A program made the translations under genes and the position numbers. This document shows, piece by piece, positions 1-64,000 of a DNA stretch of 64,000 bases. Positions within the stretch are counted from its first letter, which is position 1, and every line of letters begins with the position of its first letter. The notes beneath the pieces were generated by a model, which did not search any database, was not told where the DNA came from, and was given only the letters and a program-made list of their open reading frames with translations. The DNA lies in assembly GCF_026616205.1 (NCBI RefSeq), contig NZ_JANHGR010000001.1, positions 248,001-312,000 of the forward strand, written 5' to 3'. The stretch is from Halolamina litorea (GTDB lineage Archaea; Halobacteriota; Halobacteria; Halobacteriales; Haloferacaceae).

Positions 1-2259
1 CTTCTCGTTGGGGCCGACGTAGACGTAGGTCACGTCATAGCGCTCCAGGAGGTCGGCGGCCTGCGCCCACTCGCCGGCGTAGATCGTATCGACGTTTCTG
101 ACCCGGCGTTCGTACGCCTCCTGGCTCCGGTACTCGGCTTCGTGGTCCCAACCGATGACCGTCGGCAGTCCCGAGAACGTCGCGGCGGGGTTCGACCAGT
201 GGTAGGACGCACCCGGTGTCTCGACGATGGTCGGCTTTCCGGGTCGCTCCTTCAGCCAGCGCAGCGCGTCGTACTCGTTGGCGTGGTAGTTCTCGACGGC
301 TTTCAGCCCGTCGAGCGACGGCTCGTAGTGGTCGTCGGCGACGGGGCCGCCGACCTCTGCGGCGAACATCATCACGGGGAACGTCGCGCTGACCAGCAAC
401 ACGACGACGACGAACCCGACCGTGAGCGCCGAACCGAGCGCCGCTCGGTTGTCCAGCGAGTCACGGGCGGCGGTCTCACCGGCAGCCAGCCGTGCCTCGC
501 CGGCGGACGCGAGTCGGCCGACGTGCCGGCGCAGGAGGAGTGCTGTCGCCGCCCCCGCGCCGGCGGCGCCCAGCGTCCACGCCTGTACGGCCACCTTCAG
601 CGAGGTGTTCCACCGGGGGTTGGCGATCAGCGGCAGCTTCGCGTGGGCGAGTTCGAGCGAGAGCAGCAGGCCGGCGCCGGCGACCAGCAACACCGTCGCA
701 AAGCCCGCCCGCCCCGAGCGCACCAGCAGCCAGCCGGCGACGATCAGCGTCAGTAGTAGCGCCATCACGGCGAAGTTCTCGATCACCAGCGCCGCGCCGA
801 CGGCGCCGAGGACGAGCACGCCGGCGGCGCCGAGCCACGCGGTCGGGAGGTCCTCGGCCGCGGGCCAGCCCTCGTTGGCGAGGTAGACCCCGAACATGGT
901 CAACAGCCCGCCGTACATCACGAGGAACGCCGGTAGCGGGCTCCGCGGCGGGAGGAACCCGATCCCCTCGTTGCTGGGCACGTGGCCGAACACGAGGAAC
1001 GGCGACGCGACGGCGACGCCGATGAGGAGCACCACACCGCCGACGACGACGGCGAGCGCGACCCGCCAGAGTTCGTGGGCGAGCCACTCGCCGCGGCTCT
1101 CGGCGGCCGTCGCGGGTTCGAGGCGTTCTGCAACCCCCTCGGGAAGCAGCGTCGCCGGGTGAGCGTCGGCGGCGCCGACGGCCAGCATCGCCATCCCGGC
1201 AGCGGTCGGGAGCGACCACGTGTTCATGAAGCCAAAGAGGCCGGCGACTGCGCCGAGACCGCCGAAGACGAGAGCGAGCCGTCGGAACCGCTCCCGTTCG
1301 GGCGTGACGTAGTACGCCAGCGCCAGCGCGCCGGCGAACATGACGTAGGGGTTCGCGAACGTGTGGCCGTGGAGGTCGGCCTTGACGAAGGAGTAGAGGG
1401 GCACCTCCTGGATCGTGCCCGGGACGACGTAGCGGGTGTACCACCACCCCCAGTCGAGGGGCTGTGAGAGGTCCGAAACCGTCGTCTGGAGTTCGCCGCC
1501 GTCGAAGCGCTGGGCGACGAAGCCGAAGGCGGCCTGCTCGACCGGGCCGGCGAGCGCGTCGGGGATGTAGGGCGTGAACAGTCGGATCGCGGTCGTCGAC
1601 GCCCCGGCGAGGGCGACGAAGAAGGCCGTGAAGACGCCGCCGAGGCGGTAGGACCCGCCCCGGCGGGAGACGACGGCCCCGCCGACGCCGTAGGCGACGA
1701 CGAACAGCATCCCGTAGAACGTCGCGATGCCGAGGTTGAAGCCGTAGCGGATGGCGACGCCGGTCAGCATCGAGAGGCTGGCGACCTGCATCTGGGTGCC
1801 GTAGTAGTACTTCAGCGGCTCCCCGGCGAACCACATGTCCTCCGGGGGCAGCGTTTCGGCGCGTTCGAGCGTGTTGACCAGCGCGAAGTGGAGGAACTGC
1901 TCGCCGGCCTGTGGCGTGATCGCGGGGTTGCCAGCGCGGAACGCGACCATGATCAGGAAGCCGACGGCGAAGACGCCGTAGGCGCCGGCGACGGCGCGCC
2001 AGTCGGGGCGGGCACCGCGGCGCCACGAGAGCGCGGCGACGGCGAGCACGATTCCCAGCCCGAGGAGGAGGGTGTGGAAGCCGAAGGTGAGTTGGCCGAT
2101 CCAGAACACCGCGATCGCGAACGGGACCAGCGCGGCCGGGAGCGCAAAGGCGGCGCCCCGCCGCGGGAGGTGTTGGAACGCCGCGGCGGCGATCGGCGCA
2201 CCGAGCGCGGTCAGCCCCCCGACGACGAGGAGGTACGCGAGGACGGGGATCCACTCCAT
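1..2259 (-). CDS. DUF2298 (Chlor_Arch_YYY) multi-spanning membrane protein, 3' end cut by window
   Basis: The frame is open from an ATG at 2259 to the window edge, giving 753 codons without a stop, so the C-terminus is missing. The protein is a chain of hydrophobic segments with a KYYYGTQ motif about 130 residues in and a DWGWWY motif further on, both typical of the archaeal/Chloroflexi YYY family (DUF2298). The last visible residues, YVYVGPNEK, belong to the extracytoplasmic C-terminal part. Family members resemble membrane glycosyltransferases and are suspected of a role in surface glycosylation, but the reaction is unknown. An arginine-rich frame on the same strand (476-2254) is a GC artefact; this frame has the hydrophobicity and motifs of a real protein. 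Confidence 0.85.
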   Translation of the reverse strand, partial: MEWIPVLAYLLVVGGLTALGAPIAAAAFQHLPRRGAAFALPAALVPFAIAVFWIGQLTFGFHTLLLGLGIVLAVAALSWRRGARPDWRAVAGAYGVFAVGFLIMVAFRAGNPAITPQAGEQFLHFALVNTLERAETLPPEDMWFAGEPLKYYYGTQMQVASLSMLTGVAIRYGFNLGIATFYGMLFVVAYGVGGAVVSRRGGSYRLGGVFTAFFVALAGASTTAIRLFTPYIPDALAGPVEQAAFGFVAQRFDGGELQTTVSDLSQPLDWGWWYTRYVVPGTIQEVPLYSFVKADLHGHTFANPYVMFAGALALAYYVTPERERFRRLALVFGGLGAVAGLFGFMNTWSLPTAAGMAMLAVGAADAHPATLLPEGVAERLEPATAAESRGEWLAHELWRVALAVVVGGVVLLIGVAVASPFLVFGHVPSNEGIGFLPPRSPLPAFLVMYGGLLTMFGVYLANEGWPAAEDLPTAWLGAAGVLVLGAVGAALVIENFAVMALLLTLIVAGWLLVRSGRAGFATVLLVAGAGLLLSLELAHAKLPLIANPRWNTSLKVAVQAWTLGAAGAGAATALLLRRHVGRLASAGEARLAAGETAARDSLDNRAALGSALTVGFVVVVLLVSATFPVMMFAAEVGGPVADDHYEPSLDGLKAVENYHANEYDALRWLKERPGKPTIVETPGASYHWSNPAATFSGLPTVIGWDHEAEYRSQEAYERRVRNVDTIYAGEWAQAADLLERYDVTYVYVGPNEK

Positions 2260-2307
2260 AGGTAGGCGTACAGTCGAACCGTTTTCACCTTTCTGGGACG
2301 GGACCGC

Positions 2308-2781
2308 TCAGCAGATCGGCTCGCTCTCGCCGTAGGCCGCCAGCACGACCACGCAGGTGTGCTCGCCGGGCGACGCCTCGGCGGTCTCGATCAGCGTCTC
2401 CTCGTGGTCGAACGACCAGTCCCGAAGCTCCCGACCGGCGGCGAGGCCGGCTTCGAGGCGGGCTTCCACGTCGGCTTCGGCCTCGGCGTCGGCCTCGTAG
2501 AACAGTCCCGCCCCGGGACCGGTCGTCCACCCGATCCCGGCGGCGACGGTTTCGGGGCCGACGGCGGCCGCTTTCGCCTGCACGACGTTGAGCCGGTTCC
2601 CCGCGGGGCCGAGGTCGGGTGCCGACTCGACCCTGACGACCTCGGCGTCGGCGGGCACGACCGAGGAGACGGGGACGAGGTTGTAGTTGTGGAGGTTCGC
2701 GTCGGCCAGCGCGGCGTCGTAGGCGGCCTTGGCCGTCGGCGCGGTACCGGCACCGGCGACGACGTGGATGATGCTGCTCAT
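2308..2781 (-). CDS. pdaD: pyruvoyl-dependent arginine decarboxylase
   Basis: A 157-residue proenzyme expected to decarboxylate arginine to agmatine, the first step of archaeal polyamine synthesis and the source of agmatine for agmatidine in tRNA-Ile2. The self-cleavage site is visible as LVPVSSVVP, with the Ser39-Ser40 pair; in this family the second Ser becomes the pyruvoyl cofactor. The C-terminal half has the expected G-I-G-W-T-T-GPGAG stretch and a short LAAYGE strand near the end. Length matches the archaeal family. The gene lies 48 bases downstream of the DUF2298 gene start on the same strand. The call is firm from motif and length; activity is inferred from the family. Confidence 0.9.
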   Translation of the reverse strand: MSSIIHVVAGAGTAPTAKAAYDAALADANLHNYNLVPVSSVVPADAEVVRVESAPDLGPAGNRLNVVQAKAAAVGPETVAAGIGWTTGPGAGLFYEADAEAEADVEARLEAGLAAGRELRDWSFDHEETLIETAEASPGEHTCVVVLAAYGESEPIC

Positions 2782-2820
2782 GGCGGAAGGCGGCGCCCGG
2801 CGGAGAAAGGGGCTACGGAC

Positions 2821-3258
2821 TCAGCCGGGGTAGTTCGCGAACACGAGCAGGACGCCGAGCGCAGCCACCACCGCCAGCACGACGACGACGCCGACGTAGC
2901 CCGCGGCCACGGCGACCAGCGCAAGCCGGCCGTCCCAGCCGTCGCCGGCGCTCGGGTCCCACCAGTCAAGCCGTGGGGCGACGACGCCGACGGCGAGCGC
3001 CGACCCGAGGAGCAGCGCCAGCGTCGAGGCGACGATCCAGCCGACCCCGACGGTCCCGGTGGCGATCCCGGGCGCGAACAGCACGAGCACGTGGACGACG
3101 GCGTAGGCCGTCGCCACGACGGCGTAGTTCCCGAGGAGCGTGCCCGTGGGCCGGCCGGCGAAGAGCCGTCTCGTGGACTCGAACAGCAGCAGCGGCGCCA
3201 ACACGGCGGCGTCGAACAGCCAGAGGCCGACGAGGAGGAGGGGGGCGACGGGGTCCAT
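2821..3258 (-). CDS. four-helix membrane protein, paralogue of its upstream neighbour
   Basis: A 145-residue protein with about four transmembrane segments and few charged loops. It aligns with the product of 3301-3756: both have a G-N-Y or S-N-Y motif before the second helix, a D-G-x-x-DGR(L/I)AL motif before the last helix, and an (Y/F)PG C-terminus. The ATG at 3258 follows a run of G residues, with no clear ribosome binding site. I do not recognise a named family. The tandem arrangement and shared motifs point to gene duplication, perhaps forming a heteromeric membrane complex, but that is inference. Confidence 0.75.
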   Translation of the reverse strand: MDPVAPLLLVGLWLFDAAVLAPLLLFESTRRLFAGRPTGTLLGNYAVVATAYAVVHVLVLFAPGIATGTVGVGWIVASTLALLLGSALAVGVVAPRLDWWDPSAGDGWDGRLALVAVAAGYVGVVVVLAVVAALGVLLVFANYPG

Positions 3259-3300
3259 GGCCGGGAGCGCGCCCGGGCCCGGTAAGTGTTTTCCGGGCCG

Positions 3301-3756
3301 CTACCCGGGGAACCCGACGGCGATGGCGACGACGAGGACGACGAACGCCAGCGCGCCGGTCGCGGCGACGTAGGCGAACAGTTCGAGCGTCAGCGCGATC
3401 CGCCCGTCGTACTCCCCGTCAGCTTTCGGGTGCCAGTGGCCCAGTCCCGGCACCGCGAGCGCCACGGCCGCCCACCAGAGCACGAGGTTCACCAGCGTCA
3501 CGCCGGCGAGCCATCCGATCTCGCGGCCGGCGAGTCGGCCGCCGTTGAAGGCAACCGTGAGCGCCAGCCCCGACAGGTGTGTCGCCGTGAACGCCGCGGT
3601 GGCGACGAGATAGTTCGACGGCAGCCCGTCGGTCGGCCACGACCGGATCAGTCGCCTGACGGCCGTCGAGAGGAGGATTGGCGAGAGCACGAGCGCGTTC
3701 GCCAGCCACAGCGCGCCGAACAGGAGGGGGACCTGCGTGACGATCCCGGGAACCAT
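3301..3756 (-). CDS. four-helix membrane protein, tandem paralogue
   Basis: A 151-residue membrane protein, upstream partner of 2821-3258 in the same direction. The predicted helices sit at about residues 8-28, 48-68, 80-102 and 125-147. The segment DGEYDGRIAL corresponds to DGWDGRLAL in the neighbour. A WHPKAD loop and a terminal GFPG also match the neighbour's pattern. No catalytic motif is visible and the function is unknown. Start at the ATG at 3756. Confidence 0.75.
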   Translation of the reverse strand: MVPGIVTQVPLLFGALWLANALVLSPILLSTAVRRLIRSWPTDGLPSNYLVATAAFTATHLSGLALTVAFNGGRLAGREIGWLAGVTLVNLVLWWAAVALAVPGLGHWHPKADGEYDGRIALTLELFAYVAATGALAFVVLVVAIAVGFPG

Positions 3757-3796
3757 GCTCCGCCGTCGTGTCGGCCGCGAGAAACGCTTTGTGGTG

Positions 3797-4123
3797 CTAC
3801 CGGCGTTCGACCGTCCGCTCGTCGAGCGCGATCAGGAGCGCCGCCGCGACGAGCACGCCGGCCATCGGTACCACGAATATCCGGAGGGCCGCGCTGGGGA
3901 GTCCGAGTGCCCCGAGCGCGCCGGCACCCCCGAGGGCGACCGCCGTACGGCCGACGACGGCACCGGCGGTCCCGACCGCCGCCGCGACGCCGAGGCCGCC
4001 GGCGAAGACGAGCCGGCTCTGTGTGAGGCCCGTGCTGTCGAGGAAGAACGCCAGTACCGCCAGAAAGGTGAGCAGCGCCGCCATCGCCATCCCGCGTGCG
4101 GGTTGGCTGCCCGTGATCCGCAT
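3797..4123 (-). CDS. small membrane protein downstream of PAN
   Basis: A 108-residue protein made almost entirely of four Ala/Val/Gly/Leu-rich hydrophobic segments with a basic N-terminus (MRITGSQPARG) and a short charged C-terminus (DERTVERR). Only 9 bases separate its ATG from the stop of the PAN gene, so the two are probably cotranscribed. I recognise no named family. Its place behind the proteasome activator may simply reflect conserved haloarchaeal gene order. Confidence 0.7.
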   Translation of the reverse strand: MRITGSQPARGMAMAALLTFLAVLAFFLDSTGLTQSRLVFAGGLGVAAAVGTAGAVVGRTAVALGGAGALGALGLPSAALRIFVVPMAGVLVAAALLIALDERTVERR

Positions 4124-4132
4124 CCGCGGGAG

Positions 4133-5359
4133 TTACTGGTAGTGAGTGAGCCCGGTCCCCGGTGCGTCCTCGGAGGCCTTCTCGATCTTCTCGTGGGCGG
4201 CCTCGAAGTCCTCGGCGCGGACCTCCTCGCGCTCGTCGCGGATGGCGAACATCCCCGCCTCGGTGGTGAGCGCGGCGATCTCGGCGCCGGAGTAGTCCTC
4301 GAGCTGTTCGGCGAGTTCGCCGAAGTCCACGTCCTCGGCGAGGTTGAGTTCGCTGGCGTGGATCTCGAGGATGCGCTCGCGGCCCTCGGCGTTGGGCTTG
4401 GGCACCTCGATCAGGCGGTCGAAGCGACCGGGTCGGAGGATCGCTTCGTCGAGCATGTCGAAGCGGTTGGTGGCGGCCATGATGCGGATCTCGCCGCGGT
4501 CGTCGAAGCCGTCCATCTCCGACAGGAGCTGCATCATCGTCCGCTGGACCTCGGCGTCGCCGGAGGTCTTGGAGTCCGTCCGGGTGGTGGCGACGGCGTC
4601 GATCTCGTCGATGAAGATGACGGCGGGCTCGCGCTCGGCGGCGAGTTCGAACAGGTCCCGCACGAGGCGGGCACCCTCCCCGATGAACTTCCGGACGAGT
4701 TCGGAGCCGGCCATCTTGATGAACGTCGCGTCGGTCTCGTTGGCGACGGCCTTCGCGAGCATCGTCTTCCCCGTCCCCGGCGGGCCGTGGAGCAGGACGC
4801 CGCTCGGGGGCTCGACGCCGACCTCGCGGAACACGTCGGCGTTGACCAGCGGGTCCTCGACGGCCTCGCGCACCTCGCGGATCTGGTCGTCGATGCCGCC
4901 GATGTCGTCGTAGACGACGTCCGGCGACGCCTCGACCTCCATCGCCTGTGCGCGGGCGTCGGTCTCGTCGTCGAGCAGCTCTTGGACCGAGAAGGAGTCG
5001 TTGATGGCGACCCGGTCACCGGCCTCGACCTCGCCCTCGAGGGCGGGGGAGAGTTCGGTGAGGACCTCCTGGTTGTTGCCGTGTTGCTTGATCACGACGC
5101 CGTCCTCGGTCAGCTCTTCGACCGTCGCCAGGTAGAGCGACGAGGTCTTGAGCGTCTCGTTGCGGCGTTTGAGTTGGTCGACTTCCTCGCGGAGTTCGGA
5201 CTTGCGCCCCTCCGCGTCGTGGAGCCGTTCGTCCAACTCCTCGTTGACTTGCACGAGCCGCTCGAAGTGTTCCCTGATCGCCTCCAGGCGCTCGGCTTGG
5301 GACATGTCCGGGTCCAAGTCGAGCCGGGGACGGTCGGGGAGGGACGGACTGCGTGACAT
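4133..5359 (-). CDS. pan: proteasome-activating nucleotidase (AAA ATPase)
   Basis: A 408-residue ring ATPase that unfolds substrates and opens the 20S proteasome. The order is N-terminal coiled coil (about residues 20-75), OB-fold (about 75-130), then the AAA domain with Walker A GPPGTGKT, Walker B VIFIDEID, a sensor ATNR and arginine fingers in RPGRFDR. The C-terminus ends T-H-Y-Q: the penultimate tyrosine fits the HbYX docking motif, although the preceding residue is His rather than clearly hydrophobic. The start at ATG 5359 is preferred over one 38 codons upstream, because the extension is arginine-rich and would run into the start of the divergent gene at 5472. Close to the normal PAN length of about 400-430. 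Confidence 0.95.
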   Translation of the reverse strand: MSRSPSLPDRPRLDLDPDMSQAERLEAIREHFERLVQVNEELDERLHDAEGRKSELREEVDQLKRRNETLKTSSLYLATVEELTEDGVVIKQHGNNQEVLTELSPALEGEVEAGDRVAINDSFSVQELLDDETDARAQAMEVEASPDVVYDDIGGIDDQIREVREAVEDPLVNADVFREVGVEPPSGVLLHGPPGTGKTMLAKAVANETDATFIKMAGSELVRKFIGEGARLVRDLFELAAEREPAVIFIDEIDAVATTRTDSKTSGDAEVQRTMMQLLSEMDGFDDRGEIRIMAATNRFDMLDEAILRPGRFDRLIEVPKPNAEGRERILEIHASELNLAEDVDFGELAEQLEDYSGAEIAALTTEAGMFAIRDEREEVRAEDFEAAHEKIEKASEDAPGTGLTHYQ

Positions 5360-5471
5360 CTCTCTGGTTCCGGTTAGGGGTACGCGTAAATGTGCCTTTG
5401 GGTCGGGGAATCGCCCCGTTCGGGCCGTGACCCGCGCACAGACTTTTGCTTCTACGCTTACGTACTGGCCC

Positions 5472-6347
5472 ATGAGTCAGGTCCTCGCGACGTTTCGGTC
5501 GGCGCTCGGCACCGCCCTCCGGTCGCCGATGCACGTCACCGTCGTACTCGTCGTCGGCACCGCGGCGGCGCTGGCCGGCGTGGTCGTCCCGCTGGTGCCG
5601 CTGGTCGGCCTCCTCGCCGGCCCGCTGTTCAACGCCGTCATCCTCGGCCCGCTGGTGACGGCGGCGCTGGTCGGGAGCGCCGCCGCGGTCCGGAACGGGG
5701 GCAACGCGTGGAACGGCGCCCAGTCGGCCGTAGACGACAATTGGGTCGACCTCGTCGGCGCCTACGGGGTCGTGGCGGTGCTCTGGGTCGTGGTCGGGGG
5801 TGCGCTCGGGCTGGCGTTCGTCGTCGGCGCGGTCGGCCTCGACAGCCTCACCGAACTCGACAGCCTCCGGACGGGCACGACCGCGCTGCTGGTCGCGCTC
5901 CCTTCGCTTGCGGTGCTCGGGCTGAGCGTCCTCGCGGGGACGGTGCTCCAGTTCGTCGGCCCCGCGGCGGTCGTCGCCGACGCCGACGCGGTCGAGTCGT
6001 TGCGCACCGCGGTCCGTTTCTCGGTCGCGAACCCGACCGGCGTGTTGGGGTTCTCGCTGGTCGCGTTCGGCGTCGCCGTCGCGGCGTCGGTGCCCGGCGC
6101 GGCGCTTGCCGCCGTCGTCTGGTACGTCGGCAACACCGGGGCGGCCGCGGTGATCCTCGCCATCGGCTTCCTCGAAGCCGTGACCGTCGCCGGCGCGGTC
6201 ACGTCGGTGTATCTGGTCGAGTACTTCGAGGCGGCGGCTGACCCGTCGGTGCTGCCCGGCGAGGGCTCGCTCGCGGCGACGACCGACGGCGTCGATACTG
6301 GCGGCTTCGAGTTCGGGACGGTGAAAAACGACCGCGAGCGGCTCTGA
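5472..6347 (+). CDS. multi-spanning membrane protein of unknown function
   Basis: A 291-residue protein with about six hydrophobic helices arranged as two similar halves: pairs of long Ala/Val/Gly helices, then a short amphipathic stretch (SLRTAVRFSVANP) before the last helices. The C-terminal 45 residues are hydrophilic and probably cytoplasmic. Such proteins are common in haloarchaea and are annotated only as DUF membrane proteins. The ATG at 5472 is divergent from PAN, with 112 bases between them holding both promoters. The stop is 1 base from the convergent pepF stop. Confidence 0.8.
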   Translation: MSQVLATFRSALGTALRSPMHVTVVLVVGTAAALAGVVVPLVPLVGLLAGPLFNAVILGPLVTAALVGSAAAVRNGGNAWNGAQSAVDDNWVDLVGAYGVVAVLWVVVGGALGLAFVVGAVGLDSLTELDSLRTGTTALLVALPSLAVLGLSVLAGTVLQFVGPAAVVADADAVESLRTAVRFSVANPTGVLGFSLVAFGVAVAASVPGAALAAVVWYVGNTGAAAVILAIGFLEAVTVAGAVTSVYLVEYFEAAADPSVLPGEGSLAATTDGVDTGGFEFGTVKNDRERL

Positions 6348-6348
6348 G

Positions 6349-8148
6349 TTACTCTAGGTCCAGTAGCTCCGCGGCGTCGTCGAGTCGCTCGCCGTACGCC
6401 GACAGGGCGGACTCGATAGGCTCAGGGCTGGTCATGTCGATGCCCGCGATCTCGAGCACGTCGATGGGGTACTCGCTGCCGCCGGCCGCGAGCGCGTCGC
6501 GGTAGGCCTGTGCGGCGTCCTCACCCTCCTCGCGGATCTTCTCGACGATGGCGACGGCCGCCGAGATACCAGTCGAGTACTGGTAGACGTAGAAGTTGTA
6601 GTAGAAGTGGGGGATGCGCATCCACTCCTTGGCGATCAGGTCGTCCACGTCGGCGTTCGCGTAGAACTCCGACTTCAGCCCGCCGTACACCTCGTCGAAG
6701 GCGTCGGGGGTGAGCGGCTGGCCGTTCTCGGCGCGCTCGTGGATGCGCTGTTCGAAGTCCGCGAACATCGTCTGGCGGTAGAGCGTCGAGCGGATGCGCT
6801 CGAGGTACTGGTCCAGCGCGTGGACGCGGATCTCCTCGTCGTCGACGTTCTCGAGGAGGTAGTGGGTCAGTAGCGTCTCGTTGACCGTGCTCGCGACCTC
6901 GGCCACGAATATCTCGTAGTTGGAGTACTGCCACGGCTGCTCCTCCTTGGCCAGTTCCGAGTGCATCGAGTGGCCGAGTTCGTGGGCCAGCGTGAACAGC
7001 GAGGAGATGTCGTCCTGGAAGTTCATCAGGATGAACGGCTGGGTGTCGTAGGTGCCCGAGGAGAACGCGCCCGAGCGCTTCCCGCGGTTCTCGTAGACGT
7101 CGACCCAGCGGTTCTCCAGCCCCTGCTCCATCCGGGCCTGGTACTCCGGCCCGAGGGGTTCGACGGCCTCGACGATCCACTCCTTGGCCTGTGCGTACGT
7201 GATCTCGGGACCCTCCTCGCCGGTGAGTGACATGTAGAGGTCGTGCATCCCGAGTTCGTCGACGCCGAGGGCCTGCCGTTTGAGGTCGGCGTGGCGCTGG
7301 AGGTAGTCGAGGTTGTCGTGGACCGTGTCCACCAGCGTGTCGTACACCTCCGTCGGGACGTTGGTGCCGTCGAGGGCGGCCTCGCGGGCGGTGTCGTAGT
7401 TACGGGCCTCGGCCAGTTTCACGTCCTTCTTGGTGCTGTTCTGGAGGGAGGTGCCGACGGTGTTCCGGTAGTCGTCCCACGCCTCGTAGTACTGCTCGTA
7501 GGTCTCGCGGCGGAACTCCCGGTCCTCGTGTTTCTGGAGCTTCGTGAAGTTGCTCTGGGTGATCTCGACTTCCTCGCCGTCGGGCTTCTCGACGGTCGGG
7601 AACGTCAGGTCGGCGTTCGAGAGCATCCCGTAGATGTCGGAGGGCGCGTTGGTGATCTCCGAAAGGTCGGCGAGTAGCTCCTCGACCTCGGCGGAGCGCG
7701 TGTGGGGCTTCATCCGCAGCGCGTCGTCGAAGAAGTGCTCGAACTCCTGGAGGTCGGGTTCCGCCTCCATCATCGCCTCGATCTCCTCCCAGTCGAGTTC
7801 CTGCAGTTCCGGCTCGAGGAAGCTGGTCGCGCTGGAGGCGTCGGACCGCAACGCCTCGGCCTTGGCGCCGATGGCCTGGTACTCCTGGTCCCGAGTGTCC
7901 TCGGAGGAGCGCAGGCTGGCGTAGGCCGACACCTTCGCCACGTCACGCATCACGTCCTCGTACTCGGTCAGCAGTTCGTCCAGCGTCTCGGCGCTTTCCG
8001 TCGCGCGACCCTCGTACTCCCGCAGGTCGTCGATCCGTTCCTCGACGTCGTCGTACGCCTCCTGCCAGTGCTCCTCGTCCGGGAAGATCGACTCCAGATC
8101 CCACTTGTACTCCTCGTCGATCTCCTCGCGTTCGGGGACAGTGCTCAT
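6349..8148 (-). CDS. pepF: oligoendopeptidase F (M3 zinc peptidase)
   Basis: A 599-residue cytoplasmic metallopeptidase that cleaves oligopeptides, likely including products released by the proteasome encoded nearby. The zinc site is explicit: H389-E390-L-G-H393 (HELGH) with the third ligand E417 in NYEIFVAEVAST. The N-terminal helical M3 lobe and the C-terminal segment with HFYYNFYVYQYSTG complete the family pattern. Length equals that of bacterial PepF. ATG at 8148. The gene is convergent with the membrane protein at 5472-6347. Confidence 0.95.
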   Translation of the reverse strand: MSTVPEREEIDEEYKWDLESIFPDEEHWQEAYDDVEERIDDLREYEGRATESAETLDELLTEYEDVMRDVAKVSAYASLRSSEDTRDQEYQAIGAKAEALRSDASSATSFLEPELQELDWEEIEAMMEAEPDLQEFEHFFDDALRMKPHTRSAEVEELLADLSEITNAPSDIYGMLSNADLTFPTVEKPDGEEVEITQSNFTKLQKHEDREFRRETYEQYYEAWDDYRNTVGTSLQNSTKKDVKLAEARNYDTAREAALDGTNVPTEVYDTLVDTVHDNLDYLQRHADLKRQALGVDELGMHDLYMSLTGEEGPEITYAQAKEWIVEAVEPLGPEYQARMEQGLENRWVDVYENRGKRSGAFSSGTYDTQPFILMNFQDDISSLFTLAHELGHSMHSELAKEEQPWQYSNYEIFVAEVASTVNETLLTHYLLENVDDEEIRVHALDQYLERIRSTLYRQTMFADFEQRIHERAENGQPLTPDAFDEVYGGLKSEFYANADVDDLIAKEWMRIPHFYYNFYVYQYSTGISAAVAIVEKIREEGEDAAQAYRDALAAGGSEYPIDVLEIAGIDMTSPEPIESALSAYGERLDDAAELLDLE

Positions 8149-8241
8149 TCACCTCGTGGTTCCCACGAGACGGTGGTAAGTCTTCCCAATCGTTGACGGG
8201 TCTGCCCCTCGCGAGGAGCCGCCGACGCCCCGCCGCGGCGC

Positions 8242-8499
8242 TCACTCGTCGGTCAGGAGGTCGCTCCGTGGCTGGCCGTCGATGGCCTCCCGGGTGGCCT
8301 CCTCGACGACCAACCACAGCCCCTTCACCGCGAGGAAGACGCCGAACAGCGACGCCGGGACGGCGACGACGAGCGCCAGCAGCCAGCCGATCAGCGGGAC
8401 CCTGAACAGCGCCATCGCTGCCACCAGCCCCACGCCGACGACGGCGGCCCCCGCGACGACTCGGACCGTCGCGTCCCAACACACCTGCGTACGGATCAC
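8242..8499 (-). CDS. small two-helix membrane protein
   Basis: An 85-residue protein with a GTG start at 8499, two hydrophobic segments (about residues 13-30 and 35-62) and a charged C-terminal tail (EEATREAIDGQPRSDLLTDE). It lies between truA and pepF in the same orientation, 39 bases after truA. I recognise no named family. Composition (acidic tail, hydrophobic helices) supports translation. Confidence 0.6.
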   Translation of the reverse strand: MIRTQVCWDATVRVVAGAAVVGVGLVAAMALFRVPLIGWLLALVVAVPASLFGVFLAVKGLWLVVEEATREAIDGQPRSDLLTDE

Positions 8500-8538
8500 G
8501 CTCGGGTAACACGGCCGACCGCCAAAAGTCCGCAGGGG

Positions 8539-9339
8539 CTACTCCAGTCCGGCGAGCACCGACTCCGCCACCCGGACGCGCTCCAGTCCGCCGACGCGTC
8601 GGGCCTCGAACACCCCTCTCGCGCTCGTCGCGGCTTCCTCGTCGACGGCGAACTCGACGCCGGGGTAGTCGACGCCGGTCAGCACCAGCGGCTCGGCGGG
8701 CATCCGCGGGACGCCTTTCCCGCCCTGTAGCGACGCCTCGCCGAGGGTCTCGTCGACCCGGTCGAGCGGGTGGCCGTGGACGGCGACCTCCGCCAACACG
8801 CCGACTACCCTACGGACGAACCCCCGCGGGAAGCCGCTCGCCGCGACCGTGATCTCGAGAAACTCGCCGTCGCGATCGACGCCGACGGCCACGTCGCGCA
8901 CGGTCCCCGTCTCGTCGCTCGTGAAGTTGTGGAAGTCGTGTTCACCCGAGAGCCGCGCGGCCGCCTCGGCCGCCGCAGCGTCGTCGGCGTCGGGAGCGTG
9001 CAGGTGGTAGGTGTAGTGCCGTTCGCTGGCGGCGTGGGTCGCGTGGAACGATTCGGGAACGTCGGCGGCCGCCCACGCCCGGATCGACCCGGGAAGCCGG
9101 CCGTTGAGCGCGGCGGGCGTACACCAGTCCGGCGCCTCGAAGGCGACGGTCTGGGCGACCGCCGAGACCCCGGCGTCGGTCCGCCCGGCGGCCGCGTAGC
9201 CCGGCGGCGTCTCGCCGGCGTCGATGATCCCGGCCGTTTCGAGCGTGCCGAACAGCGTCCCCTCGACGGTTTTCACGTCCGGCTGTCGCTGGAAGCCGTA
9301 GAACGGCCGCCCGTCGTAGGCCAGCCTGAACGCCCGCAT
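8539..9339 (-). CDS. truA: tRNA pseudouridine(38-40) synthase TruA
   Basis: A 266-residue enzyme converting uridines at positions 38-40 of the anticodon stem to pseudouridine. The N-terminus MRAFRLAYDGRPFYGFQRQ and the catalytic motif GRTDAGVSA, with Asp55 as nucleophile, are diagnostic. The second half contains the F-x-N-F segment (DFHNFTSDE) and the FPRGFVRRVVGVLAEV helix, also conserved. Length is normal for archaeal TruA. The start ATG at 9339 directly follows the stop of a short upstream frame (9340-9552). Confidence 0.93.
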   Translation of the reverse strand: MRAFRLAYDGRPFYGFQRQPDVKTVEGTLFGTLETAGIIDAGETPPGYAAAGRTDAGVSAVAQTVAFEAPDWCTPAALNGRLPGSIRAWAAADVPESFHATHAASERHYTYHLHAPDADDAAAAEAAARLSGEHDFHNFTSDETGTVRDVAVGVDRDGEFLEITVAASGFPRGFVRRVVGVLAEVAVHGHPLDRVDETLGEASLQGGKGVPRMPAEPLVLTGVDYPGVEFAVDEEAATSARGVFEARRVGGLERVRVAESVLAGLE

Positions 9340-9552
9340 CTACCGCGGGACCGTGGTTACCGGCGCCGCCGGGACGCCGCCGCCTGTCTCACCGGCGCTC
9401 CCGGCCAGCGCGCGTTCCAGCCCCTCAGGCCCACGGGCCGCCACACCGACCTCGGCGGCACGCTCGCGGGCGCGCCGCGTCGCGTCGCCGCGCGCGGTCG
9501 GATTCAGCGTGGAGCCGTCCGACGCGGCCGGCAGTAACACGTCGTCGTACAC
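9340..9552 (-). CDS. short ORF abutting truA, universal-stress-protein-like N-terminus (doubtful)
   Basis: A 70-codon frame from a GTG at 9552 whose TAG ends one base before the truA ATG. It begins V-Y-D-D-V-L-L-P-A-A-S-D-G-S, which looks like the first strand of UspA proteins (compare MYDHILIGVDGSDES in the gene at 50109-50987), then continues with a helix (TRRARERAAEVGV). The other core elements of a Usp domain are absent and it ends in a Pro/Thr-rich tail. It may be a decayed stress-protein gene or a small leader protein coupled to truA. Evidence is one motif plus the tight junction. Confidence 0.35.
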   Translation of the reverse strand: MYDDVLLPAASDGSTLNPTARGDATRRARERAAEVGVAARGPEGLERALAGSAGETGGGVPAAPVTTVPR

Positions 9553-9579
9553 GGATCTCGGTTGTGTACGTCCGTGCAA

Positions 9580-9901
9580 AACGGTGCCGGCTGGCGGCGC
9601 CCGACGGGGGCGTGAAACAGCCCTCGGAGCGGGCGCCGACCCCCGCCGACACCCCTTACCTTCGAGTCGAGAACCGCGGTGCGTCCCCGTGATCCGGTCA
9701 CACGTGTACCACTTTCACTCCGGTTCGGCCAAGGTTATACCAGCCCCTTCCTAAGGTCCACACGAGCGCCGAAAGGCGATGTCCACCCACCCTATGACCA
9801 GCACCTGCCACCAACTAACACAACTACGCTTGGACTACTCCAAACGAACCGGTATCCAAACCGTTATTGCGGGTCGAACGGATAGAACTTCTCCGTCAGA
9901 G
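9580..9901 (+). promoter_or_regulatory. long upstream region of nrdJ
   Basis: About 320 bases without a convincing gene lie between the truA side and the ribonucleotide reductase. A TATA-like GGTTATACC lies at about 9730-9738; transcription from it would give a leader of roughly 210 bases before the nrdJ GTG. The stretch 9795-9815 has weak resemblance to a B12 box, but no other part of a cobalamin riboswitch could be found, so no riboswitch is called. Otherwise I see no distinct structure. Confidence 0.3.
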
Positions 9902-9976
9902 ATGTCCGACATCACCGCCACCATCGAACGCAGTATCCGGCCACAGTATGCCGCTCCCGGGGTGAGCGCGCAGTGA
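9902..9976 (+). CDS. possible 24-residue leader peptide coupled to nrdJ
   Basis: ATG at 9902 opens a 24-codon frame (MSDITATIERSIRPQ... ending VSAQ) whose TGA overlaps the nrdJ GTG as GTGA. Such 4-base overlaps are the usual signature of translational coupling in this genome. The peptide is unrecognised. It may instead be a non-coding coincidence, or the true N-terminus of NrdJ displaced by a frame change; the tight overlap favours a real small frame. Confidence 0.35.
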   Translation: MSDITATIERSIRPQYAAPGVSAQ

Positions 9977-12900
9977 GCTCACCCGACCTGGGCGCCGACG
10001 AGCTAACACTCCCGATCAAGCGCACCGCCGGCGACACCCTCGCCGACCGCCTGACTGACAACGCTTACGACAACATTCTCCCGGCGCGGTACCTCCGGAA
10101 GAACGCCGACGGCGAGGTCATCGAGAGTCAGGAGGAACTGTTCGCCCGCGTCGCGAAGAACATCGCGCTCGCCGAGGCCGTCTACGAGGCCGAGCAGCAG
10201 GGTATCGAGGTGACCGTCACCCCCGAACAGCTCAAGCCCGACCACCCGCGCCGCGACGAACTCGCCGAGGAGGTCTTCGGTAAAGGGGTCGACGCCGACG
10301 CCGACACCGAGGCCGTCCTGACCGAACACAACGTCAACAAGTTCGCCTACGACACCGTCGTCCCCGAACTCGACGAGGAGATCGCGACCACCGTGCGCGA
10401 GACCCGCGAGGAGTTCGAGACGCTGATGACGGATCTCTCCTTCATGCCGAACTCGCCGACGCTGATGAACGCCGGCGACGAACTCCAGCAGCTCTCTGCC
10501 TGTTTCGTCGACTCGCCCGGCGACGACATCACGGACATCCACCAGACGGCCAAGGAGGCCGCCGAGGTGTTCCAGTCCGGTGGCGGCATGGGCTACGCGT
10601 TCTGGAAGCTCCGACCCTACGGCGACGCCGTGGGCTCGACCGGCGGCATCGCCTCCGGCCCGATCACGTTCATGCGGACGTTCGACCAGATGTGTGAGAC
10701 GATCGCACAGGGTGGCGCCCGCCGCGGCGCCCAGATGGGCGTCATGCGCGTCTCCCACCCCGACGTGATCCAGTTCATCCACGCCAAGAACAAGGACGTG
10801 AGCCTGGCGAACACGCTCCGTCTGAACGACCCCGACGACTTCACGCACAACTCCTTTGCGGACGCGCTGGAGGAGGCCCGCGAACTCATCGACGACGAGG
10901 GTCGCGTGCCCGAACACCTGCGTAACGCCGTCGAGGGCCACCTCTCGAACTTCAACATCTCCGTCGGCATCACCGACGACTTCATGGAGGCGCTGAAGGC
11001 TGGCGAGGAGTTCACCTTCACCAACCCCCGGACCGAGGAGCCCCACGTCGCCACGCCGGAGACGAAGGAGCTCTACGACATGTTCGGGCTCGGCGAGCAC
11101 GTCGAGGTCGGCGAGGTCCTCTCGGTGCCCGCCGAGGCGCTCTGGGACCAGCTCATCGAGGGCGCCCACGAGAACGGCGAGCCGGGCGTCATCTACCTCG
11201 AGCGCGTCAACAAGCGCCACTCTTTCGACGTAGAGGAGCACCCGGACCACCGCATCCTCGCGACGAACCCCTGCGGCGAGCAGCCCCTCGAGGAGTACGA
11301 GGCCTGTAACCTCGGCCACATCAACCTCTCGACGCTCGCGGCACAGGACGCCCCTGACTGGCGCGTCTGGTCCGAGGAGCACGCCGACGAGTACGACAGC
11401 CACGAGGAAGCCGTCTCGGCGTTCCTCGACGACGCGATGAACTGGTCCGACTTCGACCACCGCATCGAGTACGGCACGCGCTTCCTCGAGAACGTGGTCA
11501 CGATGTCTGACTTCCCGGTGCCCGAGATCGAGCAGAAGGTCCGGGAGATGCGCAAGATCGGGCTCGGCGTCATGGGGCTGGCACAGCTCTACATCCAGCT
11601 GGGTGTCCGCTACGGCACCGACGACGCCGACGAGATCGCCCGCCAGCTCATGACCCACATCAACCACGGGTCGAAGGACGCCAGCCACGACCTGGCCGAG
11701 GAGCGTGGGCCCTTCGCCGACTGGGACGACTCGAAGTACGCCGACCCGACGACCTACCCCGAGTGGTTCGAGCACCACACCGGCGAGGACCCCGCCGAGT
11801 GGGAGGACGGCTACACGGTCCGCAACCACAACACGACGACCATCGCGCCGACGGGCACCACGTCGATGATCGGCAACACCACCGGTGGCTGTGAGCCCAT
11901 CTACAACGTCGCCTACTACAAGAACGTCAGCGGCGACGTGCAGGGCGACGAGATGCTCGTCGAGTTCGACGACTACTTCCTCCGAGCGCTGGAGGACAAC
12001 GGCATCGACGTGCAGGCCGTCAAGGAGGAGGCACAGGAGCAGATGGCCAACAACGAGTTCGACGGCGTCGAGGGGCTGGAGACGGTCCCGAACGCGCTGG
12101 GTGAACTGTTCGTCGTCACCGGCGACCTGAGCGCGAAGCAGCACGCCTCGATCCAGTGTGCCGCGCAGGCCGGCGTCGACTCCGCCATCTCGAAGACGGT
12201 CAACGCGCCCAACGACGCCAGCCTCGACGACGCGAAGGACGCCTTCGAGTACGTCTACGACAACGGCGGCAAGGGTGTGACCTACTACCGCGACGGCACC
12301 CGCAGCAAGCAGGTGCTCACCACGCGCGCCGACAACACCGAGTTCGCCGACGAGGACGAGGCCGCCGAGGCACTCGTCGAACAGATCACCGAGGTCTTCG
12401 GCGGCATCGAGGGCTTCCTCGACAACGAGGACGTGCAGGCCGCCCTCGACACGCAGGTCGAGCAGCTCCTCGCGAGCGCCGACGGCGACGACACGCCGCT
12501 GGGCCGCAAGCGCCCGCGTCCAGACGTGCTCCACGGCCTGACCCAGCGCATCGACACGGGCTACGGGAAGCTCTACGTCAACATCAACGAGGACCCGGCG
12601 ACCGGCGAGCCGTTCGAACTGTTCGCCAACATCGGCAACTCCGGCGGCTTCACCGCCTCCTTCACCGAGGCGCTGGCCAAGACCATCTCCACCTCGCTCC
12701 GTTCGGGCGTCGACCCCGAGGAGATCGCCAGCGAACTGCAGGGCATCCGCAGCCCGAAGGTCGCCTGGGACAAGGGCGAGCAGATCCAGTCGATCCCCGA
12801 CGCCATCGGGACGGCGATGCGACGCTACCTCGACGGCGAGATCGACGAGGCCGTGCCCCAGCAACAGACCATCGACGAACTCGACGAGGAGAGCGCCTCC

Positions 12901-13113
12901 ACGGACGGCGGTGCGACCGAGTCCCTCGGCGAGCCGACGAACGTCGACGTCGAGAGCCCCGACGGGCCCGACGGCGAGGCGGGGCAGGACGACGCCGTGG
13001 GCGACCTGATCGCCTCCGGCGAGAGTCCCGAGTGTCCCGACTGTGGCTCGATGAGCCTCTACTTCTCGGAAGGCTGCAAGACCTGCGAGTCCTGCGGCTG
13101 GTCCGAGTGCTGA
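9973..13113 (+). CDS. nrdJ: adenosylcobalamin-dependent (class II) ribonucleotide reductase
   Basis: A 1046-residue enzyme that reduces ribonucleotides to deoxyribonucleotides with a B12-generated thiyl radical, independent of oxygen. Key residues are visible: C177 in SACFVDSPGDD, and the finger-loop motif N-P-C434-G-E followed by ACNLGHINLS. PTGTTSMIGNTTGGCEP is the phosphate-binding loop near residue 620-640. The C-terminal 25 residues carry CPDCG...CKTCESCGW, a zinc ribbon with redox cysteines expected to re-reduce the active site. The region at about 820-980 (TQRIDTGYGKLYVNINED onward) is the usual extension of long class II enzymes. Start GTG at 9973, giving the normal N-terminus ELTLPIKRTAGDTLADR. 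Confidence 0.96.
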   Translation: MSSPDLGADELTLPIKRTAGDTLADRLTDNAYDNILPARYLRKNADGEVIESQEELFARVAKNIALAEAVYEAEQQGIEVTVTPEQLKPDHPRRDELAEEVFGKGVDADADTEAVLTEHNVNKFAYDTVVPELDEEIATTVRETREEFETLMTDLSFMPNSPTLMNAGDELQQLSACFVDSPGDDITDIHQTAKEAAEVFQSGGGMGYAFWKLRPYGDAVGSTGGIASGPITFMRTFDQMCETIAQGGARRGAQMGVMRVSHPDVIQFIHAKNKDVSLANTLRLNDPDDFTHNSFADALEEARELIDDEGRVPEHLRNAVEGHLSNFNISVGITDDFMEALKAGEEFTFTNPRTEEPHVATPETKELYDMFGLGEHVEVGEVLSVPAEALWDQLIEGAHENGEPGVIYLERVNKRHSFDVEEHPDHRILATNPCGEQPLEEYEACNLGHINLSTLAAQDAPDWRVWSEEHADEYDSHEEAVSAFLDDAMNWSDFDHRIEYGTRFLENVVTMSDFPVPEIEQKVREMRKIGLGVMGLAQLYIQLGVRYGTDDADEIARQLMTHINHGSKDASHDLAEERGPFADWDDSKYADPTTYPEWFEHHTGEDPAEWEDGYTVRNHNTTTIAPTGTTSMIGNTTGGCEPIYNVAYYKNVSGDVQGDEMLVEFDDYFLRALEDNGIDVQAVKEEAQEQMANNEFDGVEGLETVPNALGELFVVTGDLSAKQHASIQCAAQAGVDSAISKTVNAPNDASLDDAKDAFEYVYDNGGKGVTYYRDGTRSKQVLTTRADNTEFADEDEAAEALVEQITEVFGGIEGFLDNEDVQAALDTQVEQLLASADGDDTPLGRKRPRPDVLHGLTQRIDTGYGKLYVNINEDPATGEPFELFANIGNSGGFTASFTEALAKTISTSLRSGVDPEEIASELQGIRSPKVAWDKGEQIQSIPDAIGTAMRRYLDGEIDEAVPQQQTIDELDEESASTDGGATESLGEPTNVDVESPDGPDGEAGQDDAVGDLIASGESPECPDCGSMSLYFSEGCKTCESCGWSEC

Positions 13114-13192
13114 GCTAGCGAACCACCTTTTCGGTCGTGACGGGGTTCTTCGCCGCGACGGTTTTCTTCGCCGCCGCGGTTCGTCCCCCTCG

Positions 13193-14614
13193 CTACCGTT
13201 CTCGTCGCTGCGTCGGTTCGTCCGCTTCTTCGAGCGGGAGCGAGAGGGTGACCCGGTTCCCGTGGTCCTCCTCTGAGTGGACGCTCACGTGGCCGTTCGA
13301 CAGTTCCACGGCCCAGTAGACCAGCCAGAACCCCAAGCCGCTGCTGTGGTAGACCTGGTTCATGTCGTGGTCGCCGAGGAGCACGTCCGCCTCGATGGAC
13401 GGGATCGGCGCGTCGTCGTCCTCGACGGTGAGTTCGGCGTGGGTCCCGACCTGGCGGAGGCTGACCCCGACCCTCGGCTCGCTCTCCTCGCTGTGCTGGA
13501 TCGAGTTCTCCAACAGTTCGATCACGGCCAGCCCCAACTCCGGCCGGCCACAGACGATCGTCGGCTTCGTGATATCCGTCTCGATCACCACCCCGGCGTG
13601 GCGCTCACGGACGGTCTCGATGCTCTCGAGGACTGCCTCACCGAAGTCGATCCGCTGGCGCCCCTGTTGTTCCGTGAGGAGGTCGATGACCTCGCGCTCT
13701 TTCTCGGCGGTCTGGAGGAGTTCCTTCCCGACCCGGCGGATGACGGCGGTGTACTGGCTCGCCTCCGGAAGCTCCTCGTCGATGAGGTCGGCCTGTCCGA
13801 GGACGATGTTGAGGTCGTTCCGGAGGTTGTGTCTGAGGAGGTTGTCCATCACGACCAGTTGGCACTCTCGGCGGCGGCGGTCGGTGATGTCCCGCACGAA
13901 CCCCGTGATACGGACGACCTCGCCGTCCCGCGTGATCGGCTCGCCCTGCACCCACACCCAGCGGGTGTAGTCCTCGGCAGGGTTGACGCGGTACTCCATC
14001 TCCACCGAACGGCCGCCCGCGAGACAGGCCATCGCCTCCTCGACCGCCGGGCGGTCCTCGGGGTGGATCGCGTCGAGGAACGCCTCGGGGTGGTTCCGTA
14101 TCTCCTCGATAGGCCGCCCGAATATCCCCTCGTAGGCGGGGTTGACGAACAGCAGTTCCGACCAGTCGCCGTCGAACATCCAGAGCACGTCGCCCGCGAC
14201 GGCGGCGATCCCTTCGAGCCGGGAGGCGGTCTCGGCCCGCTCGCGTTCTGCCTCGACGCGGTCGGTCACGTCCCGCGAACTGACGACGTAGCCGTCGAGT
14301 TCGTCGTCGTTCAGGTTCGACATCCGGCTCTCCAGCCAGACCCAGTCGCCGTCGCTGGTGCGGTGGCGGTACTCGATGGTCCCTTCGCCGAGCGTCTCGT
14401 CCCGAACCATCCGGCGGAACTCCCGGCGCATCCCGTCGACGTCGTCGGGGTGGACGAACTCGAAGACGGTCCGCCCCACGAGTTCGGCCGGTTCGAACCC
14501 GAGGATGCGTTCGCACGCCCCGTTGACGTAGCTGAACGTTCCGTCATCGTCCAGGAGCACGATCTTGTCCTGAGCCTGATCGAGGAGCAGGCCGAGGGAG
14601 CCGGAACGGTCCAT
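13193..14614 (-). CDS. PAS-PAS sensor histidine kinase
   Basis: A 473-residue soluble two-component kinase. Two PAS domains (about residues 5-125 and 130-248) are each followed by a PAC-like R-D-(V/I)-TDR segment. The dimerisation helix carries H262 in NLLRHNLRNDLN, the archaeal variant of the H-box. The ATPase domain has the N-box ELLENSIQHS and a shortened G2 box, SSGLGFWLV. There is no transmembrane segment, so it should sense an internal signal (redox, light or ligand). The ATG at 14614 was chosen because upstream sequence in this frame is arginine-rich noise overlapping the next gene. No response regulator is adjacent. Confidence 0.88.
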   Translation of the reverse strand: MDRSGSLGLLLDQAQDKIVLLDDDGTFSYVNGACERILGFEPAELVGRTVFEFVHPDDVDGMRREFRRMVRDETLGEGTIEYRHRTSDGDWVWLESRMSNLNDDELDGYVVSSRDVTDRVEAERERAETASRLEGIAAVAGDVLWMFDGDWSELLFVNPAYEGIFGRPIEEIRNHPEAFLDAIHPEDRPAVEEAMACLAGGRSVEMEYRVNPAEDYTRWVWVQGEPITRDGEVVRITGFVRDITDRRRRECQLVVMDNLLRHNLRNDLNIVLGQADLIDEELPEASQYTAVIRRVGKELLQTAEKEREVIDLLTEQQGRQRIDFGEAVLESIETVRERHAGVVIETDITKPTIVCGRPELGLAVIELLENSIQHSEESEPRVGVSLRQVGTHAELTVEDDDAPIPSIEADVLLGDHDMNQVYHSSGLGFWLVYWAVELSNGHVSVHSEEDHGNRVTLSLPLEEADEPTQRRER

Positions 14615-14676
14615 TCGCGGGTATCTTGACCCCGTGTGGGGAAAACACCCACGGCGACTCCCGCCTCGAGCCCTTG

Positions 14677-16197
14677 CTACGCCTGCACCGTCTTCCGCAC
14701 CCAGCCGGTCGCCCCCGAGGGGAACCCGTCCTGTTCCGTCTCGGTCTGGACCTCCCCGGTGCCGTCGATGGCTCGGACGACCACCTCGTGTTCGCCCGAC
14801 TGCTCGTACTCGTGTCGCCACATCCGCCACGCGTCGGCGGCCTCGCCCGTCGCCTCGGGCTCCTCCTCCCCGATCGGTGTCGGGCCCGGGAGCGTGTCGC
14901 TCAGGGTCGCCTCGGTCCACGAGTCCCCGCCGTCGGTCGAGACCTCGACGGCGTCGATCCCGCGCGTGCCGGCGTAGGCGTGGCCGCCGACGCGGACGAC
15001 GCCGTCCTCGATGGTCGTGCTGTGGAGTTTGGCGACGGTGTTGACCTCGCCGGTGCCCTCCCAGCCACGCTGCTCCCAGTAGCCCTCCTCGGGTTCCTCG
15101 CGGATCTCGATCTCGGTGAGCCACTTCGCGTTGGTCTCGCCCCAGTGGCCCGGGACGAGCGTTCGGAGGGGTGCGCCGTGGCCCCGAGGCAGCGGGCGGC
15201 CGTTCATCCCCCATGCGAGCAGGCCGGGATCGAGCGCCTCCCGGGGGAACGAGACGAAGTAGTCGTCGTCGCCGTGGAGCGTCACACAGCACGTCTCGGG
15301 GGCGTCGACGGCCTCCAACACCGCCGCGACGGGGACGCCGTCCCAGAGCGCGGTGTCGGCTTTGGTGCCGTTGATCTTGTCGCTCACACAGCGCAGCGTG
15401 ACGAACCGGCGCTCGCCGCCCAGTTCCTGCAGTTCCTCCAGCGTGAACGTCCGCTCGGTGCCGACCTCGCCGGTGACCGCGAGTTGGTAGCTCGTCGGGT
15501 CGATGTTGGGGTTCGTGGGCGCGATGTCGACGGTGTAGAACTCCTCGGAGACCAACGGCTCGGCGCCGGGCAACGAGAACGAGCGGTCATCGGCCGCCGA
15601 GAGCAGCGACGCGGCGGCGGGGTCGGGCGGCTGGCGGTCGTCGCCGGTGTCGGGTTCGCGGGTCCGGATCACGCCGAGCACCACCCCGGCGACGACGGCT
15701 GCGCCGGCCTGGAGCAGGCGACGGCGACCGGGCGGGTCCTCGGTCCCGGTCCCGCTCGCGCCGACCGGGCCACTCAGATCGAGCGAGAGGCTCGCGGCGG
15801 CGGCGACGACTCCGGCGCCCAGTCCCGCGCCGAACGCGCTCGTGGCGCTGCCCGTCAGGAGCGCGGTGAGGGCGCCGACGAGCAGGACCGTCACGCCTGC
15901 CCGGAGGGCGGCTCCTTCGGTGACGCGGCCGGCGGCGAGCGCGGCGGCGCCGTAGACCAGCACGAGGAGGACGCCGCTGCCGAGCAGTAACAGCGGCTGG
16001 GCGAGGTCCCTGAGCGCCCCGATACCGGCGGCGACCAGCAGGCCCGGCAGCGTGTCCCGCACGACCGCGGCCGTACTCGGGAGGACGAACCCGGGGGTGT
16101 TCCCGATCGCCACCAGCGAGCCGACCACGGCGCCGATGGCCGTCAGCAGTGCGACCCCGATCTCGGCGGCGTCGAGGCCCCGAACGCGGCGGTTCAT
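14677..16197 (-). CDS. membrane-anchored molybdopterin oxidoreductase (sulfite oxidase family)
   Basis: A 506-residue protein. Residues 1-140 form four or five membrane helices; a basic RRRLLQAGAAVVAGVVLG segment at about 158-175 resembles a Tat-type or signal-anchor element. The catalytic domain follows, with C270 in VTLRCVSDKINGTKADTALWDG as the expected Mo-cofactor ligand, and PRGHGAPLRTLVPGHWGETNAKWLTEI typical of the family. The C-terminal dimerisation domain shows GIDAVEVSTDGGDSW. The catalytic part probably faces outside. The substrate is unknown; sulfite or another S/N-oxide is likely, using family knowledge. Confidence 0.88.
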   Translation of the reverse strand: MNRRVRGLDAAEIGVALLTAIGAVVGSLVAIGNTPGFVLPSTAAVVRDTLPGLLVAAGIGALRDLAQPLLLLGSGVLLVLVYGAAALAAGRVTEGAALRAGVTVLLVGALTALLTGSATSAFGAGLGAGVVAAAASLSLDLSGPVGASGTGTEDPPGRRRLLQAGAAVVAGVVLGVIRTREPDTGDDRQPPDPAAASLLSAADDRSFSLPGAEPLVSEEFYTVDIAPTNPNIDPTSYQLAVTGEVGTERTFTLEELQELGGERRFVTLRCVSDKINGTKADTALWDGVPVAAVLEAVDAPETCCVTLHGDDDYFVSFPREALDPGLLAWGMNGRPLPRGHGAPLRTLVPGHWGETNAKWLTEIEIREEPEEGYWEQRGWEGTGEVNTVAKLHSTTIEDGVVRVGGHAYAGTRGIDAVEVSTDGGDSWTEATLSDTLPGPTPIGEEEPEATGEAADAWRMWRHEYEQSGEHEVVVRAIDGTGEVQTETEQDGFPSGATGWVRKTVQA

Positions 16198-16288
16198 GCT
16201 GGCCGATGGGGCGCTACGGGGGAAAACGTTCGCCCCGTGGCACGCGTTGACGCGATAGGTTTTCGTCGGTCGATCACGACCCCCGGGT

Positions 16289-16423
16289 ATGAGCGACGCC
16301 GAGGGGACGACGCCGCCGGGCCGGCCCTGCCCGCGCTGCGGGGAGACGATGGTCCACCGCCACTGTGAGTACGTCTGCCCGCAACACGGCGTGATCTACG
16401 ACTGTGCGGACACGTTCTACTGA
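16289..16423 (+). CDS. HVO_2523-family zinc finger microprotein
   Basis: A 44-residue protein, MSDAEGTTPPGRP followed by CPRCGETMVHRHCEYVCPQHG and VIYDCADTFY. Cysteines and histidines are spaced C-x2-C...H-x-H-C...C-x2-H...C, matching the small haloarchaeal HVO_2523 type. It is a divergent neighbour of the molybdoenzyme and stands just upstream of crtB in the same orientation. Zinc binding is likely; partner and role are unknown. The Cys pattern makes chance translation improbable. Confidence 0.75.
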   Translation: MSDAEGTTPPGRPCPRCGETMVHRHCEYVCPQHGVIYDCADTFY

Positions 16424-16521
16424 GCCGAGCAACGTGCCACGGGGCCGTACAGTTAAGCCATTGCCACGCAAAGCTTGCACATACACCGACAGCGTCGCCG
16501 TGGCGCCGACGGTCCCCCACC

Positions 16522-17475
16522 ATGGTCGAACAACGACAGCTCGCTCGAAGCAAGGAGATCCATCGGACCACGGGTCGGACGTTCTACGTCGCCACCCGGT
16601 TCCTCCCGGAGCGAGTCCGCCACCCAACGTACGTGCTCTACGCCTTCTTCCGCGTCGCCGACGAGGTCGTCGACGGTGATAACGACCTCTCGCCGACGGA
16701 GCGCGCCGAGCGCCTCGAGGAGTTCCGTCGCGCGGCGCTGGGTGAGGAACCGACCGACGACCCGGTGATCGCCGCCTTCTCGGAGATCCGGGAGCGCCAC
16801 GGTATCCCCGCATCCGACGTGAACACGTTCGTCGACGCGATGGCGACCGACGTGGAGAAAGCCCGCTACGAGACCTACGACGAACTCCGTGAGTACATGG
16901 ACGGTTCGGCCGCCGCCGTCGGCCGGATGATGACCTCCGTGATGGCCCCCGAACAGGCCCAACAGGCGCTCCCGGCCGCGACGGCGCTCGGCGAGGCGTT
17001 CCAACTCACCAACTTCGTCCGGGACGTGCGCGAGGACGTCATCGACCGCGACCGCATCTACCTCCCCGCCGAGACCCTCGAAGCCCACGGCGCCAGCCAC
17101 CGACAGATCAGCCGCCTGGAGTTCGACGAGAACGTCGCGGGCGCGGTGCAGGCCGAACTCTCCCGCGCGGAGGCGCTCTACCGCGACGGCGTCGCCGGCA
17201 TCGAACTGCTCCCGAAGGACTGTCAGTTCCCCGTCTTGCTCGCGGCCATCCTCTACGTCGACCACCACCGGCTGATCCGGGACCTCGACTACGACGTGGT
17301 GTCGACGACGCCCTCGCTGTCGACCCCGCGGAAGCTCTGGCTCGCCGCGCGGGCACGCTACGCCTGGTGGCGCAACCCCGACCCGCGGACGGTGTTCCGC
17401 TCGGTCAGCGCCATTCCCAGCGACGACACCGACCACCGGCTCCACCGTGCGATGGGCCGGCTCCCGGTCCCCTGA
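16522..17475 (+). CDS. crtB: phytoene synthase
   Basis: A 317-residue head-to-head prenyl transferase that condenses two geranylgeranyl diphosphates to phytoene. The two Mg/diphosphate motifs are present: D47-E-V-V-D51 in FFRVADEVVD, and NFVRDVREDVIDRDRIYLP around residue 160-178. The YVATRFLPERVR segment near the start also fits the family. ATG at 16522; a TATA-like AGTTAAG lies at about 16450. It supplies the precursor for the crtD-lyeJ-cruF pathway encoded 2-5 kb away on the other strand. Squalene synthase is a less likely alternative given the context. Confidence 0.92.
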   Translation: MVEQRQLARSKEIHRTTGRTFYVATRFLPERVRHPTYVLYAFFRVADEVVDGDNDLSPTERAERLEEFRRAALGEEPTDDPVIAAFSEIRERHGIPASDVNTFVDAMATDVEKARYETYDELREYMDGSAAAVGRMMTSVMAPEQAQQALPAATALGEAFQLTNFVRDVREDVIDRDRIYLPAETLEAHGASHRQISRLEFDENVAGAVQAELSRAEALYRDGVAGIELLPKDCQFPVLLAAILYVDHHRLIRDLDYDVVSTTPSLSTPRKLWLAARARYAWWRNPDPRTVFRSVSAIPSDDTDHRLHRAMGRLPVP

Positions 17476-17502
17476 TACGGACCGACGACGCCCGTTTTCG
17501 GC

Positions 17503-18450
17503 TCAGTTCGGCGGCCACCACGACAGCGACTCGTTCCGACGCCCGACGTACTCGTCGGCGACGCCGCCCTCCCGTAGCCGGTCGAGGCGCTCGCCGTGGC
17601 GGGCCCGCAGGCTCTCGTCCATCCAGCGGTCGGCCGGCTCGTACTCGGGGTTCACCCAGAGCCGCCCGGCTTCGTCGAACGTCCACAGCGCGGCGTCGAA
17701 GGCGGCGTGGTGGGTCCAGTTCAACAGCAGCGCGTTCCCGGGCTCCTCGGCGATGTCCGGTCGCTCGGTCCTCGGGAGCACGTGGGCGACGGTCAGTAGG
17801 CTCGGGTGGTCGATCCCGGTGAGCGCACAGCGACCGTCGAAGCGCTCGTATATCGACTGTTTGAACGACTCCGACACGCGGACGCCGGCGCGGGTCTCGG
17901 TCACTTTCCGGCCCGTCGTGTCCTCGGGGGCGAAGCCGCCCGCGGGCGGTTCGGGGGCGTCGACACCGACTCCCGCCGCCGCGCCATCGACATCCGCCGT
18001 GGCCGTCGGATCCGCTTCGGGGCCGTCCCGGTGTCGCATCTCGAACTCCAGCACCTCGCGCTCGCCGTCGGGGCCGGCGACCATCTCGTGACCCTCGACG
18101 GCGACGCGGCCGCGGTACTCCCAGCCGGGGTCGTCGCCGGCTTGGTGGAAGAAGTAGATCGGTACGGGGTCGGATTCGGCCTCGATCAGCGCCGCGTTGC
18201 CCAGCGTGTCGGGGGACTGGTCTCCCTTGTCGGGCAGCCCCTCGCCGACGTAGGTGAAGCGCCCGGCCGAGACCTGATCGGCGTAGGGGCCGTCGTCGCG
18301 GGAGAACAGCAGCACGTAGCGCTCGCCCTCGTCGTCGTTCCGGACGGTGATCCCCCGGACGTGGTAGCCAAAGCCCGTGTCGAACAGTTCCTCGATCTCC
18401 TCCTTGTCGTAGCGGGCGCCGTGTTCGACCTCGGGGTGGGGGTGCTCCAT
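17503..18450 (-). CDS. HNH endonuclease with SRA/YDG-like N-terminal domain
   Basis: A 315-residue protein. The N-terminal part (residues 10-140) has GYHVRGITVR, YVLLFSRDDGPYAD, FTYVGEGLPDKGDQ and GNAALI, reminiscent of SAD/SRA (YDG) modules that read modified cytosine. After a disordered Pro/Ala/Asp-rich linker (about 145-180), the C-terminal HNH domain shows RCALTG, LLTVAHVLPR and N-ALLLNWTHHAAFD. The combination suggests a modification-dependent (type IV) restriction enzyme, though a general HNH nuclease is possible. It interrupts the carotenoid locus and ends 27 bases from the convergent crtB stop. Confidence 0.8.
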   Translation of the reverse strand: MEHPHPEVEHGARYDKEEIEELFDTGFGYHVRGITVRNDDEGERYVLLFSRDDGPYADQVSAGRFTYVGEGLPDKGDQSPDTLGNAALIEAESDPVPIYFFHQAGDDPGWEYRGRVAVEGHEMVAGPDGEREVLEFEMRHRDGPEADPTATADVDGAAAGVGVDAPEPPAGGFAPEDTTGRKVTETRAGVRVSESFKQSIYERFDGRCALTGIDHPSLLTVAHVLPRTERPDIAEEPGNALLLNWTHHAAFDAALWTFDEAGRLWVNPEYEPADRWMDESLRARHGERLDRLREGGVADEYVGRRNESLSWWPPN

Positions 18451-18488
18451 CGCGTCAGGTCGAGGGCTCGCCCGGCCGACGGTTCAAG

Positions 18489-19382
18489 CTACCGACGGTC
18501 GGCGGCGACGCCGCGGTCGCTCTCCCCGCCGTCACCCAGCCACGGCACCATACCGGCGTCGAAGCGGTCGGTTCGCAGCAGGCCGGCGCCGATGCCCGCG
18601 GCGACGACGACGGGGAGCCAGTTGCCGTAGACGGCGTTGATGCCGCCCCAGAGCAGCACGAAGCTCACCATGTCGTCCAGCGCGAACGCGCAGGTGTCGA
18701 TCCGGGCGGCGAGCGCCTCGCGGTCGAAGGTGGCGTCCAGCACCACCACCGCGACCGTCGCCGAGAGCACCCAGCCCTGGTAGTTCGACCACGGGACGCC
18801 GTAGAACGCGCCGCCGCCGTAGTCCCAGAACCCGAGCGCGACGGCGCCGGGGTCGAGCACCACGTCCATCAGCAGGACCAGCGCGATGACCGAGAGCAGT
18901 CGCGGCAGCGCCCGATCCGCCAGATCGCCGAGCAGCAGGAGACAGAGCAGGTAGGCGTTGGCCACCAGCGGGAGGAAGAAGACCGGCAGGGCAAGCGGTA
19001 CGCCGCCGATCATCGGCCCGAGCGAGACGCCGTACTCGAAGAAGCCGTAGGGCCAACCGGTGGTGATACCGACCGTCTCGATGGCGTAGCTGTACGCCGC
19101 CAACGCGGCGACACCCAGTGCGGCCCGGCGGTCGACGACCGGCAGCATCCCCACGACCAGCGGCGAGCGCATCACCAGCACGCCCATGAGGACGAACAGG
19201 GGGTTGAACGCGAGCACGTCCGGCAGCGCCGCCCACTCCGCGCTGGCGATCAGCGAGAGCGCCCCCACTGCGGGGAAGACGACGGCGATGGTGAACCGGT
19301 GCTCCTGAATCAGCGCATCCAGCGTGCCCTCCCACGCTCGGCGGTCCGTGGGGTCGTCGGGGACCCACTCGCGGACGCTCAC
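18489..19382 (-). CDS. cruF: bisanhydrobacterioruberin hydratase
   Basis: A 297-residue integral membrane enzyme with about seven to eight helices, expected to hydrate the terminal double bonds of bisanhydrobacterioruberin and so complete C50 bacterioruberin. The family pattern is visible in YSYAIETVGITTGWPYGFFEY, LMDVVLDPGAVALGFWDY and FYGVPWSNYQGW. The GTG at 19382 is preferred because it overlaps the lyeJ stop as GTGA. It is the third gene of the crtD-lyeJ-cruF operon, the order known from Haloarcula. Confidence 0.9.
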   Translation of the reverse strand: MSVREWVPDDPTDRRAWEGTLDALIQEHRFTIAVVFPAVGALSLIASAEWAALPDVLAFNPLFVLMGVLVMRSPLVVGMLPVVDRRAALGVAALAAYSYAIETVGITTGWPYGFFEYGVSLGPMIGGVPLALPVFFLPLVANAYLLCLLLLGDLADRALPRLLSVIALVLLMDVVLDPGAVALGFWDYGGGAFYGVPWSNYQGWVLSATVAVVVLDATFDREALAARIDTCAFALDDMVSFVLLWGGINAVYGNWLPVVVAAGIGAGLLRTDRFDAGMVPWLGDGGESDRGVAADRR

Positions 19383-20221
19383 GGGAGCACCCCCACGAGC
19401 CCCAGCAGGCCGCCGAAGGTCATCAGCATCCCCACGACGCCGTTGACAAACGGGAACCACCAGTACGCCCGGTCGACGTCGACGCCGGCGGCGACGGTGC
19501 CGAGCAGGAAGACCGGGTAGACCCCGAGCAGCGCTCCCAGCCGAACGTCCAGCAGGCCGAACGCCACCGCAGCGAGCGCCCAGCAGGCCCCACAGTAGAG
19601 GTAGGTCCGTGCCTCACCGAGCGCCGTCGCCGTCGTGTCGACGCCGGCGGCGCGGTCGGGTTCGATGTCCGGGACCGCGGAGTAGGTGTGCATCCCCATC
19701 GTCCAGAGCCAACCGCCCACGAGCGCCGCGGCGGGTGGGTGGGTACCGGCGAGCGCGGCGTAGGCGGCCGCGCCCGGGAGCATGTAGAGACCGTTCGAGA
19801 GTGAGTCCAGCAACGGCCGGGCCTTGAACCGCAGCGGCGGCGCGCTGTAGGCCGTGGCGAGGGCGAAAAAGCCCGCGAGGTACGGCCACGCGACGCGGGG
19901 CGTGAGCGGGAACAGCACCAGCCCCAGCAGCCCCGCGGCGGCGACGACGGCCGTGACCATCGACGAATTCCGCCAGCGCGCTTCCGGGCTCCCCTCCCCC
20001 GACTTTTTCGGGTTCTCGGCGTCGATCTCGCGGTCGAAGCGGTCGTTGATCCCGTAGAGGTAGACGTTGGCGGGCAGCAGGAAGTAGACGAACAGCAGCG
20101 CCGGCAGCGGGGCGAGCAGGTCGCTCACGGCTCCGGCGGCGTAGGCGACGCCGACGAGCACGGGGCCGGCCGTGTAGAGCCAGAAGCGCGGGCGCGAGAG
20201 CGTCAGCAGGTAGCGAAGCAT
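19379..20221 (-). CDS. lyeJ: lycopene elongase / 1,2-hydratase (UbiA family)
   Basis: A 280-residue UbiA-type prenyltransferase that adds C5 units to lycopene and hydrates it on the way to bisanhydrobacterioruberin. The first Asp-rich motif is NDRFDREID near residue 58; the second is DIEPDRAAG near residue 186. About eight membrane helices. The ATG at 20221 overlaps the crtD stop as TGATG, and its own TGA overlaps the cruF GTG, so the three genes are translationally chained. A longer upstream frame is arginine-rich and overlaps crtD, so it was rejected. Confidence 0.92.
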   Translation of the reverse strand: MLRYLLTLSRPRFWLYTAGPVLVGVAYAAGAVSDLLAPLPALLFVYFLLPANVYLYGINDRFDREIDAENPKKSGEGSPEARWRNSSMVTAVVAAAGLLGLVLFPLTPRVAWPYLAGFFALATAYSAPPLRFKARPLLDSLSNGLYMLPGAAAYAALAGTHPPAAALVGGWLWTMGMHTYSAVPDIEPDRAAGVDTTATALGEARTYLYCGACWALAAVAFGLLDVRLGALLGVYPVFLLGTVAAGVDVDRAYWWFPFVNGVVGMLMTFGGLLGLVGVLP

Positions 20222-21780
20222 CAGGCTTCGCGGTCGGCCATCGCTTCCGCCGTCAGCTGGCCGCTGATCAGACACATCGGGACGCCGATGCCCGGGGTGG
20301 TGTAGGAGCCGGTGAAGTAGAGCCCCTCGACCTCGTCGGAGGCGTGGGAGGGCCGCAGCAGCGCGGTCTGCTTGAGGGTGTGGGCCAGTCCGAGCGCCGA
20401 CCCCTGCATCGTGTTGTAGCGCTCGCCGAACTCCGAGACAGAGAACGTCTCCTCGACGACGATACGGTCCCGCAGGTCCGTGCCGGTGTTCTCCGCGATG
20501 TCTTCGAGCACCGTCTCGCGGTAGGCCTCGCGGGTCTCCTCGGTGTCGTCGAGGCCGGGCGCGATGGGGACCAGCGCAAAGAGGTTCGAGTGACCCTCGG
20601 GGGCGACGGAGTCGTCGGTCTTCGAGGGCGCACAGAGGTAGTACGCCGGGTCGTCGGGCCACGCCGGTTCGTCGAAGATCTGGCCGAAGTGCTCGTCCCA
20701 CTCGGTGGGGAGCACGAGCGTGTGGTGGGCGAGGTCGGGGATATCGCCCTCGACGCCCATGTAGAGCAGGAACGCCGACGGGGCGTAGGTGCGGGAGTCC
20801 CAGTATTCCTCGCTGTACTGCCGTTTGTTCTCGGGGAGGAGTTCCTGTTCGGTGTGGGCGTAGTCGGCGTCGCTGACGACGAGGTCCGCCAGTTCGTAGC
20901 CAGCCGAGTCGACGCGGTACTCCTCGTGGCGGTCGCTCGGGGCGAACGCCGCGGGGTCGGCGGCGTCGTAGTCGACCTTGAAGCTCCCGCGCTGGCCGTG
21001 GATCTGTGTCACGTCGGCGCCGGCGCGGTACTCGACGCCGAGTTCGGCGCCGAGGTCGACGAGGCCGTCGATGACCGACGCGAGGCCGCCGTCGGGGTAG
21101 AAGACCCCGAGTTCGAAGTCGACGTGGCTCATGAGGTTGTAGAGCGCCGGGGTGTTGTGAGGCGACCCCCCGAGGAAGACGAGGGTGTACTGCATCACCT
21201 GCTGGAGTTTGGGGTGATCGAAGTAGTCCTCGACGTGGTCCTGCATCGTCCCCAGAAGCGCGAGGCCGCGGGCCTGCCTGCCGACGTCGGGGTCGAGGTA
21301 GTCCCGCAGCTTCGGGCGGTCCTCGTAGACGAAGTGTTCCATCCCCACGTCGTAGGTGTACTCCGACTCCGCGAGGTACTCCTTGAGCGTCTCGCCGGCG
21401 CCCTCCTCGTACGCCTCGAAGCGCTCGGCGTTGGTCTCGATGTCCGGGGCCAGTTCGAGGGAGTCGCCGTCCTTCCACTCGATTCGGTAGTGGGGGTCAA
21501 GCCGCGAGAGTTCGTAGTAGTCGCTCACGTCCCGGTCGAAGTGAGCGAAGAAGCGCTCGAACACGTCGGGCATCAGGTACCACGAGGGTCCCATGTCGAA
21601 CCGGAAGCCGTCGCGTTCCATCACGCTCGCGCGGCCGCCGAGTTGCTCGTTCCGTTCGAGGAGGGTCACGTCGGCGCCGGCGCCGGCGAGGTAACAGGCC
21701 GTCGAGAGGCCGCCGACGCCGCCGCCGATCACGACCACGTCGTGACCGTCGAGTGAAGCGAGGTCCGGAGCAACGTCCAT
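20221..21780 (-). CDS. crtD: carotenoid 3,4-desaturase (CrtI/CrtD-type flavoprotein)
   Basis: A 519-residue FAD-dependent carotenoid desaturase. The dinucleotide-binding start VVVIGGGVGGLSTACYLAG and E-R-N-E-Q-LGGRAS are at residues 15-55, and the C-terminal FAD motif is LYFTGSYTTPGIGVPM. The operon order crtD-lyeJ-cruF suggests 3,4-desaturation of the dihydro intermediates of bacterioruberin synthesis rather than phytoene desaturation, but sequence alone cannot separate CrtD from CrtI. A TATA-like TTTTAAG (21804-21810 on the minus strand) about 25 bases before the ATG predicts a leaderless transcript. Confidence 0.88.
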   Translation of the reverse strand: MDVAPDLASLDGHDVVVIGGGVGGLSTACYLAGAGADVTLLERNEQLGGRASVMERDGFRFDMGPSWYLMPDVFERFFAHFDRDVSDYYELSRLDPHYRIEWKDGDSLELAPDIETNAERFEAYEEGAGETLKEYLAESEYTYDVGMEHFVYEDRPKLRDYLDPDVGRQARGLALLGTMQDHVEDYFDHPKLQQVMQYTLVFLGGSPHNTPALYNLMSHVDFELGVFYPDGGLASVIDGLVDLGAELGVEYRAGADVTQIHGQRGSFKVDYDAADPAAFAPSDRHEEYRVDSAGYELADLVVSDADYAHTEQELLPENKRQYSEEYWDSRTYAPSAFLLYMGVEGDIPDLAHHTLVLPTEWDEHFGQIFDEPAWPDDPAYYLCAPSKTDDSVAPEGHSNLFALVPIAPGLDDTEETREAYRETVLEDIAENTGTDLRDRIVVEETFSVSEFGERYNTMQGSALGLAHTLKQTALLRPSHASDEVEGLYFTGSYTTPGIGVPMCLISGQLTAEAMADREA

Positions 21781-21803
21781 GCGCGAGCCACGCGCGCGGG
21801 GGG

Positions 21804-21810
21804 CTTAAAA
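21804..21810 (-). promoter_or_regulatory. TATA box of the crtD-lyeJ-cruF operon
   Basis: TTTTAAG on the minus strand, centred about 27 bases before the crtD ATG. This is the spacing expected for a leaderless archaeal mRNA. The 109-base space is shared with the divergent SDR gene. Confidence 0.5.
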
Positions 21811-21889
21811 CGGCCGACGCGCCGGCCCCGCCCAAGCGGACCGGGCCGCGGGGCGTACGGCTAAGTCGTCGGCGCCCGGACGGGTCGGT

Positions 21890-22558
21890 ATGGAAGACAC
21901 GACAGTCGTCGTCACCGGCGCGGGCGGCGCCATCGGCGGCGCGTTGGTCGAAGCGTTCGCCGAGGCGGGGGCGACGGTGCTCGCGGGCGTCCACAGCGAC
22001 GGCCGGTTCGACGACCACGACGGCGTCGAGTCCATGCGGGTCGACGCCCGCGACGAGTTCGACGTGGAGTTCCTGATGGAGCGCGCCGCCAAGGCCGGCG
22101 GCGAGATCGACCTCGTGATCCCCTGTGCGGCGGTGTTCCACGGTTCGCCGGGCGAGCAGCGCCTCGCCGAGGAGGGCTACGCGGCCTTCGACGACGAGTA
22201 CCGGACGAACGCCCGCGGCGTCTTCCTCGCGATCAAGGAGGCGCTCCCGCACTGTGCCGCCGACGCGCGGGTGCTCGTTCCCTCGGGTTCGATAACCGAG
22301 ACCGCCAAACCAGGCTACGGCGGCTACGCGGTCTCGAAAGCCGCGGCCGAAGCCGTCGCTCGACAGTTCGCCGTCGAGGTCGAACCGGCTGTCGGCGTCG
22401 TCGATCCCGGCGTCGTCGAGAGCGACCTCACGGGCGGGCAGGGCCGCGACCCCGCGGACGTGGTGGGACTGTTCCAGTGGGCCGCGACCGAGGTCGACGC
22501 CGAGGCGCTGAACGGCGAGCGCCTCGGGCTGGCGGCGTGGAAGCGCGCGACGCGCTAG
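21890..22558 (+). CDS. short-chain dehydrogenase/reductase
   Basis: A 222-residue Rossmann oxidoreductase, slightly shorter than the usual 240-250. The cofactor motif TGAGGAIGGAL is at residues 9-19, the active site Y-x3-K appears as YGGYAVSK with a preceding PSGSI serine segment. The acidic residue after strand 2 is unclear, so NAD versus NADP preference is not read. The substrate is unknown; divergence from the carotenoid operon does not by itself assign it there. Confidence 0.85.
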   Translation: MEDTTVVVTGAGGAIGGALVEAFAEAGATVLAGVHSDGRFDDHDGVESMRVDARDEFDVEFLMERAAKAGGEIDLVIPCAAVFHGSPGEQRLAEEGYAAFDDEYRTNARGVFLAIKEALPHCAADARVLVPSGSITETAKPGYGGYAVSKAAAEAVARQFAVEVEPAVGVVDPGVVESDLTGGQGRDPADVVGLFQWAATEVDAEALNGERLGLAAWKRATR

Positions 22559-22597
22559 GTGCGTACGTTCTTCACCCCGCCGCGCCTTGCCTCGACC

Positions 22598-22843
22598 ATG
22601 CAACTGGAGGCCATCCGAACCGCGGAGGGCGAGACGATTCACGTCGACCGCAGCGACGGCGAGAAGGGGTCGAAGGACTACTTCTTCGTCGCCTACGTCT
22701 CCGAGGACGGCGCCGAGCGCTGGGGCTACTTCTGTGGCAACTGCGAGACCACCGACAACGCGATGGACTCGATGGGTCGGATCGAGTGCAACGTCTGTGG
22801 CAACGTGAAAAAGCCCGATCAGTGGGACGCGGCGCACGAATAG
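22598..22843 (+). CDS. DUF5816 zinc-ribbon-like protein
   Basis: An 81-residue protein with two CxxC pairs, YFCGNCETTDNAMDSMGR and ECNVCGNVKKPDQWDAAHE, matching haloarchaeal DUF5816. The pairs likely bind one zinc. The ATG at 22598 gives the family-typical N-terminus MQLEAIRTAEGETIHVD. It follows the SDR gene by 39 bases. Function unknown. Confidence 0.82.
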   Translation: MQLEAIRTAEGETIHVDRSDGEKGSKDYFFVAYVSEDGAERWGYFCGNCETTDNAMDSMGRIECNVCGNVKKPDQWDAAHE

Positions 22844-22864
22844 CCTCGGTGACCGCCGACTCAC

Positions 22865-24181
22865 CTAGAACGTCGCCTCGATCCCGGCGTCCAACGCGTC
22901 GACGGCTTCGTCGACGTCCGCACGGTCGATACACAGCGGCGGCGAACAGATCACCTGCGTGTCGGGCCGACCCGACCCGAACAGCACGCCGTGGTCCCCC
23001 GCCACCTCCCGAACCGTCTCGACGGGGTTGTCGGCGTCCGGTTCGACCCGCGGGTCGACGTAGGGCTCACCCGTCCCCGGGTCGGCGAACTCCACCGACC
23101 AGAGCAGCCCCCGACCGTGGACGTGCGCGACCTCGTCGTGTTTCTCGTCGAGTTCGCGGAGTCGCGCTTCGAGGTACGGCGCCAGCGCCCGGCCGTTCTC
23201 GATCAGGCCGTCGGCGTAGGCGTCCATCGCGGCGTTCCCGGCGGCGCAGGCGACGGGATGGCCGGCGAACGTCTGGCCGAGCGGGTGGCCGTCGTCGCGG
23301 ACTTCAGCGGCGATCTCCTCGCTGGCGAGCACGCCCGCGAGCGGCGCGTACGCGCTCGTGACCCCTTTGGCGAAGGTGATCATGTCCGGCTCCACACCTT
23401 CGGTCTGGATGCCGAACCAGTCCCCACAGCGGCCGAACCCGGCGATCACCTCGTCCGAGATGAGGAGCACGTCGTACTCGTCACAGATCTCCCGAACGCG
23501 CTCGAAGTAGCCCGGCGGCGCCGGGTAGGCGCCGGAGGTGCCCGCGACCGGTTCGGTGAGCACCGCGGCGACGGAGTCCGGCCCCTCGTTCTTGATGACG
23601 AACTCCAGGTGGTCGGCGGCCTGCTTGCCGATCTCCTCGGGCGTGTCGCCGTCGAACGGCGAGTTGTTGACCATCGGCGGGAGGAACTTCCCCACGCCGG
23701 TGGTGGCGGCGTGGCGCTCGACGACGGCGCGGGTCTGGGGATCGCCCGAGAGCGCGCCGGCGGCGTAGGTCGAGCCGTGATAGGAACGCCAGCGCGTCAG
23801 CACCTTCGGCGCGTCCTGTACCTCGCGGGCGATCTGGATGGCCGACTCGTTGGCCTCGCTGCCCGAGATGGAGAAGAACACGTCGTTCAGGTCCCCCGGC
23901 GCACGGTCCGCAAGCCGCCCCGCCAACTCCTCGCGGGCCGGGGTGGTCTTCGAGGAGGAAACGTAGGGGATCTCCCGAGCTTGCTGGGTCATGGCGTCGA
24001 CGATCGGCTCACAGGAGTGGCCGGCGTTCACGCAGTAGAGCTGTGCCATGAAGTCGAGGTACTCCCGCCCGGCGTCGTCGGTGACCCGTGCGCCCTCGCC
24101 GGAACTGAGCGAGAGCACGTCGCCGTCGGCATCGCCGGCGTACCAGTGTGGGATGTTCTGTCCCTGATCAGGCTGTGACAT
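22865..24181 (-). CDS. class III PLP-dependent aminotransferase
   Basis: A 438-residue enzyme of the ornithine/GABA/beta-alanine aminotransferase group. The PLP-binding elements are present: SGSEANESAIQIAR (phosphate loop), the pyridine-N Asp in LISDEVIAGFGRCGDWF, and the Schiff-base lysine in ITFAKGVTSAYAPL. HGRGLLWSVEF and the carboxylate-binding region near the C-terminus fit the family. Substrate cannot be read from motifs; neighbours give no pathway. Convergent with the DUF5816 gene. Confidence 0.9.
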   Translation of the reverse strand: MSQPDQGQNIPHWYAGDADGDVLSLSSGEGARVTDDAGREYLDFMAQLYCVNAGHSCEPIVDAMTQQAREIPYVSSSKTTPAREELAGRLADRAPGDLNDVFFSISGSEANESAIQIAREVQDAPKVLTRWRSYHGSTYAAGALSGDPQTRAVVERHAATTGVGKFLPPMVNNSPFDGDTPEEIGKQAADHLEFVIKNEGPDSVAAVLTEPVAGTSGAYPAPPGYFERVREICDEYDVLLISDEVIAGFGRCGDWFGIQTEGVEPDMITFAKGVTSAYAPLAGVLASEEIAAEVRDDGHPLGQTFAGHPVACAAGNAAMDAYADGLIENGRALAPYLEARLRELDEKHDEVAHVHGRGLLWSVEFADPGTGEPYVDPRVEPDADNPVETVREVAGDHGVLFGSGRPDTQVICSPPLCIDRADVDEAVDALDAGIEATF

Positions 24182-24280
24182 ACGTTACCGTGTTAGCACC
24201 TGCCGATAAGTCTGTCTCCCCCTGCTTGCTCTCGTGTGTGCCCTGTGGACCCGCGGTGGCTTGCTCCCTGAGCCGGCGTA

Positions 24281-24763
24281 TCAGCTCAGTTCGCGCTCCC
24301 GTTCGCGCTCGACCTCCTCGACGAGGAGATCGTCGAGTTCGCGTTCCAACGTCGCCTCGTCCACGTCGCCGTCGACGTACCGCTCGGCCAGTTCCGCACG
24401 GCGGTCGGTCGTCGTCGGCGCGAGTCGCTCGGCGGCGCCGATGCGCCCCAGTGGTGGAACCCATCGCTCGAACCTCGCGACGACGGCCGCCAGTCGCGCG
24501 TTCCGCGGTACTGACAGCTGTCGCACCGTCGAGACCATCGTCGCGGCGAACAGGACGACGGCGAGCACCGCGAGGACGAACACCCCTGCGAACCACTCGA
24601 TCACCTCGCCGAACGCCGCGAGCAGGACGTTCTCGGCGGCAGTGGCGCCGGCGAGCACCGTTATCGCGTCGGCGACGCCCAGCAGCGCGACGACGACCGC
24701 CAGCACCGCCGCCCCGGCGGCGCCGCCGGCGTAGAGCCAGCGTCGAGAGACCATGCCCGACAT
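24281..24763 (-). CDS. two-helix membrane protein with SHOCT-like C-terminus
   Basis: A 160-residue protein with two transmembrane segments (about residues 8-30 and 50-75). A basic/hydrophobic linker leads to a C-terminal AELAERYVDGDVDEATLERELDDLL, which looks like the short C-terminal (SHOCT) oligomerisation motif, then an Arg/Glu-rich tail. ATG at 24763 chosen because upstream in-frame sequence is noise. Role unknown. Confidence 0.7.
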   Translation of the reverse strand: MSGMVSRRWLYAGGAAGAAVLAVVVALLGVADAITVLAGATAAENVLLAAFGEVIEWFAGVFVLAVLAVVLFAATMVSTVRQLSVPRNARLAAVVARFERWVPPLGRIGAAERLAPTTTDRRAELAERYVDGDVDEATLERELDDLLVEEVERERERELS

Positions 24764-24831
24764 AGGGGCGGCGACAGCGAAAAACACATTGACGCCCCGA
24801 GAGCTTTGTTCCGGCCGAGTAAGTACAGATT

Positions 24832-24966
24832 GTGAGCCCTCCCGAGTCCGTCGCCGGGGTCGAGTGGCGAAGCGCCGACCCGGTGCTCGACGACGGGACC
24901 ACGCCACCGTGGACGGCGGCGTTGGTCGAGGACGTGGTCGCGGCGCGGTGCGGCCGGCCTGACTAA
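24832..24966 (+). CDS. possible 44-residue protein
   Basis: A GTG at 24832 opens a 44-codon frame reading MSPPESVAGVEWRSADPVL then DDGTTPPWTAALVEDVVAARC, ending GRPD. It is acidic, Trp-containing and free of arginine runs, unlike GC-artefact frames. It is divergent from the SHOCT-like gene, with AGTAAG-type AT-rich sequence just before it, and its stop overlaps the convergent stop of the next gene by 4 bases. No family recognised. Confidence 0.4.
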   Translation: MSPPESVAGVEWRSADPVLDDGTTPPWTAALVEDVVAARCGRPD

Positions 24967-25673
24967 GCTGGGTCCGTCCCTTCGACGTACGACTCCAGCG
25001 TGGAGAGGAACGCTGGGTCGTGAGTTTCGTCGACGTGGTCGACGTTCCAGAGCCCCGATTCCCGTATCGCGGCGCTCCGGCTGTGGTGGCCGAGCCACGC
25101 CTCCTTGCGGGGGTCGATCGCCTCGCCACCGCGGTTGCTGAGCAGGGCGATCGCGTTCCGCTCTAGGTAGGCGCGGTCGCTCTCGGGCCCCGGTTCGTCG
25201 TCGACGGCGATCCACAGGAAGCGGAGGTCGCGGAGGTACTCACTCACCCGGCGCTCCAGTGCCAACTCCGAGAGGCGTTGCTCCCGGTTCGCGGTGGAGC
25301 CGTTGCCCCACTGCGGGTACTCCCCGTGGAGGGCGTCGCGTTCGAGGATCGCTTCGCCCACCCGCTTGCGAAACACCGAACCGCGGTGGTTCCCGCCGCC
25401 CTCGTAGGTCCCGCCGTTCGCGCCACGATGGGTGCGCAGTCGGTCCCACATCGACGTGCTGCTCCCCGCCGACACCGCGTGAGTACCGATCCGCGTCACG
25501 CGTGGGAACGGGGTAGACTCCCGTGTCTCACCCGGGGCGAGGAAGATGTACACGCCCCGATCGGGCCAGTCCATGTAGCCGGTGCAGTCACCGAGCCGTT
25601 CTGCGCCGCCGACGCGCTCGTCGAGCGTCTGGAGGAGACTGTAGAACTGATCGAGGTCGCCCCGTCGGGTCAT
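24963..25673 (-). CDS. GIY-YIG-like domain protein
   Basis: A 236-residue protein. The first part has GVYIFLAPGETRE followed by RVTRIGTHAV and a helix MWDRLRTHRG, resembling the GIY...YIG strands and the conserved arginine of GIY-YIG nucleases; RGSVFRKRVGEAIL follows. The C-terminal half has Glu (YLERNAIALLSN) in the position of the metal-binding glutamate. Such proteins occur sporadically in bacteria and archaea, often as repair or defence-linked nucleases; here the role is unknown. Confidence 0.65.
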   Translation of the reverse strand: MTRRGDLDQFYSLLQTLDERVGGAERLGDCTGYMDWPDRGVYIFLAPGETRESTPFPRVTRIGTHAVSAGSSTSMWDRLRTHRGANGGTYEGGGNHRGSVFRKRVGEAILERDALHGEYPQWGNGSTANREQRLSELALERRVSEYLRDLRFLWIAVDDEPGPESDRAYLERNAIALLSNRGGEAIDPRKEAWLGHHSRSAAIRESGLWNVDHVDETHDPAFLSTLESYVEGTDPA

Positions 25674-25721
25674 TACCGACCCGTCGGGTGGGCGACGGAT
25701 AGAGCCGTCGCCGGAGCGACC

Positions 25722-27443
25722 CTACGGGTGTGCGAAGTACGCGACCGACTCGCTGTCCTCGTTCTGCTCGTCCACCCGCACGAAGCCGACGCGCTCGAAC
25801 TGCAGCATCTCGTCGGCGTCGTAGTCGGCGTAGCCCGGTTCGGCCCGGCCGACTTCGTCGCCCGTCATCGTCCGCAGGCGCAGCGGGACGCTCTCGGCGG
25901 CGGGAACCCAGTGGATCACGTCCACGTCGCCGCTCTTGACGACCTCGAGGTCGTCGTCGGTGTGGACGAACCCGCCGTCCACGTGCTCGACCGGGCCGAA
26001 CCCTTTGAGCCAGACCTTTCCGCCCGCTTCCGGCAGGTCCTGCTCCTCGACGAGCACGGCGTCGCCGACGGGGATGTCCCGGTCGCCGCGGTCCTCGTGG
26101 TCGGGGTGCAGCGGCGGGTTGGCGACTTCGGGGCCGCCCGAGATCGGGACCTCGACGCCGTCACGGACGAAGAACCGACGGTCGGCGTCGTCGTCGATGA
26201 GTTCACGGTTGTTCGAGTACACCGTCGACATCGCGAGGTCCACGTCCGACGTGGACAGGCCGAGTTCGAGCATCGCGTCGACGAGGGCCTGCCCGCGAAT
26301 CCCGCGCCGGCGGACCGAGGCGATCGTCGGCGCGCGCGGGTCGTCCCAGCCGTCGAGGGTGCCGTTCTCGATCTTCTCGATGATCGTCGACGTGCTCATC
26401 TTCACGTCGTAGGCGTCGATCTGGACGTGGCCCCAGTGGAGCACCTCGGGGTAGTCCCAGCCGAAGTAGTCGTAGACGAAGCGCTGGCGCTTCGCGGAGT
26501 CCTGCAGGTCGATCCCGCGGATGATGTGGGTGACGCCCGTGAGGTGGTCGTCGATCCCGCTCTGGAAGTCGAGCATCGGCCAGCAGCGGTAGTCCGCGGC
26601 GACCTCGCGGGGGTGTGGGGTGTCGACCATCCGGAACGCGACCCAGTCACGCAGCGCAGGGTTCTTGTGCTCGATGTCGGTCTTGACCCGGAGCACCATC
26701 TCGCCGGAACTGTACTCACCGGCGACCATGTCCTCGAACTCCTCGTGGACCGTCTCGACGTCCTTGTCGCGGTGCGGGCAGGCCTCGGCGTCGTTCTTGA
26801 GGTTCGAGAACGTCTCGCCCGAGCAGGAGCAGGTGTAGGCGCCGCCCTCGTCGATGAGGTTCCGGGCGTGCTCGTAGTAGGTCTCGACGCGGTCGGAGGC
26901 TTTCAGCACCTCGTCGGGGGTGAACCCGAGGTAGTCGATGTCGTCGAGGATGGCGTCGTAGGCGTCGAGGTCCGGCCGTTTCGTCTCGGGGTCGGTGTCG
27001 TCGAACCGGACGATGAAGTGGCCGTCGTAGATCTCCTCGGTGTAGGTGCCCATCACCGACGGCATGCGGGCGTGGCCGAGGTGCCACGGGCCGTTGGGGT
27101 TCGGCGCCGCGCGCATCCGGATCTCGTCGTACTCCTCGGCGTTCGGGAGGTCCGGGAGGATCTGGTCGTCCTCCTCCTCCTCGGCCATCAACTCCTCGTA
27201 CAGTTCCTCGTCGAGTTCCTGCAGGCGTGCCGCCTGCTCGTCGGCGTCGAGGCCGTTGACCCGCGAGACGACCGGAGCGACGACGCCCGCGATCTCGTCG
27301 CCGTACTGGCGGAAGTCGGGGTTCTCGCCCATCAGCGGCCCCATGATCGGGCCGACCGCGGCGTCGCTACCGTGTTCGAGCGCGTTGAACAGGGCGTGCT
27401 TCTCGGCCTCCCGTTCGACCCGCTCGCGGATGTCGTCGTCCAT
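25722..27443 (-). CDS. gltX: glutamyl-tRNA synthetase
   Basis: A 573-residue class I synthetase of archaeal/GlnRS-like type. The HIGH motif is H121-L-G-H124 in PNPNGPWHLGHARM and the KMSKS motif is KMSTS at 348-352. A CSCSG...C-x-H zinc-like segment sits near residue 205-225. The C-terminal beta-barrel domain is complete. In haloarchaea this enzyme is expected to be non-discriminating, charging tRNA-Gln for the Glu-to-Gln amidotransferase route; that is family knowledge. ATG at 27443. Confidence 0.94.
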   Translation of the reverse strand: MDDDIRERVEREAEKHALFNALEHGSDAAVGPIMGPLMGENPDFRQYGDEIAGVVAPVVSRVNGLDADEQAARLQELDEELYEELMAEEEEDDQILPDLPNAEEYDEIRMRAAPNPNGPWHLGHARMPSVMGTYTEEIYDGHFIVRFDDTDPETKRPDLDAYDAILDDIDYLGFTPDEVLKASDRVETYYEHARNLIDEGGAYTCSCSGETFSNLKNDAEACPHRDKDVETVHEEFEDMVAGEYSSGEMVLRVKTDIEHKNPALRDWVAFRMVDTPHPREVAADYRCWPMLDFQSGIDDHLTGVTHIIRGIDLQDSAKRQRFVYDYFGWDYPEVLHWGHVQIDAYDVKMSTSTIIEKIENGTLDGWDDPRAPTIASVRRRGIRGQALVDAMLELGLSTSDVDLAMSTVYSNNRELIDDDADRRFFVRDGVEVPISGGPEVANPPLHPDHEDRGDRDIPVGDAVLVEEQDLPEAGGKVWLKGFGPVEHVDGGFVHTDDDLEVVKSGDVDVIHWVPAAESVPLRLRTMTGDEVGRAEPGYADYDADEMLQFERVGFVRVDEQNEDSESVAYFAHP

Positions 27444-27502
27444 TACGTGGGACTATCGGCGGTGTTCGCAAAAAGGGTGTGAATCGGCCGTCGCCGGCGC
27501 TC

Positions 27503-29026
27503 CTACTCCCGGTGGTACGCGCCCCACTTCGGAAGCGAGCGGCGGTAGAGCCCCAGCCCGGCCGCACCGAGTACCACTCCACCCAGACCCAGCGCCGCCA
27601 ACAGCTCCACCGACACCGGCGCCAGCGCGAACGCGACCACGAGGATCGGGATCAGCGGGAGCGCGATCGCGGCGCCGAACGCTGCGTACAGCCCCGTGTC
27701 GAACAGGAACTCGTTGGGCGAGAGCCCGGCGAGGTAGATCGTCAGCCCGAACACGTAGCAGGCGACGCCGACGAGGACGACGGCACCGACGACGGCCTCC
27801 GCAAGGGGGGTGCCGCGCAACCCGACTCCCACCGCGTAGAACGCCAGCCCGACCGCGGGCCCGAGCAGCAGGAACGCCCGGAGCTTCCCGTGGAACACCG
27901 TCTCGGCGTCGATGGGGTGGGCGAGGTAGCTCTCCACGTCGTCGTTCGTCGTGAGCCAGTTGTACGTCGTGAACCCCGTCAGCCCCAGCACGGCGCCGAA
28001 GGAGATGCCCACGGAGGGCGCGACGCCGGTGATGTCCGCCGCGAGGTCGACGAGCCCGGCCGTCACGCCAAGCAGCACCGCGGCGGAGAACAGCACCTTC
28101 CCGAAGCCGCCGGAGCTCCGGGCCACGTCGAGCAGCGTCTTCGCGGCCACGGGGTCGTCGACGCGGCCGAGCCAGCGCCGGAAGTCCGGCCCGACCGAGC
28201 GGTCGGCGGGCTTTGCCTGCGGGTCGAACGTCGCCGCGCCGACGCCGTAGGCCGCGAGGATCAGCGCGGCGGAGGCGCCGGCGCTCACGAGCCCCGGGTC
28301 GAGGTAGAGCCCGTAGGGCGTGTAGGAGACGACCGGGACGCCGCTGTACCACGCCGCGGCGGCGCCGGCGGCGAGGCCGAGCAGGAGCGCTCGGCCGGGT
28401 AGCCCCGTGGCAGAGAGGCCCACGCCGGCGATGGTGAGGCCGATCCCGAGCACGAACGTCGTGACGAGCGTGACCCAGAGCAGCGGGATCGTCGCCAGCC
28501 CGATCCCGGCGCCGGCGAGGGCCGCGGGGGCGACGCCGACGGCCATCGGGAGCAGGAACAGCACGGCGTAGTAGCACACGTCCTTGACGATGAAGATGCC
28601 CAGCAGGCGCCCCTGCGAGAGCGGGAGCGTGCGCCCGGAGAACACCAGCAGCGTCATCTCGCCGAGCACGTTCCCCACCGCGTCGCGGCCGATGAAGCCG
28701 ATCGAGCCGGTGTGGAGGCCGAAGACGAACGCCAGCGCGTGCATCCCGGCGACGACGGCGCCGGGGGCGGTGCCGGTGTAGTCGAGCAGCCAGACGGCGC
28801 CGGCGACGAGTCCGACCACGAGCAGCGGGAACGCGCCGAAGCGGCCGCCGCCGAGCAGTTCGCTGTGGAGGCGCCACTCCTCGCGGAACATCTCGCGGAA
28901 GACGATCTTGTCGCGGCCCCAACGGCTCGGCGTCGACTCGCTGCCGGGGCCATCGGCACCGCTCACCGCCGATTCGGCGGTTCCGGCGGCCGCCGCGGTC
29001 CCGGCCGACTCGGTCGCCTCACTCAT
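27503..29026 (-). CDS. ABC transporter permease (ABC-2-like)
   Basis: A 507-residue integral membrane protein with about twelve hydrophobic helices in two halves and a hydrophilic N-terminus ending RWGRDKIVFREMFREEWRLH, where the coupling helix of such permeases usually lies. Its ATG is inside the 3' end of the ATPase gene (8-base overlap), so the two form one transporter. Substrate unknown; export of a lipid, sugar or drug is typical for this layout. Confidence 0.85.
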   Translation of the reverse strand: MSEATESAGTAAAAGTAESAVSGADGPGSESTPSRWGRDKIVFREMFREEWRLHSELLGGGRFGAFPLLVVGLVAGAVWLLDYTGTAPGAVVAGMHALAFVFGLHTGSIGFIGRDAVGNVLGEMTLLVFSGRTLPLSQGRLLGIFIVKDVCYYAVLFLLPMAVGVAPAALAGAGIGLATIPLLWVTLVTTFVLGIGLTIAGVGLSATGLPGRALLLGLAAGAAAAWYSGVPVVSYTPYGLYLDPGLVSAGASAALILAAYGVGAATFDPQAKPADRSVGPDFRRWLGRVDDPVAAKTLLDVARSSGGFGKVLFSAAVLLGVTAGLVDLAADITGVAPSVGISFGAVLGLTGFTTYNWLTTNDDVESYLAHPIDAETVFHGKLRAFLLLGPAVGLAFYAVGVGLRGTPLAEAVVGAVVLVGVACYVFGLTIYLAGLSPNEFLFDTGLYAAFGAAIALPLIPILVVAFALAPVSVELLAALGLGGVVLGAAGLGLYRRSLPKWGAYHRE

Positions 29027-29756
29027 CGCCGCTCCACTCCTCGTCGGCGTCGACGTGCTCGATGAACGTGTCGAGCAGCGTCTCGCCCTCGTCCAGTTCC
29101 GCCGGCGTCTCCTCGGCGACCAGTTCCCCGGCGTTGACGATGCCGACCCGCGAGCAGAGTTCCGCGGCCACGTCGACGTTGTGCGTCGAGACGACGACGG
29201 TGTTGCCCGCCTCGCGGTAGTTCGTCAGGAAGCGCTTGACGCGCTCCTGCACGATCGGGTCGAGGTTCGCCAGCGGCTCGTCGATGAACACGACCTCCGG
29301 CTCGTGGAGGAACGCGCCGGCGATCATCGTCTTCTGCTGTTGGCCCCGCGAGAGGTCCGTCGAGAGGGTGTCGAGCTTCTCGGCGAAGCTCAGGCGGTCA
29401 GCCCAGGTTTGGGTGCGCTCGTCCACCACGTCGTCGGGGAGCCCCCGAACGGCGCCGACGAACTGGAAGTACTCCCGCGGCGTCGAGAAGCTCGGCGGGG
29501 ACTCCTTCTCGGGCAGGATCCCGACGCGCTCGCGGACGCCGATCGGGTCCGTCTCGGGGTCGACGCCGAGCACCTCCGCCTCGCCCGAATCAGCGAGGGT
29601 CTGCCCGGTCAGTACGCTCATCGTCGTCGTCTTCCCGGCGCCGTTGGGGCCGAGCAGCCCGTACAGCTCCCCCGCCTCGACCGACAGCGAGAGGCCGTCG
29701 AGTGCGGCCACCTCGCCGTAGGCCTTCCGCAGCCCCTCGGTCCTGATCACGCTCAT
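29019..29756 (-). CDS. ABC transporter ATP-binding protein
   Basis: A 245-residue nucleotide-binding subunit. Walker A is GPNGAGKTTT near residue 36-45, the signature is LSRGQQQK (R instead of the usual G after S), Walker B VVFIDEPLANLDP, and the switch His is in STHNVD. ATG at 29756 chosen for family length; an extra 48 upstream codons are excluded as noise running into the next promoter. Partner of the permease at 27503-29026. Confidence 0.92.
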   Translation of the reverse strand: MSVIRTEGLRKAYGEVAALDGLSLSVEAGELYGLLGPNGAGKTTTMSVLTGQTLADSGEAEVLGVDPETDPIGVRERVGILPEKESPPSFSTPREYFQFVGAVRGLPDDVVDERTQTWADRLSFAEKLDTLSTDLSRGQQQKTMIAGAFLHEPEVVFIDEPLANLDPIVQERVKRFLTNYREAGNTVVVSTHNVDVAAELCSRVGIVNAGELVAEETPAELDEGETLLDTFIEHVDADEEWSGDE

Positions 29757-29886
29757 GAACGGCTGTTCAGTCCGGGGGTAGATAGTTCGTGCGGCGCCGC
29801 TATCGGGACTGAGAACGCCCTCGCGTCCGGGGGATCGATCTGACGAGGCCGAAAAGGTTAGAACGCTGTTGACTAAACGTTCAACC

Positions 29887-30822
29887 ATGAGCTGGGACAC
29901 ATCGTCGATGCCCGATCAGTCGGGGCGGACCGTCGTCATCACGGGCGCGAACAGCGGCCTCGGCTACGAGGGAACCAAGGCGTTCGTCGGGAAGGGTGCC
30001 GACGTGGTGATGGCCTGCCGGAGCCTCGACCGGGGCCGCGAGGCCGCCGAGGAGATCAGCGAGGCCGTCTCCGGCGGCGGCTCGCTGACCGTGATGGAGC
30101 TCGACCTCGGCGACCTCGAGTCGGTCGAGCGCTTCGCCGACGACTTCGGCGAGCAGTTCGACGACCTGCACGTCCTCTGTAACAACGCCGGCGTGATGGC
30201 GCCGCCCCGGCGCGAGACCGCGGACGGCTTCGAACTCCAGTTCGGCGTGAACCACCTCGGCCACTTCGCGCTCACGGGACACCTGCTCGAGCACCTCGAA
30301 GCGACCGACAGGAGCCGGGTCGTCACCCAGAGCAGTAGCCTCCACGAGAACGGCACCATCGACTTCGACGACCTCCAGTCCGAGAAGTCCTACGACAAGT
30401 GGGCGGCCTACGGCCAGAGTAAGCTGGCGAACCTCCTCTTTGCCTACGAACTGGATCGGCGCCTCGACGAGGACGGCGCCGACGTGACGAGCCTGGGCTG
30501 TCACCCCGGCTACGCGGCGACGAACCTCCAGCGCCGCGGCCCAGAGATGGCCGGCTCGACGCTGCGGCTCTACGGGATGAAGGTCGCCAACGCCGTGCTG
30601 GGCCAGTCCGCCGCGCAGGGCGCGCTGCCGATGCTCTACGCCGCCACCGCCGACGGGATCGAGGGTGGTGAGTACATCGGGCCGGGTGGCTTCATGAACA
30701 TGCGCGGGGCACCGGAGGAACAGGAGTCGAACGCGGAGTCCTACGACCACGACGTGGCCGACCGACTCTGGGCGGTCTCGGAAGACCTGACCGGCGTCGA
30801 GTACGACCTGCCCGACGCGTAG
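29887..30822 (+). CDS. short-chain dehydrogenase (retinol-dehydrogenase/WWOX-like)
   Basis: A 311-residue SDR with TGANSGLGYEGTKAF for the cofactor, NNAGVMAPP, and the active-site Y-x3-K in AAYGQSKLAN. The basic C-R-S-L-D-R after strand 2 suggests NADP. The length and the VNHLGHFALTGHLL segment match the retinol-dehydrogenase-like branch. The ATG at 29887 is preferred over 29869 because it is followed by the usual hydrophilic leader. Substrate not known. Confidence 0.87.
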   Translation: MSWDTSSMPDQSGRTVVITGANSGLGYEGTKAFVGKGADVVMACRSLDRGREAAEEISEAVSGGGSLTVMELDLGDLESVERFADDFGEQFDDLHVLCNNAGVMAPPRRETADGFELQFGVNHLGHFALTGHLLEHLEATDRSRVVTQSSSLHENGTIDFDDLQSEKSYDKWAAYGQSKLANLLFAYELDRRLDEDGADVTSLGCHPGYAATNLQRRGPEMAGSTLRLYGMKVANAVLGQSAAQGALPMLYAATADGIEGGEYIGPGGFMNMRGAPEEQESNAESYDHDVADRLWAVSEDLTGVEYDLPDA

Positions 30823-30873
30823 CTCCTCGGTGCCGAAAAACCGCAAAAACCGTACCCGCTCGTGGCCGCGACG

Positions 30874-33153
30874 TTACTGGAACGTCGGCGCCGCGGGCTC
30901 CTGGTCCTTCTCGACCTCGCTGCGCTTGAAGCGCTGCTCGATCTCCGCGTACTGCTCGCGGGTCTGTTCGGTGACCGAGGGCACCACTTCCTTGAGGGCG
31001 TCCTCGAAGTGGGCCATCGTCACGCGGACGTTGCCCACGCTCTCGGTCGTCTCCTCGGGCGAGACGCTGTTGATGAACTCCCGGGTGGCGTTCATCGACG
31101 CCTCGCGGGCCAGCGCCTCGAGGTCGGCGCCGACGTAGCCGTCGGTGCGGGCCGCGAGGGCGTCGAGGTCCACGTCGTCGGCCAGCGGCTTGTGCTTCGT
31201 GTGGACCGCGAGGATCGCGCGGCGCGCCTCCTCGTCGGGCACGGGCACGTGGACGTGGCGGTCCAGCCGGCCGGGGCGGATCAGCGCGCTGTCGATCAGG
31301 TCCGGGCGGTTCGTGGTGGCGACGACGACCACGTCCTCCAGCTCTTCGAGGCCGTCGAGCTCCGTCAGCAGCTGGGAGACGACGCGCTCGGAGACGCCGG
31401 AGTCACCCGAGTTGCGCCCGCGTTCGGTCGCGATGGCGTCGATCTCGTCGAAGAACACCACCGTCGGGGCGTTCTCCCGGGCCTTGCTGAAGATCTCGCG
31501 GACGCCCTTCTCGGACTCGCCCACGTACTTGTCCAGCAGTTCGGGCCCCTTCACCGAGATGAAGTTGCTTTCTGCCTCGTTGGCGACGGCCTTCGCGAGC
31601 AGGGTCTTCCCTGTCCCGGGCGGCCCGTAGAGCAGCACCCCCTTGGCGCTCTCGACGTCCATCTGCTCGAACACCTCGGGGTAGTCGAGGGGCCACTGGA
31701 TCGTCTCGCGCAGGCGCTCCTTGGTGTCCTCGAGGCCACCGACGTCCGCCCACGTCACGTCGGGGACCTCGACGAACACCTCGCGCAGGGCGCTGGGTTC
31801 GATCCCGCGCAACGCCTTGCGGAAGTCGTCCTCGGTCACGTCGAGGCGTTCGAGCGTCTCGGCGTCGATCTCGTCTTCCTCCAGATCGAGTTCGGGGCGG
31901 AAGCGCCGCAGCGCGATCATCGCGGACTCCTTTGCCAGCGACTCGAGGTCGGCGCCGACGAAGCCGTGGGTGTTCTCGGCGAGTTCCTCGATGTCCACGC
32001 CCTCGGCGAGGGGCATGTTGCGCGTGTGGACCTGCAGGATCTCCTCGCGGCCGTTGGTGTCCGGCACGCCCACTTCGATCTCGCGGTCGAAGCGGCCGCC
32101 GCGGCGGAGCGCGGTGTCGATGGCGTCGACGCGGTTGGTGGCGCCGATGACGACGATCTCGCCGCGCTCCTCCAGCCCGTCCATCAGGCTGAGCAGTTGG
32201 GCCACGACGCGGCGTTCCACGTCGCCGCCGGCCTCGTCGCGCGTGGGCGCGATCGAGTCGAGTTCGTCCATGAAGATGATCGCCGGGCTGGCCTCCTGGG
32301 CCTCCTCGAACACTTCACGGAGTTGCTCCTCGGACTCCCCGTAGTACTTCGACATGATCTCGGGGCCCGAGATGGTGTGGAACGAGGCGTCGATCTCGTT
32401 GGCGACGGCCTTCGCGATCAGGGTCTTCCCCGTCCCGGGTGGGCCGTGCAGCAGCACGCCCTTCGGGGGCTCGATCCCGAGGCGACCGAACAGTTCGGGG
32501 TGGCGCATCGGCAGTTCGATCATCTCCCGGACCTGTTCGAGTTCGTCGTCGAGGCCACCGATGTCCTCGTAGGTCACGTCGGGGCCCTCGCCGCCGGAGC
32601 CGCCGGCGCCCGCCGCCGCGCTGCGGTCGCCGCGGATCTGTTCGGCGGGCTGCTGGCTGATCTCCACGTCGGTCGAGTCGGTGATGACGACCGTCCCGCT
32701 GGGGTCGGTCTCGGCGATCTTCAGGGGCACCGCCTGTCCCTGTCCGCCCATCAGGCCGAAACCGAGCGGGAGCTGTACGTCCTGGCCGGCGGTGACGGGC
32801 TGGCCCGACAGCTCCTTGCGCAGGAGGCTGCCGATGTCGCCGCGGATCCCCATGTTTTGGGGGAGCGCCACGGTGACGCTGTCGGCGGGGTTCACGTCCG
32901 CAGCCTCGACCTCGACGCGGTCGTCGATGCCGACGCTGGCCTCCTGTCGGAGTCGGCCGTCGATGCGCACGACGCCCGTGCCGTCGTCCTCGGGGTAGCC
33001 GGGCCAGACGCGAGCGATGGCGGCGCCCTGCTTCCCTTCGATACGGATGAAGTCGCCACCGGAGAGATCCATCTCGTCGGCGGCGACGCGATCGACCGCC
33101 GCGAGGCGGCGCCCGGCGTCCTTCTGCTTGAGGGGCTTGACGGTGAGTTTCAT
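30874..33153 (-). CDS. cdc48: Cdc48/p97-type AAA ATPase
   Basis: A 759-residue double-AAA unfoldase. The N-terminal double-psi barrel and 4-alpha/beta subdomains cover residues 1-185, with a Gly/Ala linker at about 178-190. D1 has Walker A GPPGTGKT at 237-244 and Walker [10 protein letters not shown]2 has Walker A at 510-517 and VVFFDEID. Arginine fingers appear in RGGRFDRE and RPGRLDRH. It extracts or unfolds proteins for the proteasome and complexes; ends ...PAAPTFQ without a clear HbYX. The ATG at 33153 overlaps the stop of the upstream DUF7127 gene as ATGA. Confidence 0.95.
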
Positions 33154-33401
33154 GCCTCCACCTCGATGGTGAGCACGCCGTTGGTCAGGCTGCACTCACG
33201 GGCCTCGCCCGGGAGTTCGAACTCGGTCTCGGTGGACGTGCCGTCAGCGTTCTCGACGACGACGATGGCGGTCTCGCCGACGGTGTCGACGGCGACCTCC
33301 CCCTCCGCGTCGGCGAGGTCGAGCGCGACCACGAGACTGTCGTCGTACTCGTAGACGCGACCGAACTGCTCGTCGCCCATTCTGCGTTGGTGAGTGGTCA
33401 T
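33150..33401 (-). CDS. DUF7127 family protein, Hsp20-like, coupled to cdc48
   Basis: An 83-residue acidic beta-rich protein: [20 protein letters not shown], then [12 protein letters not shown], ending [10 protein letters not shown]. The alternating strands and the C-terminal NGVLTI segment resemble the alpha-crystallin/p23 fold. It precedes cdc48 with an ATGA overlap. The start is either 33401 or the inner ATG at 33380. A TATA-like AAGGTTTAAC about 30 bases before 33401 supports the longer form. A co-chaperone or adaptor of Cdc48 is inferred from the coupling only. Confidence 0.8.
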
Positions 33402-33430
33402 TAGCTAACCACAAGTAACCGGGGAGAGTA

Positions 33431-33440
33431 GTTAAACCTT
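33431..33440 (-). promoter_or_regulatory. TATA box of the DUF7127-cdc48 operon
   Basis: AAGGTTTAAC on the minus strand, about 30-39 bases before the ATG at 33401, fits a leaderless or very short-leader transcript. Confidence 0.45.
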
Positions 33441-33545
33441 ACGGCGGGTAATCGCATGAGGAGAGCGACCCGTGAGGATACGGCTGTGGTAGCGGTTCGG
33501 GCCGAGGTGGGCGGGTTTCGAGCCGCTCGGGCCGTGGTCCCGCCC

Positions 33546-33552
33546 CTTTATG
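33546..33552 (+). promoter_or_regulatory. TATA box of the alpha/beta hydrolase gene
   Basis: CCTTTATG-type TATA element 24-30 bases before the ATG at 33576; typical leaderless spacing. Confidence 0.5.
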
Positions 33553-33575
33553 CTCGGGCCGGGAGACACGCGGGT

Positions 33576-34346
33576 ATGCAGCGGGTTTCGCACCACGGTC
33601 GGGGGACGGTCTACCGTCGCTCGGCACGGACCGAGGACGGGCCGGGCATCCTGTGTATCCACGGGAGCGGCGGCGACGCGGGGGTTTGGAAGTCCCAGTC
33701 GCGGGTAGCCGACCGGACGCCGGTGACGGCGATGGCGCTGAGCGACCACGGCACGAGCGGTTCGCTGGTCGCCGACGCGGGCTACGAGACGCTCTCGGGC
33801 TACGCCGACGACGTGGTCGCCGTCGCCGAGGCCACCGGCGACCGAGTGCTCTGTGGCAACTCACTGGGCGCCGCGGTGGCGATGATCGTCGCCCTGGAGC
33901 GGGACCTCGACCTCGACGGGCTGATCCTCGCGGGGGCGGGCGCCCGCCTGCCCGTGCTCGACGACCTCCTCGTCTGGCTGGAGAACGACTTCGACCGGGC
34001 GGTCGAGTTCCTCCACGGCCCCGACCGGCTGTTCCACGACCCGACCGACGACCTGGTCGAAGTGAGCGAGGCGGCGATGCGCGAGACCGGGCAGGCGGTC
34101 ACGAGCCGTGACTTCCGGACCTGCCACGCCTTCGACGTCCACGAGCGGCTCGGCGAGATCGACGTGCCCACGCTGGCGGCCGTCGGGGAGTACGACCAGC
34201 TGACGCCGCCTCACTACCACGAGGCGCTCGGCGAGGAGATCCCCTACTGTGAGGTGGCGATCATCGACGACGCCGCCCACCTGTCGATGCTCGAACAGCC
34301 GGCGGCGTTCAACAGCGCCATCGAGTCGTTCCTCGACCGTCTCTGA
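33576..34346 (+). CDS. alpha/beta hydrolase
   Basis: A 256-residue alpha/beta-fold hydrolase. The oxyanion segment is LCIHGSGGDAGVW, the nucleophile elbow is G-N-S-L-G in VLCGNSLGAAVA, the acid lies in AAVGEYDQLTP and the His in IDDAAHLSMLEQP, so the triad is complete. The ATG at 33576 is supported by CTTTATG (33546-33552), 24-30 bases upstream. The longer frame starting at 33456 is rejected. Coupled to the next gene by TGATG. Substrate unknown. Confidence 0.9.
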   Translation: MQRVSHHGRGTVYRRSARTEDGPGILCIHGSGGDAGVWKSQSRVADRTPVTAMALSDHGTSGSLVADAGYETLSGYADDVVAVAEATGDRVLCGNSLGAAVAMIVALERDLDLDGLILAGAGARLPVLDDLLVWLENDFDRAVEFLHGPDRLFHDPTDDLVEVSEAAMRETGQAVTSRDFRTCHAFDVHERLGEIDVPTLAAVGEYDQLTPPHYHEALGEEIPYCEVAIIDDAAHLSMLEQPAAFNSAIESFLDRL

Positions 34347-34624
34347 TGCCCGAACGCGTCGCCACCACGGACCCCGACGGCGTCGACTTCGGCTGGGTGA
34401 TGCAGGTGACGTTCGTGCTCACCATCCTCGTCGGCGCGCCCGTCGTTACGCTGCTTTCGACGCAGGTCGCGCTCCCCGATTGGGGCTCGCGGGTCTCCTT
34501 TGCGGTTCGCGTGGGCGCGCCCGTCTGGGTGCTCACTGGGCTCTGTGTGTTCCTCTACGCGCGCCGGCAGGAGCAGCGCAGCGACGACACCGAGTCGGGA
34601 CGCGACGACGAGCCCGCCGGGTAG
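34346..34624 (+). CDS. DUF5822 membrane protein
   Basis: A 92-residue haloarchaeal protein, MPERVATTDPDGVDFGWVMQ followed by two transmembrane helices (about residues 20-40 and 52-70) and a charged tail. The N-terminal motif and layout match DUF5822. Start overlaps the hydrolase stop (TGATG). Function unknown. Convergent with the HAD gene, whose stop is adjacent. Confidence 0.8.
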   Translation: MPERVATTDPDGVDFGWVMQVTFVLTILVGAPVVTLLSTQVALPDWGSRVSFAVRVGAPVWVLTGLCVFLYARRQEQRSDDTESGRDDEPAG

Positions 34625-35134
34625 CTACTCCTCGACCCAGCGGAAGGCAACCCCCGCCCGTTCTGCGGTCACCCGGTCGCGTTCGCTGTCGCCGACGAAC
34701 ACGGCGTTGCCCGGGTCCGCGCCCATCGAGTCGAGCGTCGCCAGCAACGCTTCCGGATCGGGTTTGTAGCTCCCGAGCGAGTCCCGGCCGACCACGGCGT
34801 CGACGGCGAGGCCGTGCCGGTCGAGGGCGATCCGGCAGGCGGCCTCACTGTTGAGCGAGCAGACGCCGACCCGCCCGGACTGCTCGCCGAGTTCGGCCGC
34901 CAGCGGGAGTGCGGGGGCCTCGTTCGCCGCGGCGCGCTCGTGTTCGCCGACGACGGCTTCGAAGCGGTCCCGGGTGTCGGTCGCCTCCGTCAGTTCGAGC
35001 AGGTCCCAGAGGTCCCGACCACCCGGATCGAGGCCCCGATCCCGGAGGTCGGCAGCGAGGTCGTCGCGGGCGGCCGCCCAGTCGACGGGCAGCGAGACCA
35101 GCGTACCGTCGAGGTCGTAGACGACGGGGTTCAT
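34625..35134 (-). CDS. HAD-superfamily phosphatase
   Basis: A 169-residue haloacid-dehalogenase fold hydrolase. Motif I is VYDLDGTLV, motif II is the S in VGVCSLNS, motif III the K in GSYKPDPEALL and motif IV VFVGDSERDRVTA. The cap is small (about residues 20-75). It probably dephosphorylates a small metabolite such as phosphoglycolate; the substrate is not fixed. ATG at 35134; the upstream in-frame extension is basic noise. Confidence 0.87.
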   Translation of the reverse strand: MNPVVYDLDGTLVSLPVDWAAARDDLAADLRDRGLDPGGRDLWDLLELTEATDTRDRFEAVVGEHERAAANEAPALPLAAELGEQSGRVGVCSLNSEAACRIALDRHGLAVDAVVGRDSLGSYKPDPEALLATLDSMGADPGNAVFVGDSERDRVTAERAGVAFRWVEE

Positions 35135-35219
35135 GACGCCCAAAAGGCGGTTCGGGCGGAAAAAACGGTCGGGCCGGTTCCGCACGCACCTTCAAGTGCT
35201 CTGACACCCACCACCGGCC

Positions 35220-35978
35220 ATGGCGGGTCCCGACCCCCAGCAGCTACACCGCCTGATCGACCGTTTCCCCGAGCCGCGCGCCGACGAGCGGTTCGTGGCT
35301 GCGGACGGCCGACTCGACGGCGCGTACGGCCGCATCGCCGGCGACTGGTACGACGAACTCCGGCGGCTCGCCGACGCCTACGCCGAGGGCGAGGTGCTCC
35401 GCGAGACGGTGCTCGGCCACGTCGAGGCCGTCCCCGACTTCCGGCTGACCGACGGCGCCGCGCCGCTCCCGGACCGCCGGGCCGACCTCATCGCGGCCGC
35501 CGAGGAACTGCCCGAGGTGGGCGAGCTATCGGTGTGGTACCACGAACTCCGTGGGCTGCTCGCCGACGACCCCGAACGCCTCTCACCGTTCGAGCGCGCC
35601 CTCCACGACTTCGGCTACGTCATCGCCCACGGGCTGTTCCTCGGCGCCGACTCCCCGGAGTCGGTTGTCAAACGGCTCAGGCTGGCCTACCGCCTCGTCG
35701 GCGTCCGCATCGACGACACCGGAACCGACGGCGGCGAGCGCACGACGTTCACCTGTCCGTACCGGGACCTCGGCGCCGATCGGTACGGGAAGCGCTGGCT
35801 CTGTCACGAGAAACTGGACCGCGTCGACGACGGCTACGTCAGCTACCTCGACGAGCGCGGCATCGACTACCAGCGGCCGCGGGGCTGTGCGAACTCGGCG
35901 CAGTGTTACTCCACGGTCGCACGGGAGAGTCCCGACCGCTGGTGGCCGAAGACGCCGCCGGAGGCGGTTCGGGACTGA
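35220..35978 (+). CDS. haloarchaeal protein with C-terminal cysteine cluster
   Basis: A 252-residue protein I do not recognise. The N-terminal 150 residues are acidic helices. The C-terminal part holds four cysteines in order: TFTCPYRDLG, RWLCHEKLD, PRGCANSAQC, with conserved-looking aromatic context (YGKRWLC, GIDYQRPRGC). Four cysteines suggest a zinc or iron-sulfur site. It is followed after 2 bases by a methyltransferase gene, so an operon is likely. Function not assigned. Confidence 0.7.
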   Translation: MAGPDPQQLHRLIDRFPEPRADERFVAADGRLDGAYGRIAGDWYDELRRLADAYAEGEVLRETVLGHVEAVPDFRLTDGAAPLPDRRADLIAAAEELPEVGELSVWYHELRGLLADDPERLSPFERALHDFGYVIAHGLFLGADSPESVVKRLRLAYRLVGVRIDDTGTDGGERTTFTCPYRDLGADRYGKRWLCHEKLDRVDDGYVSYLDERGIDYQRPRGCANSAQCYSTVARESPDRWWPKTPPEAVRD

Positions 35979-35980
35979 CG

Positions 35981-36637
35981 ATGACCGACGCCGACCACGT
36001 CGACCGGATCCGGGCGGACTACGGGCGCTGGGCGCGGTTCTACGACTGGTTCGCGCGGGCGACAACGAGTGTCGGCGGCGTCCGGGCGGCCTGTATCGAC
36101 GCGCTCGACCTCGATGTTGGCGACACGGTGGTGGAGTTCGGCTGCGGCCCGGGACCGAACCTCCCGGCGCTCCGTGACGCCGTGGGGCCCTCGGGCCACG
36201 TTGTCGGTGTCGACGTGACGCGGCGGATGCTCGACCGCGCACGGGCGCTCGTCGCCCGCCGGGGCTGGGAGAACGTCTCGCTCGTGCAGGGCGACGCGGC
36301 GACGCCGCCGATCGGTGGCGCCGACGCGGTGCTGTCGACGTTCGTCACGTCGCTCTTTCCCGATCCGGCGGCGGTGGTTCGGGGCTGGTGCGGGCTGGCG
36401 GATCGCGTCGTCCTCGCCAGCTTCGCGCCGCGGGGGAGCCGCCCGGCGAACGCGGCGTTGTGGGCGTTCACGCGGCTGAGCACCGAACTGTTCGACGCCG
36501 ACGGCGTCGACGCCCTCGCGCAGTTGGACCGTCGGACGGCGGCCGCCCGGGCGGGGTTGGACGCGTCGATGGACCGTGTCGGGAGCGAGACGTACGTGTT
36601 CGGCACCGTTACGGTTGCGGCCGGGCACAGGGCGTAG
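35981..36637 (+). CDS. SAM-dependent class I methyltransferase
   Basis: A 218-residue methyltransferase. Motif I is VVEFGCGPGPNLPAL (residue 49 onward), motif II VVGVDVTRRMLDRAR, and the acidic VQGDAATPP binds the adenine. The N-terminal YGRWARFYDWFAR is typical of UbiE/phospholipid-type methyltransferases. Substrate unknown. ATG at 35981, 2 bases after the stop of the cysteine-cluster gene. Confidence 0.88.
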   Translation: MTDADHVDRIRADYGRWARFYDWFARATTSVGGVRAACIDALDLDVGDTVVEFGCGPGPNLPALRDAVGPSGHVVGVDVTRRMLDRARALVARRGWENVSLVQGDAATPPIGGADAVLSTFVTSLFPDPAAVVRGWCGLADRVVLASFAPRGSRPANAALWAFTRLSTELFDADGVDALAQLDRRTAAARAGLDASMDRVGSETYVFGTVTVAAGHRA

Positions 36638-36660
36638 CGTCGAAAAGGGGTACCGGCGTC

Positions 36661-37806
36661 TCAGTCCAACAGGTCCCGCGCGATGATCGTCTTCTGGATC
36701 TCGCTGGTCCCCTCGTAGATCGTCGTGATCTTCGCGTCGCGGTAGAACCGCTCCACGTCGAACTCGGACATGTAGCCGTAGCCGCCGTGGATCTGGACCG
36801 CCTCGTTGGTCACGTCGACGGCGGCCTCGCTGGCGAAGTACTTCGCCATCGACGCGATGACGCGGGAGTCCTCGCCGGCGTCGGCCTGTCGGGCGGTCTC
36901 CCGGCAGAGCAGCCGCGATGCCTCGACCTGCGTCGCCATGTCGGCCATCTTCTGCCGGATGGCGCCGATGTCGCCGATCGGGTTGCCGAACTGCTCGCGT
37001 TCGCCGGCGTAGGCGATGGCCTCGTCGAGTGCGGCCTGTGCGACGCCGACGGCCTGCGAGGCGATAGCCAGTCGACCGCCGGTGAGGATCTTGAACGCCG
37101 CCGAGAGGCCGTCGCCTTCGGGGGTGAGGCGGTACTTCTCGGGGATCTCGACGCCGTCGAACGTCATCCCGGTCGTGTCGCTCGCTCTGAGGCCGAGTTT
37201 GTGCTCCTTCTTCCCGACCTTCACGCCGTCGTAGTCGGCGGGCACGAGGAACTGGGTGATCGAGCCCCGGTCATCGGGGTCGGTCTTGGCGAAGACGATG
37301 TAGACGCCGGCGCGCTGGCCGTTGGTGATCCACTGTTTCTCCCCGGAGATGCGGTAGCCGTCCTCGGTCTTCTCCGCGGTCGTCGTCATCTGGGCGGGGT
37401 TCGAGCCGGCGCCGGGTTCGGAGAGACAGAACGCGCCGACGGGGCGGCCGTCGACCATCTCCGACAGCCACTCGTCTTTCACGTCGTCGCTGCCGAACTC
37501 CGCGATACAGGAGGTCGCCAGACAGTGGACCGAGAGCGCCGTCGCCACCGCGAGGTGGCCGTAGGCGAGCGCCTCGTTCACGGCCGCGTAGGTGGCGTTG
37601 TCGGCGTCGAAGCCGCCGTACTCCGCGGGGACGGTGAGCCTGGTGAGGTCCAGTTCCGCGAGGTCGTCCCACGCGTCCTCCGGGAACGTCTCCTCGGCGT
37701 CGAGTTCCTGCGCTTCCGGGCGGAGTTCCTCGAGGGCGAACTCCTCGACGGCGTCCCGGATGGCGCGCTGCTCGTCGGTCAGCGCCGACTCGCTTTGGGT
37801 GTGCAT
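36661..37806 (-). CDS. acyl-CoA dehydrogenase
   Basis: A 381-residue FAD enzyme for alpha,beta-dehydrogenation of acyl-CoA. The signature CLSEPGAGSNPAQM and the WITNG FAD-binding segment are present, and the catalytic glutamate is in TIYEGTSEIQ near the C-terminus. QIHGGYGYMSEFDVERFYRD also fits short-chain acyl-CoA dehydrogenases. Length is standard. Chain-length specificity cannot be read. ATG at 37806; upstream codons in frame are noise. Confidence 0.93.
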   Translation of the reverse strand: MHTQSESALTDEQRAIRDAVEEFALEELRPEAQELDAEETFPEDAWDDLAELDLTRLTVPAEYGGFDADNATYAAVNEALAYGHLAVATALSVHCLATSCIAEFGSDDVKDEWLSEMVDGRPVGAFCLSEPGAGSNPAQMTTTAEKTEDGYRISGEKQWITNGQRAGVYIVFAKTDPDDRGSITQFLVPADYDGVKVGKKEHKLGLRASDTTGMTFDGVEIPEKYRLTPEGDGLSAAFKILTGGRLAIASQAVGVAQAALDEAIAYAGEREQFGNPIGDIGAIRQKMADMATQVEASRLLCRETARQADAGEDSRVIASMAKYFASEAAVDVTNEAVQIHGGYGYMSEFDVERFYRDAKITTIYEGTSEIQKTIIARDLLD

Positions 37807-37910
37807 ACCCGCGGATGGGCCGCACGGCGCAAAAGCGGTCCGACTCCGGCGCCCGGGCCCGTCACGCACCCCCGCACAGTTTTACGTCGGTGTCCTTCGT
37901 CGCTTCGGGC

Positions 37911-39134
37911 ATGTTTCGGGTAGCGTCGGCGCTCGCCTGTCTCTTCCTCGTGCTCTCGGCCACCGGGCCGGCCGCCGCGGCCGGCCTCGGGAGCGCCGAC
38001 GCCGCCTCACCTGCCGTCGACGCCTCGGCCGCCATCGATGCCCCCGCCCTCCAGCAGGCCGACGGGTCGCTCTCACTGACCGTGACCGACGGCGACGACC
38101 CCGTTGCCGGTGCCGCCGTCACCCTCTACCGCGACGGCGAGCGCGTGCTCGGCGGCGAAACCGGCGACGACGGCCGACTCGATACCGGCCCGATCGCCGA
38201 GGGCAGCTATCGCGTCGAGATCAGGGAGTCGGGCTACTACGAGCGCTCGCTCTCAGTCTCCGTCGAAGGTGAGACGAGTCGCTCGGCCGCAGTCGAACCC
38301 GGTAGCGTCGCCCTCTCCGTGAGCGTGACCGACGCGCGAACCGGCGACGCGCTCGCTGACGCGACCGTCGATGTCGACGCCGCCGGAACGGTTCGGACCG
38401 GCACCGACGGCACTCAGACCGTTCGCGTCCCGGTCAACGCCGAGGTCGGCCTCGTCGTCACGAAGGACGGCTACGAGCGCGAGTCGCTCTCGGTCGCGGT
38501 CGGGGAGTCGGCCCGGTCGGTCGACCTCGGGATCGCCCGCGAGACCGAGATATCGCTCTCGCTCGGTGCCGACTCGGTCGCCGCCGGCGGCAGCGTCGAG
38601 GCGACGGTAACCGACGCGTACGGCGATCCGGTCGCCGGTGCGACGATCCTCCTCGACGGCGACGCCGTCGCCGAGACCGGCGCCGGCGGAACCGCCTCGG
38701 TCCCGGTCGAGACTGGCGGCGAGCACACCGTCCGTGCCCGTGCCGGCGGCGAACTGAGCGAGCAGGAGTCGGTGACCGCGAGCGGCGACGGAGCCGACGG
38801 CGACGACCCGACGACGGAACCGACGACGCCCATCGGGACCGAGTCCGCGTCCAACGGGACCGCCGGCTCCGCGGCGACCGAGGCTCCCGACCGAGTCGAA
38901 ACTCCCGAACCGGTGGTGACGGCGACGCCGGTGAACGCCTCCAGTTCGCCGTTCGCGGGGCTACCGATCCCGGACCTCCCGCTCTCCGGACCGATCGTTC
39001 CCGACCTCGGCAACCGCGAGGGGCTACTGGGCGTGCTACCGCCGATTCAGGGGTCGCTCCGCATCATGCTCGTCCTCGCCGGCATCGGCGCGTTCGGCCT
39101 GGTGCTCTCGGTGCTGCGAGAAGATCAGCTCTGA
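37911..39134 (+). CDS. secreted, C-terminally anchored protein with carboxypeptidase-regulatory-like repeats
   Basis: A 407-residue surface protein. A Sec signal peptide (MFRVASALACLFLVLSATGPAAAAG) is followed by three or four beta-sandwich modules of the type DGDDPVAGAAVTLYRDG...GSYRVEIRESGYYE, seen again as DARTGDALADATVDVDA and DAYGDPVAGATILLDG. A Thr/Pro/Glu/Asp-rich linker (about 305-350) leads to a C-terminal transmembrane helix (RIMLVLAGIGAFGLVLSVL) and a short cytoplasmic tail. Likely a cell-surface adhesion or scaffold protein. Confidence 0.8.
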   Translation: MFRVASALACLFLVLSATGPAAAAGLGSADAASPAVDASAAIDAPALQQADGSLSLTVTDGDDPVAGAAVTLYRDGERVLGGETGDDGRLDTGPIAEGSYRVEIRESGYYERSLSVSVEGETSRSAAVEPGSVALSVSVTDARTGDALADATVDVDAAGTVRTGTDGTQTVRVPVNAEVGLVVTKDGYERESLSVAVGESARSVDLGIARETEISLSLGADSVAAGGSVEATVTDAYGDPVAGATILLDGDAVAETGAGGTASVPVETGGEHTVRARAGGELSEQESVTASGDGADGDDPTTEPTTPIGTESASNGTAGSAATEAPDRVETPEPVVTATPVNASSSPFAGLPIPDLPLSGPIVPDLGNREGLLGVLPPIQGSLRIMLVLAGIGAFGLVLSVLREDQL

Positions 39135-39138
39135 GCCG

Positions 39139-40326
39139 TTACTCTTCGAGATAGCCGACCAGTTCGGAGGGTGATACTGGGATGCCGCCACCCTGTGCGA
39201 ACGTCGGGCCGCCACCGCCCCCGCCGCCGAACTCCTCGGTCACGTCCTGTACGAGCGCGTTCGCGTCGGCGGCGCCGTCGGTCGCCACGACGACGAACGT
39301 CGCCCCGGAGGTGCCGGCGACGGCGACGCCGTCGACCTCGTCGTCGATCAGGTCCGAGAGTTCGCCCTGCAGGTCGTTCGGCGTCGCGCCCTCGACGGTC
39401 CCGACCAGCCAGCGGCCGCCGTCGCGCTCGACGGCGTCGAGGTCGGCGAGTCGGTGGCCCAGCAGTTCGGACTTCAGGTCGGCGACCTCGTCGCGCAGGT
39501 CGTCGCGCTCTGCGGTCAGTCGGTCCACCGCGTCGGGGATGTCGGGGACGGCCACGTCGAGGTCGCGGGCCGCGGCGCGGGCTGCCTCGTGGAGTTCCGC
39601 GGTGGCGTCGATGGCCGTCGGGCCGACCGCGAACTCGACACGCGTCGCCCCCTCGCCGGGGTTCGAGCGCTCCATCACGTGGACCGGCCCGATCTCCTCG
39701 GTGTTCCGGACGTGGGTCCCGCCGCAGGCCGCCACGTCCCATCCCTCGACGGTGACGATCCGGACCGAATCCTCCTCGGCCATCGCGCCCTCCTCGGTCT
39801 TGGTGTTGAACGCGACTTCCTCGCGCTCCTGGGCGACCCCGGGGTCCTGATACTCCCACGAGACGGGCAGGGAGTCCCAGACCGCGCGGTTGGCCAGTCG
39901 CTCCATCTCGACCATCCGCTCGTCGGTGATCTCTGTCTCGGCGGTGAAGTCGACCCGGACGGTCTCCTCCCCGATGTCGAAGCCGGCGTAGCCAACGTCG
40001 TCGAGGACGCGCCGCGCGGCGCCGAACAGGACGTGGCTGGCGGTGTGGGCGCGTTCGCAGTAGGTGCGGAACGCGGCGTCGACGACGCAGTGAACGGTGT
40101 CGCCGTCGCCGAAGTCCGGCTCCGTGGCGAGCGTGTGGACCACGCCGCGCGGGGACTTCTGTACGTCAGCGACCGCGATGTCGTCGATGACGCCGCGGTC
40201 GGCCGGCTGGCCGCCGCCCTCGGGGTAGAAGTAGGTCTCTTCGAGGACGACCTCCCGGCCGTCGACGGCTACCGCGTCGGCGTCGAAACTCAGGGTCTCG
40301 GGGTTGTCGGGCGCGAGCGTCTGCAT
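39139..40326 (-). CDS. alanyl-tRNA editing protein (AlaX-type with DHHA1 domain)
   Basis: A 395-residue stand-alone editing protein that hydrolyses mischarged Ser- or Gly-tRNA-Ala. The zinc/catalytic elements of the AlaRS editing domain are ERAHTASHVLFGAARRVL (HxxxH) and the Cys/His pair in AACGGTHVRNTEEIG. YFYPEGGGQPADRG is the conserved N-terminal segment. The C-terminal coiled coil and DHHA1-like domain ends in a Gly-rich GGGGGPTFAQGGG stretch, as in AlaRS. No aminoacylation domain is present. ATG at 40326. Confidence 0.9.
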   Translation of the reverse strand: MQTLAPDNPETLSFDADAVAVDGREVVLEETYFYPEGGGQPADRGVIDDIAVADVQKSPRGVVHTLATEPDFGDGDTVHCVVDAAFRTYCERAHTASHVLFGAARRVLDDVGYAGFDIGEETVRVDFTAETEITDERMVEMERLANRAVWDSLPVSWEYQDPGVAQEREEVAFNTKTEEGAMAEEDSVRIVTVEGWDVAACGGTHVRNTEEIGPVHVMERSNPGEGATRVEFAVGPTAIDATAELHEAARAAARDLDVAVPDIPDAVDRLTAERDDLRDEVADLKSELLGHRLADLDAVERDGGRWLVGTVEGATPNDLQGELSDLIDDEVDGVAVAGTSGATFVVVATDGAADANALVQDVTEEFGGGGGGGPTFAQGGGIPVSPSELVGYLEE

Positions 40327-40385
40327 GGCTGTCGGGAGTGGCGGCGAGCGCAAAAAGCCGCGGGCTCCGGGGGTTCTCGCCGGGC

Positions 40386-40502
40386 GCCGCGAAGGGACGG
40401 TCTCTCACTGCGCGGCTGACCGGTGCCGCGAAGGGACGGTCTCTCACTGCGCGGCTGACCGGTGCCGCGAAGGGACGGTCTCTCACTGCGCGGCTGACCG
40501 GT
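40386..40502. repeat. three perfect 39-bp tandem repeats
   Basis: Three identical 39-bp units at 40386-40424, 40425-40463 and 40464-40502, followed by the first 6 bases of a fourth. Each unit begins GCCGCG and contains CGCGGC near its middle, so each can fold into a small hairpin; ACCGGT crosses toward each junction. They lie between the mbf1 stop and the editing-protein start, in what should be the promoter region of the latter. There are no spacers, so this is not a CRISPR array. Confidence 0.9.
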
Positions 40503-40517
40503 GCCGCGCATCGACGC

Positions 40518-41033
40518 TCACTCCGCCAGTTGGATCCCGAACCGGTCCTCGAGTTTGGCGATCACGCTGCCGCCGACGTCGGCGCGGGTCGCTCGTCCCT
40601 CCTCGACGGCGAGCAGGTCGTCCTCGTCAACGTCGATCTCCGCTGCCAGTTCCTCGCTCGTGAGGCCGGCGTCCTGCCGGGCCGCCACCACCCGGTCGCC
40701 GTAGCCCGAGACGAGGTAGGGGAGGCTGTCCTCCTCGTACTTCGCGCCCTCGACCCAGTCGGTGTCGGGGCTGGAGGAGGAGTCCATCAGCTTCGCGGTG
40801 TTCTGTGCGGCGCGCTTCTTGCGGTTCTCGGGCGCCCCGCGGGAGCCGCCCTGTTGTTCGCGCTTCTTGCGGTCCTTGTTGCGGTTGGCGCCCATCGGCG
40901 CACAGTCGCCACAGACCAGCAGTTCGGCGCCGGCGACGTTCGCCTTCCGCAGCGACGCCGACTCGGTGCCACACAGTTCACAGGCGTCGCCGTCGTCGCC
41001 GCCGCCGCCGCTTCCGGTCGAGTACTTGGTCAT
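40518..41033 (-). CDS. multiprotein-bridging-factor-type HTH protein (aMBF1)
   Basis: A 171-residue archaeal MBF1. An N-terminal zinc ribbon, CELCGTE...LLVCGDCAPMG, is followed by a basic linker (NRNKDRKKREQ) and a C-terminal Cro-type helix-turn-helix (YGDRVVAARQDAGLTSEELAAEIDVDEDDLLAVEEG). It probably links transcription or ribosome functions, as proposed for archaeal MBF1. ATG at 41033 chosen because the preceding in-frame codons are noise. Confidence 0.9.
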   Translation of the reverse strand: MTKYSTGSGGGGDDGDACELCGTESASLRKANVAGAELLVCGDCAPMGANRNKDRKKREQQGGSRGAPENRKKRAAQNTAKLMDSSSSPDTDWVEGAKYEEDSLPYLVSGYGDRVVAARQDAGLTSEELAAEIDVDEDDLLAVEEGRATRADVGGSVIAKLEDRFGIQLAE

Positions 41034-41100
41034 GGCCTGGCTACGTGCCGGGGCGACATTAATTCGTGGTCGTGGCACCGCGCAGCGCCGGCAGGACCCC

Positions 41101-42039
41101 TCAGAGCCCGACCGACGCGAGCAGCGCCGGTCCGGCCGTGACGAGCGCGACGCCGAGGACGATCAGCGCCGCCCCGACGACGACGCCGCGGGTCACCCGC
41201 TCCAGATCGCCGAGCAGGAAGTACGCGAAGACGGTGGTGAACAGCGGCGCCGTCGCCGCCAGCGGGTCGACGACGGCGACGGTTCCCTCGGGGTGGCCCA
41301 ACGCCGCGAACAGCGAGAGCAGCGCGACGGCGGTGACGGTGCCGCTGGCGGCGAAGTAGCCCCACGTCTCCCGTGGCGCCGTCTTGAGGTCGCCCAGACG
41401 CCCCCGGGCGACGGCGTAGCCCGCCAACACCGCCAAAGCGGCCAACTCGTTCAGCGCCACCGCTTCCAGCGAGGTGACGCTCGAACTGGTCAGCCCGTAG
41501 CGTCGGAGCACGTTCCCGAACGCGAAACAGACCGCCGCGGCGACGGGGAACAGCAGTTCGTAGGACTCCCAGCCCTCGGCGTCGCCGCCCTTCGCCAGCG
41601 CGAGGACGGCGAGGCCGACGACGAGGACGACGACGCCCACGGCCGTCGAGAGCGACGCCGGTTCACCGAGGAACGCCACCGCGAGCATCGTCGCGAACAG
41701 CGGCCGCGCGGAGACGCCGGCGCTGTTGACGCTCGCCCCCACCCGGTCGACGCCGGCGAACGTCGCCAGCCGACCGAGCGCGGTGCCGACGACGCCGGCG
41801 AGCAGGAACACGCCGAGCGTCGTCGTGTCCAACCCCGCGAAGGCGTCGCCGCCCCGGAGGATCGCCAGCCCGGCGAGGTAGAGCGTGCTGTCGACGAGCA
41901 CGACCGCGAGCGACGCCTGCAGCGAGGTGCCGCCGGCGGCCATCCCGCGCTTCGAGAGCACCGGCGAGAACCCCCACAGCAGCGCCGGCACGAGCGCCAG
42001 CGCGTACACTTCCGGCGGTGCCGCGAGCGTATCAGCCAT
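41101..42039 (-). CDS. EamA/DMT-family permease
   Basis: A 312-residue drug/metabolite-type transporter with ten helices in two EamA repeats, residues about 15-145 and 160-300. The N-terminal repeat shows LLWGFSPVLSKRG, the second FPVAAAVCFAFGNVLRRYG. The family exports amino acids, sugars or other small metabolites; substrate unknown. ATG at 42039, divergent from sucC. Confidence 0.85.
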   Translation of the reverse strand: MADTLAAPPEVYALALVPALLWGFSPVLSKRGMAAGGTSLQASLAVVLVDSTLYLAGLAILRGGDAFAGLDTTTLGVFLLAGVVGTALGRLATFAGVDRVGASVNSAGVSARPLFATMLAVAFLGEPASLSTAVGVVVLVVGLAVLALAKGGDAEGWESYELLFPVAAAVCFAFGNVLRRYGLTSSSVTSLEAVALNELAALAVLAGYAVARGRLGDLKTAPRETWGYFAASGTVTAVALLSLFAALGHPEGTVAVVDPLAATAPLFTTVFAYFLLGDLERVTRGVVVGAALIVLGVALVTAGPALLASVGL

Positions 42040-42114
42040 CGTGGGTGGGTCCGTCGGGGTACACAAGGAAACGTCGGTCCCGGCAGCCGACACCGTCGGA
42101 CTGCTTTGGCCGGG

Positions 42115-42120
42115 ATTTAT
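42115..42120 (+). promoter_or_regulatory. TATA box of sucCD
   Basis: ATTTAT followed by G, about 31-36 bases before the sucC ATG, consistent with a very short leader. Confidence 0.45.
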
Positions 42121-42150
42121 GCGCCCGTCGCTCCGCAGTTCTCCCACGCG

Positions 42151-43296
42151 ATGAAACTGCACGAGTATCAGGCAAAGGAGGTGTTCGCCGACGCCGGGAT
42201 CCCCGTTCCGGAGTCGCGGCTCGCGTCGTCAGTCGACGAGGTCGTCGAGGCGGTCGGGGAGATCGGCTTCCCCGCCGCGATCAAGGCACAGGTCCACGTC
42301 GGCGGCCGCGGCAAGGCCGGCGGTATCGAGATCGTCGGGAGCGAGGAGGAGGCCCGCGAGGCCGCCGAGTCCATCCTCGGGATGGACCTCAAGGGCTACA
42401 CCGTCGAGCGCGTGCTCGTGGAGGCCGGCGTCGACTTCGTCGACGAACTCTACGTCGGTGTCACGATGGACCGCGCGGCCGGCGAACCGGTCGCCATGGT
42501 CTCGACGGAGGGTGGCGTCGACATCGAGACGGTCGCCGAGGAGACCCCCGAAGCGATCGCTCGCGAACACATCGACCCGGCGTTCGGGATGCACCCCTTC
42601 CAGTCCCGGAAGGTCGTCTACGACGCCGGCGTCGAACAGCAGTTCGCCGGCGACGTGTCGAGCATCCTCCGGACGCTCTTTACCCTCTACGAGAACAGCG
42701 ACGCCTCCGAGATCGAGGTCAACCCCGTGATGATCACGGCCGACGACGACGTGATCGCCGCGGACGCGGTGATGAACATCGACGAGGACGCGCTGTTCCG
42801 CCAGCCCGAACTCTCCGAGATGGCCGAGGCGTCTTACGAGAACGACTTCGAGCGCAAGGCCGGCGAGTACGGCTTCGACTACGTCCGACTCTCGGGCAAC
42901 GTCGGCATCATCGGCAACGGCGCGGGCCTCGTGATGACGACGCTCGACCTCGTCGACTACTACGGCGGGGCGCCCGCGAACTTCCTCGACATCGGCGGCG
43001 GCGCCAAGGCCGAGCGCGTCGCGAACGCGCTGGACATGGTGTTCTCCGACGAGAACGTCGATTCGGTCGTGTTCAACATCTTCGGCGGGATCACCCGCGG
43101 CGACGAGGTCGCCAAGGGGATCAACGAGGCGCTTTCCCAGTTCGACGAGATCCCCAAGCCCGTCACCGTTCGACTGGCCGGGACCAACGCCGAGGAGGGA
43201 ATGGAGATCCTGAACACCGACCTCGTGACGGTCGAGAAGACGCTGGAGTCGGCGGTCCAGCGTGCGGTTGCTGACGCCGAGGAGGTGAACGAATGA
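42151..43296 (+). CDS. sucC: succinyl-CoA synthetase beta subunit (ADP-forming type)
   Basis: A 381-residue ATP-grasp subunit of the TCA-cycle enzyme that makes ATP from succinyl-CoA. [20 protein letters not shown] is the hallmark start; [15 protein letters not shown] binds nucleotide, and [22 protein letters not shown] and [13 protein letters not shown] are the CoA-ligase C-terminal motifs. Length is normal. The stop overlaps the sucD ATG (ATGA). Confidence 0.96.
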
Positions 43297-44162
43297 GCAT
43301 TCTCGTCGACGACGACACCCGAGTCGTGGTGCAGGGCATCACGGGCGGGGAGGGCAACTTCCACGCCGAACAGATGATCGAGTACGGCACCAACGTGGTC
43401 GCCGGCGCCGTCCCCGGCAAGGGCGGCCAGACCGCCGCGGGCGTCCCGGTCTACGACACCGTCGAGGAGGCCGCCATCGAGGAGGACGCCGACGCCTCCG
43501 TCATCTTCGTGCCGTCGGCCTTTGCCGGCGACGCCATCTTCGAGGCCCTCGACGCGCCGCTCGACCTGGCGGTCGCCATCACCGAGGGTGTTCCCACGCA
43601 GGACATGGCCAAGGTCAACAAGCGCCTCTCGGAGGTCGACACCCGCCTGATCGGCCCGAACTGCCCCGGCATCATCACCCCCGGCGAGGCCAAACTCGGC
43701 ATCCTGCCGGGCAACATCTTCTCGGACGGCAACGTCGGCCTCGTCTCCCGATCCGGTACCCTCACGTATCAGGTCGTGGACAACCTCACGAACCGTGGGA
43801 TCGGTCAGACGACCGCCGTCGGCATCGGTGGCGACCCGATCATCGGCACCTCGTTCGTCGACGCCCTCGAACTGTTCGAGGAAGACGACGAGACCGAGGC
43901 CGTCGTGATGTGCGGTGAGATCGGCGGCGAGGACGAGGAGGAGGCCGCGAAGTTCATCGGCGAGCACATGGACACGCCGGTCGCCGGCTTCATCGCCGGC
44001 CGCACGGCGCCGCCGGGCAAGCGGATGGGCCACGCGGGCGCCATCGTCTCCGGCAGCGGCACCGGGACCGCAGAAAGCAAGATCGAGGCGCTCAACGACG
44101 CCGGCGTCCCCGTCGGCGACACCCCTGAGGAAGTCGCCGACCACGTCGAGAGCTTCCTGTAG
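43293..44162 (+). CDS. sucD: succinyl-CoA synthetase alpha subunit
   Basis: A 289-residue subunit carrying the phosphohistidine, seen in [41 protein letters not shown] binds CoA in the Rossmann domain, and [17 protein letters not shown] is also invariant in the family. Translationally coupled to sucC, forming the alpha/beta complex. Confidence 0.96.
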
Positions 44163-44180
44163 AACCGCGCCGCGTTCCTG

Positions 44181-44891
44181 TTACTGGTCGTCGCCGTCGG
44201 CGGCCGGGGGACGCTCCCGGCGTTTGCTGGGTTGCGCATCCGGCTCGCCGACGGTCGCCGCGAGCACCGACGAGACGCCCCGGCGAAGTCGCTCCGAGAG
44301 CGCCTGCTCGGAGATGTCGAGTCGGTCGGCGAGCTTTGTCAGATCGGTCTCCCGCGGCACCTCGAAGTAGCCGGCGCCGAGTGCTTCCTGTAGCGCCTCC
44401 TCCTGTTTCGACGAGAGGTCGTACTGCCGCCCCGAGTCGTCGTCGGCGGTGTGGGCACGGAGGAGTTGGACGGTGAAGCCGTTCTCCCGAAGCAGCGCGA
44501 TGTACTCCGTCAGGGCCTCCCGGTCGGGCAGGCGGACCTTCATCACCGCCCCGTCGACGGTCGTCTTGACCGAGAGCCGCGAGGCACCGGTCTGTCGGTC
44601 GATCGGCGTCGGGTTCGTGGTGCCGGTGTCGCGCGCCACGACGACCCGGTAGAGGCGCTTGTGGTCGTTGGCCTCGATGCACTCGTGCTCGCTGATCGTC
44701 GGGTCGTCCGGCAACGCGGCCTCGAACGCCTCGAAATCGCCCCCGGAGGCCCAGACGAACAGGACCGGATCGGACGCGCGGTCGGCGGCGGTCGCCCACT
44801 CGCGTTCGAGGGTCATCTGCGGGGCCGCCCTGAGCGACGGCAACATAACCAGGCTCGCGTCGGTCAGGCGGAGTTCGGCGATGAGGCTCAC
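44181..44891 (-). CDS. HTH-10 (Bat-like) transcription regulator
   Basis: A 236-residue haloarchaeal regulator with an N-terminal BAT/GAF-type ligand or redox domain (about residues 1-150) and the C-terminal HTH-10 domain YDLSSKQEEALQEALGAGYFEVPRETDLTKLADRLDIS. The GTG at 44891 was chosen because it aligns with the MSLIAELR start of the paralogue at 45090-45809. It is convergent with sucD. The ~200-base upstream region carries an unusual set of inverted repeats. Target genes unknown. Confidence 0.88.
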   Translation of the reverse strand: MSLIAELRLTDASLVMLPSLRAAPQMTLEREWATAADRASDPVLFVWASGGDFEAFEAALPDDPTISEHECIEANDHKRLYRVVVARDTGTTNPTPIDRQTGASRLSVKTTVDGAVMKVRLPDREALTEYIALLRENGFTVQLLRAHTADDDSGRQYDLSSKQEEALQEALGAGYFEVPRETDLTKLADRLDISEQALSERLRRGVSSVLAATVGEPDAQPSKRRERPPAADGDDQ

Positions 44892-44935
44892 ACGCGCACG
44901 TTGTGTTCGCACTTACTAAGCTTGTTTGGCAGAAA

Positions 44936-44986
44936 CGGATGGGCCGGAAGGGAGCCCATCCACCCTTGTCAGAGGCGGCCCATCCG
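44936..44986 (-). promoter_or_regulatory. competing inverted repeats upstream of the HTH-10 gene
   Basis: CGGATGGGCC (44936-44945) can pair with GCCCATCC (44954-44961, 8 bp through GGATGGGC, 9-base loop) or with GGCCCATCCG (44977-44986, perfect 10 bp). The two pairings are mutually exclusive. As RNA they would lie in the leader of the 44181-44891 gene, 45-95 bases before its start; as DNA they are three half-sites of one motif. Either an RNA switch or a multi-site operator is possible. Confidence 0.5.
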
Positions 44987-45058
44987 ACGCTATCGCGCCG
45001 GTGGACACCTCGTAGTTTGGCCGGGGCGGGCGTAGTCTTTCGGCTTGTGTGCTCCGGG

Positions 45059-45067
45059 TTTTATAAG
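45059..45067 (-). promoter_or_regulatory. TATA box for the HTH-10 gene (long leader)
   Basis: CTTATAAAA on the minus strand is the strongest TATA match of the region. With normal spacing transcription would start near 45035, leaving a leader of about 140 bases, unusually long for a haloarchaeal mRNA. The element is nearly palindromic and could also fire rightward. Confidence 0.45.
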
Positions 45068-45089
45068 CGAACCCCGTACAGAGCTCGGC

Positions 45090-45809
45090 TCAGCCGGAGG
45101 GGGTATCTATCTCCGAGGGCACCCCCTGTCCGGCGGCGACGTTCGTCCGGGGACGTTTGTGCTCGCCCAGTTCGCCGACCGTCGACTCCAACACGGCGGC
45201 GACGCCGCGGCGCAGTCGCTCCGAGAGCGCCTGCTCGGAGATGTCGAACTCCTCGGCCAGGCTCCCGAGGTCCGTCCCGCGGGGGGTCTCGAAGTAGCCC
45301 GCATCCAGCGCCGCACGTAACGCGTCGACCTGTTTCTCCGAGAGGTCGTACTTGGCGTGGTCGTCGTCGGCCGGATAGGCTCGGAGCAGTTCCACCTCGT
45401 AGCCGTGCTCCCGACAGAGCCGGATGTACTCGCTGAGTGACTCCCGGTCCGGGAGGCGCTCGGTGATGAACGCACAGTTGGCGGCGGTCACCATCCCGAG
45501 TTGGGAGGCGCTGGTCTTCCGGTGGAGCGGCGCCGGGTCGATGAGCGCCGGGCTGTCGTCGAGGACGACCTCGTAGAGTCGGCGCTCCCCGTCGTCCTCG
45601 ATGAGTTCGAACGCCTGTACCGTCGGATCGTCGGGGAGCGCGGCCTCGAACGCCTCGAACTCGCCACCCCACGTCCAGATGAACACGACAGGGCCCGCGG
45701 GCGCCGGGACGCTGTACTCGGTCTCGGCACGCATCCCGCCCGCCGCCCCGAGTGCGTGACCCAGCGCGAACGGTTCGCCCGAGATACGGAGTTCGGCGAT
45801 CAGGCTCAT
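45090..45809 (-). CDS. HTH-10 (Bat-like) transcription regulator, paralogue
   Basis: A 239-residue paralogue of the neighbouring regulator, with the same MSLIAELRIS start, a GGEFEAFEAALPDDPTV core motif (GGDFEAFEAALPDDPTI in the neighbour) and HTH-10 domain YDLSEKQVDALRAALDAGYFETPRGTDLGSLAEEFDIS. The two differ in the N-terminal ligand region, so they probably respond to different signals. Tail EHKRPRTNVAAG is basic. Targets unknown. Confidence 0.88.
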   Translation of the reverse strand: MSLIAELRISGEPFALGHALGAAGGMRAETEYSVPAPAGPVVFIWTWGGEFEAFEAALPDDPTVQAFELIEDDGERRLYEVVLDDSPALIDPAPLHRKTSASQLGMVTAANCAFITERLPDRESLSEYIRLCREHGYEVELLRAYPADDDHAKYDLSEKQVDALRAALDAGYFETPRGTDLGSLAEEFDISEQALSERLRRGVAAVLESTVGELGEHKRPRTNVAAGQGVPSEIDTPSG

Positions 45810-45872
45810 ACCCCTCCCGTTTGTCAGCCCGTTACAAAGGTGATGTGGCGGATACGGGAAGATACGGCCGGT

Positions 45873-47081
45873 TTACGCCCCTTCGGCGCCCGGCGCCGCG
45901 TCGAACAGCGTCCCGAGCGCGGACCGATCGATCCGCTCGGTCTCGACTGCCACGCCGTCGTCGCCGAACCCCCGCCCCGTCGCCACCAGCGCCACCTCGT
46001 CGCCGGCGTCGAGGACGCCGTCGGCCCGGAGTCGCTCGATGGCCGCCAGCGTCGTCGCCGACGACGGCTCGACCGCCAGTCCGGCGCCCGCGAACTGCTC
46101 GCCCGCCCGCTTGATCGCGTCGTCGTCCACGCCGACGACCGCACCGTCGGTCGCTCGCGCCGCCGCGAGCGCCCGGTTCCCGCTGGGCGGGTCGGCGTTG
46201 GCGATGGAGTACGCGATGGTTTCGCCGCCCTCGGCCGGGGTCACGGTGTCGTCGCCGCGCGCGAACGCCTCGGCGATGGGTGCGCAGGCGGCCGCCTGCA
46301 CGAAGCAGAGTTTCGGTGGTTCGTCGAGCAGCCCGGCCGCCGTCAGCGTCCGGACAGCCTGCCACGTCGCGCTGGCGTGGCCGCCGCTGCTGACCGGGAT
46401 GACGAGCGCGTCGGGGAACTCACCCTCGCCACGGCCGAACTGCGCCAGCGTCTCGATGGCCGTCGTCGCCTGCCCGGCCACGCGCCACGGTACGTCGCTG
46501 TTCAGGAAGCGGACGCCAGCCTCGCGGCCCACTTCGAGGGCGTCGTAGTAGAGTCGGCCGTAGTCCCCGTCGACCCGGACCAATCGCGGGTCGTACCGAC
46601 CGATCGCGGCCAGCCGCGAGTCGGCGATGTCGGCGGGCACCAACACGGTGCAGTCCATCCCGGTCGCGGCCGCGTGGGCGGCGACGCTCTCGGCCATGTT
46701 CCCGTGGGAGACGGTGCCGATCCGCGTTTCGCCGGCTTCGAGCGCCGCGGCGACGCCGAAGGCCGTGCCGCGGTCCTTGAAGCTCCCGGTGGGGTTCAGC
46801 CCCTCCAGTTTCACGTGGACGGCGACGCCCTCGGTGTCGAGGGAGTCGGCCCGGACGAGGGGGGTCCCGCCGGCGGCCGTCGAGACGCCGGGCGGCGGCG
46901 TCGGCGCCTCGACGCCCAGCAGGGGGAGCGCGTCCCACATCGACTCGATGGACGCCGGCCACTCTCCGGGGACGGCCTCGGGGTCGGTCGCCAGCCAGAG
47001 CGGTTCGCCGCAGTCACACCGAACCCGGTGGTCGTCGTCGGTTCGGGCGCCACAGTTCCAGCACGTTCGGTTCACGGGCAT
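45873..47081 (-). CDS. thrC: threonine synthase
   Basis: A 402-residue PLP enzyme converting O-phosphohomoserine to threonine. The N-terminal zinc ribbon CWNCG...CDCGEPLW is usual for archaeal ThrC. The Schiff-base lysine lies in NPTGSFKDRG and the phosphate loop in PVSSGGHAS. Length fits. A related PLP-lyase (cysteate synthase-like) is the main alternative. ATG at 47081. Confidence 0.88.
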   Translation of the reverse strand: MPVNRTCWNCGARTDDDHRVRCDCGEPLWLATDPEAVPGEWPASIESMWDALPLLGVEAPTPPPGVSTAAGGTPLVRADSLDTEGVAVHVKLEGLNPTGSFKDRGTAFGVAAALEAGETRIGTVSHGNMAESVAAHAAATGMDCTVLVPADIADSRLAAIGRYDPRLVRVDGDYGRLYYDALEVGREAGVRFLNSDVPWRVAGQATTAIETLAQFGRGEGEFPDALVIPVSSGGHASATWQAVRTLTAAGLLDEPPKLCFVQAAACAPIAEAFARGDDTVTPAEGGETIAYSIANADPPSGNRALAAARATDGAVVGVDDDAIKRAGEQFAGAGLAVEPSSATTLAAIERLRADGVLDAGDEVALVATGRGFGDDGVAVETERIDRSALGTLFDAAPGAEGA

Positions 47082-47149
47082 GGGTGGTGCCGGTCGCCCA
47101 AGTAGGGTACGGTCAGCACGAGTGGGGAGCGACTGTCGGGCGGTCCCGG

Positions 47150-48181
47150 TCAGTTGCCGGTCCGGATCTCGAAGCGCGCCCCGCCGCCGTCGGCGTCCTC
47201 GATACGTATCCGCCAGCCGTGTGCCTCGGCGATCTGGCGGACGATCGAGAGCCCGTAGCCGGTGCCGGACTCGCGGGTCGAGTAGCCGTGGTCGAACACG
47301 TCCCCCCGGATCGGTTCGGGGATCCCCGGCCCGTCGTCGGCGACGTAGAAGCCGCCCTCGAGGCTACCAACGGTGATCGTCGGGGGCGCGCCCTCGACGG
47401 TGGCGTGTTCGACGGCGTTGCGAAACAGGTTCTCGAACAGCTCACGGAACCGGCTCCGGTCGGCCTCGACGCTGCCGAGTTCCCCCTCGACCTCGAGGCT
47501 CGCCCCGGCGGTTTCGACGCTGTTCCACGCCTCCCGGACGATGGCTTCGAGCGCGACGGACTCGGTGTCCCCGATGCGCCGGCCCTGTTTCGAGAGCGCG
47601 AGCACGTCGTCGACGAGCTGGTCGATGCGGTCGAGCGCCTCGACCACCCGGTCGAGTTCGTCGTCGTCGCGGCCCTCCCGGGCGATATCGGTGTACCCCC
47701 GGGCGACACTCAGGGGGTTCCGGATGTCGTGGGCGAGGATGTCCGCGAACTCGTCCAGCCGCTCCTTCTGGGCCTGTAGCTCGCGTTCGCGCTCGCGCCG
47801 GTCGCTCACGTCTCGGATGATCCCGGTGAAGTACTGCTCGCCGTCGTACTCGTGCTCGCGGAGGCTGATCAGCGTCGGCACCTCGTGGCCGTCCTTGTGG
47901 AGCGCGGGCAGTTCCATCCCGCTCCAGTCGATGTGGCGGTCACCCGTCTCGACGTAGGCCGCGAGCGCCTCGGCGTGGACCGGCTGCAGGCGCTCGGGGA
48001 TGATCGTCATCTTCGAACTGCCGATCAGTTCCTCGGGGCTGTAGCCCAGGATATCCTCGACGGCCGGGTTCGCGTAGACGATCTGGCTCTCGGCGTCGAT
48101 GGTGAGCATCCCCTCGGCGGCGTTCTCGACGAGGGTCCGGTAGAACTCCTCGGGGCTGGCTGGCAGGCTCACCGTGTTCAT
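47150..48181 (-). CDS. PAS sensor histidine kinase
   Basis: A 343-residue soluble kinase with one PAS domain (about residues 10-128), a HisKA domain with H151 in ILAHDIRNPLSVA, and a HATPase with FENLFRNAVEHA, VADDGPGIP and STRESGTGYGLSIV. Its kinase half is closely similar to that of the divergent gene at 48306-50102 (FENLFRNAVEHA, GFYVADDGPGIP and GARFEI shared), so the two are likely duplicates. No regulator gene is adjacent. Confidence 0.9.
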   Translation of the reverse strand: MNTVSLPASPEEFYRTLVENAAEGMLTIDAESQIVYANPAVEDILGYSPEELIGSSKMTIIPERLQPVHAEALAAYVETGDRHIDWSGMELPALHKDGHEVPTLISLREHEYDGEQYFTGIIRDVSDRRERERELQAQKERLDEFADILAHDIRNPLSVARGYTDIAREGRDDDELDRVVEALDRIDQLVDDVLALSKQGRRIGDTESVALEAIVREAWNSVETAGASLEVEGELGSVEADRSRFRELFENLFRNAVEHATVEGAPPTITVGSLEGGFYVADDGPGIPEPIRGDVFDHGYSTRESGTGYGLSIVRQIAEAHGWRIRIEDADGGGARFEIRTGN

Positions 48182-48275
48182 GTCGTTATTGACTAGTCGC
48201 AGGCTGCCCGTATATGGATGCTGGTCGGGGTTCAGTCACGTCTCCGAATGTCCGATCTGATACGCGGGGCCGGAG

Positions 48276-48282
48276 GTTTATG
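48276..48282 (+). promoter_or_regulatory. TATA box of the 48306 kinase gene
   Basis: GTTTATG 24-30 bases before the ATG at 48306; typical leaderless spacing. Confidence 0.5.
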
Positions 48283-48305
48283 TCGGTGAACGCGGACGTA
48301 GGAAC

Positions 48306-50102
48306 ATGGCGACGGCCCCCTTACGCGAGTTCCCGATAGAGACGGCCGATCGCTCTCCTGCGGTGCTGGTTGTCGACGACGACGAGCAGCGCCTCGCGGC
48401 GACGGCAGCGACGCTGCGACGGCAACTGGACGACGCCGAAACGACGACGCTCGCCGACCCGACGGCGGTCGTCGACGCGCTCGAGTCCGCGCCGTATGAC
48501 TGCTTGATCAGCACCTTCGACATGCCCGGACTCGACGGCATCGAACTGGCCGAACGGGTCCGTGAGGCGGGCTTCGACCTGCCGTTCGTGTTGTTCCCCG
48601 AGTCGGGGAGCGAGGCGCTCGCCAGCCGTGCCGTCTCGGCCGGCGTCGACGAGTACGTGCGGGAACGGGGGCGGGGAGACGCCCCGGCGCTCGCCGACCG
48701 CGTCCGGGCCCTCCTCACGACGCACCGCCGCGAACGGCAGATACGGCTGGGAGCGACCGCCGCCGAGTCAACCACGGCGGGCATCGTCCTCTCGGACCCG
48801 CACGAGCCGGGCGATCCGATCGTCTACGCGAACCAGGCGTTCTGTATGCTTTCGGGCCACGAGCGCCCCGACCTGCTCGGGCGGGAGGCGATGCTGCTCC
48901 ACGGCGACGTCACCGACGACGAACGGGCCGGGCGGCTCCGCGAGGCCGCCGAGACTGGGGCGTCGGCCGCCGTGGAACTCAGGGGTCGCCGAGCCGACGG
49001 CTCCGTGTTCTGGGACCGTGTCAGGGTCGCCCCAGTCACGGACGGCGAGTCAACGCTCTCCGTCTGGGCTCACGAGGACGTGACCGAGCGCCACGCGCGG
49101 ACGGAACAACTCGAAGCCAGCCGGAGCCGCCTCGAAGCGGTGTTCGAGCTTTCGCCGGACCTGCTGCTCGTCCACGACGAGGAGGGGTCGATCCTCGACG
49201 CCAACCGCCGGGCCCGCGAGGAGTTGGGCTACGAACCGACGGGGCTGGTCGGCAAACCCATCTGGGAAGTGGACGCGACCGCCGACGCCGAGCGAGCGAT
49301 CCCGTTCTGGCAGGCGCTCCCGGCCGACAGCCCGCGTCGCTTCGAGGGGCGCTTCCGACGAACAGACGGCTCGACGTTCCCGGTCGAGATCCACCTGATC
49401 CGGCTGGACATCGACGGGGAGAAGCATTTCGTGGCGATCGGTCGGGACATCACCGAGCGCAAGGCCCGCGAGGAGGAGCTCGTCCGGCAGAACGAGCGCC
49501 TCTCGGAGTTCTCCCAGGTGGTCTCACACGACCTCCGGAACCCCCTACAGGTCGCACAGGGGCGCCTCGGGCTGCTCGCCGAGGACGTCGAGAGCGCCCA
49601 CCTCGCCGACCTCGAGGGGGCGCTCGACCGGATGGAGGCGCTGATCGACGACCTACTCATCCTCGCCCGCGAGGGCGAGGAGGCGATGGATATCGAACCC
49701 GTCGGCGTCGCGACGGTCGCTCGCCACGCGTGGTCGACCGTCGAGACGGCGGCGGCGTCGCTGTCGGTCGCTACCGACCGGCGGATCGCTGCCGATCGCG
49801 ATCAGCTCCGACAGCTGTTCGAGAACCTGTTCCGCAACGCCGTCGAACACGCCGATCCAGACTGTACGGTCACCGTCGGCGAACTCGACGACGGCTTCTA
49901 CGTCGCCGACGACGGCCCGGGTATCCCGACCGACGAGCGCGAGTCGGTGTTCGAGCCGGGCTACTCGACGGCCCGCCGTGGGACCGGCTTCGGCCTCAAC
50001 ATCGTCGCGCGGGTGGCCGACGACCACGGCTGGACAGTCGACGTGACCGAGGGCGAGGCCGGCGGCGCGCGCTTCGAGATCGCCGGCGTCGCTCCCGACT
50101 GA
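48306..50102 (+). CDS. receiver(degenerate)-PAS-PAS histidine kinase
   Basis: A 598-residue hybrid-type kinase. Order: receiver (residues 18-135), PAS (about 150-262), PAS (about 270-385), HisKA with H408 in VVSHDLRNPLQVA, and HATPase (FENLFRNAVEHA, VADDGPGIP, RRGTGFGLNIV). In the receiver the acidic pocket VVDDDE is kept, but the phospho-acceptor position reads Thr70 (LISTFDMPGLDG; normally D, as in ISDxxMPG), and the usual FTGKGSE segment reads FPESGSE. So the receiver probably cannot be phosphorylated normally. Divergent from its relative at 47150-48181. Confidence 0.9.
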   Translation: MATAPLREFPIETADRSPAVLVVDDDEQRLAATAATLRRQLDDAETTTLADPTAVVDALESAPYDCLISTFDMPGLDGIELAERVREAGFDLPFVLFPESGSEALASRAVSAGVDEYVRERGRGDAPALADRVRALLTTHRRERQIRLGATAAESTTAGIVLSDPHEPGDPIVYANQAFCMLSGHERPDLLGREAMLLHGDVTDDERAGRLREAAETGASAAVELRGRRADGSVFWDRVRVAPVTDGESTLSVWAHEDVTERHARTEQLEASRSRLEAVFELSPDLLLVHDEEGSILDANRRAREELGYEPTGLVGKPIWEVDATADAERAIPFWQALPADSPRRFEGRFRRTDGSTFPVEIHLIRLDIDGEKHFVAIGRDITERKAREEELVRQNERLSEFSQVVSHDLRNPLQVAQGRLGLLAEDVESAHLADLEGALDRMEALIDDLLILAREGEEAMDIEPVGVATVARHAWSTVETAAASLSVATDRRIAADRDQLRQLFENLFRNAVEHADPDCTVTVGELDDGFYVADDGPGIPTDERESVFEPGYSTARRGTGFGLNIVARVADDHGWTVDVTEGEAGGARFEIAGVAPD

Positions 50103-50108
50103 GTCAGC

Positions 50109-50987
50109 TTACGTCCTCGGGACGACCAGCACCGGCACGCCAACGTTCCGGAGCGTCGAGGCGGCGACGCTGCCGAGCACCTTCCGCCGGAGGTTCGAGC
50201 GCCCGCGCGACCCCATCACGACGAGGTCGCTGTCGTTCGCCGCGGCGTACTCCGTGATCCGCGCGGCGGTCCCGTCGTTGGTCCGCTCGACGGCGGTCCG
50301 CACGTCGGCGCCGGGGGCGTGCTCACGCAGCGTCTCCGCGGCACGCTCGACTGCCTCCTCGCCGTCGGCTTCGAGCCGTTCGATGAACGACTTCTCGAGC
50401 CCGCCGGCGTTGAACGCGCCGCCAGCGGCCTGCACGTCGATGACGTTCAGCACGTCGACGCCGGCGCCGTAGGCCGTCGCCAGCGCGCCGCCGTGGGGGA
50501 TCGCGGCCTCGGCGTTCTCGCTGCCGTCGGTCGGGAGGAGGAGTCGCTCGTAGCCGCCGGCCTCGGACGCCCCGCCGGGGACGACGAGGGTCGGCACCTC
50601 GCCGCTGCTGAGCACTCGTTCGGTCACGCTGCCGAGCAGTCGCTCGCTCACGCCGGAGGCACCCTGTCGACCGAGCACTAGCAGGTCGGCGCCGAGGGCG
50701 GCCGCCCGGTCGGTGAGCGCGCGGGCCGGCGCGCCGGCGACGACCTCGGTCTCGATCGATCGGCCGACCGTCTCGGCGGCGTCCTCGACGGGCGCGAACA
50801 CCGACTCGCGGCTCTCCCGGATCGTCGCCTCCTCGTCGTCGGTGCGAGCGAGACGGATGGTCGATCGGCTGATGACGTGCACGGCCGTCACGTCGGCGTC
50901 GAACGTGTCAGCGAGGTCGAGCCCCCGGTTCGCCGCCCGGAGTGACTCGTCGCTCCCGTCGACGCCGATGAGGATGTGGTCGTACAT
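50109..50987 (-). CDS. tandem universal stress protein
   Basis: A 292-residue protein of two Usp domains, residues 1-140 and 145-292. Each has the ATP-binding pattern: LVLGRQGASGVSERLLGSVTE in the first and VVMGSRGRSNLRRKVLGS in the second. MYDHILIGVDGSDES starts domain 1, YERLLLPTDGSENAE domain 2. Soluble, probably ATP-binding, role in stress response by family. ATG at 50987; frames extending further are noise through the neighbouring gene. Confidence 0.93.
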   Translation of the reverse strand: MYDHILIGVDGSDESLRAANRGLDLADTFDADVTAVHVISRSTIRLARTDDEEATIRESRESVFAPVEDAAETVGRSIETEVVAGAPARALTDRAAALGADLLVLGRQGASGVSERLLGSVTERVLSSGEVPTLVVPGGASEAGGYERLLLPTDGSENAEAAIPHGGALATAYGAGVDVLNVIDVQAAGGAFNAGGLEKSFIERLEADGEEAVERAAETLREHAPGADVRTAVERTNDGTAARITEYAAANDSDLVVMGSRGRSNLRRKVLGSVAASTLRNVGVPVLVVPRT

Positions 50988-51031
50988 GCTGCAGCGTTCG
51001 ACCCGGTCCCCCTTACCGTTTGTCGCTTCTC

Positions 51032-52069
51032 TCACTCGGCGGGGCTGCCCCCGCGGATCGCCCGCCGTCGCTCGGCGACGAGGTCGAACGCCTCGTTGGT
51101 GTCGCCCAGTACGAGCAGCGCGTAGTAGCGCAAGTACGTCTGGACCGGAACCGCCGCGAACAGCGAGATGACGAGCATCCCGAGGCCGAACAGCACGGCG
51201 GCGGCCGCGATGACCACCCAGCCGGCGACCGGTATCGCCGCGAGGAGGACGCCGCCGATGACCCCGAGGATCACCAGCGGGATCGCGATGACCAGCGCGG
51301 CGACGAACACGAGGAGGCCGACGGCGATGCCGGCGACCAGCGTCAGCACGAACTGGATCAGGACGTAGACGACGTACTCCTTCCACTCGCCGGTCAGCGT
51401 CGGCCAGAACCGCCGCCACGCGCCGAGCACGCCGCGACTCTCGCTCATCATCACCGGCACGACGAACTGCGTGGTGAACCCGTCCACCAGACTGACGACG
51501 AACCCCACGAACACCATGCCGAGTACCGCCAGCCCGATGGTGCCGAGCGAGAACGTCGCCTCGCCGAAGATCGCGGCGCCGAAGCCGACCCAGAACAGCC
51601 CGAGGAAGGCCGCGAGCGTGAGGGCGCCGATCACCAGCCGGAAGCCGAACAGCCGGGCGCCACGGCGCCAGTGGTCGCTCCAGTACTCTCGGATCGAGAC
51701 GCGCTCGCGGCTCAGCGACTCGACGAACACGAACTCCATCACCGAGCCGACGAAGCCGAGCGTGAGTACGAGCACGAGGATCGTGAGCCCGATGGCGGCG
51801 ATGATCGCCCACTCGGTCGGGCTGATCGAACTGACGATCTCCGAGAGGCTGGGGAGCTGACCGGGGTCGCCCGGCGCTCCCGGCGTCCCGCTGGGGCCGG
51901 TGCCGGTGTTGCCGCCGAACTGGGCGAAGTTGGCCCCGCCGCCACCGCTCCCGCCGATGAAGAAGACGATCAGCGCCAGGCGCGCCCAGCGACCGAGGTC
52001 GAACGGCCACAGCAGCGACCGTGTCGCGTCGAGGGCGTCGTCGATGTTGTCCAGGGCCGCGAGGCTCAT
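51032..52069 (-). CDS. haloarchaeal multi-helix membrane protein (DUF7544-like)
   Basis: A 345-residue protein with about six transmembrane helices. N-terminal MSLAALDNIDDALDATRSLLWPFDLGRWARLALIVFF, then a Gly/Pro-rich external loop (residues about 42-75), then helices with conserved-looking REYWSDHWRRGARLFGFRL. It matches the general pattern of DUF7544-type haloarchaeal proteins; I am not sure of the exact family number. Its ATG overlaps the stop of a 22-residue frame. Role unknown. Confidence 0.75.
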   Translation of the reverse strand: MSLAALDNIDDALDATRSLLWPFDLGRWARLALIVFFIGGSGGGGANFAQFGGNTGTGPSGTPGAPGDPGQLPSLSEIVSSISPTEWAIIAAIGLTILVLVLTLGFVGSVMEFVFVESLSRERVSIREYWSDHWRRGARLFGFRLVIGALTLAAFLGLFWVGFGAAIFGEATFSLGTIGLAVLGMVFVGFVVSLVDGFTTQFVVPVMMSESRGVLGAWRRFWPTLTGEWKEYVVYVLIQFVLTLVAGIAVGLLVFVAALVIAIPLVILGVIGGVLLAAIPVAGWVVIAAAAVLFGLGMLVISLFAAVPVQTYLRYYALLVLGDTNEAFDLVAERRRAIRGGSPAE

Positions 52070-52134
52070 CGGCGGCCCCCGCGGTGTCGGCGGTCGCTGG
52101 CCAGTCGTTCTGACGTCTCGCTGTGGAGGGTCAT
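52066..52134 (-). CDS. possible 22-residue leader peptide coupled to the DUF7544-like gene
   Basis: ATG at 52134 opens a 22-codon frame (MTLHSETSERLASDRRHRGG, ending RR) whose TGA overlaps the next ATG as ATGA. An AT-rich stretch with CTATTTG lies 25-35 bases upstream. It is short and basic, so evidence is only position and overlap. Confidence 0.3.
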   Translation of the reverse strand: MTLHSETSERLASDRRHRGGRR

Positions 52135-52178
52135 ACCTAACATGTTCGTTTCGGACAACAAATAGCTTCGCTCGTGTT

Positions 52179-53561
52179 TCAGGTCCCGAGACGGAACACG
52201 CCGCCGCCGTCGGCGCCGGTGCCGAGGAGGTAGAGCCCGTCCTCGTGGCGGTCCATGTAGAACAGCTGTTCCAGCTTCCCGGCGTCGCCGTCGGCGATAG
52301 GGAGCGTGCGCGTCTCCCAGAGCCCCGAGCCGTCCGGGCGGGCGACGAACAGCCGGCCCGCGACGTTCAGGTCGCCGAAGACGAACCAGCCGGCGAGCCC
52401 CGGCACGTCCTCGCCCTCGTAGACGTTCCCGGTGATGACCGAAATCCCCGAGACGGGCGCGCCGCCGTGGGGGTACTCGATGACCGGGTCCAGCAGCGGT
52501 TCGCCGCCGCGCACCTCCGGGGGCGTCTCGTCGGGGCAGTCCCCGGCTTGGAAGCAGTGGGTCGCCTCCTTGACGTTCCAGCCGTAGTTGCCGCCCATCT
52601 CGACCAAGTCGACCTCCTCGTACTCGGACTGGCCCACGTCGCCGGCGTAGAGGTCCTCGCCGTCGAAGGAGAGCCGCCAGGGGTTCCGGAACCCCCACGC
52701 ATACTGCTCGTCGAGGCCGTCCTCGCCGACGAGCGGGTTGTCGTCGGGGATCGCGTAGGCCTGCTCGCCGTCGGTCCCGTCCACGTCGATCCGGAGGATG
52801 CTGCCCAGTAGGTTCTCGGTCACGTCCTGTCCGTTGCCGCCGTCGACGGCGTCGTACCAGTCCTCGACGTGGCCACGGCCCTGATCGTTCGCGGCGCCGC
52901 CGTCGCCGACGCCGACGTAGAGGTAGCCGTCCGGCCCGAACAGTACCGAGCCGGCGTTGTGGTTCCCCTGTGGTTGGGCGATGGTGAGTATCTCCCGTTC
53001 GGTGTCCGTGTCGACCGTGTAGCCGTCCGGCCCGGCTTCGAACTCCGAGAGGACGAACGTGTGGCTCCAGCCGTCGGGCGTGCTCTCCCGGGCCGGCGCG
53101 GAGTAGCGCACGAACAGCCGGCGGTTCTCGGCGAAGTTCGGGTGGAGGGCGATCCCGAGCAGCCCCTTCTCGTACCCCCGGGATAGCTGGTCGGAGATGT
53201 CGAACAGCGGCGTCTCGCGGAGCGAGCCGTCCTCGACGACGCGGGCGACGCCGCCCTGCTGGACGACGTACCGCAGGCCGGTCCCGGGCACGTCGGCCAT
53301 GCCCACCGGGAGTTCCAGCCCCGAAACGACCGTTTCGAGGCCGACCGACTCGGGCAGGTCGGGTTCCTGTTCGGTCTCGGTCGGTTCGTCCGTCGGTTCG
53401 TCCGTCGGCGCCTCGGTCGGCTCATCGGTCCCGGGATCGGTCCCGTCGGCGGTCGGCGTCGACGTGTCGGTGTCGGTCGGCGTTCCCGTCTCGCCGTCGG
53501 CACAGCCCGCGAGCGCGGTCAGGAGGCCGGTGCCGGCGAGGACGAACTGTCGGCGATCCAT
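52179..53561 (-). CDS. PQQ-dependent sugar dehydrogenase-like Tat lipoprotein
   Basis: A 460-residue secreted protein. MDRRQFVLAGTGLLTALAGC has a twin-arginine motif and a lipobox ending in Cys20, so it is probably Tat-exported and lipid-anchored. A Thr/Asp/Glu/Pro repeat linker follows to about residue 70. The six-bladed propeller of glucose/sorbosone dehydrogenases shows LPVGMADVPG, KGLLGIALHPNFAENRRLFV, GNHNAGSVLFGPDGYLYVGVGDGG and GFRNPWRLSFDG, containing the catalytic His and PQQ/Ca contacts. The sugar substrate is not known. Confidence 0.9.
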   Translation of the reverse strand: MDRRQFVLAGTGLLTALAGCADGETGTPTDTDTSTPTADGTDPGTDEPTEAPTDEPTDEPTETEQEPDLPESVGLETVVSGLELPVGMADVPGTGLRYVVQQGGVARVVEDGSLRETPLFDISDQLSRGYEKGLLGIALHPNFAENRRLFVRYSAPARESTPDGWSHTFVLSEFEAGPDGYTVDTDTEREILTIAQPQGNHNAGSVLFGPDGYLYVGVGDGGAANDQGRGHVEDWYDAVDGGNGQDVTENLLGSILRIDVDGTDGEQAYAIPDDNPLVGEDGLDEQYAWGFRNPWRLSFDGEDLYAGDVGQSEYEEVDLVEMGGNYGWNVKEATHCFQAGDCPDETPPEVRGGEPLLDPVIEYPHGGAPVSGISVITGNVYEGEDVPGLAGWFVFGDLNVAGRLFVARPDGSGLWETRTLPIADGDAGKLEQLFYMDRHEDGLYLLGTGADGGGVFRLGT

Positions 53562-53691
53562 GGGGGCCAATAGGCGGGAGGGAGGTTGGGTGTTGGGGTG
53601 GACCGCGTGGGCTGCGGGGGCACGTCACCATCGCGGCCGTGGCGGTTCGGTTTCCCCACCGGTGACGCCGTCGCTCATCGTAGTTGGGTCG
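53562..53691. other. left boundary zone of the integrated element
   Basis: This stretch joins the core gene at 52179-53561 to the integrase block. It is GC-rich, without a recognisable tRNA or tRNA fragment. A 17-codon minus-strand frame (53625-53678) starting MSD is the only ORF and is not called. The attachment core should lie here or in 53692-53784, but the other junction is outside the window. Confidence 0.35.
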
Positions 53692-53784
53692 TCAGGAAGT
53701 GGGTCGGCCAAGATTTGAGCCACCCTCCTCCGCAGGGGTTACAGCGTGTCTGTGCTCCCGATCGTCGGTAGTGTCGTCACTCAT
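53692..53784 (-). CDS. possible 30-residue protein coupled to the integrase gene
   Basis: ATG at 53784 lies inside the last codons of the integrase (8-base overlap ATGAGTGA) and gives MSDDTTDDREHRHAVTP, then AEEGGSNLGRPTS. It is acidic and hydrophilic, unlike an artefact. The junction with the chromosome may fall within it, so its C-terminus may be host-derived. Some haloviral integrases need small proteins encoded beside them; whether this is one is unknown. Confidence 0.35.
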   Translation of the reverse strand: MSDDTTDDREHRHAVTPAEEGGSNLGRPTS

Positions 53785-54844
53785 CGATCTCACCCAAGTC
53801 TAGCTGCTCAACGTACTCTCGTCGACTCTCCATCCGGTCACGACGACGGCGCCAGCGCTCTTCCTCCGTCGCCCAGTCGTAATGCTCCTCGATCACCGAC
53901 ACCGAGGCGTTGACGCGTTCGGCGACAACCTCCGGCGGGAGACCGAGGTTCAGTTGCCACGTGATGCTCCCCGTCCGGATCTTGTGTGGCGACCGCGACG
54001 ACGGACACTTACTGGCCGCTACGTACTCCCGCCACTCACAGGTCCCTCGGCTCTTCCCGTGCGGACACGCAGAGTGCAAGCACGGCTGTGTCGCCATGTA
54101 CGACCACGTCCGAATGGTGTTGTTCGTCGGCCGCCCCTTCGTGCTCGGGAGCAAGGGCTGACGGCCGTACTCGTCCGACACGTCATACCGCTCCTTCCGG
54201 ACATACTCGGCGAGCACGTCCACCACCGTCGACGGGAGGCCGACCGGGCGCTCCCCCCGAATCTTGTTCTTCAGCGGCGTCCCCGTCTCCGGGCGGTGTC
54301 GAAACTCGACGTACGCCTCGTCGACGTGGAAGTCCCGAACGTCAAGCGACCGGAGTCCGCCCTGTCGGGCGCCGGTGTACCACGCCAGCTCAAGGAACGC
54401 GTGGGCTCGAGTCGCCCGGACCGCTTCGTCTTCACGGTAGCGTTCGAGGAGAGCGAAGCCGTCTTCGGGCCGAAGCGACGTGCTGTCCGACCGATCCTCT
54501 GGGTCGAGGTCCGGGATGCGGACCGAGTCCGAAAGGTCGTCCTCAACGGCGCCGAGTTGCTCTTCCAGATAGCGAAGGAACGACCGCAGCGTCCACATCT
54601 CGCTTTCCAGCGTCGCCGGCGCGACGCGGCCGCTACGGAGGTCGAAGTACTCGTCCACGTCGTAGGGGCGCAGGTCGCCGACAGTGCCGATGCCGACGCC
54701 TTCACACCACTCTGTGAACAGCTTGAGCTGGTACTTCCACGACTTCACGCTAGAGTCGGTGGCGTCGGCGCGTCGACGGCGCAGGTAGCGCTCGACGGCC
54801 TTCCGGACGCTCATCTCCGACGGGTCCGGCCGATCCCGACTCAC
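53777..54844 (-). CDS. tyrosine recombinase (integrase) with cysteine-rich insertion
   Basis: A 355-residue site-specific recombinase. N-terminal SAM-like DNA-binding domain (residues 10-100), then the catalytic domain with R160 in GARQGGLRSLDVRDF, H287-K-I-R290 and Y322 in VIEEHYDWA. A cluster of four cysteines (255, 260, 269, 280) between the catalytic Arg and His looks like a zinc-binding insertion; similar ones occur in haloviral integrases. The GTG at 54844 overlaps the previous stop (GTGA). It is the last gene of the leftward operon and lies next to the chromosome junction. Confidence 0.93.
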   Translation of the reverse strand: MSRDRPDPSEMSVRKAVERYLRRRRADATDSSVKSWKYQLKLFTEWCEGVGIGTVGDLRPYDVDEYFDLRSGRVAPATLESEMWTLRSFLRYLEEQLGAVEDDLSDSVRIPDLDPEDRSDSTSLRPEDGFALLERYREDEAVRATRAHAFLELAWYTGARQGGLRSLDVRDFHVDEAYVEFRHRPETGTPLKNKIRGERPVGLPSTVVDVLAEYVRKERYDVSDEYGRQPLLPSTKGRPTNNTIRTWSYMATQPCLHSACPHGKSRGTCEWREYVAASKCPSSRSPHKIRTGSITWQLNLGLPPEVVAERVNASVSVIEEHYDWATEEERWRRRRDRMESRREYVEQLDLGEIDE

Positions 54845-55233
54845 CGGCGACCCTCCGGCGCCGTGTCGCGGCGGTTGTGCGCGGCGATATTCTCGACCTT
54901 CCGCTCCAGTTCGGTGACGCGTCCCTCGAGATCGTCGGTGCCCCCGTCGGCCGTCAGCGGCGCCCGATCCTCGACGGACTCCATCGCCTCGGCCAGTTGG
55001 TCCGTGAGCGGGTAGCGCTGGACGCCCAGAACTCGGTGGTACGGAACGTCGACGACCTCGGCGACCGTCTCGCAGTCGGTCGTCTCGTAGTTCACGATGC
55101 GGAGCATCCGCTCGCGTTCCTCGACGTTGTCACCGGCCCACTTCTCGCCGTCGACGGTCCGGACGATCGCGGGGTTGATGATGAACGGGTTGGCGCCGTT
55201 CTCCGCCGACGCGGGCTTGGCGTCGTTACTCAT
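54841..55233 (-). CDS. accessory protein with C-terminal coiled coil
   Basis: A 130-residue protein. It has NPFIINPAIVRTVDGEKWAGDNVEERERMLRIVNYETTDC in the middle and DDLEGRVTELERKVENIAAHNRRD as a coiled coil at the end. The first helix-turn-helix-like segment (ETVAEVVDVPYHRVLGVQRY) may bind DNA. Not recognised. ATG at 55233, overlapping the PadR-like stop by 8 bases; coupled to the integrase. Confidence 0.7.
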   Translation of the reverse strand: MSNDAKPASAENGANPFIINPAIVRTVDGEKWAGDNVEERERMLRIVNYETTDCETVAEVVDVPYHRVLGVQRYPLTDQLAEAMESVEDRAPLTADGGTDDLEGRVTELERKVENIAAHNRRDTAPEGRR

Positions 55234-55519
55234 CGTCGACGCCCCCGATCCACGCCTGTCGCGCCGAGAGGGCACGGCGGCCCGCCTCGGTCAGGCTGTA
55301 GGCGTTCGTCCGGCCGTCGGCCTGCTCCTTGGCGACCAGCCCGGCCTCGACGAGGTCGTCGAGGTTCGGATAGAGTTGGGCGTGGTTGACGTGGTCGCCG
55401 TAGTAGTCCTGCAGTCGGCGCTTGATCGCGACGCCCTTCTGGTCGGACTCCTCAGCGAGGATCCAGAGCGTGTCGCGCTGGAACGCTGAGAGGTCCGAGA
55501 GGCCGGTCACGTCACTCAT
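55226..55519 (-). CDS. PadR-like winged-helix regulator
   Basis: A 97-residue transcription factor: LSAFQRDTLWILAEE...GVAIKRRLQDYYGDHVNHAQLYPNLDDLVEAGLV...NAYSLTEAGRRAL is the PadR winged helix. Typical regulator of haloarchaeal proviruses. Overlaps the adjacent genes on both sides (ATGA with the upstream microprotein). Confidence 0.88.
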   Translation of the reverse strand: MSDVTGLSDLSAFQRDTLWILAEESDQKGVAIKRRLQDYYGDHVNHAQLYPNLDDLVEAGLVAKEQADGRTNAYSLTEAGRRALSARQAWIGGVDDE

Positions 55520-55668
55520 CGGCGACCCTCGTAGTCGGAGTTCTCGCCTAACGCCTGCCGGCAGCTCGGGCAGAGGTCGATGCCGCCGTTACCGGACAGC
55601 GGGATGTGGCACTCCGGGCGCGAGAGCCGCGAGATGTCGTCGCCACAGCCGTCGCAGAGCATCACCAT
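55516..55668 (-). CDS. zinc-finger microprotein (50 aa)
   Basis: Reading from ATG 55668: MVMLCDGCGDDISRL, then SRPECHIPLSGNGGIDLCPSCRQAL. Two CxxC pairs separated by about 25 residues with an intervening C-x-H give a zinc-ribbon-like pattern. Start and stop overlap the neighbours by one to three bases (TGATG, ATGA). Function unknown. Confidence 0.65.
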   Translation of the reverse strand: MVMLCDGCGDDISRLSRPECHIPLSGNGGIDLCPSCRQALGENSDYEGRR

Positions 55669-55820
55669 CAGGCGTCACCCCCGTCACGGTGACGCTCACA
55701 GAAGGACGGTATTTCCTTGCCCTCCGGGCCGTGGCCGTGGGTCTCGTTGGTGCATCGAAAGCGGCTGCAAACCGGGTGGCTGTCGCCGATGTCGAGGTAG
55801 CAGTAGAAGCACTCCGTCAT
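55668..55820 (-). CDS. zinc-finger microprotein (50 aa)
   Basis: MTECFYCYLDIGDSHPVC then SRFRCTNETHGHGPEGKEIP and SFCERHRDGGDA. Cysteines CxxC...C...C...C with several His. ATG at 55820 is supported by overlap with the previous gene (ATGA) and its stop with the next start (TGATG). The longer frame upstream is arginine-rich noise. Confidence 0.65.
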   Translation of the reverse strand: MTECFYCYLDIGDSHPVCSRFRCTNETHGHGPEGKEIPSFCERHRDGGDA

Positions 55821-56086
55821 CGACGCCCTCCGTCGACGCGGTGCTTCTCCCGACAGTCGCTGCACAGGAGCGCGTTCCAGCCGCGAACGTTGAGGTTGAG
55901 TTCGTCGGCGGCGACGAGGCGTAGCTCCCAGCCGTTCAGCGTCGTGAAGCCGCAGTTGTCGCACGTCGACGCCACATCGACGTCCACGGGGCCGGGCTGA
56001 TCCGTGCCGGCCGTGTCGCTACTGTTTTCCGAAAACGGTCCCTCACTGCCTGTGCGGGGTGTCTGCCCCGCGAGTGTTCCGGGCAT
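55817..56086 (-). CDS. zinc-finger protein, first gene of the leftward operon
   Basis: An 89-residue protein. The first 40 residues are hydrophilic (PGTLAGQTPRTGSEGPFSENSS). The C-terminal half has CDNCGFTTLNGWELRLVAADE and LLCSDCREKHRVDGG, two CxxC pairs forming a likely zinc ribbon. ATG at 56086. The upstream region has a 9-bp hairpin (56110-56133), probably control sequence for the operon. Confidence 0.7.
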   Translation of the reverse strand: MPGTLAGQTPRTGSEGPFSENSSDTAGTDQPGPVDVDVASTCDNCGFTTLNGWELRLVAADELNLNVRGWNALLCSDCREKHRVDGGRR

Positions 56087-56109
56087 TGGACTGCTCCGGG
56101 AAACACCTC

Positions 56110-56133
56110 GGGGCCGTGTTGTAGCACGGCCCC
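56110..56133 (-). promoter_or_regulatory. inverted repeat upstream of the leftward operon
   Basis: GGGGCCGTG / CACGGCCCC, perfect 9-bp arms with a 6-base loop, 24-47 bases before the ATG at 56086, where an archaeal promoter/operator would sit. It may be an operator for one of the divergent repressors. Confidence 0.4.
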
Positions 56134-56271
56134 TCGATCACTAACCTACCAGAGTCATCTTCGACCTGCTCGGTGTCTCCTCACCGGCACAAATGACCCA
56201 CCACCACGTAAAGGTAACGCCAATGACTTAGAGGTTCGTTAGATGATTTGAGCCCTTCCCACTCCCGAATA

Positions 56272-56281
56272 GCAATATTGC
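56272..56281 (+). promoter_or_regulatory. GCAATATTGC palindrome, candidate operator
   Basis: A perfect 10-bp palindrome 38-47 bases before the first repressor ATG. Together with CATTA-N8-TAATG at about 56303-56321 over the start codon, it marks likely repressor-binding sites in the 232-base divergent control region. Confidence 0.4.
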
Positions 56282-56318
56282 CGGCTAATAGGTTCGGGGG
56301 TGCCATTACGCACTAATA

Positions 56319-56606
56319 ATGAGGAAGTCAGGCTCGTGGATGACCATCTGGGACGACCGGATACTGGAGTATATCGAGGAAGAGGGGTCTGCATCCCCGA
56401 AGCAGCTTGAGGAAAGTGGTTACTTCGACGTGACGAAAGGCCACCTCTCCCGCCGCCTACGGAAATTGGCCGACAAGGGGTTCCTGAAAGACCTCGGGAA
56501 CGGTGTCTACATCATGTCGAGTAGGGGCGAAGCGTACCTAAACGAAGAACTCGACGCCTCGGAGCTGGACGAGAACGGTAGCAACGACGAAGCGGCTGAA
56601 GCGTAG
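56319..56606 (+). CDS. phiH1-type winged-helix repressor
   Basis: A 95-residue HTH protein. MRKSGSWMTIWDDRILEYIEEEGSASPKQLEE... followed by GHLSRRLRKLADKGFLKDLGNGVYIMSSRGEAYL matches the phage phiH repressor-like family common in haloarchaeal proviruses. It is divergent from the integrase operon, so it probably represses that operon and itself. The acidic tail is short. Confidence 0.87.
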   Translation: MRKSGSWMTIWDDRILEYIEEEGSASPKQLEESGYFDVTKGHLSRRLRKLADKGFLKDLGNGVYIMSSRGEAYLNEELDASELDENGSNDEAAEA

Positions 56607-56616
56607 GGGGTCCCCA

Positions 56617-56931
56617 ATGCGAAAGTCAGGAAACTGGATGGAACTCATCGACGACCGGATTCTCGAAACGCTGAACAGCGAGTCGTGGTCGACGCCGCAC
56701 TTTCTCTCGTTCGACATCGACATCGCAGCCAGCGAGAATCGGATCTATGAACGCTGTGAGGTACTTCGCCGCGCCGGCTTCCTCGAACGGGAGTACGGCA
56801 ACAACTACGAGATCTCGACGTGGGGCGCGCTGTACCTCGACGGCGAAGTGAGCGGGAAGGATCGGCGCCCCCTGCCGGCGCCGAGGCCTCCAGAGGCTGT
56901 GAGGCCCGGGTGGTACGCTGGGTTTGGGTAG
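56617..56931 (+). CDS. second phiH1-type repressor paralogue
   Basis: A 104-residue paralogue starting MRKSGNWMELIDDRILETL, sharing the M-R-K-S-G-x-W-M-x3-DDRILE start with its neighbour 10 bases upstream, then ENRIYERCEVLRRAGFLEREYGNNYEISTWGALYL. The C-terminal 25 residues are Pro-rich and not conserved. Two different repressors in tandem suggest a lysogeny control circuit. Confidence 0.82.
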   Translation: MRKSGNWMELIDDRILETLNSESWSTPHFLSFDIDIAASENRIYERCEVLRRAGFLEREYGNNYEISTWGALYLDGEVSGKDRRPLPAPRPPEAVRPGWYAGFG

Positions 56932-57097
56932 GTCTGAAATTATATCTCAGGACCACTTCCGAGAATATGCGCTCATCGAGTCAGCATGGCCGATTTTACT
57001 ACTCATAATATATCTTCAAATAATGCAGGGTGCCCTATAGAAATGACTCATAGACGGCCAGAACCGCAGTTTGCACCAAGCCAACAGATAGTAGACA

Positions 57098-57106
57098 AAG
57101 TATTTC
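57098..57106 (+). promoter_or_regulatory. TATA-like element of the Panacea-like gene
   Basis: AAAGTATTTC about 25-33 bases before the ATG at 57131, in a stretch (about 56932-57130) that is clearly AT-richer than the flanks and has no gene. Confidence 0.4.
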
Positions 57107-57130
57107 ACCGTTGAGTAACAATACGCGGGT

Positions 57131-57556
57131 ATGTCTGAAAGAGAAGAATGGCTCCTTCCCATCATCGAACTTGAGGGTGGGAAGCTTGACGGGAGGACCC
57201 GTCTGCAAAAACTCTCTTTCCTGCTAGATAGATCCCTATTGGATAGGGATCTGAAATCGCCGTTCGAATTTAAGCAGTACAAGTACGGCCCTTTCGATGA
57301 AGATATCTACCACGTGATGGACAGCCTGCGGGAAGAGGGCTTGGTCAAAGAGGAGGTTGAACAAACCCCCTACGGAGATAGGCACGTCTACAAGCTCACT
57401 GAAAAAGGGGAAAAGAAAGCGTCTGAGAAGCTCAATACGCTCGGATTCTGGGAGAAAAGGACGCTTAACCGGCTTGTTTCCAGATGGGGAGACACTCCCA
57501 CGCAATCTATCGTGGGATACGTATACGACGAATACCCAGAATACACTCCGAACTAG
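57131..57556 (+). CDS. winged-helix protein resembling SocA/Panacea antitoxins
   Basis: A 141-residue protein. GGKLDGRTRLQKLSFLLDR is followed by FEFKQYKYGPFDEDIYHVMDSLREEGLV and a YKLTEKGEKKASEKL winged-helix end. The GRTRLQKL...YGPF pattern is the one seen in Panacea-type antitoxins and archaeal proteins of unknown role. Base composition is far more AT-rich than neighbouring core genes. The stop overlaps that of the convergent membrane protein by 4 bases, suggesting a linked pair. Function inferred, not shown. Confidence 0.65.
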   Translation: MSEREEWLLPIIELEGGKLDGRTRLQKLSFLLDRSLLDRDLKSPFEFKQYKYGPFDEDIYHVMDSLREEGLVKEEVEQTPYGDRHVYKLTEKGEKKASEKLNTLGFWEKRTLNRLVSRWGDTPTQSIVGYVYDEYPEYTPN

Positions 57557-58269
57557 ATCAAGTCTTTGAGATCCTCCGTTATCAGCTTATCAACGGGAGT
57601 TCTGCCGCTTACTTCGACTTCGCTGTTAAGCACAACCCAGAGGTAGAGCTCTAAGCCGATCCAAAGGAGGACGAGCGAAACGTATCCATAGACCATCATG
57701 CTGCTAAGTGTAACCGAGAATAGAGAAGCAAAGATCAGCCCAACCGAAGAAACTGTGAAGAGAATCAGAGCCACTCGAGCGGCAAAGAAGGAACGTTTGA
57801 CACTCCTATACCGGCTATAGACTTCGTGGACTTCCTCAAATATCTCCTGTGGATCTAGGCCTTCGTTTTCTACGAGATATTGTGCAGCAACAGGCTGACT
57901 GGAATCTGGGTTTATTCCTTGGTTCGTGAGATTTTCCACATTAGTTAGCCACTCCCCCGCAATCTCCAGCGGGTTTTGACCAGCCTGCTGAAATACACTG
58001 TTCCAATCAACAGTATCGCCATCTATCGACTGGAGTGGCCCGTCATCTGGCAATTCAGAGATGTCTTCTCTGGACACATCTATGTCAATGTCTGGAGACA
58101 TTTCATTATTAAACGGCTGAAATAGGTCACTCAGATATGTGGCAAGTTCGTATTCAATTCGCGTTTTTGCTTTGTCAACCTCCCCCCAGATATCGACAAA
58201 ATTTGCGAATCTGAGTGCACCATACAGTGAGATAATGAGAAAGACCGGTGCAGCTACTGCCTCAGGCAT
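57553..58269 (-). CDS. three-segment membrane protein, convergent partner of the Panacea-like gene
   Basis: A 238-residue protein not recognised. One N-terminal helix (VAAPVFLIISLYGALRFANF), then a hydrophilic middle of about 140 residues (NEMSPDIDIDVSREDISELPDDG; EEVHEVYSRYRSVKRSFF), then two helices (about 167-190 and 193-215) and a short tail VDKLITEDLKDLI. The layout resembles membrane effectors of toxin or abortive-infection systems. AT-rich like its partner. Alternatively a simple membrane protein of the element. Confidence 0.55.
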   Translation of the reverse strand: MPEAVAAPVFLIISLYGALRFANFVDIWGEVDKAKTRIEYELATYLSDLFQPFNNEMSPDIDIDVSREDISELPDDGPLQSIDGDTVDWNSVFQQAGQNPLEIAGEWLTNVENLTNQGINPDSSQPVAAQYLVENEGLDPQEIFEEVHEVYSRYRSVKRSFFAARVALILFTVSSVGLIFASLFSVTLSSMMVYGYVSLVLLWIGLELYLWVVLNSEVEVSGRTPVDKLITEDLKDLI

Positions 58270-58299
58270 TAGTATCCGTAATGATCAGTTCAAGCTAGG

Positions 58300-58407
58300 T
58301 TAATCATGCGGTTCAAGTACCTCTTCCAACATATCGGCCGGGGGAACGGAGGTAACTGCATCACCGTCAGCAAACCGCACCTTTAGGTGGGAAGACGGCC
58401 CCACCAC
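58300..58407 (-). pseudogene. possible gene remnant or 35-residue ORF upstream of the membrane protein
   Basis: A frame from GTG 58407: MVGPSSHLKVRFADGDAVT then SVPPADMLEEVLEPHD. It reads like a real protein end (not arginine-rich), stops 30 bases before the ATG of the 57553-58269 gene and overlaps the methyltransferase promoter. It may be the 3' remnant of a gene cut by insertion of the methyltransferase module, or a small cotranscribed protein. Confidence 0.3.
58380..58386 (+). promoter_or_regulatory. TATA-like element of the C5 methyltransferase gene
   Basis: CCTTTAG 26-32 bases before the ATG at 58412; leaderless spacing. Confidence 0.4.
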
Positions 58408-58411
58408 GACT

Positions 58412-59737
58412 ATGAGCGAGGACGCGCCGAAGGCGATCGACCTCTTCTGCGGCGCCGGAGGTCTCAGCCAAGGCCTCACCGACGCGGGCTTCGACGTTCT
58501 CTGGGGGATCGACAGCGAGGAGAACACGAAGCCGACCTACGACCACAACCACGACCACGAGATGGTCGTCGGCGACATCCGCGAGACCGAGCCGCCGGAC
58601 CTCGGACTCGAGGAAGGCGACCTCGACCTCGTCGCCGGTGGCCCGCCCTGCCCGACGTTCTCCCTCGTCGGCCGGAGCAAGATCAACTCCCTCGAAGGCC
58701 AGAGCACCACCACTGACGAGCGCCACCAGCTCTACGAGGACTTCCTCCGCTTCGTCGACCACTACCAGCCCAAGGCGTTCCTGATGGAGAACGTCAAGGG
58801 GATGCTTTCGGCCCAGAACGACGACGGCGAGGACGTAGTCGACGTGATCTCCGCCCAGATGGAGGAACTCGGCTACGAGGTGACCGTGAAGCTCCTCGAC
58901 TCCGCCGACTTCGGCGTCCCGCAGCACCGTGAGCGCCTCTTCTTCATCGGCAATCGCATCGGCGCCGAGAACCCCGACATGGATCAGTGGAAGACCCACC
59001 GGGAACCGAAGAACGAGGAGGAGAAGCAGATCAAGTTCAACGACGCCGGCGGCCCGGAGGAGGAAGACCAGGAGTCGCTTCAAGCCTTCTCCGATACGGA
59101 AGAGAAGGAGTTCCCGCACTTCGAGGAGTCCCCCGGGCAGCGCGAGCCGTGGAACACCGTCGCCGACGCGATCCTCGACCTCCCGCCGGTCTCGCCGAGC
59201 GGTGACACGCCGCCGACGCACGCCGAGGAGTACACGATGGGGCCCGTTTCGAAGTACCAGTACTGGATCCGCGGCCGACCCGGCCCCGACGACTGGGAGG
59301 GTCGCACGCTCTACAACCACGAGTGCCGCGGCCACAATATGCGGGATCTGACCCTCTACAAGCTGCTCGGTGAGGGGACCTCCTACATCATCGGCGACAT
59401 TCCGGAGGAGCACCAGCCCTATCGGTCGGACATCTTCCCGGACAAGCTGAAGAAGCAGAACCCGAAGGAGCCGTCAACGACCGTCGTCGCCCACCTCTAC
59501 AAGGACGGCCACATGTTCATCCACCCGACAGAGGCGCGCTCGATCACCGTCCGCGAGGCAGCTCGTCTCCAGTCGTTCCCCGACGACTTCGAGTTCCCCG
59601 TCGCGAGGACGCACGCGTTCAAGCAGGTCGGGAACGCCGTGCCGGCGCTGCTGGCGCAAGCCCTCGGTACCGCCGTTCGGAAGAAGGTCCTCGGCGTCGA
59701 AGAAGAGGAATCGGCGACCCTCGAAGCAGACGACTAG
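58412..59737 (+). CDS. DNA (cytosine-5) methyltransferase
   Basis: A 441-residue C5 methylase. Motif I DLFCGAGGLSQG (10-21), motif IV GGPPCPTFS with catalytic Cys80, motif VI MENVKG, motif VIII FGVPQHRERLFFIGNR, then a target-recognition region (about 190-360), and motif X HAFKQVGNAVPALL near the C-terminus. The specificity is unknown. It is convergent with a putative restriction endonuclease, their stops overlapping by 4 bases, so the pair is a likely type II restriction-modification system of the element. Confidence 0.95.
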   Translation: MSEDAPKAIDLFCGAGGLSQGLTDAGFDVLWGIDSEENTKPTYDHNHDHEMVVGDIRETEPPDLGLEEGDLDLVAGGPPCPTFSLVGRSKINSLEGQSTTTDERHQLYEDFLRFVDHYQPKAFLMENVKGMLSAQNDDGEDVVDVISAQMEELGYEVTVKLLDSADFGVPQHRERLFFIGNRIGAENPDMDQWKTHREPKNEEEKQIKFNDAGGPEEEDQESLQAFSDTEEKEFPHFEESPGQREPWNTVADAILDLPPVSPSGDTPPTHAEEYTMGPVSKYQYWIRGRPGPDDWEGRTLYNHECRGHNMRDLTLYKLLGEGTSYIIGDIPEEHQPYRSDIFPDKLKKQNPKEPSTTVVAHLYKDGHMFIHPTEARSITVREAARLQSFPDDFEFPVARTHAFKQVGNAVPALLAQALGTAVRKKVLGVEEEESATLEADD

Positions 59738-60819
59738 TTCACTTCGGTATTCAGTTCGATATCGGCGAAGTCGGCGAGGTCGCTCAAGAATTCGTCGCCA
59801 GGGCGGAGCGCCTTGATCTCCGAATCGTCCCCGTATTCCTCCCATGCGTAGGTATCTCGGGAGATGTACACCCGTCCTCCGTCTTCCTGAATGTCGAGGA
59901 CCTTCTCGCGCGAGATGTCGTCCGTGGCCAGCGGGACGAACCAGACCTCGTCAATATCGATCTCCGCTTCCCGGGTCAGGCTCTGACGGAACCGCTCCCG
60001 GAGTGTTCGCTTGCAGGAGAAACCGATCGTTGCCTCGTCGGTGATGAGCATGTTGTCGATCTCGAAGTCCCCGAAGTGGCGGGCCTTGCCAGTAACGGGA
60101 ACGTCGAAGGCATCGAAGACAAGGTTCAGGGCGGTTTCGAGTACGCCACCGGCGTCGCTCTTGCGCTTGTTCCCGGCACGGCGCTCGTACTCCTGTGTGA
60201 CCGCAGCCACTAGACGAGCGTGTTCGCTCTCGTCGGAAATATCCGACCTGTCCATGAGCTCGCGGACGTACGGGATCAGCGCTCGATTCTGTCCACCCGC
60301 CTGTAGGACGGTTCCCTCGTCGTCAACGTTCTTCAGCGCGTGATAAGCGTGCCCGGGGAGATACTGTTCGTGATCGTCGTCCAGCAGGGTATCCTCAACG
60401 ATCGTCTCCATCGCGTCCTCGTCGAACTCGGGGGCAGCGTCCAGTCGCTGTGTAGTCGTCACTACCGCCTCACACGCCAGCCGAAGGTCGCGAAGGTCCT
60501 GCGTGGAGTCTACCCGATGCTCGATCTGATTCACTAGGTCTTCCGTCTTCGAGTACCGTCTTGTGCGGTTCCCCTGGTAGAACTCGTTCACGGTACCGAG
60601 GATCACGTCGGGTATCGCTTCTCTCGCCTCGTCAAGGGAGTCACCGCGGTCCAGCGCTGCGTCGAGTCTTCGGCCGAGCTTTCGCGTTGCCTCGGGTTCC
60701 TTCTTTGCGAAGCCTCCGAGGTCAGCGGCGCCTAAGAAGCGGAGGAACCAGTAGATATTGTTCTGCTCCTCCGGAACATCCAGTTCGTCCTCGCCGGCCA
60801 GCTTTGTCTGCTCAGACAT
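59734..60819 (-). CDS. putative type II restriction endonuclease
   Basis: A 361-residue protein. The first 200 residues are helical and acidic. The nuclease-like core has E228 in GGVLETALNLVFDAF, D255 in DFEIDNMLI and S268-C-K270 in FSCKRTLRERFRQSL, spaced as PD-(D/E)xK active sites. The CKRTLRERFRQ segment resembles the CK(x)RxRQ pattern of EcoRII/SsoII-type enzymes, which would fit CCNGG-type targets, but this is only a resemblance. Pairing with the adjacent C5 methyltransferase is the main support. Confidence 0.75.
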   Translation of the reverse strand: MSEQTKLAGEDELDVPEEQNNIYWFLRFLGAADLGGFAKKEPEATRKLGRRLDAALDRGDSLDEAREAIPDVILGTVNEFYQGNRTRRYSKTEDLVNQIEHRVDSTQDLRDLRLACEAVVTTTQRLDAAPEFDEDAMETIVEDTLLDDDHEQYLPGHAYHALKNVDDEGTVLQAGGQNRALIPYVRELMDRSDISDESEHARLVAAVTQEYERRAGNKRKSDAGGVLETALNLVFDAFDVPVTGKARHFGDFEIDNMLITDEATIGFSCKRTLRERFRQSLTREAEIDIDEVWFVPLATDDISREKVLDIQEDGGRVYISRDTYAWEEYGDDSEIKALRPGDEFLSDLADFADIELNTEVN

Positions 60820-60948
60820 ATAGCTGAGAAGTATAGTCTACACATAGAATTTAGCTTACGGTATAAGAAACGACTGAGAGAGAGAACCCGTGGCTATCGA
60901 GATGGTCGTAGTCTTCAGCTTCCCGGTCACTAAGCTACGATGTAAACC

Positions 60949-61329
60949 CTACCTGCAGTCCAAATCCGACGCGCTCATCGTTCGAATCGCAGTCTCCAGA
61001 CAATCTTGTTCTCCGTCACAGGTTTCGCCTTCGAGATTGTCGACGTGGACCCATGAGAGCGGGTTCGACTGGTCCTCTCCCTCGAGCCGTACCCTCTCAA
61101 CACCGACCGAGTCCGGGTCGTCAACGGCGTAACCGACACGCAGCTCCTTCTCCGGATGGATCCACATCCGGGCGAAGAGGTTCCCACCCGTGTTGACTAG
61201 GTCACCACCGATCCAGCCGTCAGGAGCCTCAGGAATGTCCTCGGGTCCGTGAACGCTAGGAGATGAGCCGGCCATTTGCTGGCCACTCGGTTCCCCGTCG
61301 GCAAGAAGTGAGGGGTCGCCTACAACCAC
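60949..61329 (-). CDS. small protein coupled to the second integrase
   Basis: A 126-residue protein. GTG at 61329 overlaps the integrase stop by 10 bases; an internal ATG at 61275 is the alternative. DGWIGGDLVNTGGNLFARMWIHPEKELRVGYAVDDP is beta-rich; later SWVHVDNLEGETCDGEQDCLETAIRTMSASDLDC holds three Cys. Not recognised. SNJ2-type halovirus integrases are known to depend on small proteins encoded downstream, so a helper role is conceivable. Confidence 0.55.
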   Translation of the reverse strand: MVVGDPSLLADGEPSGQQMAGSSPSVHGPEDIPEAPDGWIGGDLVNTGGNLFARMWIHPEKELRVGYAVDDPDSVGVERVRLEGEDQSNPLSWVHVDNLEGETCDGEQDCLETAIRTMSASDLDCR

Positions 61330-61907
61330 CCCACCTTCCCGCGCTCCCTCGCCTGCGCCTTCTCCGTCGCCTCACCTCTGTAGTGGTTCAGGAACGTATC
61401 GAGGTCGTTCCACCCGCCCCAACGAAGCGCCACCGTCTGATCCACATCCGCATTAGCCAACTGACCCGCCCACGTCCGTCGGAGATCGTGGAACGTCAGG
61501 TGGCGCCACCGACCCTCGCCTGTCGTCGACGCCAGCTCGTCGCGAGCGCCCTCGACCCAGTTCCGGAGCGCCCGGGTGGAGCGATCGACGAGCACCTCGT
61601 CGTCGTCGACGCCGCCGAAGCTCGCCGCGGCGTCGATCGTGTCCGCCAGCGAGTCGGGGATCGGCGCCTCGCGTAGCTTCTCGCCCTTGCCCTCGGGGAC
61701 GACGAGCATCTGCCCCGCCGCGCCGCCGTCGACGACGTGCTCGGGGCGGACCGAGACGACCTCGTGGGAGCGCAGGCCCACCTCGGCGCCGAGGCGGAAC
61801 GCGACCTTCCGCAGCGGGTCGTCGGCGACGCCGAGGAGCTGCTCGACCTCCGACCGACTGAGCCACACCCGCCGACCCTCCTTGCCGTCGTACTCCTCGG
61901 TCATCAT
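61320..61907 (-). CDS. tyrosine recombinase, catalytic domain only
   Basis: A 195-residue integrase with no N-terminal arm/core-binding domain. R46 in GLRSHEVVSVRPEHV, H140-D-L-R143 in FHDLRRTWAGQL, W-GGW (163-166) in place of the second His, and Y176 in FLNHYRGEA. This short architecture is common in haloarchaeal pleolipovirus-type elements. Start at one of two ATGs (61907 or the next codon). Presence of a second integrase suggests a composite element. Confidence 0.88.
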   Translation of the reverse strand: MMTEEYDGKEGRRVWLSRSEVEQLLGVADDPLRKVAFRLGAEVGLRSHEVVSVRPEHVVDGGAAGQMLVVPEGKGEKLREAPIPDSLADTIDAAASFGGVDDDEVLVDRSTRALRNWVEGARDELASTTGEGRWRHLTFHDLRRTWAGQLANADVDQTVALRWGGWNDLDTFLNHYRGEATEKAQARERGKVGWL

Positions 61908-62008
61908 TGCTGGCTTCCTCCTTGCGCGCTTCCCGGAAGGTTTCCCGCCTCGACCGACCCGAAACGGGGGGTGAATCGGGCCGATTCGGGGGGTGATCGG
62001 CGCTCGAC

Positions 62009-62036
62009 CTTCCGAGAATGCCTCGGTTCTCGGAAG
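62009..62036. repeat. perfect 10-bp inverted repeat near the second integrase
   Basis: CTTCCGAGAA and TTCTCGGAAG with an 8-base loop, between the 33-residue gene and the integrase gene. A shorter related palindrome CTTCCCGGAAG lies at about 61928-61938, and CGGGGGGTGA occurs twice between them. Could be a hairpin terminator of the AbrB operon or binding sites for integrase or a regulator. Confidence 0.5.
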
Positions 62037-62040
62037 CGGG

Positions 62041-62142
62041 TCACGCTACACCTCTCGCCGCGCCGTCGGCGTCGCCGGTGCAGAGCGGGCACTCGTCGTC
62101 GCTGTTGCTGTAGCCGATCCGGTGGAGTGAACAGTAGTCCAT
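62041..62142 (-). CDS. zinc-finger-like microprotein (33 aa)
   Basis: MDYCSLHRIGYSNSDDE then CPLCTGDADGAARGVA. C-x2-H...C-x2-C spacing suits a single zinc. ATG at 62142 overlaps the AbrB stop as TGATG, so it is the second gene of that mini-operon. Very short, supported by overlap and Cys pattern. Confidence 0.55.
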   Translation of the reverse strand: MDYCSLHRIGYSNSDDECPLCTGDADGAARGVA

Positions 62143-62384
62143 CAGTCCCACCCGTCGAAGTCCTCCGCCTCCCGAACACGGAACTCGTCGGCGCCGGCGT
62201 CGTAGCCGATCTCGAGGTCGTCGCCCTTCTCCATGCCGAGCCGCTCGACCATCTCTTTCGGGAGTGAGACGGTGAAGGTGCCGTCGTTGGTGCCGAGGGT
62301 CCGCTGACCGAGCGGGACCACATCGGAGTCGCTACCAGTCTTCGCTTCAGCCGCCGCCCGGCTGGGCCGAGATTTCGTCGCCAC
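62142..62384 (-). CDS. SpoVT/AbrB-domain DNA-binding protein
   Basis: An 80-residue protein with LGTNDGTFTVSLPKEMVERLGMEKGDDLEIGYDAGADEFRVRE, the swapped-hairpin AbrB fold. The GTG at 62384 is supported by a TATA-like TATTTTA at 62408-62414, 24-30 bases upstream. Residues before it in frame are arginine-rich and rejected. Likely autoregulatory in the element's control region, divergent from the rightward gene chain. Confidence 0.82.
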   Translation of the reverse strand: MATKSRPSRAAAEAKTGSDSDVVPLGQRTLGTNDGTFTVSLPKEMVERLGMEKGDDLEIGYDAGADEFRVREAEDFDGWD

Positions 62385-62407
62385 GGACTTCCTTGCGTGT
62401 AGACTCG

Positions 62408-62414
62408 TAAAATA
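62408..62414 (-). promoter_or_regulatory. TATA box of the AbrB gene
   Basis: TATTTTA on the minus strand, 24-30 bases before the GTG at 62384. A rightward GGTATAAGG lies at 62435-62443 for the divergent genes. Confidence 0.5.
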
Positions 62415-62485
62415 CCTACGCGAGTATCTATGCCGGTATAAGGATCCCGAGCCGCCGAGTACGCCGACCCCGGAAAGCCGACCGC

Positions 62486-62722
62486 ATGGCAACAACGGTA
62501 CACCGGAAGGAGCAGGGCGAGCAACGAAGCTACCTCGTCGCTCAAGCCACGGACGCGACCGGCCAACAGGTCGGAAGTCACGTCTTCCGCGTTGTCGACG
62601 ACGCCGTCGACTACGTTGGCGAAGGCAACGCCGTCGGCGACTGGGAGCCCAACGAGGAGCTGACGAACGATGACGCACCGCAGTCCGCGCTCGATGCGGC
62701 CCGCGAGGCCGCCGATGTCTGA
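62486..62722 (+). CDS. small protein, first gene of the rightward chain
   Basis: A 78-residue protein beginning MATTVHRKEQGEQRSYLV, with beta-strand SYLVAQATDATGQQVGSHVFRVVDDAVDYVGEG and an acidic helical end. Not recognised. The stop overlaps the next start by 8 bases. TATA-like GGTATAAGG about 45 bases upstream. Confidence 0.6.
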   Translation: MATTVHRKEQGEQRSYLVAQATDATGQQVGSHVFRVVDDAVDYVGEGNAVGDWEPNEELTNDDAPQSALDAAREAADV

Positions 62723-62921
62723 AGACGGCTATGCGGGCTCACGGAAGGTGCTGGAACGCGGTGGGAGTCTCACAGTGGGTATCCCGAAGGCGATTGTCGA
62801 CCGCTACGGGATCGAGAAGGGCGACGACGTGTTCTGGAGCGACCGGGAAGGCGCCGATCGGCCCATGTTCATCCCGCCGGGGCGGGCAGAACTGGACCCG
62901 GCGGGCGCAGGGGTGGCCTGA
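62715..62921 (+). CDS. AbrB/SpoVT-like small protein
   Basis: A 68-residue protein: SRKVLERGGSLTVGIPKAIVDRYGIEKGDDVFW resembles the AbrB swapped hairpin, more so in G-(S)-L-T-V-x-I-P-K. It is the rightward counterpart of the AbrB gene at 62142. ATG at 62715, stop overlapping the next ATG (TGATG). Confidence 0.7.
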   Translation: MSEDGYAGSRKVLERGGSLTVGIPKAIVDRYGIEKGDDVFWSDREGADRPMFIPPGRAELDPAGAGVA

Positions 62922-63124
62922 TGCACACCCACGAGCGCGGCGACGTGCTCGCCCTCCAAGCCGAAACGGAGGTCGAGCATCAAGCGCTGGTCCGCCTGTG
63001 CAGTATCCTCTCGCTCCCCGGGCTGCGCTTCCCGGCACCTGAGTGGCGACTCCCGTCGTGGGACGGCCTCGACCACGACAGCGACCGGGAGGCGCTGCTA
63101 CTCCCGGACGGAGGTGGTCGGTGA
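62921..63124 (+). CDS. small element protein
   Basis: A 67-residue hydrophilic protein, MHTHERGDVLALQAETEVEHQALVRLCSILSLPGLRFPAPEWR. The start overlaps the previous stop (TGATG) and the stop overlaps the next GTG (GTGA). No family recognised; coupling and composition support translation. Confidence 0.55.
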   Translation: MHTHERGDVLALQAETEVEHQALVRLCSILSLPGLRFPAPEWRLPSWDGLDHDSDREALLLPDGGGR

Positions 63125-63981
63125 GCTTCACCGTCGAGTTCGGGACGAAGAGCGGCGCCGACGCCGCTCGCGAGGAGCACGAGGAATACGTCTGCCCCGT
63201 CGACGACGACCGTCGGCTGAAGACCGTCGCGTTCATCGACGACACGCCCGAGGTCGTTCGCGATCAGCTCGAGGCCGGCGCCCAGACCGGCCGCGCCGAG
63301 CGCGACCAGGGCAGCGGGCAGGCCGATCTCACCGACGCCGAGAAGAACCGCGTCGGCCCGTTCGTCGAGGAGAACAACTACCTGAAAGCGGCCAGCGTGA
63401 AGGCGCTGCTCCGTGACAACGGCGTGAGCGACTGGGAAGCGTGGTACGACCCGGAACTCAGCGTCGACGAACACAAGTCCTCGATCCTCCCCGAAGCCCA
63501 GCAGGCCGGCGGGGGCGACCGGATCGAGAACGACGGACCCGATCGCGCCGCCGCCGCTCGCGCCGAGAAGGCAGCCGGTAGCCAGTGCGACCATGCTCAA
63601 GACCACTGCAAGCACGGTGATTCGGGCGCTTGCGAGTTCCTCCGGGAGTCCTGCGGGATGGACGACGACGAAGTCTCCGCGCTCCTATCTGACGAACCGA
63701 CTGCCGCCGATGATGAGATCACCGGCGACGCCGCCGGAGCCCTCGGCCGGGCGTGGCAGGGCTACAAGGCCGGCATCAGCCGGCTGGATCAGGAACTCTC
63801 CGACGCCGTGGAGGCGAAGGGCAACGCCGAGCAGGCGGCCGCCGCGATCAACGCGATTCGTGCCGACCACGGACAAGAGCCGATGGAGTTCAAGCGCCTC
63901 GAAGAGCTCAGCGACGAGCTCCAAGCGACTGGCCGCGACGCACACGACGCCCGGGGCCACGTCGAGGAGGCCAGCGCGTGA
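63121..63981 (+). CDS. element protein with cysteine cluster and coiled coil
   Basis: A 286-residue protein from GTG 63121. The N-terminal part has VSFTVEFGTKSGADAAREEHEEYVCPVDDDRRLKT; SQCDHAQDHCKHGDSGACEFLRESCG in the middle holds four cysteines and several His that may bind zinc; the C-terminal 90 residues form an acidic coiled coil (LDQELSDAVEAKGNAEQAAAAINAI). Not recognised; similar proteins occur in early regions of haloarchaeal head-tail viruses, as a general impression only. Confidence 0.6.
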   Translation: MSFTVEFGTKSGADAAREEHEEYVCPVDDDRRLKTVAFIDDTPEVVRDQLEAGAQTGRAERDQGSGQADLTDAEKNRVGPFVEENNYLKAASVKALLRDNGVSDWEAWYDPELSVDEHKSSILPEAQQAGGGDRIENDGPDRAAAARAEKAAGSQCDHAQDHCKHGDSGACEFLRESCGMDDDEVSALLSDEPTAADDEITGDAAGALGRAWQGYKAGISRLDQELSDAVEAKGNAEQAAAAINAIRADHGQEPMEFKRLEELSDELQATGRDAHDARGHVEEASA

Positions 63982-64000
63982 GCGACTACGAGTGTCCGGT
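63978..64000 (+). CDS. start of a further small gene, cut by the window
   Basis: GTG at 63978 overlaps the previous stop as GTGA and reads MSDYECP, as a zinc-finger microprotein might. Only seven complete codons are visible, so the call rests on the repeated overlap pattern. Confidence 0.4.

Follow-up and report, generated by a model that had tools for sequence, protein, structure and literature searches.

Genes and repeats of the spacer

The window analyzed is a stretch of 64,000 nucleotides of the Halolamina litorea genome. Two tandem genes of the minus strand, A and B, are separated there by a spacer of 198 bases (44892-45089). Both encode proteins featuring BAT and HTH_10 domains (Pfam), in line with the original prediction, which had called them Bat-like regulators. 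Gene A (44181-44891; HTH_10 5.4e-15, BAT 1.2e-11) lies downstream of the spacer, and starts with a GTG at 44891. Gene B (45090-45809; HTH_10 8.7e-16, BAT 6.5e-9) is the upstream paralog, and lies outside the putative RNA gene described below. The neighbors of gene A in the window, as in genomes G001 and G102, are genes which we take to be sucC-sucD; in genomes of the genus here called g9 and in G101 the neighbors of the HTH_10 gene are different. In G001 gene B is absent, and a threonine synthase-like gene stands directly upstream of the element. The same is suggested for G003, from which only one close protein match was obtained.

The spacer hosts repeated sequences. CGGATGGGCC has two potential partners, a near copy (8 bp of pairing) and a distant one (11 bp). 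On the plus strand, the three segments are CGGATGGGCCG (44936-44946), the near GCCCATCC (44954-44961) and the distant CGGCCCATCCG (44976-44986). Repeats and near pairing are as originally described; the distant pairing exists as well, and is 1 bp longer than the 10 bp that had been claimed. On the minus strand, the would-be transcript, CGGATGGGC stands first, and an earlier partner overlooked in the original prediction, GTCCACCG, is found further upstream. The repeats are more than chance would provide. In dinucleotide-preserving shuffles of the 198-base spacer, a perfect 11-bp inverted repeat within 84 nt was found in 3/500, and three copies of one 8-mer, both strands considered, in 2/500. 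The 8-mer GGATGGGC occurs at 5 sites in the window vs 2.44 expected, and 7/100 shuffles contain at least 5.

Organization of the element in Halolamina

The spacer was matched by DNA search in 7/7 Halolamina genomes. Among 170 genomes of the family, clear matches were confined to these 7; matches of 20-40 bases in 14 other genomes (E 0.004-0.01) were taken as chance. Conserved blocks include a TATA box, P1, with the next 25 bases, a first hairpin (H1), a linker, the loop and the 3' arm of a second hairpin (H2), and a TTAGTAA box, P2.

All these features lie on the minus strand. P1 (TTATAAAA, 45059-45066) is 168-175 bases upstream of the GTG, as had been noticed, and TATA-like boxes are aligned with it across Halolamina. 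A scan for bacterial promoters and terminators, a type of scan ill-suited to archaea, gave no match. The hexamer GACTAC (45032-45037), invariant in the 7 Halolamina, is placed ~26 nt after the TATA centre, and by this spacing is the predicted RNA start. The predicted small RNA would measure ~105 nt (44931-45037), as suggested by the conserved block, the folds and the covariance searches, both ends being approximate predictions.

H1 (44978-45006) is made by GTCCACCGGCGC (45006-44995) and GCGTCGG-A-TGGGC, H2 (44937-44961) by GGATGGGC and GCCCATCC, which enclose the C/U-rich loop TCCCTTCCG. The arms of H2 vary between genomes, and still pair. The linker CCTCTGACA (44967-44975) is invariant in the 22/22 elements counted, its presence having also served as acceptance criterion for the copies of genus g9. 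H1 and H2 are part of the predicted folds in 7/7 Halolamina, with moderate z-scores (-1.66 to -3.79), and H1 is further backed by pair probabilities and pair counts, though within Halolamina alone pair counts show no excess over shuffles. In the fold of the window the two hairpins coexist around the invariant CCUCUGACA, with mean pair probabilities of 0.96 (H1) and 0.99 (H2). In the predicted folds the linker is unpaired with a mean probability of 0.55, vs 0.42 for the rest; the values for the window are 0.33 and 0.42. The TTT run 3' of H2 (44933-44935) is a weak terminator candidate, the longest T-run measuring 2 to 4 residues across the 22 elements. The window stretch matched no Rfam covariance model at E<=1, and in 8 further loci only tRNA genes were matched.

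P2 (44913-44919), which the original prediction had not noticed, is separated from the start codon of the regulator gene by 21 nt in six Halolamina genomes and by 22 nt in one, while the intervening sequence drifts. A constant spacing with drifting sequence in between fits the expectation for a leaderless promoter. In the three genomes read for this, the paralog carries a similar box, TTTGTAA (TTTATGA in G006), 22 nt before its own start.

Elements in other genera

Six other genera yielded HTH_10 relatives in a protein search of 79 genomes of the family. Upstream regions were read for 13 matches outside Halolamina (L068-L080): 6 contain the element, three from g9 and three from a further genus, g20, and 7 do not. 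Copies in g9 and g20 are arranged as those in Halolamina, with a different sequence.

Covariance models were run on 167 genomes of the family. Model R1, with stricter filters, gave 7 matches, all in Halolamina. Model R2 gave matches at E<=1 in 64 genomes, at E<1e-7 in only 10, the next value being 0.0014. Among the next 20 loci inspected (L101-L120), CCTCTGACA was found at the match only in L112, from genus g18; this site is not upstream of an HTH_10 gene, and was left uncounted. A model including one g9 copy matched 15/15 g9 genomes at E<=1. Linker and hairpins were recognized in 12, and the motif is absent at the covariance match in the remaining three (G029, G030, G038). The layout TATA, H1, CCUCUGACA, H2 and, 28-32 nt ahead of the start, a second TATA has been identified in 22 genomes of three genera (Halolamina, 7/7; g9, 12/15; g20, n=3). 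A TATA-like P1 box was matched in 20/22 loci by a pattern picked after inspection, and is weakest in g20. By sequence, the RNA element has a putative promoter of its own in Halolamina and in most other copies. In g9 loci (L149-L160) a dyad such as CCTGATNNNTCAGGG is found between the P1 TATA and the predicted start, and is likely a regulator site.

The 22 copies (21 distinct) were compared to 500 shuffles for covariation. Paired cells amount to 81.8% vs 70.0% in shuffles, cells changed on both sides to 41 vs 17.0, with a covariation score of 0.262 vs 0.135; each of these values was reached by 0/500 shuffles. The number of pairs with changes on both sides (reached by 26/500) and that of further pair types (254/500) are not beyond shuffles. 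In slid controls the paired fraction drops to 36-47%. The second pair of H1 is the clearest single case, being C-G in g9, U-G in Halolamina and U-A in g20. Of the 22 aligned rows, 11 had served to build the model to which the alignment was fitted, and the 5' arm of H1 is misplaced in four (L152, L156, L157, L158), so that the paired changes are to be taken as support, rather than proof, of the H1 and H2 stems.

The element and the HTH_10 gene

The element precedes an HTH_10 gene in 18 of the 22 genomes. Four of the 12 element-bearing g9 genomes (G032, G040, G042, G043) carry an intact element and no HTH_10 gene at the locus; four HTH_10 proteins used as tblastn queries against the 3-kb loci of these genomes found no gene (best E 2.9). 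Flanking genes vary. They encode HTH_10 on one side and HTH_10 or a threonine synthase-like protein on the other in Halolamina, Trm5 on one side and HTH_10 or a universal stress protein (Usp) on the other in g9; Trm5 and Usp genes are the neighbors in the gene-less g9 locus L152. A promoter-like TATA box between element and gene, at -28 to -32 according to a pattern chosen after inspection, is present in 18/18 genomes carrying the gene. The persistence of the element at loci lacking the gene, together with the P2 box in all the others, argues that the element is not simply a leader, though the HTH_10 gene is its usual neighbor.

The spacer probably holds an independent small non-coding RNA gene of the minus strand, separate from the regulator message. 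The computed features that support this assignment are the conserved layout, the paired stems, the invariant linker, the P2 box, and the survival of the element where the gene is absent from the locus. The RNA would be transcribed from P1, and its two hairpins, flanking CCUCUGACA, would be followed by an end near the short U-run that lies 3' of H2. Transcription of the HTH_10 gene would be separate, driven by P2, and would give a leaderless message. The RNA would act in trans, most likely by base pairing through its linker and possibly together with a partner protein. The moderate fold z-scores, the short T-run and the 3/15 g9 genomes in which no element is recognized weaken the small RNA gene reading.

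Alternatively, P1 could direct the synthesis of an HTH_10 mRNA with a long leader, in which H2 works as terminator or attenuator and the 3' arm of H1 rivals for pairing to the 3' arm of H2, P2 providing a leaderless form of the same message. This is unlikely. The position upstream of the gene in most genomes is compatible with control in cis, dual promoters are known in H. volcanii (excerpts of PMC4983044), and 2-4 T residues follow H2. An attenuator or riboswitch leader should be followed by the controlled gene in all carriers, and the element is kept where the gene is missing. Of the long leader originally predicted, a conserved paired element 3' of the TATA is supported; that it belongs to the regulator message is not, given the gene-less g9 loci and the P2 boxes. 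A conserved alternative pairing, as expected for an attenuator, is also lacking. The near and distant hairpins had been viewed as mutually exclusive; the fold of the window assigns a mean probability of 3e-5 to the distant pairing, and forcing it costs 5.4 kcal/mol. The 10-bp form is found in the genome of the window only, the third copy being CCGTCCACCC, not GGCCCATCCG, in the other six Halolamina. In these relatives a weaker GGATGGG/CCCGTCC match, 7 bp long with one G-U, can be drawn by eye, and leaves some small probability to a switch. Fold energies and conservation disfavor attenuator and switch alike, and the two observations named in advance as refuting a switch, a transcription start just 5' of 44891 and a pairing not conserved, are both what prediction gives.

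That the repeats are DNA operator copies, bound upstream of P2 by both HTH_10 regulators, is very unlikely. They are found 18-67 bp ahead of P2, and the neighboring genes both encode DNA-binding regulators, yet in the six relatives two of the copies show no sequence conservation. Only the H1 arm stays the same; in place of the other two, relatives have a different, still-pairing sequence, which does not support the three operators proposed as an alternative in the original prediction. G-U pairs persist in the stems, such as the U-G second pair of H1 in 7/7 Halolamina, and break the symmetry of a DNA site. CGGATGGGCC is moreover found at 16 sites in the genome (reversed control 5), and the element is also kept beside no HTH_10 gene. 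Genome counts, unconserved copies and G-U pairs therefore disfavor operators.

A small protein (V/MSTG...DGPPLT..., start 45008) is the least credible product, as its frame, which in several Halolamina opens 33 nt upstream of the linker and spans 30 codons in the window, varies inconsistently in length among Halolamina copies (30, 41, 134, 147, 17 and 174 codons), is missing in G006, and has no counterpart in g9 or g20, no protein-coding frame being common to the copies of the three genera.

A putative target and further motif sites

The linker of the predicted small RNA may point to a target, though this is doubtful. The complement of the linker, AUGUCAGAGGCA, coincides with codons 1-4 of a PadR-type regulator gene, and is identical in 30/30 genomes, A-ending codons included. 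After an ATG gene start, the complement TGTCAGAGGC occurs once in the own genome, at the PadR regulator (PF03551, 3.7e-16); the shorter TGTCAGAGG also opens an ABC-type ATPase gene. ATGTCAGAGGCA is identical in the 30/30 genomes tested. The PadR protein has 65 fully conserved residues, 20 of which are encoded by a single codon throughout, and among these A is the last base of codons 2 and 4 only. The element could be one member of a family of haloarchaeal small RNAs, in which the invariant (U)GCCUCUGACA would provide a seed antisense to the beginning of the leaderless PadR coding sequence; such RNAs could tune the regulator by covering its start codon.

Several data go against this. The same start is kept in 8/30 genomes in which no element was detected. 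Codons 5-7 are A-rich too, and a general preference for A-rich starts may contribute. According to a rough estimate, about half a gene per genome is expected to begin in this way, and the linker is weakly unpaired in the predicted folds. In many genomes a TGACAT...ATGTCA dyad lies across the start, and may account for the conservation, although it leaves codons 3-4 unexplained; its form is, we assume, that of a PadR autoregulatory operator. This inverted repeat spans the PadR start in many genomes outside Halolamina (L179-L208), and may be a PadR operator.

In the own genome CCTCTGACA alone occurs at 10 sites vs 11 for the reversed control, i.e. at chance level, and GCCTCTGACA at 7 sites vs 2. 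One of these 7 sites, at C1:1897248 (L143-L147), is a second locus, which features TGCCTCTGACA and, after it, a hairpin whose loop is similarly C/U-rich, before an alpha/beta-hydrolase-type gene. The motif has the form UGCCUCUGACA, and UGCCUCUGACAU in three copies. DNA of this locus is found in 6/7 Halolamina, and the motif is kept in 5 of the six, own genome included; the fold around the motif differs from H1. A TATA-like box is located ~110-150 bases past the motif, and an ATG ~26 nt on opens a very short frame. In copies read by eye, the stop TGA of this frame overlaps the start codon (GTG) of the hydrolase gene, an arrangement resembling that of a leaderless upstream ORF. GCCTCTGACA also lies beside predicted hairpins at G000:C1:125568-125577 (L133), past a gene end and facing a thermosome-like gene, and in L112 (G083). 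Both may be further members.

Relation to known small RNAs and promoters

Among the papers listed by the literature searches, none described a relative of the element; those listed for the motif letters were on primers and unrelated work. The element would be of a known kind, a small RNA gene, with good comparative support for haloarchaea and a concrete, testable putative target. Few conserved small RNAs are known in haloarchaea, and a structured RNA that is shared by three genera, has an invariant linker, and in some natural genomes lacks the neighboring gene would lend itself to genetic testing. Were the PadR target confirmed, the element would show how small RNAs can act on leaderless mRNAs, in which a 5' untranslated region is not available for binding.

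As described in excerpts of PMC6560208, sRNA132 of Haloferax volcanii is intergenic, similar in size (138 nt), has its own promoter, is followed by a gene with a promoter of its own, and is conserved as a unit in a genus. It is made by two stems joined by a single-stranded linker, an organization seen here in predicted folds, and the comparison is one of descriptions. In contrast, the sRNA132 linker measures 13 nt and is pyrimidine-rich, the flanking genes encode two hypothetical proteins, rather than HTH_10, threonine synthase-like, Trm5 or Usp proteins, and, within these excerpts, BLAST found sRNA132 in Haloferax only. Other haloarchaeal sRNAs, as presented in parts of Jaschinski et al. 2014 (PMC3956466), and of the reports on the H. 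mediterranei (PMC5852579) and halite community (PMC7002113) sets, are similarly short, intergenic, and served by archaeal promoters. According to the same parts of the H. volcanii study, 22/27 sRNAs tested have no homologue in any other haloarchaeon (PMC3956466); the structure of the present element is, unlike these, kept across three genera.

The arrangement of the promoters also has a parallel. In H. volcanii, 72% of protein-coding transcripts are leaderless, and two start sites are recorded for 139 genes, of which 111 combine a leaderless with a leadered form (PMC4983044, in excerpts). The locus resembles such genes in having two predicted promoters in front of one gene, one with leaderless spacing. 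It differs from the dual-start genes described in those excerpts in that the distal part is a conserved, predicted structured RNA, which persists without the gene.
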